From positions 1 through 21,354 of IMG/VR virus record IMGVR_UViG_3300032053_000622: a stretch of 21,354 nucleotides of DNA; one strand, given 5' to 3'. Origin of the DNA: a virus. Made by a program: the position numbers and the translations under genes. A model generated the notes under the pieces. That model saw only the letters and a program-made list of their open reading frames with translations, did not search any database and was not told the origin of the DNA. The first letter of the stretch is position 1. Every line of letters begins with the position of its first letter. This document shows positions 1 through 21,354 of this stretch, one piece after another.

Positions 1-157
1 GTAGAGCCCAACCAGATTCCTCATCACCTAGAACAACAGGAACCTTCACAGATACACGACCAAGCTTATCGGGATCGTCAGTACTAACAACAAAAGCTCG
101 ATACTTTCCGAAATATCTACCTGCATATCTATCTTCAAACTCTGGATACAGTCCCAT
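1..157 (-). CDS. Baseplate spike protein gpV/gp5-like, partial (3' end outside window)
   Basis: Only the first 52 codons are present. The start ATG overlaps the hub stop (TAATG). The N-terminal reading MGLYPEFEDRYAGRYFGKYR is followed by AFVVSTDDPDKLGRVSVKVP, the OB-fold start (G-x-Y-R-x-x-V-x-x-x-x-D-P-x-x-x-G-R-V-x-V) of the gp5/gpV/VgrG spike family. It would form the trimeric spike that sits on the hub. Any lysozyme or beta-helix part lies beyond the window edge. Confidence 0.85.
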   Translation of the reverse strand, partial: MGLYPEFEDRYAGRYFGKYRAFVVSTDDPDKLGRVSVKVPVVLGDEESGWAL

Positions 158-1767
158 TACCGCTCTGTCCTTTTACCCGTAGCATTATCAATATCAACCC
201 AACGGCTTTTTTCAGCTTCAAATGCAACATTATGATCTGTTTTATCTGCAATAGCAGGTGAACCTGTTCCTGTTCCCGGTCCAGTCCCATTATTGAAAAC
301 AGAAGGTTTACTTGTTGGTCCTTCTGCAATCTTCTTTTTATCATATTGAGACGGCCCATAAGACTTCTTTTCTATTTGAAGAGTTGTAGAAATTGGACCC
401 TCATCAGTAAAGGCTAAATTTACTTCTACGACTCTGTATTTACCAGAAAGTCTTTCACCTAAACCGGCCAAAATTATTGACTGACTAGCTTTATATTTAA
501 CACTAGGGATTGAAGGAATCAGAGTGCCCTTAAGAACTGTAGCCATTCGATACCAGGCAGCAGCAGCTAAATCTTTTGAACCCTGCGGATCTGCTGGTGT
601 TGCAATACCCGCTGGAGAACCTGGCATCGTTTGAATACTACCTGGCTCATTATGAGTCCAAGAAGAAGATTCTGGTGCATATTTAGAAGTAGCTTCTGTT
701 GCTCCTGTTTTAGAATCTACATCTGGTAAAGCAGTCTCAGTAAGATCTCCAACAACCTTATCAAGTGTCTTCTGATCTAAAACTTTATTAAGACCTGGAA
801 CACCCGAAACCATATTGCCGATTTCTCCACCCACAGACTTTAAAGCATCTGTTATACCAGAACCCACATCGTTATTTGTTGCGGCTTGCTTCATAATCTC
901 GGATAAACCAGCGTCATCCTCATCAGGAGTTTGATTTCCTCCATCTAAATGAGAACCCATTGGGATAGACTTTCCCATAAAATCAGGAAGTTTACTTGTA
1001 TCACCAGACCTATAAGCATCCCAATAAAGCTGTTCTTCCTCTTTACATTGAATATCTATCGGAAGATTTCTTACCTCTTTTTTAGCACCTGAACGGCCAT
1101 TATCTCGGATGTAGGTAGCTTCTAACTCGACACTCATTATAGAATAATCATTTATTCTATAGGATAAGACAGGAACATCCTTTTGTTCTTTAAGTTCATC
1201 CAACCCTATAGGAGGTCTAAAATAAAGTGTCTTACCCTTAATTCCCCATACATAACCATAAGTGTCAGCTAGATTCTGAAACACTTGAGCATTTGTTTTA
1301 TTTGCCTGAACAAGTGGTTTAGACTTTGTAAAAACACTCTTAGGAGAATCCGTTATTATTACAGCTAACCCAGCCTCCATTGCCCTACGCTTTATAATAT
1401 CTTCACAAGATCCAAAATCCAATTTACTTTTTTGTTTCTTATGAAGAGTATGAGTCATATCCTGAAATGTAACCTGGAGAACAGGAGCTGCATCTTCTCC
1501 AGCTGTATATTTTAACGTCTTAATTACATAAGGACCAAAAGGTTCAGCTTCATCCGTATATCCTAACACCATTGACAGTGTTGCGTTTTTCTTAAAGTAT
1601 CCTTTATCTGTATGTTTGAATTCCGTATCTGAAATAGTCAAAGAACCTGTAGTAGCTTTACCCTCGCGCATAACTAATTCAATAGCTCTAATATCTCTTA
1701 GAACTTCCTGATTAAGTTCTAATCCCTTAACCCAAATAGCTTTTATTACTTCTTTTGGGTTTCTCAT
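157..1767 (-). CDS. Baseplate hub protein (gpD / gp27-like)
   Basis: Trimeric hub between tube and spike. The N-terminal half follows the P2 gpD / T4 gp27 / VgrG pattern: GSLTISDTEF (41-50), a strand pair ATLSMVLGYTD, DMTHTLHKKQKSKLDFGSCE (103-122), then GLAVIITDSP and VFQNLADTYGYVWGIKGKTL (162-181) leading to LYFRPP. Residues about 255-395 are polar with low-complexity features (for example DEDDAGLSEIMKQAATNNDV) and look like an insertion relative to the minimal hub. A later beta segment GKYRVVEVNLAFTDEGPIST precedes a disordered Gly/Pro-rich tail (GTGPGTGTG). The stop overlaps the next ATG (TAATG). Confidence 0.85.
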   Translation of the reverse strand: MRNPKEVIKAIWVKGLELNQEVLRDIRAIELVMREGKATTGSLTISDTEFKHTDKGYFKKNATLSMVLGYTDEAEPFGPYVIKTLKYTAGEDAAPVLQVTFQDMTHTLHKKQKSKLDFGSCEDIIKRRAMEAGLAVIITDSPKSVFTKSKPLVQANKTNAQVFQNLADTYGYVWGIKGKTLYFRPPIGLDELKEQKDVPVLSYRINDYSIMSVELEATYIRDNGRSGAKKEVRNLPIDIQCKEEEQLYWDAYRSGDTSKLPDFMGKSIPMGSHLDGGNQTPDEDDAGLSEIMKQAATNNDVGSGITDALKSVGGEIGNMVSGVPGLNKVLDQKTLDKVVGDLTETALPDVDSKTGATEATSKYAPESSSWTHNEPGSIQTMPGSPAGIATPADPQGSKDLAAAAWYRMATVLKGTLIPSIPSVKYKASQSIILAGLGERLSGKYRVVEVNLAFTDEGPISTTLQIEKKSYGPSQYDKKKIAEGPTSKPSVFNNGTGPGTGTGSPAIADKTDHNVAFEAEKSRWVDIDNATGKRTER

Positions 1768-2063
1768 TTTACCTGTGCATATACTGAGTTAGGAATTCTT
1801 ATCTCCGTACCTGAAACTAAATCTAAAGGAAAAAATATTTCAGGATTTGCATCAGCTATTACATACCATTTATCAGCATCTTCATAAAAACGACTAGCCA
1901 AACTCTCAAAGGTATCCTTAGCTTTACAAGTATATTTTCTGTATATACCCGGACCTAAATCTGTAGTTATATTTACCTTATGTACACTATGTTTAGTAAG
2001 AGTCTCATCAATAATGATAATCATCTTTCTAAATCTAAATCTTGAATTAGAAAAAACAGTCAT
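1764..2063 (-). CDS. LysM-domain baseplate protein (gp53 / gpX-like), 99 aa
   Basis: Residues about 43-93 (KYTCKAKDTFESLASRFYED, then WYVIADANPE and LVSGTEIRIPNS) form a LysM-like fold, as in the gpX/gp53 proteins that help join tube and baseplate and may contact peptidoglycan. The start is the ATG at 2063, overlapping the previous stop (TGATG), with AGGAG 6 nt upstream; a GTG one codon earlier is less likely. The N-terminal 40 residues are beta-rich and basic. The stop overlaps the hub gene (ATGA). Confidence 0.8.
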   Translation of the reverse strand: MTVFSNSRFRFRKMIIIIDETLTKHSVHKVNITTDLGPGIYRKYTCKAKDTFESLASRFYEDADKWYVIADANPEIFFPLDLVSGTEIRIPNSVYAQVK

Positions 2064-2722
2064 CACTCACTCCTAGGAATTGCTGTTGGTGTACTATCTG
2101 GATAACCAGAAGTTAAATACTCAACTTCCTCTTTAGCGCTTCCTCGTATTTCAACAGCAGACCTCAGCAAATCAAAGTTCTTTGCCTGTCCTATATTATC
2201 CTCTTTTGTAGTCCAAATAGACTGCATACTAACGTCTATCTGAGCTCTCATACACCGCATAGCCTGATCAAACATCTGTTCTGTAACGCTCACAGAGGTT
2301 ACAACTACATGCCAATATTTTAATCCATAGCCAAATAATATTCTTGGTGGAGAAGTCCACTTACCTCCACCTTCTAAAAAAGGACCAATATCAGGAAAGG
2401 CCAAACTTTCCCAAAAAGCTATATCTAAGTCAACCGTCGTAAAAGGATTTCCACTTTCGATAAGAGCTACTGTCTGAGCTTTTCTAAAATAGCTCGTTGT
2501 AGAATCTACTAGAATACTTATATCCAATGTCTTTCCAGATATAGACCTGAAAATAGCAGTCGGATCTGTTGACCCTGGAGGAGATACCAAAGTGTATTGA
2601 GCTGTCGTGTTTCTACTTATTATCGTTGGATTGAACTGAAACTGATATTCAGCCTCAATCCCTGCTGTGTTAGACCGTGTAACCCAGGCTTTTTCAGGAT
2701 ATGAACCTGTTACAAATGACAT
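2063..2722 (-). CDS. CIS-tube-like baseplate/tail adapter protein, 219 aa
   Basis: Resembles the domain found in Afp7-type and Mu-like contractile tails that caps or adapts the tube to the baseplate. Supporting features are YQFQFNPTIISRN (26-38), the strand GKTLDISILVDSTTSYF (63-79), and the block RILFGYGLKYWHVVVTSVSV (127-146), followed by VTEQMFDQAMRCMRAQIDVS. Together they follow the FQFNP ... F-x-G...G-V-V-T-S-V pattern of that family. In many systems this domain is fused to a C-terminal LysM; here the LysM is a separate gene that starts at the overlapping TGATG. The ATG uses the GAGG of the last repeat unit. Confidence 0.7.
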   Translation of the reverse strand: MSFVTGSYPEKAWVTRSNTAGIEAEYQFQFNPTIISRNTTAQYTLVSPPGSTDPTAIFRSISGKTLDISILVDSTTSYFRKAQTVALIESGNPFTTVDLDIAFWESLAFPDIGPFLEGGGKWTSPPRILFGYGLKYWHVVVTSVSVTEQMFDQAMRCMRAQIDVSMQSIWTTKEDNIGQAKNFDLLRSAVEIRGSAKEEVEYLTSGYPDSTPTAIPRSE

Positions 2723-2752
2723 TTATAACCTCATTAGCCTCATTAGCCTCAT
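2723..2752 (-). repeat. Triplicate 9-bp repeat forming a nine-codon coupling ORF
   Basis: The minus strand has CTAATGAGG three times in a row just at the tape-measure stop. The first ATG overlaps that stop (TAATG). Read on, it gives M-R-L three times and then TAA, immediately before the next gene's ATG. Each unit also carries a GAGG that can serve as a ribosome site; the last one lies 6 nt before that ATG. The mini-ORF exactly fills the intergenic space. Confidence 0.65.
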
Positions 2753-5346
2753 TAGTCTGTATAACCCGTTTCAGACCGCGATGCGCGAAGTGCATCCAAT
2801 GCCTTACCTAATTTTTGTGCTATCATTTCTGGTGTATCAGTGCTTGTAGCTTTAATATCTATCTTTAAAGATTGAATATTTATGGGACCACCAGTAGCTT
2901 TCGCAACTCCACCTGTATCTTTTCCCGTGGCAATAGAACGAGCTATAGCTTCAATGCCCTTATTAGTGAGTCCATGTTCGCTGGCTATACCAGGAACTTG
3001 TTTAAACTTTTCTGTTAGTTTTAATGTCTTCTCTTCTGTAGCAATATCAGCCCTAGCTTTAGTAGTATCCCCGGCAGTTAATGCTGAACCGTATACATCA
3101 TAAGCAGCTTTCATCTGAGGAGTCTTCATATTTTCAGGGAGTTTCTCGTATTTAGCTTGAGCAAATCCCATATTACTTTTTTCTAGTTTATCTGCGGACT
3201 CTAATAGCGCATTCTCAATTGCGTCGGACAGCTTATAGACTAATCCGATTATTATTACTATAGCGGCAATAATTAAATAAAACTTTAGGTTAGTTGCAAC
3301 AGTTAAGGCTAACAAAGTACCCTGTTTAACTATTGCTAATCCCAATCCAATTATATATTTTGCAATCCAGATTGTTACAATTATTCCTAATATATTTCCT
3401 ATTGCTTCAAAAGCAGTTCTCATTTCAGAGATAGGGCCGTTAGAGCCAGAAATCAATCCTAACAACTTTCCAAAATAAATAACCCCGATCATTATCGTCT
3501 TAACAACGAGCCATACAGCAGCTCCTAAAGGAAATAGAACTATCCTTAAAACATTTTTAAATCCATTAAACATATCTACAACTAACATTTTAGCTTGTAA
3601 GAAAAACTCTACAATCTTTAAAACACCTTTTCCTTTAAGCTCATCATAAACACTTTTCCTGCCGCCAATATTTTCATCCCAAAATTCAAAAACACCTTTT
3701 ATAACCAAACCTAGATTTGAAAAAACATTTGAAAGATCTTCTATACCAGAAGTCTTTCCTGTCAAATCCATAAAAGAATCTAATGCAAGCCACAATACTC
3801 CCAATACTGCTGCTATCGTAAGCAAAGGAGCTGCTACTGTAGAAATTGACAAAATCAGCGATGGAGAAAACATAAGCAACAAAGCTGGTTTTATATAACT
3901 AATCCAGAAAAATACTGAAGCTAAACCTAAAGCCAATACGCCTAAAATTGTAGCAAGAGCTGCCCCATATACAATTGTTTTTGCAAAGGCGCTATTCAAT
4001 GCCGGACTTCTAGCTAAAAGTTCACTAAAACCTGCAAGTGAACCCTGTATAGAATTAGCTAAATCTCCAAACACACCTGTAACACCTTCACCAGAAACGG
4101 CTAAAAAAGACTCCCAGGTAGCTTTAAGCCTTTTAATTCTCATTTCAGAAGACTTCATTAAATTTTCGTTAGCTATATCCATCTGTCCTGTAGAAGAATC
4201 AATAACACTACTTAAATATTTAAGAGCTTCACCTGCCTCTTTTCCACCATTCTTATACTGTCTAAATGCATTCATAACTGTACGAGCATTATCTGCAAAA
4301 AGCTGATTTAAGTTAGTTAGATAATAATTCTCTCCTTTATCTCTAATAATCTCATTAGACTTCTTTGAGAAGTCATCTACAATATCTAAAACCTTTCTTT
4401 TCTGTCCCGTAAGAACATCAAAGAAAGGAATATTAAAAACCTTATAAGCCTCCACAGCTTTTTTAAGCTTCATGCCTACAAGTTCTGGATCTTCAGCTTG
4501 AAGTGCTAAAAAATCCTTCTGTCCAATCTTATTCTTCATCATATCTTTATTAACTTGAGCTTGAACTAGAATCATTCTTCGACCAAAAGCTTTTAAGTTT
4601 TGAGCAGCATCAGCTGGAGTCATAACGTTTTTAAGAGCACCAGCCATTGCGAAGAAATCAGACATGGTAGTTCTTAAAACAGCCGGAACGTCGCGCATAG
4701 ACCTAACTAGAATAGGAAGATCTTCCCATGCAAGAGCAGTCTCGTTTGCTGCAACCATCATCTTATCGGCAACTTCTTGATAAGTAGCACCCTGATCTTG
4801 AAACTTGGTAATCATACCTTCAAAGGCATTAGCTCCTGTTTCTGGATCTAAAGCACCCCTAGAAACCGCTATAGCTCTAAGTAACACTGGAGCGCGCTTG
4901 AGTGATTCCTCTACGCTATTACCCCAGGCGCCAATTCGACTCATCATCTGCGTAACTTCTACGGCAGAATTAAGAGATGAAGATCCAAGTCCTATAACAG
5001 ACTTTGAAACTGTTTTTACTTGTTCATCAGTTGACTGCGTAATGTTTTGAAAGTTAAGAAGCTCAGTCTGTAGTTGACCTGAAGCTGCTATCATTGGTTG
5101 AGCCATACTGCTCCACATAGCCCTACCTACACCGACTAATCCTGCACCCATAGCGCCGAAAGCGATAGAAGCTTTATCAAGAGATTTATTTAAAGTTGTA
5201 CTTGTCTTCTGTAAAGCAGAAGAAACCCCATCAGCAGTAGTCTGAATTTTCTTAAGAGCTGTATTAGTTACCTGGGCACCTTTAAGGACACCCGAGGCAT
5301 CAAAGTCCATGGTGATACCCATGGCAATCTGAGTTCCAATAGACAT
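2752..5346 (-). CDS. Tape measure protein
   Basis: Sets tail length and occupies the tube lumen until DNA ejection. The 864-residue protein begins with a phage-type tape-measure N terminus (DFDASGVLKGAQVTNTALKK, 14-33) and a long helical region. Hydrophobic segments follow at about 455-485, 495-525, 600-630, 648-675 and 688-706, with a Lys/Glu-rich helical part after 710. Residues 61-80 (IAFGAMGAGLVGVGRAMWSS) are also hydrophobic and glycine-rich. It is the longest gene in the window, directly after the chaperone, and starts at an ATG that overlaps the frameshift-product stop. The C-terminal part has no visible lytic domain. Confidence 0.92.
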   Translation of the reverse strand: MSIGTQIAMGITMDFDASGVLKGAQVTNTALKKIQTTADGVSSALQKTSTTLNKSLDKASIAFGAMGAGLVGVGRAMWSSMAQPMIAASGQLQTELLNFQNITQSTDEQVKTVSKSVIGLGSSSLNSAVEVTQMMSRIGAWGNSVEESLKRAPVLLRAIAVSRGALDPETGANAFEGMITKFQDQGATYQEVADKMMVAANETALAWEDLPILVRSMRDVPAVLRTTMSDFFAMAGALKNVMTPADAAQNLKAFGRRMILVQAQVNKDMMKNKIGQKDFLALQAEDPELVGMKLKKAVEAYKVFNIPFFDVLTGQKRKVLDIVDDFSKKSNEIIRDKGENYYLTNLNQLFADNARTVMNAFRQYKNGGKEAGEALKYLSSVIDSSTGQMDIANENLMKSSEMRIKRLKATWESFLAVSGEGVTGVFGDLANSIQGSLAGFSELLARSPALNSAFAKTIVYGAALATILGVLALGLASVFFWISYIKPALLLMFSPSLILSISTVAAPLLTIAAVLGVLWLALDSFMDLTGKTSGIEDLSNVFSNLGLVIKGVFEFWDENIGGRKSVYDELKGKGVLKIVEFFLQAKMLVVDMFNGFKNVLRIVLFPLGAAVWLVVKTIMIGVIYFGKLLGLISGSNGPISEMRTAFEAIGNILGIIVTIWIAKYIIGLGLAIVKQGTLLALTVATNLKFYLIIAAIVIIIGLVYKLSDAIENALLESADKLEKSNMGFAQAKYEKLPENMKTPQMKAAYDVYGSALTAGDTTKARADIATEEKTLKLTEKFKQVPGIASEHGLTNKGIEAIARSIATGKDTGGVAKATGGPINIQSLKIDIKATSTDTPEMIAQKLGKALDALRASRSETGYTD

Positions 5347-5519
5347 TATCTTCCAGACTCCCTTCTAATATCCTCGTTGATAAGCTCTATATAAGCATTT
5401 CTACGATGAAGCGGAAGTCTAAGAATATCTGCCTCTTTCCAACCGTATCTTGTTGCTAAAGCATGTACTTGAGCAGTTATTGCATTCAATATTTCGTCTT
5501 TTTCTGATTCCGACCACCG
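5346..5519 (-). CDS. -1 frameshift extension of the tail chaperone (GT domain)
   Basis: This is the -1 frame after the T TTT TTC site, 57 codons with no ribosome binding site or good start codon of its own. It reads RWSESEKDEILNAI at the junction and continues with HALATRYGWKEADILRLPLH (19-38) and NAYIELINEDIRRE. That helical pattern, Y-x-W-x3-DILxLPxxxRxxxxxxI, is the one seen in the second chaperone of many tailed phages and contractile injection systems. The TAA stop overlaps the tape-measure ATG (TAATG), so its translation can couple to that gene. The fusion product would be 314 aa. Together with the frame-0 product it would make the G/GT pair that binds the tape measure. Confidence 0.7.
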   Translation of the reverse strand, partial: RWSESEKDEILNAITAQVHALATRYGWKEADILRLPLHRRNAYIELINEDIRRESGR

Positions 5520-6289
5520 AAAAAACTTGTTAAATCCAATCTAGCTTCAAAATCTTTTCCACACTGACAATGGACTTCTTTCCACTGTCGCAAACCAGGA
5601 AACTCATATTGAAATACTTCCAATATTGCTAGTCTATCTCGTTGTTTCAAACGCTTTACAGATTCAGAATCTATCTTCTCTATAGTTCCCAAATTAGTAA
5701 TACAAGCGGCTAACATAGAATCCAAAGCTTGCGCAGGATTCTCAATAACAGCCATCAACTCTTGATCTCTACCCATAGGAAATCGAATGAAACCTTTAGT
5801 TTGAAAAATGTCTGTCTTTGGGTCTTTAATCCCAAGCTTAAACTCGAAATCAACACCCAAAGCTTTATCATCTGGCCAAGAATACACTGGGAAATCTGAA
5901 AGAGCTGCTTCTTCTTCCCAGACTCGATTGCATCTAGGACATTCACCTGCTAGGCATACCTGTTCACGACCACTCAAATGATAAATTCTAGCAAGTAGAT
6001 AATCTCTATCTATCAGAGTCATCCTCCTAAGATAGTCTACTTCAAGTTTAGACTCTGAGTTTTTCTTTCTGGGAATCAAACCAGAAATCTCTTGAATACA
6101 CCTAGCTAGAACTACTGTTGACCCCTTAGCAGAATTTCCACCTAACTTCTTATCAGCAACATTGAAATCATCAATGCCGCAAAGTTCATCTATAACAACC
6201 TCTTTATACCGAACACCCTCGACCTCAAGACCAACTGGAAGAGTAACCTGCTCGCCGCTCCCAAAAGGGATTTGTTCGAACTCTATCAT
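5486..6289 (-). CDS. T4 gp26-like baseplate/tail assembly chaperone, frame-0 product (G)
   Basis: Lies between tube and tape measure, the place of the tail-assembly chaperone that coats the tape measure before tube growth. Residues 112-120 (CLAGECPRC) and 241-243 (CQC) can form a four-cysteine zinc site (C117, C120, C241, C243). With the surrounding pattern (LIDRDYLLARIYHLSGREQV, 92-111), this matches the T4 gp26-like baseplate-assembly family of contractile phages. AAGGAG is about 6-7 nt upstream of the ATG. The frame-0 product ends GRNQKKTKY soon after a T TTT TTC slippery site, where a -1 shift would add 57 residues. Family call is fairly good; the precise step is inferred from related phages. 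Confidence 0.75.
   Translation of the reverse strand: MIEFEQIPFGSGEQVTLPVGLEVEGVRYKEVVIDELCGIDDFNVADKKLGGNSAKGSTVVLARCIQEISGLIPRKKNSESKLEVDYLRRMTLIDRDYLLARIYHLSGREQVCLAGECPRCNRVWEEEAALSDFPVYSWPDDKALGVDFEFKLGIKDPKTDIFQTKGFIRFPMGRDQELMAVIENPAQALDSMLAACITNLGTIEKIDSESVKRLKQRDRLAILEVFQYEFPGLRQWKEVHCQCGKDFEARLDLTSFFGGRNQKKTKY
5519..5525 (-). promoter_or_regulatory. Slippery heptamer T TTT TTC for -1 ribosomal frameshifting
   Basis: In frame 0 the codons read AGT TTT TTC (S255, F256, F257), giving the X XXY YYZ heptamer T TTT TTC. It lies 11 codons before the frame-0 stop. After a -1 slip both phenylalanine tRNAs re-pair with TTT, and the -1 frame is open for 57 codons to a stop that overlaps the tape-measure start. 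No strong downstream stem-loop is evident by eye. Confidence 0.7.
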
Positions 6290-6374
6290 TGGAATCTCCT
6301 TTTCGATGTCTAAAATTGACTTGTTCTGTGTCTACTTGAAGTGTAGGTCAAAAAGCGGGAGAAGGCCAAAAGTC

Positions 6375-6830
6375 TCAGAGGGTCTGCATCAAAATGCCTT
6401 CATTGCAGAGTGTCATAGACTCAATTGCAACTTCATTGGCAGAAGAATCCAAATCAGGAAACTTCATTTCTTTAGGCCAAGCGCGGCTTACACTCCACTT
6501 CTTAATCCTAGTTCCAGACTTATCTTTCAAAAAGATAATGATTGGTTTTCTGTAGTCGTCATTGGAACCCTGTTTTCCATCCTTTTTACTCAGATCGAAA
6601 ATGAGTTTCCTCCAATTAACGAAATCAGAATCCGTTGACATACCCCTCTCAAAGGTTATGTCATTAAATTTCGTCTGACCGGTTAGGTGATGCGGAGTCT
6701 CATTCTCTCCGCCTTCCCTGTATTCAATATCCTCTGTAGTTTCTCCGAGACCTGTAACCTTAGAGAAACCGGCTCTTACGAAACCATCGCTTTCGACTTC
6801 AAACTTGAAATTGCGATAGGGATCAGTCAT
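6375..6830 (-). CDS. Tail tube protein (T4 gp19-like)
   Basis: Stacks as hexameric rings into the inner tube through which DNA passes. The 151-residue length and pattern match the gp19-like family: YRNFKFEVESDGFVRAGFSK (5-24), GLGETTEDIEYREGG (27-41), then the loop TKFNDITFERGMSTDSDFVN (53-72) with the conserved R-G, and the C-terminal WPKEMKFPDLDSSANEVAIE (118-137). GGAGG is 5 nt upstream of the ATG. It follows the sheath directly. The 85-base gap after it contains no convincing terminator. Confidence 0.92.
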   Translation of the reverse strand: MTDPYRNFKFEVESDGFVRAGFSKVTGLGETTEDIEYREGGENETPHHLTGQTKFNDITFERGMSTDSDFVNWRKLIFDLSKKDGKQGSNDDYRKPIIIFLKDKSGTRIKKWSVSRAWPKEMKFPDLDSSANEVAIESMTLCNEGILMQTL

Positions 6831-6854
6831 CTTTTCCTCCTATTCCTTTCTTCC

Positions 6855-9341
6855 TCAACCCTCGGTAACTTCCAGACCCGCGGAATATTGAGCGAACTGG
6901 AAGATAATAAACTCGCCGGGTTTGTGTGGAGCAAGACCAATCTTGCCAATCACTTTTCCGACATCCCTATCAGCTGCATCCATAACCCCATCGGTAATCC
7001 CGACAAGGACATAAAATGCGTTTGCAGAATCGCTTGTCGGGAATGCACCCTCCCCTAACTTATCAGTTAGGAACTCGGTAATGCGATCCTTCAACCGACC
7101 CCAAAGTTTGAAATCGTTATTTCTGAAAACACCCCAACGAGTCCCATCTACAATGGACTTCTCGAAGTATTGGAACGTTCTCCTCGTATTGATATACCTG
7201 AACTCTTGTGTTGCAGAGGAATCCAAGGTTCTAGCTCCCCAGACAGTAACCGGAGATGTATTCGTAAACTTAATGAACACGTTGATATGGGCATCATTCA
7301 TCAATCCGCAGTCTTCTTTAGAATAAGAATCAACTACATCAAGAGCGGAATTGATTTTTCCATAATCACCTTCACCAGCTGGTGATTGCCATGGACCGCC
7401 ATTTGGTGTTGGTAGCGTATCAACACGGCTCATAACTCCCATAATCGCGCCAACACCCTTGATACTCTTTTTCGGATTTGATCCGCTACCATTAGCGTCA
7501 ACAACCTTTATGCCACCCGTGTACAGGAAAGCATAGCTGGAATTGATTCCCAGAGTCGAATTTCGATAGGCGATAGCAGCGCTTGCTGTAGTTCCAACTG
7601 CAACAGTCTCAACGAAGTCAAACCAAATTCGGCTTTTCGCATAAAGAGCTGCCGAATGGAAAACAGCGGCAGAAAAAACAGTAGTCGAAAGTTTTACGAG
7701 TGCGAAAGGCATAAACTCATTAATCAAATCCCAAGCATAAAGACCCGTACCACCCGTGGTATCTCCAATCCAGTCCACATCAACTACACTGCCGTAATCA
7801 TCAGTGCCGCTAGCCAGAAGAGTTGCTGCAAGAACGGCTGGAGTATCATAACCCGTGCCACCAGCAGCATCTTGATCTGTTACATAGAAATATGAAGAAC
7901 CGATGCTGTCATCATTAATAATAGTCTCTACATAATTATCAGCTGTATCCAACATCGACAGATTCGTCCAAGACTCTACAAGTAGTCCATTCTCATAAGC
8001 ATAGAGATTGAACTCCATAGAGGTAACGGTCGTATCAACTTTAACAAAATTGTTCACGAAAGCAACTGTTGGTGTAACCGTATGAGTTACAACACCTCCA
8101 GTTACAGTGGTCAAAATACTTTGAACAATTTTATACTCGGTGTTTGTTCCATCTGTAAACTTCAAGATGGTATCAGCTTGAATACCTTTTGGATTCTGAA
8201 CAGTACAAGTGGTATTAGTCGCCGTAATTGAAGCTGCAAGATCATTATTAGCTCCCGCAGAGGGGTGCAAAGGAGTCTGAGCAACCTGAACCTTAAGGCT
8301 ATTTCCAAAAATGCCTGGGCAGCGATAACCCTTGTATCCTGCTTCTACTTTCAGTGTATTCTGTGCTGGACCAGCCGCAGTGCCTGTTACTGTTTCAGCT
8401 GAGAAACCTAGAATCGTGAGAGCGGTACCCGTAAAGATAATATTTGCGCCGGTGCCGGTTGTTGGAGAAGAAACCGTGAATGAACCATCACTATTAACAA
8501 CAACAACCGCAATAGATGAGGTAGTCGCGTCGATAAGAGTCTTCATTTCGGCAGCGGTAACAGCTCTGAGATTTGAAACATTCGATGCGGATAAGTTTGT
8601 GGTTGTTCCAGAGGTAAATCCTAGTTCAGTCAGTGCAGTGCTAGCCGCATGGAACTGAACCGTTCCTGAACTACCCTTGGTATCCGTGTTGATACCTACT
8701 TCATTGGTATCCACAACAGAAGCATACCCACCATAAATCTGAGCATTTATCTCATCACAAGTTGAATCTGCATCAGTAGCACCAACCGTAAAAGTTACTG
8801 TTTGCTGTGGACCACCATCAAAAGACACAACAAGTGTCTTTGTATTCATAAGATTAAAAGTAGCGTCAGCACCTTTACGCTGCGTCGATGTAGCAGTAAT
8901 AGTTGTAGTCCTATTACCACCGCCAGTAATATTCATAATCATTGTGAGACCAGAAGTAACAAGATTAAAAGGACCAATGCCGCTATCATGAGTAGCAGCA
9001 GTCGCGGGGGTGCCACCAGAAAGAAGCATTCTAGAAGCAGGAACCCCAGTAAATGTCGTCTTATCCGCAATACTGGAAAAATGAGCTTGTCGTACTGTAA
9101 TAAGCTCGAAACCACCTTCGTCAAAGAAAGCTTTAGCTTCATATGCAGCATCGCTATAGCTTACATACCCTCCAAAGATCCTTTTCCAAGAGGCAAAAGA
9201 GCGAGTCCTAATAGGAACTGCGACTGGTCCACGCTCTGTGATAGCCTGAATTCCACCGATACCTAAAGAGGCCGGTTGAATCGGTCCATCAAGAGAGTTT
9301 AATTCCTCTGCGTAAGTATCCGGAAAACTATAAACCGGCAT
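6855..9341 (-). CDS. Contractile tail sheath protein, enlarged (828 aa)
   Basis: Forms the contractile outer sheath that drives the tube into the host. The N-terminal arm (PVYSFPDTYAEEL; GGIQAITERGPV, 29-40; SFASWKRIFGGY, 48-59) and the C-terminal domain (INTRRTFQYFEKSIVDGTRW, 717-736; LWGRLKDRITEFLTDKL, 746-762; final GEFIIFQFAQYSAG) are typical of phage sheaths and supply the arms that link subunits. Sheaths are usually about 400-700 aa; the extra length lies in residues about 105-440, which hold repeated beta-rich modules. GGAGGAG lies about 9 nt before the ATG. It precedes the tube gene by 24 bases, the usual sheath-tube pair. Confidence 0.92.
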   Translation of the reverse strand: MPVYSFPDTYAEELNSLDGPIQPASLGIGGIQAITERGPVAVPIRTRSFASWKRIFGGYVSYSDAAYEAKAFFDEGGFELITVRQAHFSSIADKTTFTGVPASRMLLSGGTPATAATHDSGIGPFNLVTSGLTMIMNITGGGNRTTTITATSTQRKGADATFNLMNTKTLVVSFDGGPQQTVTFTVGATDADSTCDEINAQIYGGYASVVDTNEVGINTDTKGSSGTVQFHAASTALTELGFTSGTTTNLSASNVSNLRAVTAAEMKTLIDATTSSIAVVVVNSDGSFTVSSPTTGTGANIIFTGTALTILGFSAETVTGTAAGPAQNTLKVEAGYKGYRCPGIFGNSLKVQVAQTPLHPSAGANNDLAASITATNTTCTVQNPKGIQADTILKFTDGTNTEYKIVQSILTTVTGGVVTHTVTPTVAFVNNFVKVDTTVTSMEFNLYAYENGLLVESWTNLSMLDTADNYVETIINDDSIGSSYFYVTDQDAAGGTGYDTPAVLAATLLASGTDDYGSVVDVDWIGDTTGGTGLYAWDLINEFMPFALVKLSTTVFSAAVFHSAALYAKSRIWFDFVETVAVGTTASAAIAYRNSTLGINSSYAFLYTGGIKVVDANGSGSNPKKSIKGVGAIMGVMSRVDTLPTPNGGPWQSPAGEGDYGKINSALDVVDSYSKEDCGLMNDAHINVFIKFTNTSPVTVWGARTLDSSATQEFRYINTRRTFQYFEKSIVDGTRWGVFRNNDFKLWGRLKDRITEFLTDKLGEGAFPTSDSANAFYVLVGITDGVMDAADRDVGKVIGKIGLAPHKPGEFIIFQFAQYSAGLEVTEG

Positions 9342-9349
9342 TGAATTTC

Positions 9350-9438
9350 ACTCCTCCGCGCATTTTGCGCTGTAGTTGTCTCCTCTGATAAAACCCGGGG
9401 TGTGTCTGAAATAAGGCTGAGTATTTCCCAGGAGGAGT
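9350..9438 (-). promoter_or_regulatory. Possible SD-masking pairing and small hairpin before the sheath gene
   Basis: On the minus strand ACTCCTCC (9438-9431), lying about 8 nt after the preceding stop, is exactly complementary to GGAGGAGT (9357-9350), the ribosome binding site of the sheath gene. A 5-bp hairpin GCGCA/TGCGC with a 3-nt loop (9358-9370) abuts that ribosome site. A ribosome finishing the upstream gene would cover the complementary segment and free the site. Pairing in vivo is inferred. Confidence 0.35.
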
Positions 9439-9445
9439 AGACCGA

Positions 9446-10261
9446 TTATGGTCCTGTTGGACCGGTACCACCTGTTGAACCTGTTCCGCCTGTTGAACCC
9501 GTCCCACCGGTTGAACCTGTTCCGCCGGTTGAACCTGTTGGTGTATCGTAAAGAATGGAAATGACTTCGACATCGGTATCTGTAAATTTAAACCGAACAT
9601 CAGTCACCTCGTGATCTCCAACAACCTGTCCACTTTCAGTCTCTATTATCTTCCTCGAATTTACCTCAAACCGCAACTCTTCCGCAACTTTCTGCGTTGT
9701 AACCTCAGAAGCAGCAACACTACTTAGATAAGCTAAAACCGTAACGGTTAAAGACTTATGATATATCAATTCATCTGTATCAAATTCGTCTGCAACTAAT
9801 ACATTTCCATCCCAGAAAGCCCAAACATTTATATCAACATTGTCAATATTTTTTACGCTTAAATATCCTCTAATTGGAGTTTTAGCTAAAACTATTTCTG
9901 TAACTACATCTCTATCCTGAGATACGGTCGGTCTATGCCAAGTATCTACTAGATACTGAATTCTAAATGGAAATGGTTTTACACGCTCGGATCTAACCCT
10001 GGGATAAGGTGTAGAATTAACGCTGGTCTCTTCTACTGAATCATCATCTGTATGAAACGAATCATAATCAGGAACCATTGACAAAAGCTTTATAGAAACA
10101 GATGGAAAAACTCTTTGTGTGTAAATCTCTGTAGATGGTGTCTCTATAAAAGAGGTGATAGGAACTACTGTTAAATTAACTCCGACATGTATATGAGAAC
10201 CTGAATATCTAGCGACTAATGCTGCATCTATCGCTTTAAGAGTAGTTGCTTCACTAGACAT
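9446..10261 (-). CDS. Tail-terminator / tail-completion candidate with Gly-X-Y tail, 271 aa
   Basis: Translation most likely starts at the ATG at 10261 (MSSEATTLK), which has AAGAGG about 7 nt upstream. ATG 10267 is too close to that site, and a further in-frame TTG is at 10279. Residues about 1-245 form a beta-rich domain (SGSHIHVGVNLTVVPITSFI; FPFRIQYLVDTWHRPT) and contain no recognised enzyme motif. The place between HK97-gp10-like and sheath genes is where the tail terminator lies in contractile phages. The C terminus is a low-complexity run of Gly-X-Y triplets (GST, GGT repeated, then GPTGP) encoded by four 18-bp units. The terminator role is inferred from position. Confidence 0.65.
   Translation of the reverse strand: MSSEATTLKAIDAALVARYSGSHIHVGVNLTVVPITSFIETPSTEIYTQRVFPSVSIKLLSMVPDYDSFHTDDDSVEETSVNSTPYPRVRSERVKPFPFRIQYLVDTWHRPTVSQDRDVVTEIVLAKTPIRGYLSVKNIDNVDINVWAFWDGNVLVADEFDTDELIYHKSLTVTVLAYLSSVAASEVTTQKVAEELRFEVNSRKIIETESGQVVGDHEVTDVRFKFTDTDVEVISILYDTPTGSTGGTGSTGGTGSTGGTGSTGGTGPTGP
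9468..9539 (-). repeat. Four tandem 18-bp units coding for Gly-Ser-Thr-Gly-Gly-Thr
   Basis: Units at 9468-9485, 9486-9503, 9504-9521 and 9522-9539 share the pattern CCxCCxGTTGAACCxGTx on the plus strand and differ only at a few third-codon-type positions. Each codes for GSTGGT on the minus strand. The unit length is a multiple of three, so expansion or loss changes tail length without breaking the frame. Confidence 0.9.
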
Positions 10262-10742
10262 TTGCATACCTCTTAGCAACTTCTTCTAAAGTTTTATTTA
10301 ATTTACTATCTCTACCTGAAACAACTTCTTGTACTGTTCTTCTCCATAAAGGTCTAGAAGGGAGTCCTCTCGATGTCCCCATCTCAAGATAATAAGCGAG
10401 TTTACTCAAGTCTAAACCATTTTCAGCAGTACCTTTAGGGTAAACTGTAACAGTAAAACCATCTGATGATTTAACTATTTCTGAAACAATTGCCTGAACA
10501 AAAGTATGTGTATCTAAGTATTTTTTACGGTGACCTTTTTTATAAATAGTTATATCAGCTAATTTTTTCCAAGGAATATCCTGAGACATTATATGTGCAA
10601 CAACTGCATTTTTTACTTCTTTTCCAATATCTCCAACATAAGAACCAACTTCGCGAGTTATCTTACCTGAAATAATACCGTTAAGCCAATTAAATGTTTT
10701 ATCCCAGTCGCCTTTAAGATAAGCTTTTTTTCTTTTAGCCAT
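10254..10742 (-). CDS. HK97 gp10-like neck or tail-completion protein, 162 aa
   Basis: Structural protein of the head-tail junction. The hallmark is the C-terminal pattern YYLEMGTSRGLPSRPLWRRT (117-136), which matches the E-x-G-T-S...P-x-R-P-F signature of the HK97 gp10 / tail-completion family. It is preceded by a strand pair (DGFTVTVYPKG) and a helical, lysine-rich N-terminal half (ITREVGSYVGDIGKEVKNAV). Spacing is tight: TAATG with the previous gene and an 8-base overlap with the next. These overlaps imply matched production of the neck proteins. Confidence 0.8.
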   Translation of the reverse strand: MAKRKKAYLKGDWDKTFNWLNGIISGKITREVGSYVGDIGKEVKNAVVAHIMSQDIPWKKLADITIYKKGHRKKYLDTHTFVQAIVSEIVKSSDGFTVTVYPKGTAENGLDLSKLAYYLEMGTSRGLPSRPLWRRTVQEVVSGRDSKLNKTLEEVAKRYANV

Positions 10743-11164
10743 TAGGAATCCCTATGGCCTTCTACTGAATCAGCTAGCACAATAACCAAAAGAAACTTCT
10801 CTCCAACTTGTCCAGAAGGTTTTACCTTCTCAACCGTATAAGTTCTTCCTCTCCAAGTTAACTTTCCGTAAGGAGCTATCCAATCGCCTTCTGCGGCTGA
10901 AGGAAATCTACGCTTCATTTCAAGTCGGCTAAAAAGAAAAGCAATATCGTATTTTTCTCCATCGCCAATAGCCGAAATCATCTCTGGTGTAGGATTATGT
11001 ACAGCTCGGCCAACTACAGATACTGCCGTTCCATACTCGGGTATTCTTTGTTTGTATAAATCTGCGGCTGTAACGCCTAAATATGGATAATACTGTATCG
11101 TGGTAGTTCTAAAATGAGTAAGAACTTTATCGACTTTCGACTCGATCTTACTCTCTATTGTCAT
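10742..11164 (-). CDS. Head-closure protein candidate, 140 aa
   Basis: Probably a small beta-barrel neck protein that closes the portal channel after packaging, as SPP1 gp16-type proteins do. The evidence is its size, its place between the connector and HK97-gp10-like genes, and a C-terminal half resembling that family: EGDWIAPYGKLTWRGRTYTV (91-110) followed by a long strand FLLVIVLADS. The N-terminal half contains ATAVSVVGRAVHN-like strands and a helix. It overlaps the previous gene by 4 bases (ATGA) and the next by one base (TAATG). No catalytic motif is expected or seen. It could also be a different joining protein of the same fold. Confidence 0.65.
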   Translation of the reverse strand: MTIESKIESKVDKVLTHFRTTTIQYYPYLGVTAADLYKQRIPEYGTAVSVVGRAVHNPTPEMISAIGDGEKYDIAFLFSRLEMKRRFPSAAEGDWIAPYGKLTWRGRTYTVEKVKPSGQVGEKFLLVIVLADSVEGHRDS

Positions 11165-11928
11165 GTAATTATAACTGAAACAGTATTGCTGTTGCTTTCT
11201 AGACCGTTGTTATTGATTAACCGAATTCGATAGTAATAGGTACCAGAAGTCAGATCTTCATCTGTATAGGTTATATCATGGTTATCAGACACTACAGACA
11301 ACCTTGTTTCTCCAATCATACTAGAGACTGTAGAACGATATACTTCATAACAATTAAAGGTCTCATCATAAGATGTAGTCCAGGTTAACTCTGCATTAGA
11401 ACCTGAGTCATCACCTGACAATACAACTGCTGTTGGATTAACATCAAACCTGTATTTCTTCCAACCGCCATTTGTCAATGAAATTCTCTTTACAATACCA
11501 ACCTGAATCTCTGCCGCTTTAGACTTACCACCCTGTTGTTCTAATTCACCATCATATTCATCCTGAAGTTCCTTAGCGAGTTTAATCCAAGAATCAGCTC
11601 CAACTGGTGTAGTAGCAAAATCAACTCTTAAATCAGGAACTTCAACTAGTGCAAAGTTATCGAGCGTTGAATCATCCTCTGATGATCCTCCCATTGCCTT
11701 AGCGGCCCTGGCATATAGCATTTCAATACTTGCTAGCTTAACAAGTAAGAAAATTCTATTTACAGGAACATCATCTGCAACTGTGTATACTGCTCCATAA
11801 TCTGAGCTTAGCTTCTGTAAGCCAAACTCTATGGCGTCTTGGTAAAATTCATCTTCAAAAACTCTATCCTCGGAATAATCCGCAACCTTTCTGCGAACCT
11901 TAAGAATTATTTGAGCTTGTGTTGCCAC
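11161..11928 (-). CDS. Head-tail connector candidate with C-terminal fibronectin type III domain
   Basis: The start is GTG with GGAG 5 nt upstream, 2 bases after the previous stop. Residues about 1-130 are mostly helical (VFEDEFYQDAIEFGLQKLSS; LLVKLASIEMLYARAAKA), resembling the adaptor proteins that dock under the portal. Residues about 164-255 look like a fibronectin type III fold: PTAVVLSG, AELTWTTSYD (179-188), YEVYRST (194-200), then the typical SGTYYYRIRLINNNGLES (228-245) and NTVSVII. The Ig-like domain probably projects outward from the neck. The stop overlaps the next gene by 4 bases (ATGA). FN3 is fairly clear; the connector role is inferred from context. Confidence 0.75.
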   Translation of the reverse strand: MATQAQIILKVRRKVADYSEDRVFEDEFYQDAIEFGLQKLSSDYGAVYTVADDVPVNRIFLLVKLASIEMLYARAAKAMGGSSEDDSTLDNFALVEVPDLRVDFATTPVGADSWIKLAKELQDEYDGELEQQGGKSKAAEIQVGIVKRISLTNGGWKKYRFDVNPTAVVLSGDDSGSNAELTWTTSYDETFNCYEVYRSTVSSMIGETRLSVVSDNHDITYTDEDLTSGTYYYRIRLINNNGLESNSNTVSVIIT

Positions 11929-11930
11929 AA

Positions 11931-12296
11931 TTACTCCACGTACCCACCGGCACGAAGAATTTCTATAGCTTCTTTCGTGGCTACAACCTGTTTACCTGCG
12001 ACGAGAACAATCCATCTGCCAATAAACTTCTTACAAGATTTTGTAGCAATAGCTACATCTGATGTCCCTGCAACAGTTGTTGTTGGAACAGCAGCTCTAA
12101 GTTTCATTGGATCTACTACTTTAGGTTCTAAAACCTTAACCATATCTCTTCTACGAACAATAATTTCTCGTTCTTTTTCTACCTTTTCTTCAACTAACTC
12201 TTCATCAGGAGTTTCGTCCGGTACACCCGGTTTATACAAACTAACCACAGAACCCTGTGCTGGACCTGTAGTTCTTTTTGGGTATCCTTTAGGCAT
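11931..12296 (-). CDS. Hypothetical head-region protein, 121 aa
   Basis: No recognised family. The ATG follows AAAGGAG with about 5 nt spacing. The N-terminal 40 residues are Pro/Gly/Glu-rich, followed by a highly charged segment (EEKVEKEREIIVRRRDMVKV). The last 35 residues form a compact module with KKFIGRWIVLVAGKQVVATK and AIEILRAGGYVE, which looks like a small folded beta/alpha unit. It lies between major capsid and connector genes, where head-completion or decoration proteins are often found. It is separated from the capsid gene by the strong hairpin, so its level is probably set apart from that of the capsid protein. Confidence 0.7.
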   Translation of the reverse strand: MPKGYPKRTTGPAQGSVVSLYKPGVPDETPDEELVEEKVEKEREIIVRRRDMVKVLEPKVVDPMKLRAAVPTTTVAGTSDVAIATKSCKKFIGRWIVLVAGKQVVATKEAIEILRAGGYVE

Positions 12297-12320
12297 AAAA
12301 ACTCCTTTATGGTAGAGACA

Positions 12321-12366
12321 TCCCCAGTCTAGTTGAGCAGGGGGGAGGTTTCAACTAGACTGGGGA
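12321..12366 (-). repeat. Perfect 16-bp inverted repeat after the major capsid gene
   Basis: The arm TCCCCAGTCTAGTTGA (12321-12336) and its exact reverse complement TCAACTAGACTGGGGA (12351-12366) enclose a 14-nt loop that reads as a run of six C on the transcript. The stem is far too long and perfect for chance. There is no T-run after it on either strand, so it does not fit a standard intrinsic terminator. An RNase III processing site, a 3' stabiliser of capsid mRNA or a partial terminator are possible. Confidence 0.85.
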
Positions 12367-12407
12367 CTCTCAGCACACCACGAAACAACACGGAGCAAAC
12401 CAAAAAG

Positions 12408-13373
12408 TTAGATACTCTCAAGGCGAACAATGAAATCATCTTCGAGAATGCCGGAACCCATGATGCTGTACCAAGCCAAACCATGTTTACGGCCGTAATC
12501 CTGAACACCGCTATCACGAAGCTCAACAGGTAGAGCCGTAGCTTTACCAACAGCGCTATCCGAGAAAAGAAGGGCTTCGTATGCACTCACATTGGATGTA
12601 CCGCCGGTAGCTGCGTCATGCATAGCGGCGAGATAACCCGGATCGAGAGCAGAACCTTCGCCGTTACGACAATGGGTCGTACCAACAAAGATAACGTCTT
12701 CCCAACGACCCAACTCGCCGTTGAACAACGCACGAGTACCCGCATAATTCTGAGCAGCAACCCAATCAGGATCGCGCTTCAGATACGCAGCCTGGTGGGG
12801 ATGGATGAAACAGACATAGAAGTCCCCGTTGAACTTCGGAGCATTCTTAGTCTGGAGAACTTCCACGCCTTGTCGAATCATCTCGACATCGAAATAATCA
12901 GACCCACTCACCATAGCAGCGCGAGATACGCGATTACCTGCGTACACGATCTGAGAAGCGCCAGCAACTGCATCGCGAATCATGAGATCGTTTACAACAG
13001 CATAATCGCGACCGAGAAGAACAGCTCCCTCTTTCAGAACGTCATCATATGAAATCTGTAGCAGCTTCTCGCTTACACCAACCGCGTTGCCCCATTCCGT
13101 TACGGACAAGGCACGCTGTGATGCAGTAAGGTTTTTCTCAACGAGAGCAACGCTCTCATCAAGCTGGCCGCCCCTGGAGATATTATTGTACCGAGTCATC
13201 GTAATCGTCTGACCAGGAGTTACCCCGAGTTCCGTTTTCTTAACGGCAAACTCCTCGAACCGCATGATGCCAACGGCTTCATGCATGATGTCCATAGAAT
13301 AGACATCAAGGATTGCCTGCGGAAGGGAGATAAAACTACCGGCTGTTGACGCACCAGAATACTGAGCGACCAT
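12408..13373 (-). CDS. Major capsid protein (N4-gp56 family, HK97 fold)
   Basis: The main shell subunit. The 321-residue protein has the N4-gp56-type pattern: an N-terminal arm ending in MRFEEFAVKKTEL, then GQTITMTRYNNISRGGQLDE (54-73), an early segment ALSVTEWGNAVGVSEKL (88-104), a P-domain-like part FYVCFIHPHQAAYLKRDPDW (186-205), and a C-terminal KHGLAWYSIMGSGILEDDFI. GGAGG lies about 7-8 nt before the ATG. The gene is visibly richer in G and C than its neighbours (37 of 60 bases at 12601-12660), as often seen in highly expressed genes. A perfect 16-bp hairpin follows 41 bases after the stop. There is no sign of a cleaved N-terminal scaffold domain. Confidence 0.9.
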   Translation of the reverse strand: MVAQYSGASTAGSFISLPQAILDVYSMDIMHEAVGIMRFEEFAVKKTELGVTPGQTITMTRYNNISRGGQLDESVALVEKNLTASQRALSVTEWGNAVGVSEKLLQISYDDVLKEGAVLLGRDYAVVNDLMIRDAVAGASQIVYAGNRVSRAAMVSGSDYFDVEMIRQGVEVLQTKNAPKFNGDFYVCFIHPHQAAYLKRDPDWVAAQNYAGTRALFNGELGRWEDVIFVGTTHCRNGEGSALDPGYLAAMHDAATGGTSNVSAYEALLFSDSAVGKATALPVELRDSGVQDYGRKHGLAWYSIMGSGILEDDFIVRLESI

Positions 13374-13401
13374 CTATGTTCCTCCTCAGATAGCGAGTGG
13401 A

Positions 13402-14112
13402 TTATACCAATCCCGCTTTTTGTTTAGCCTCTAGAAGAAGCTGTTCTCTTCGTTTTTCATACTCTGCATGAGGAAGACGCGCCACAGACTCTCTGTTCTT
13501 AATCGAAAGAGAAGGAGAAGGTCCACGACCCTGTGAGCCATCAATAGCGAGTGGAGTAGGAAGTTGATCCGCGAGTTTCTTCTGAAGCTCTGCCCGAATC
13601 ACATCTTCAATCTCTTGTTCCCGCTTCTTAGCGACCACAATAGCCGTATCAATCTGTTCCTCAGTGAATCCAGAGATAAGTTCAGTGAGCTTTACGCCAG
13701 ACTCCCTAATCTTAAACTCTCGATACGCTTTCAGCTCAGACATTCTAATTTTCTCAGCCGCAGAAGAGGCAACCTCATCTATAGCTTTCTTCAACTTCTC
13801 ATTCTGATCTTTAAGAGCCTTTACTTCGTCTTCTATAGTCCCAGTTTTCAAATTTTTCTCGTCTTGAAGCTTACTAACAGTATCTTGAAGATCCTTTAGT
13901 TGCTTTTCGGACTCCAGTTTCAACTTATTGAGTTCTTCGATCTTACCATAAACTTTAGCTTTTTCGTCAGACCGAACTTTCTCAATTAAAGTGTCAACTT
14001 GCTCTTTAGAAATTGAATTCGAGGCTGGCGTGGTTACTTGTGATGTGGGTTCTTGTGTATGACTAGTAATACTAGTCGGCTGTGTCTGAGTAGAAATCAA
14101 ATTATCGCTCAT
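13402..14112 (-). CDS. Capsid scaffolding protein candidate (coiled coil)
   Basis: Scaffolds guide assembly of major capsid subunits into a prohead and then leave. The gene lies immediately before the major capsid gene, the usual place. From the ATG at 14112 (236 aa, GGAGG 5 nt upstream; a TTG four codons earlier is less likely), residues 1-35 are Thr/Ser/Gln-rich and disordered. Residues about 38-135 form a long charged coiled coil (KLESEKQLKDLQDTVSKLQ). A helical region with SGFTEEQIDTAIVVAKKREQ follows, then a basic tail (YEKRREQLLLEAKQKAGLV) that could bind capsid protein. The layout matches DUF4355-like scaffolds, but the call is mainly from position and shape. No protease domain is visible. 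Confidence 0.75.
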   Translation of the reverse strand: MSDNLISTQTQPTSITSHTQEPTSQVTTPASNSISKEQVDTLIEKVRSDEKAKVYGKIEELNKLKLESEKQLKDLQDTVSKLQDEKNLKTGTIEDEVKALKDQNEKLKKAIDEVASSAAEKIRMSELKAYREFKIRESGVKLTELISGFTEEQIDTAIVVAKKREQEIEDVIRAELQKKLADQLPTPLAIDGSQGRGPSPSLSIKNRESVARLPHAEYEKRREQLLLEAKQKAGLV

Positions 14113-14152
14113 GAACTCCTCCAATAAAAGTTTCTGTTTCGATGTCTCTCAA

Positions 14153-14347
14153 TTAGGAGAGACGAGGATCGCTGACCGTACGCTTCAGATCATCCGGTTT
14201 CTCAGAATTCGGAATTGAACTCCCGGAACCCTTTTTCCCCGTTTCGCGTTGACCTTTCGAGTATGGGAAATTGATGGAACCGCCGCGTCCCACATCAGTC
14301 TGACCCTCGTTACCCGAACTCACCGTGCCTGCCGAATTGGTACCCAT
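14153..14347 (-). CDS. Small polar protein ahead of the capsid genes, 64 aa
   Basis: The ATG follows a near-perfect AAGGAGGT at about 6 nt, one of the strongest ribosome binding sites in the window, so it is probably well expressed. The protein is rich in Gly, Ser, Asn, Lys and Arg (for example GRGGSINFPYSKGQ), with no hydrophobic core or recognised domain, and is probably disordered. It stands between portal and scaffold behind a candidate promoter. A structural or capsid-assembly peptide is plausible, but no family is recognised. Confidence 0.7.
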   Translation of the reverse strand: MGTNSAGTVSSGNEGQTDVGRGGSINFPYSKGQRETGKKGSGSSIPNSEKPDDLKRTVSDPRLS

Positions 14348-14388
14348 AGAAAGACCTCCTTGGTGGGTGTTTTGTTACTTCACTTCTT

Positions 14389-14416
14389 AGTATGAGAAAT
14401 CCACCAGAAGAGTCAA
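14389..14416 (-). promoter_or_regulatory. Candidate internal promoter for the capsid genes (TTGACT-N16-CATACT)
   Basis: In the 144-base gap after the portal gene, the minus strand has TTGACT (14416-14411, 5 of 6 to consensus) and CATACT (14394-14389, 4 of 6) with a 16-nt spacer. The predicted start near 14382 leaves a leader of about 35 nt before the AAGGAGGT of the next gene. It would give extra transcription of the scaffold and major capsid genes. The -10 box is weak, so this is only a candidate. Confidence 0.45.
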
Positions 14417-14491
14417 GAAACACTTCGAGTTAACCTGTGAATTTTTGAAATTTAAAAAGTTTGTGTGGGTCAGGTGGGAAAATAAGAAATT

Positions 14492-16093
14492 CTAGTCAGT
14501 CATACCCGAATTCTTTTTCAAGTTATTCTCAACTATCTTTTCTCCGCGAATTTCATCAGGACCGCCTCTAGTAGCAGCATTTGAACCAGCTTTACGAGCA
14601 GTATCGAAAGAAACGCCTAATTCCATATCCTCTTTCTTCTCTTCTCGTGATTCATCTATGATTCTTTCAATTTCACCCTGTGAAAATCCATCTTTCTCCA
14701 ACTCAAGTCTACGAGTAGTAAGACCCAAATCAAGTCGTTCTCTAGAAAGAGAGACTTCTCTAACTTCATCCTGCGGAAGAGGATTAGAAAATGTCACATC
14801 ATTTCTATATTTATTTCCTTTAAGTTCTTTCATCTTTTTACCGAAAGCTGGATCACCAACTTCAGTTATTTTAAGCATCATTCGATTTATGAGTCGAATA
14901 CCTAAACCGTATGTAAGAACCTTAGCATCACGTTTTTCCATAAGTGGTAGGTATTGCATTTGTAAAGAAACTCCCGAAGGAGCAACGGAACTGCTGGTCA
15001 ATTTTCCTAGAACTTGTTCAGGTGTACTGGAAAGTTCCAGCATGGACGTTTTTAGGTTCTGCCAATGCGCGCTGGCAGCGACCAAATCACCTTTCAATTC
15101 AAGATTTTCGACCTTCGCACCCTCGGGTAAAGCCCAAGTTCTATTAGCTCCTTTTTCGAGATCTTTAAGTTTAGCGCCATAAATAATGGTCTGTGGAGAC
15201 GCATGATAATTTATAATATCAGAAATATCAGTACCTTTTTCATTAAGTTCTTTATTCAACTCAGTAATATCCGCAAGATCTGACAGTCCATAATACTCTC
15301 CAGATAGCGGATAATTTGGAATATGAATTATAGGAATTTCTCCTAGAGGATTCTCTTTCTCCTCAATAAGAACCTTATCTTCATAGTATCTAACTAAAGC
15401 AGGACGAATTATCTTGCCTTGTTTATCCATTATAGGAGCTAACCACTCTTCACAAACATACACCATATCAACTGAGGTCATAGTTTGTAGTCCGCGATGA
15501 GCGCTCGGCAAAGAATAATTAGTCGCTGATGGCGGATCTCTATAAACAGGATTCACAATCAGAATCCTCTTAAGTTTCTTTCTGTCTACTCCATAAGGAC
15601 CACCAAACTCAGGAAAAACTAAATGGCTAGGGATAATATCCGCTCTTGCATAAGGATCTTCCAAAGGATCATTTACATCCCAGGAAACTCTTACAAAAAC
15701 ATCCCCTGTGATAGCTCCGCTCTGTCCAGCTTCTAAACACCAAAGGTTTTTATTGTTCCTTCTCCAGGTTTCTTCAAGTGTGTAGCGAACAAACTCCCTA
15801 TCTTCTTTTTCATTCTGAGATGTAGATGGATCATCTGGAATTGAAATATCAAACCCTTTTTTAAAAGCGAAATTTGTGTGCAGATCAACTATCTTCCTAC
15901 AATAATTCATAGTTAACAGCGGATCATTAGCATCCCTTAAATAAGACCAATGCTTTCCTAAATAATAGAGCCAATACTTTCTGTATGCTTGAACTCTTCT
16001 CTGATGTGTTCTAGCCATATCATCAGGAAACAACAAACCCGCAATTTCTGATATGGAATATGAAGAGGTAAGGCTTGGATCTGTATAGCTCAT
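14492..16093 (-). CDS. Portal protein (SPP1 gp6-like family)
   Basis: Forms the dodecameric ring at one capsid vertex through which DNA enters and leaves, and to which terminase and neck proteins bind. Its position directly after terminase and its 533-residue length both fit. Family-like features are the N-terminal YYLGKHWSYL followed by NYCRKIVDLHTNFAFKKG (63-80), the core segment GLSDLADITELNKELNEKGT (259-278) leading into the crown/stem region, and the downstream SSSVAPSGVSLQMQYLPL (357-374). The C-terminal 60 residues are rich in charged helix (IERIIDESREEKKEDME). The start overlaps the previous stop by 4 bases (ATGA). The assignment rests on motif and context; the subfamily is less certain. 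Confidence 0.88.
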   Translation of the reverse strand: MSYTDPSLTSSYSISEIAGLLFPDDMARTHQRRVQAYRKYWLYYLGKHWSYLRDANDPLLTMNYCRKIVDLHTNFAFKKGFDISIPDDPSTSQNEKEDREFVRYTLEETWRRNNKNLWCLEAGQSGAITGDVFVRVSWDVNDPLEDPYARADIIPSHLVFPEFGGPYGVDRKKLKRILIVNPVYRDPPSATNYSLPSAHRGLQTMTSVDMVYVCEEWLAPIMDKQGKIIRPALVRYYEDKVLIEEKENPLGEIPIIHIPNYPLSGEYYGLSDLADITELNKELNEKGTDISDIINYHASPQTIIYGAKLKDLEKGANRTWALPEGAKVENLELKGDLVAASAHWQNLKTSMLELSSTPEQVLGKLTSSSVAPSGVSLQMQYLPLMEKRDAKVLTYGLGIRLINRMMLKITEVGDPAFGKKMKELKGNKYRNDVTFSNPLPQDEVREVSLSRERLDLGLTTRRLELEKDGFSQGEIERIIDESREEKKEDMELGVSFDTARKAGSNAATRGGPDEIRGEKIVENNLKKNSGMTD

Positions 16094-16335
16094 TTTTTCT
16101 CCGTTTCGAGGGAGCCTTCTCGTGTCTTAGTCCCTGACTGTACCCCCTCTACTTTATCTACACCAAAACCGCCGTAATTCCTAACCTCAGGCTGTATCCC
16201 TGTTTGTCCTAAAAACGCATCCTGAAATGAATTCATCCTTTGAATTACTGGGGAATCAGCTTTTCTGATTTCATGGTATATCCGTAACGACTCCCCTATT
16301 TTCTTTCTTGTTTCTTCAGAGAGAATCCTAGTCAT
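16090..16335 (-). CDS. Small protein with NUMOD3-like N terminus, 81 aa
   Basis: The start overlaps the terminase stop (TAATG) and the stop overlaps the portal start (ATGA), so it is translationally coupled on both sides and very likely real. Residues 6-17 (SEETRKKIGESL) closely resemble NUMOD3, the short helical DNA-binding module found in GIY-YIG and HNH homing endonucleases. No nuclease domain follows. The rest is polar and probably disordered, with a Gly-rich stretch (YGGFGVDK). It could be a DNA-contacting packaging accessory, or the match to so short a motif could be chance. Function unknown. Confidence 0.75.
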   Translation of the reverse strand: MTRILSEETRKKIGESLRIYHEIRKADSPVIQRMNSFQDAFLGQTGIQPEVRNYGGFGVDKVEGVQSGTKTREGSLETEKK

Positions 16336-18110
16336 TAATCAAATCTTCCTCTCTTAGATGGTCTTGTTCGACCAAAGCCATGAGGCTGCAAGGTCTGTTT
16401 AGCCCAAGCTCCAGCAGCTCTAAGTTCTCTAGCAGCATCCCAAATTGTACCAGATCGACCCATTATAAATGGATTAATAGCTTCTTCAACTTCCATTGTA
16501 CCTCTTACATTAGCAATCCAACAAAGCATCATAGCTGAATCCGGAAAGTCATCAAACGCATTTTCTGCATCTTTAGGTTTATGGACAACCATCTGTTGTC
16601 CTCTCCATTCCTTTTCTAAATCATGCATTTGATGAACAAACTTTTGCCACTTAAGAGTTTTAGTTACACGTCCTCCTCCAGGATATGTAAATCTCTTACC
16701 TGTAAGTTCCTGTAAAAATACTTTATAGCCTATATCCTTAGATTGTGCAGAAAATAGGAAGGGTTCTACATGAATGCTCGATTCTGCCAATTCAGCAGCA
16801 ATACGAGAATATACAGGATCGCCCTTACCTGTGGCATCTATGATAACTTCTTGTAATTTATAGTTTTTTAAGAAATCTACTATCTGCGGATGCTGCGCTT
16901 CATGATCATCGCCGTATAGCTCTAACCAATTGTAAATGTGAACAGCAAATCGCTCCTCTCCACCAATCATAAATGGACAATCCCAAAAAACTTTTCCAAC
17001 AGTGATTACTGTTGAGTTGGCTCTACCAACATCTATTGCAGCAATTATTCCTGGAGTTCCTGGATCGTATGTTACAAGACCCGGAGCGCGCGTAAACTCC
17101 AACCTTCTTCTACTTCTACCTTTTCCTATTTCTGCAAATAGCGAATTCTTATTATCCTTAATAGCACATTCGTCGAACAAATCTGGATTGATAAACATAC
17201 CCCGGTCAAGCATCCAATGAAGTCGGTACTTCATTCTAAAGTCATCGGAATCTTCTCCTAATCTACCTTTTTCTTTCTCTACATATTTTTTATATCTAGG
17301 ATTATACCTCTGACACTCAATATAATCATACTCATAATGTCTTCGATATTTAGACCTAATAACCCCATCGGAAATATCTGATCTCTTATTTCGTCTACAA
17401 GCAAGGTAAAAATCAGACCTAACCTTATTAGGAGTTCCAATTTTTACAAGTGTTCCAGCCATTGCAGCAGCCATTGGATGTATTGAAGACCTAATTTTAT
17501 TAGAAGGAATATCTTGTGTTTCCTCTAAAAGAATTAAGTGATATGTCTTACCTTCAATTTTAGACTGGGGAGAAGCAGTGCCGCAATCCACAAAAGACCC
17601 ATTTGGAAGGGTCATATTCTCTTTTTCATGAGTCAAGTCGATATTGATGTCTGGGTCAAGAAGGGCGAGCTTTGCCTCCCTAGAATACATCCTAGCTCGC
17701 ATCCTCGACCACATGATACCAGATTGTTCATAGGTTGGCGCATAGATTCCTATCCATATTCCTTTATTAAACTTGGCTATCCTTGGATCATTTGGAATAT
17801 TCTTAGCTAATATAGGAAGTAATACCATAAGGCCACAGGTAGTTACAGCTACTGTTTCTGTTTTTCCTGTCTGTCTTGCGAATAGGGCAGTGACTTCCTC
17901 TGCATCTTCTGAAAGCAAAGAGAATACAATACGCCAACCAAACTCTAACTGATAAGGATAAAGTTCTAATCCTGTCATCTCCTGAGAATAGAACATAATC
18001 ATATCTGCTAATTTCTCGATCTCCTCCTTACTCAACGGCCTATTTGGAATACCGTCAGAAATCTGTTGCTCGAACTGCTTTGTTTTTTCCTGTATCTGTG
18101 GAGTTTCCAT
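16335..18110 (-). CDS. terL: Terminase large subunit (DNA-packaging ATPase and nuclease)
   Basis: This is the motor that cuts concatemeric phage DNA and pumps it through the portal. Numbering from the ATG at 18110 (591 aa), the Walker A-like loop is RQTGKT (79-84) and Walker B is LILLEE (192-197), followed by the coupling region near KIGTPNK. The RNase H-like nuclease has its acidic residues at D360 (AAIDVG), D425 (VIIDATG) and D524 (FPDSAMM), so both catalytic centres look intact. An in-frame TTG at 18137 has GAGGT about 6-7 nt upstream, whereas the ATG has no clear ribosome binding site. I prefer the ATG because the TTG extension adds an unlikely MFGLCYLFW start and its ribosome site lies in the hairpin. 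The stop overlaps the next start (TAATG). Confidence 0.95.
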   Translation of the reverse strand: METPQIQEKTKQFEQQISDGIPNRPLSKEEIEKLADMIMFYSQEMTGLELYPYQLEFGWRIVFSLLSEDAEEVTALFARQTGKTETVAVTTCGLMVLLPILAKNIPNDPRIAKFNKGIWIGIYAPTYEQSGIMWSRMRARMYSREAKLALLDPDINIDLTHEKENMTLPNGSFVDCGTASPQSKIEGKTYHLILLEETQDIPSNKIRSSIHPMAAAMAGTLVKIGTPNKVRSDFYLACRRNKRSDISDGVIRSKYRRHYEYDYIECQRYNPRYKKYVEKEKGRLGEDSDDFRMKYRLHWMLDRGMFINPDLFDECAIKDNKNSLFAEIGKGRSRRRLEFTRAPGLVTYDPGTPGIIAAIDVGRANSTVITVGKVFWDCPFMIGGEERFAVHIYNWLELYGDDHEAQHPQIVDFLKNYKLQEVIIDATGKGDPVYSRIAAELAESSIHVEPFLFSAQSKDIGYKVFLQELTGKRFTYPGGGRVTKTLKWQKFVHQMHDLEKEWRGQQMVVHKPKDAENAFDDFPDSAMMLCWIANVRGTMEVEEAINPFIMGRSGTIWDAARELRAAGAWAKQTLQPHGFGRTRPSKRGRFD

Positions 18111-18131
18111 CCAGAAAAGATAGCACAAACC

Positions 18132-18177
18132 GAACAAAAGAAAACCTCGAACCTGTTATTAGACAGATCCGAGGTTT
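18132..18177 (-). terminator. Terminator-like hairpin before the terminase gene
   Basis: The arms AAACCTCG (18142-18149) and CGAGGTTT (18170-18177) pair perfectly over 8 bp. An inner 4-bp stem CTGT/ACAG (18153-18156 with 18163-18166) closes a 6-nt loop, with a 3x3 internal loop between the stems. On the minus strand it is followed by a T-rich run (TTTTCTTTTG). This suits an intrinsic terminator or attenuator, but it lies only about 30-65 bases before the terminase start, so it may reduce rather than end transcription. Confidence 0.5.
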
Positions 18178-18208
18178 GGGGAAATGGAACTAGAGGGTTC
18201 TGGCTGGA

Positions 18209-18853
18209 TTAACCTTGTACGATCTGCCAGGTATTATCTATCTTTTGAACTAGCTCAGAAGATAATCCTAACTCTTTCGCTCTCATAATAGCAGAACGCT
18301 TGTTTGCAAAGTGTTCTACTTCTTTTTCAAATCCTTCTATTAAATCAACCTTAGTTGGTTCTCCCTCAGTAACCGTTTCTGTATCTTCTGAGGCAAAGAA
18401 TTTAAAGGTCTTACCTGAAGCTCTACCCATATTTTCAGGGTTAGCTTCTACAGTTTTCTTCTCACGAACTTTTCGTTCTTTCTTTTCTGTTTTAGAAACA
18501 ATGTCACCTAGAGTGATACATGTTTCATCAACAACCTTAGCGTCCGTAAATAATCTTTGTCCTTCTTCTGACATTAAGTAAGCAGCACATATTTTTATCT
18601 CAGACATTCTAGATGTCCAGCGATATGCAACATACTGCCCATATTTTTCACGGAAGGGCGTTCCTTCTCGCGTCTCCACAAAAACAACACCTTTAGGAAC
18701 ATTTCCCTCTTTAAAAAGTTTCACCACAACCTCCCCAGTATAGGGATTATTGGTGACATACCTATACGAAGGAGAAGTATTCTTCTCCTTTATAGCCTTA
18801 ATTTTAACTACTTCTGTTACAGTTTCTACATCTTTTTCTGTTAGGTTTTCCAT
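18209..18853 (-). CDS. Hypothetical protein upstream of the large terminase, 214 aa
   Basis: I do not recognise a family. The ATG is preceded by AAGGA with about 8 nt spacing. The first 25 residues are Glu/Lys/Val-rich. Residues 29-105 look like a mixed alpha/beta domain (YRYVTNNPYTGEVVVKLF to LMSEEGQRLF). A charged linker about 120-145 (KTEKKERKVREKK) leads to a helical C-terminal part ending in WQIVQG. Its place directly before the terminase is where the small terminase often lies, but no helix-turn-helix DNA-binding segment is evident, so I do not assign that role. A terminator-like hairpin separates it from the terminase gene. It could be a DNA-binding or regulatory protein. Confidence 0.7.
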   Translation of the reverse strand: MENLTEKDVETVTEVVKIKAIKEKNTSPSYRYVTNNPYTGEVVVKLFKEGNVPKGVVFVETREGTPFREKYGQYVAYRWTSRMSEIKICAAYLMSEEGQRLFTDAKVVDETCITLGDIVSKTEKKERKVREKKTVEANPENMGRASGKTFKFFASEDTETVTEGEPTKVDLIEGFEKEVEHFANKRSAIMRAKELGLSSELVQKIDNTWQIVQG

Positions 18854-18856
18854 TCG

Positions 18857-18958
18857 CTATTCCTTGTGTTGTAGGTGTTTGAATGATTCATTAGAACCAT
18901 TCGTGCCGTTTGTTTGTTGTAGTTTTTTAAGGTCAAATCTGTGGTCAATGTGTTTCAT
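18857..18958 (-). CDS. Possible small leaderless ORF, 33 aa
   Basis: An ATG at 18958 opens a 33-codon frame that begins MKHIDHRFDLKKLQQ, ends in HLQHKE and stops with TAG, 3 bases before the next gene's ATG. There is no Shine-Dalgarno sequence. The predicted transcription start lies only about 5 nt upstream, so translation would be leaderless. The AAGGA of the following gene overlaps its last codons, which would suit coupling. The composition is polar and basic with no recognised domain. It may be a real small protein, a leader peptide or chance. Confidence 0.3.
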   Translation of the reverse strand: MKHIDHRFDLKKLQQTNGTNGSNESFKHLQHKE

Positions 18959-18969
18959 GGTATAGGATA

Positions 18970-18998
18970 AGTATAAGGATCATACTTAAGATTTTCAA
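18970..18998 (-). promoter_or_regulatory. Sigma70-like promoter (TTGAAA-N17-TATACT)
   Basis: On the minus strand the -35 box TTGAAA (18998-18993) and the -10 box TATACT (18975-18970) each match consensus at 5 of 6 positions with a 17-nt spacer. It lies just after the glycosyltransferase stop and before the 214-residue gene and the terminase. Transcription would start near 18963. It probably drives the packaging genes. A 7-bp inverted repeat (18968-18974 with 18982-18988) overlaps the -10 box and spacer and could be an operator. Confidence 0.6.
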
Positions 18999-19015
18999 TA
19001 GAAATTTGAATATAC

Positions 19016-19948
19016 TTATGATAATAATTTAACCATAGACTTAATTATCTTAATATGATCTGTATATTCACTTATAAATATAGAAGTAGTATCTACAAAA
19101 CGTAATGCTTGCTCAATACATGCTCTAGCATGTTCTACTGAATACGCCTCATATCTAAATCGACTATATATTTTTTTAAATGGTTCTACATTCGGAATAA
19201 CTGGGATGGCTCCTGCTAAAACACCTTCAAAAATAGAGACATTAAGTGTGTCTCTAAGTGAAGCAGAGAAAACAATCTTAGTTTCTCCTAACAATAAATC
19301 ATAATCCTTACCGTAAAGATTTCTTACTGAAAAACCCATCTGTTTAAGTGTATTTACATATTCAGCTTCTAGGGGATCTTTCCCCGGATTTATCCCAGCC
19401 GAAAAGATAGTCTTATCCTTCCAGGGTTTTAATATAATACCAGCCAGCATAGGTTGCCTATCATTTGCTAACCTACCTGGTACAACAATCCACTTTTTAT
19501 CCTTAGATTCAAATCTACCTTTATCAATTGGAAATCCAACTGTAACTAGCCGAGTTAAATCAGTAATATTAGGCTTATAAAACTCAATAAATTTATCCCT
19601 ACTCCACTTAGTATTAAACATGATTATGTCGAATTTATTTAGATTTAGTCTAAAGGTATCATAAAAATCTTTTTGTTCTTTGTGGTCAAAATAACCCAAT
19701 AACTCTGGTCCGCCGTGATGATGGCCCACAATTTTTTCCCCGTTAGACTTTGCTAATTTTATAAACTTGAGGAACTCATAGTCGGTATCTCCCTGTAAAA
19801 ACCAAACATCACAGGGTCTAAACTTTTTAGCTTCAGGAAGGTATCCAACAACATCAATCCCTAAATCATTTAGGGTTTTTTCCAAAAGCGAAGAATATTC
19901 ATAAGTCCATGTTCCCACTTCTGTCCGGCGGATGAAATTTACTTTCAC
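19016..19948 (-). CDS. Glycosyltransferase, GT-B fold (GT4-like)
   Basis: Predicted to transfer a sugar from a nucleotide-sugar donor; the acceptor is unknown. The C-terminal half has the GT4 donor-site pattern: VVPGRLANDR (155-164), then SLRDTLNVSIFEGVLAGAIP (230-249), with E241 placed like the conserved Glu of the EX7E region, followed by PVIPN. The N-terminal half contains GHHHGGPELL (75-84), as in the acceptor-side domain, and FDIIMFNTKW (106-115), typical of the hinge. At 310 residues it is somewhat short for a GT4 enzyme. The start is GTG, supported by AAGGAG about 7 nt upstream. It is the last gene of the accessory block and sits ahead of a promoter. Phage enzymes of this kind can decorate virion proteins, DNA or host glycans; the sequence does not decide which. 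Confidence 0.8.
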   Translation of the reverse strand: MKVNFIRRTEVGTWTYEYSSLLEKTLNDLGIDVVGYLPEAKKFRPCDVWFLQGDTDYEFLKFIKLAKSNGEKIVGHHHGGPELLGYFDHKEQKDFYDTFRLNLNKFDIIMFNTKWSRDKFIEFYKPNITDLTRLVTVGFPIDKGRFESKDKKWIVVPGRLANDRQPMLAGIILKPWKDKTIFSAGINPGKDPLEAEYVNTLKQMGFSVRNLYGKDYDLLLGETKIVFSASLRDTLNVSIFEGVLAGAIPVIPNVEPFKKIYSRFRYEAYSVEHARACIEQALRFVDTTSIFISEYTDHIKIIKSMVKLLS

Positions 19949-20117
19949 CTAAAATCTCCTTCAGTTTTTCTTCATACATGCTACAAAACCACTTTTGCTT
20001 AGCAAGAGACATACCAGAAAACAACACGCCTATCTGCTTTTTTTCTTCTTTTGTATTACTCTTTTTTTTCAATAGTCGTTCTAAAGTAATCAAACATAGC
20101 AAACTATCCATAGACAT
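19899..20117 (-). CDS. Hypothetical protein, 72 aa
   Basis: A short helical, lysine-rich protein of no recognised family. Its ATG overlaps the stop of the membrane-protein gene by one base (TAATG), which supports translational coupling and this start rather than the second ATG two codons later. It overlaps the glycosyltransferase start by 50 nt, a large overlap that leaves some doubt about the exact 3' extent or reality of the gene. Two cysteines (C8 and C45) do not form a recognisable metal site. Function unknown. Confidence 0.5.
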   Translation of the reverse strand: MSMDSLLCLITLERLLKKKSNTKEEKKQIGVLFSGMSLAKQKWFCSMYEEKLKEILGESKFHPPDRSGNMDL

Positions 20118-20425
20118 TATGGGTTCTCTTTCTGTGTTTTTGGAACTGGTGGAGGAACCTTCTTGTTCTTAACTTGTTGATAAGCTTTATGTAAAATTTG
20201 ACTCATTTCTTTATTAGTCTGTAAACAATTTCCTTGTTTTTGAAGGTTTTCTTTCCAGAGTCTCTCTTTTTTTTCTTCCAGTTTATTTTTTATAAGAATT
20301 CGTTTTAACCTGCGCAACTCTCTTTTAGAGCCGAATAAAATTTCCAATATTGAAAAAACAAAAAGCAAAACTAGAAGGATGGCTCCAATCAAAATAGCGG
20401 AGAAAATTGAAGAAATTTCAAGCAT
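20117..20425 (-). CDS. Small single-pass membrane protein with charged helical tail, 102 aa
   Basis: The ATG at 20425 is preferred over one nine codons upstream because AAGGA sits 6 nt before it. Residues about 3-30 are strongly hydrophobic (IFSAILIGAILLVLLFVFSI), giving one membrane segment. A long basic and glutamate/lysine-rich helix follows, probably a coiled coil, then a Pro-rich tail (PPPVPK). The stop overlaps the next start in a TAATG. The layout resembles small phage membrane proteins such as holins or inner-membrane spanin components. No lysin is adjacent, however, so a lysis role is only a possibility. It could equally be a membrane anchor for the neighbouring modification enzymes. 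Confidence 0.6.
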   Translation of the reverse strand: MLEISSIFSAILIGAILLVLLFVFSILEILFGSKRELRRLKRILIKNKLEEKKERLWKENLQKQGNCLQTNKEMSQILHKAYQQVKNKKVPPPVPKTQKENP

Positions 20426-20455
20426 CGCTGTTCCTTTCTTCAGAACAGCCACACT

Positions 20456-20770
20456 TCAAATAAACCGCGTGACTGTTATTCTGTATGCTACACCCTCTGT
20501 TGTGATTAAGTTAACTGTGTCAGAATCAGCGACAGAACACTCAATTGACTTTATTTCGACATTGAATTTCTTCAACTCTTGTCTGGCGAGATTGAAATCT
20601 TTAGATGGATTCTTACCTTCAAGCCAAGATTTAAACGCTTCTAAACATAGCTGTACTACTTCGGGTATGTCCGCACTTATCGCAGCAGAAAGCTTAACTA
20701 TTCGTCTTGAGCGTTTATTGTATTCGTCAGTACGGCTTGCCAATGACTCGATAAAATGCTTGGTAGTCAT
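20456..20770 (-). CDS. Hypothetical protein, 104 aa
   Basis: I do not recognise the family. The frame is open from a TTG/ATG-like position further upstream, but I chose the ATG at 20770 because AAAGAG lies about 4 nt before it. This start overlaps the end of the methyltransferase gene by 44 nt. The N-terminal two thirds look helical, with a basic patch (KRSRRIVK). The last 40 residues look like beta strands ending in YRITVTRF. There is no signal peptide, membrane segment or cysteine motif. The overlap with the methyltransferase gene and the 30-nt gap to the next gene place it in the same transcript. Function unknown. Confidence 0.6.
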   Translation of the reverse strand: MTTKHFIESLASRTDEYNKRSRRIVKLSAAISADIPEVVQLCLEAFKSWLEGKNPSKDFNLARQELKKFNVEIKSIECSVADSDTVNLITTEGVAYRITVTRFI

Positions 20771-21329
20771 TAAACTCTTTCTTAGCTTGTATAAAACCTT
20801 TTCCACTCCAGGATAATTCCATTATAGTTTTTCCACCTGGAGGGACATCACCCAGTGGATTTCCCCACCCTCCAAACCAGGAGGTTAGTACAATAGAACC
20901 ACCGGGAACAACATTCTTTTCAAAAACATTATCTAAAAATTCTTGGCCGTATAGCATTTTGTGTTCTTTTTCCAAATACTCTAGGTCATCCAAGTAGGCC
21001 AAACAATCTGATATAACAACAATATCTGCTCTTATAGAAGGAAGTGGATCTCTCATATCATACACGTATGCATTAACTCGATTTATTTCTATGCATCTTT
21101 GCACAGCAAGACTGCAAAGATCGTATCCTACGAGTAGGTTTGGGTGACAAATATCCCTAATTTCTTTTAGAAGGAGCCCTTCACCACACCCATATTCAAC
21201 AATACTCAGTCCTTTTGTTACAAAAGCGTTTACTGGAAGGATCTGTTTACACAATCCGGCGGTTATACAATGCCTGTTTGCTACATGATAACCCCACGGA
21301 TCTTCTCCTTGACCATAAAAAACATCCAT
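20727..21329 (-). CDS. Class I SAM-dependent methyltransferase (NodS-like), possibly 5'-truncated
   Basis: Predicted to transfer a methyl group from S-adenosylmethionine to an unknown acceptor. The glycine-rich motif I (VEYGCGEGLL, about residues 44-53) forms the SAM-binding loop. It is followed by an acidic strand end (GYD, 68-70) and a motif IV-like stretch (ADIVVISDCLAYL, 101-113). The N-terminal DPWGY (10-14) recalls the NodS-type methyltransferases. The ATG at 21329 is preceded by AAAGAGG only about 2 nt away, which is too close for a normal ribosome binding site. The frame stays open to the window edge (upstream residues would read RGLSKEE), so the true start may lie outside. The gene opens a compact run with three small genes and a glycosyltransferase, suggesting modification of a glycan, the virion or DNA. 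The fold is fairly certain; the substrate is unknown. Confidence 0.8.
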   Translation of the reverse strand: MDVFYGQGEDPWGYHVANRHCITAGLCKQILPVNAFVTKGLSIVEYGCGEGLLLKEIRDICHPNLLVGYDLCSLAVQRCIEINRVNAYVYDMRDPLPSIRADIVVISDCLAYLDDLEYLEKEHKMLYGQEFLDNVFEKNVVPGGSIVLTSWFGGWGNPLGDVPPGGKTIMELSWSGKGFIQAKKEFNDYQAFYRVIGKPY

Positions 21330-21354
21330 TTCCTCTTTAGATAGTCCCCGTTTT

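Follow-up and report, generated by a model that had tools for sequence, protein, structure and literature searches.

A gp26-like tail protein with a DUF6760-related −1 extension as a probable G/G-T tail-assembly chaperone of a contractile-tailed phage, with relatives in bacterial eCIS

In the gpG/gpGT system of phage lambda, G binds the tape-measure protein, T binds the tube protein, and both are absent from the mature tail (PMC5009743). Shifts in both directions, −1 and +1, are already known for tailed-phage chaperones, some of them occur without stimulators, and T4 is the named exception to the G/G-T frameshift (PMC5009743). T4 has two listed hub assembly chaperones, gp26 and the product of the separate gene 51 (PMC3004832). 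Here we analyzed a viral DNA stretch of 21,354 nucleotides (the window) that, like the lambda gpG/gpGT locus, carries an overlapping pair between its tube and tape-measure genes, with the predicted shift located just before the stop codon of G. In contrast to the lambda proteins, the G protein of the window is gp26-like, harbors four cysteines and consists of two units, while its T part is DUF6760-like; among the listed sequence matches, none was to lambda G or T. We interpret the gene as encoding the G/G-T tail-assembly chaperone of a contractile-tailed phage, expressed via a −1 slip, with a probability of roughly 0.87; the slippage, its rate and the chaperone activity are inferred. This interpretation draws on features that could be established directly, namely the order of the genes, the conservation of the slip site, a conserved −1 frame that codes for protein, the homologies that link T to DUF6760 and G to gp26-type proteins, and the recurrence of the G-then-T layout in phages with a +1 shift and in eCIS.

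All of the features described for this region lie on the minus strand, where the genes run in the order sheath, gp19-type tube, G, tape measure, tube-initiator-like protein and LysM-like protein. The sheath gene (6855–9341; PF17482, E 3.7e-7; PHROG 23 tail sheath, E 1e-28) is followed by the gp19-type tail tube gene (6375–6830; PF06841, E 1.1e-36), which stands immediately upstream of G (5486–6289), a frame-0 tail assembly protein of 267 aa with matches to PF12322 (E 7e-5) and to PHROG 150 (baseplate hub). The 864-aa tape-measure protein (2752–5346; PHROG 28 tail length tape measure, E 2.5e-15) precedes a protein resembling the tube initiators of contractile injection systems (2063–2722; PF19266 CIS_tube, E 9.8e-12) and, next after it, the LysM-like protein (1764–2066). 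The G/T pair sits between the tube and the tape measure, as G/G-T chaperones do. Because terminase and portal genes are also present, the window does not meet the headless-locus criterion for an eCIS and is read as a phage. Elsewhere in the window, the ORF at 9446–10279 ends in a C-terminal GSTGGTGSTGGTG repeat of collagen-like composition, and a possible glycosyltransferase (19016–19948) and a possible methyltransferase (20727–21329), both identified by reading of the sequence only, lie upstream of the packaging genes.

The initial annotation described the frame-0 product as gp26-like, and both profile scores and predicted structures bear this out. Against PF12322 (T4_baseplate, whose namesake is T4 gp26), the window G scores 23.0 bits versus a gathering cut-off of 24.5, and relatives lie above the cut-off (26.5 bits for L004 and 33.4 bits for L007). 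The AlphaFold model of G (pLDDT 84.8) matches predicted T4-type hub proteins in BFVD, among them a T4-like hub assembly protein (E 6e-13) and gp26 of Aeromonas phage 25 (E 7e-4). A fold search of G against the PDB gave nothing useful (best Z 3.9). The N-terminal half of the G family profile aligns with the C-terminal half (probability 96%, E 1.6e-9), and, as judged from these profiles, G is a tandem duplication of a unit of ~110 aa, each unit ending in a cysteine pair. The first unit spans residues about 13–130 (5900–6253) and includes CPRC at residues 117–120 (5930–5941), which is invariant in alignment A9. The second, which matches the single-unit eCIS G, spans residues about 144–255 (5525–5860), ends at the slip site and includes CQC at residues 241–243 (5561–5569), also conserved in A9. 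The four cysteines are conserved across relatives; zinc binding by G is an inference from these residues, with no binding data. In the G model, order extends as far as the slip site; the frame-0 residues beyond it, 258–267, are predicted to be disordered (pLDDT under 50).

Frame 0 of G runs from the ATG at 6289 to the TGA at 5486, and within it the codons AGT TTT TTC place the heptamer T TTT TTC (5525–5519) in phase for two-tRNA −1 slippage. The earlier description of this heptamer as lying near the end of frame 0 holds: 10 sense codons and the stop remain after it. The 57-codon open −1 frame that had been proposed was likewise found (5346–5519, including its TAA), encoding RWSESEKDEILNAITAQVHALATRYGWKEADILRLPLHRRNAYIELINEDIRRESGR, and its TAA (5348–5346) overlaps the ATG of the tape-measure gene (5346), as had been noted. 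The fusion would comprise 257 residues of G and 57 of T, which reproduces the predicted length of 314 aa. In the proposed mechanism, most ribosomes would terminate at 5486 and release G, the two-unit gp26-like protein, while a minority would shift by one base in the −1 direction at T TTT TTC, with the two Phe tRNAs re-pairing, and produce the 314-aa G-T fusion. By analogy with lambda, G would then coat the product of the next gene to be translated, the tape-measure protein, and T would recruit gp19-type tube subunits to that protein, although binding is inferred in both cases.

Taken alone, the open −1 stretch of the window is only moderately unlikely to arise by chance (p about 0.017 for 57 codons in a first-order Markov simulation) and is suggestive at most. 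Canonical heptamers are rare, with about 19 in the 6156 codons of the main ORFs of the window, and it is the conservation of both elements in relatives, described below, that places the −1 frame together with the heptamer far beyond chance. No evident stimulator was found at the slip site, either Shine-Dalgarno-like or otherwise upstream. RNA structure 3′ of the heptamer is not significant in the window (z −0.25), and folding of the 69 nt downstream of this site in 12 family members revealed none that was significant across the set and none that was conserved, with a single z of −2.0. With none of these found, slippage may occur at low efficiency, which would be compatible with a low proportion of G-T to G.

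Relatives were reached only through the tube protein and alignments; when viral contigs were scanned with G alone, there were no matches. Using the tube and G proteins, 13 further distinct IMG/VR loci were collected, giving 14 members with the window included. Conservation of the heptamer and of an open −1 frame in related phages had been put forward as a check on the prediction, and both are retained in all 14 distinct members. In each, an extension homologous to T follows G in the −1 frame (alignment A6, with invariant A, W, P and Y), and a canonical heptamer is found where that frame opens: T TTT TTC in 12, including the window, T TTT TTA in L097 and G GGT TTT in L102. Moreover, in the part of T that follows the G stop, 28 of 37 substitutions between closely matched members (L090 versus L091 and L093 versus L094) affect the third codon position as read in the −1 frame; of the 32 codons that differ, 25 still specify the same amino acid. 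The predominance of third-position, synonymous changes indicates that the extension is translated and constrained. From one contig alone, it could not be excluded that the frame break in the window is a sequencing or assembly error or reflects gene decay, although none of the results speaks for this. However, the same out-of-frame layout is present in independent contigs from different samples and in cultured relatives, each with its own junction, and the extension is under purifying selection, so that this explanation can for practical purposes be dismissed. Collectively, these comparisons provide strong support for a programmed −1 frameshift, the slip itself being inferred from aligned genes.

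The T model is helical (pLDDT 85), and its closest named family is DUF6760 (PF20546). The window T scores 13.7 bits against this family, under the gathering cut-off of 27 although it is the top match, and hence the link between T and DUF6760 rests on profile-profile comparison, in which the window T profile aligns with eCIS DUF6760 over 48 columns (hhalign probability 96%, E 2.6e-9). By this comparison, the window T is a distant relative of DUF6760 and not a member. A fold search of T against the PDB gave nothing useful (best Z 4.2), and a sequence search of the PDB with eCIS T (DUF6760) returned no convincing chain; the missing PDB match fits a transient factor and is no proof of one. An initial guess that DUF6760 might correspond to the eCIS plug protein Afp6/Alg6/Cis6 (PMC8894135, PMC8894136) was dropped, as no convincing PDB chain was found by sequence.

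The same G protein is also followed by a T part in the +1 frame in about 50 relatives, which include the Streptomyces BRock-group phages, dozens of viral contigs and actinobacterial prophages. When the +1 site was defined as the in-frame TTT C closest upstream of the stop, TTT C was found at the homologous site in all 51 distinct sequences and lay 11 nt before the stop in 48 of them, as in the BRock example CTG TTT CGC GAA CTC TAA; elsewhere in these genes TTT accounts for 31 of 424 Phe codons. Many of the +1 sequences are closely related, so the 51 cannot be taken as independent events. In the +1 event, the Phe tRNA would re-pair from UUU to UUC. The T part of the +1 phages matches the DUF6760 profile (probability 94%). 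Bacillus phage SP-15, read by eye, contains TTT TTT CAC with an open +1 extension, and its T part was not recognized by our T profiles; in two marine contigs T lies in the +1 frame near CTT T. As a separate observation on the public records, the BRock-group entries L002, L003, L006, L007 and L008 either begin the T frame at different starts and list it as a hypothetical protein in its own right or do not annotate it, and in pSt2308 it is omitted entirely.

The tube-based genome scan also matched eCIS loci. One of these, L129, encodes two sheaths, a pair of gp19 tubes and a protein with an eCIS core domain, which confirmed it as an eCIS; the full neighborhood was checked only there, and the eCIS status of most of the 3-kb loci is an inference based on their carrying G and DUF6760 genes. 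In these loci, a G protein of about 125 aa directly follows the tube and overlaps DUF6760. It aligns with the C half of the phage G (probability 98%, E 3.8e-13) and with the N half of the +1-family G (probability 95%, E 5e-8). Searches with PF20546 around Streptomyces, Firmicutes, proteobacterial and planctomycete loci, combined with the first loci, gave 67 distinct pairs, in 65 of which DUF6760 is in the −1 frame; the other two (L197 and L199) are in-frame fusions. With G GGG GAN counted as slippery alongside X XXY YYZ, a heptamer is present in the last 30 nt of G in 61 of the 65, compared with 16 of 740 control windows inside G. The commonest is G GGG GAA, one codon before the stop, and the others are G GGG GGA, T TTT TTA and T TTT TTC. 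In most eCIS G proteins, a CPxC motif analogous to the second cysteine pair of the phage G immediately precedes the slip site. The fusions in L197 and L199, together with one in L208 (4831–5733), are natural in-frame joins of a two-unit G to T, with a TTC TTT TTT run retained where the two meet. In L125, what looked like an in-frame fusion was not confirmed by a later search. The tube matches L119–L121, L134 and L138 contain no G or T detectable by the profiles used.

These loci also bear on whether T is instead a separate small protein, made by ribosomes that re-initiate, or initiate in a coupled manner, close to the G stop, with the slip-like runs being incidental. The initial annotation had held that T has no ribosome site of its own, and this stands insofar as no Shine-Dalgarno-like sequence is present; it did not take account of a TTG in the −1 frame that overlaps the G stop (TATTGA) and could in principle initiate. 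Relatives do not retain this TTG, and no ATG, GTG or TTG precedes the T core in 8 of the 14 phage members, nor is any able to start it in 21 of the 65 eCIS pairs, while the heptamer is nearly always kept. Many Streptomyces and proteobacterial eCIS do have a GTG or ATG overlapping the stop after GGGGGAA, and since GGGGGAA could serve as a weak ribosome-binding site, separate initiation is still possible where such a start is present, as in Streptomyces. In L135 and L136, which have no convincing heptamer but have an ATG for DUF6760, there may have been a switch from frameshifting to separate initiation or re-initiation. The −1 phase, however, is constant although the type of heptamer varies, and the in-frame fusions in L197 and L199 likewise speak against independent synthesis, which we regard as unlikely.

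Efficient transcriptional slippage in bacteria usually requires longer runs of A or T. The window heptamer contains a run of six T residues, and a transcript slipped on it, rather than a slipping ribosome, would likewise yield G-T. That origin of the fusion appears very improbable, as the homologous sites of the +1 phages (TTT C) and of eCIS (G GGG GAA) are unsuitable for such slippage, and conservation of the reading phase is what tRNA slippage would predict. Ribosomal −1 slippage on T TTT TTC is the reading we retain for the window. In eCIS, the −1 phase, the heptamers, the missing starts and the natural fusions make DUF6760 look like the T half of a G/G-T chaperone. We consider it likely that eCIS of several phyla encode a −1-frameshifted G/G-T chaperone with DUF6760 as its T half, and that this pair is homologous to the chaperone of phages with T4-type tubes, in which G would have been duplicated and the slip direction changed by lineage.

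The combination of a gp26-like G with a short helical T had been called less commonly described, which is an understatement, as we found no description of it in open-licence PMC papers. DUF6760 is not mentioned in the papers searched, and no treatment of frameshifting in eCIS was found there; subscription papers and preprints were outside the search. A G/G-T pair of gp26-type G and DUF6760, common to phages and eCIS and differing in slip direction, was also not found in it. With this assignment, DUF6760, a family of unknown function, gains a testable function, and a classic phage recoding event is extended to gp26-type chaperones and to eCIS. An eCIS cluster that is annotated or re-coded could lose a required fusion if the heptamer were altered or the second frame overlooked. 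In addition, a single family whose slip sites, −1 in some members and +1 in others, fall at one and the same protein position is useful for studying how recoding direction evolves.

Comparison with the related systems places the window among them as follows. The BRock group (Borockvirus) has the same arrangement of G, T and tape measure after a gp19 tube, with Bacillus phage SP-15 more distant; in contrast to the window, T of the BRock group is in the +1 frame at TTT C, and in the records of this group and of SP-15 the genes are named as hypothetical, baseplate or hub proteins, with the fusion overlooked. The eCIS DUF6760 loci share with the window a homologous T in the −1 frame after a heptamer, adjoining a relative of G, whereas their G has one repeat unit and usually a G-rich heptamer and that of the window has two units. 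With T4 gp26 (PF12322), the window G shares a sequence-profile and predicted-fold match, a contractile tail and a gp19-type tube; unlike T4 gp26, for which no such extension has been described, it has a frameshifted T extension. Although T4 is set apart from the G/G-T frameshift (PMC5009743), G proteins of the window type are nevertheless of the T4 gp26 type.
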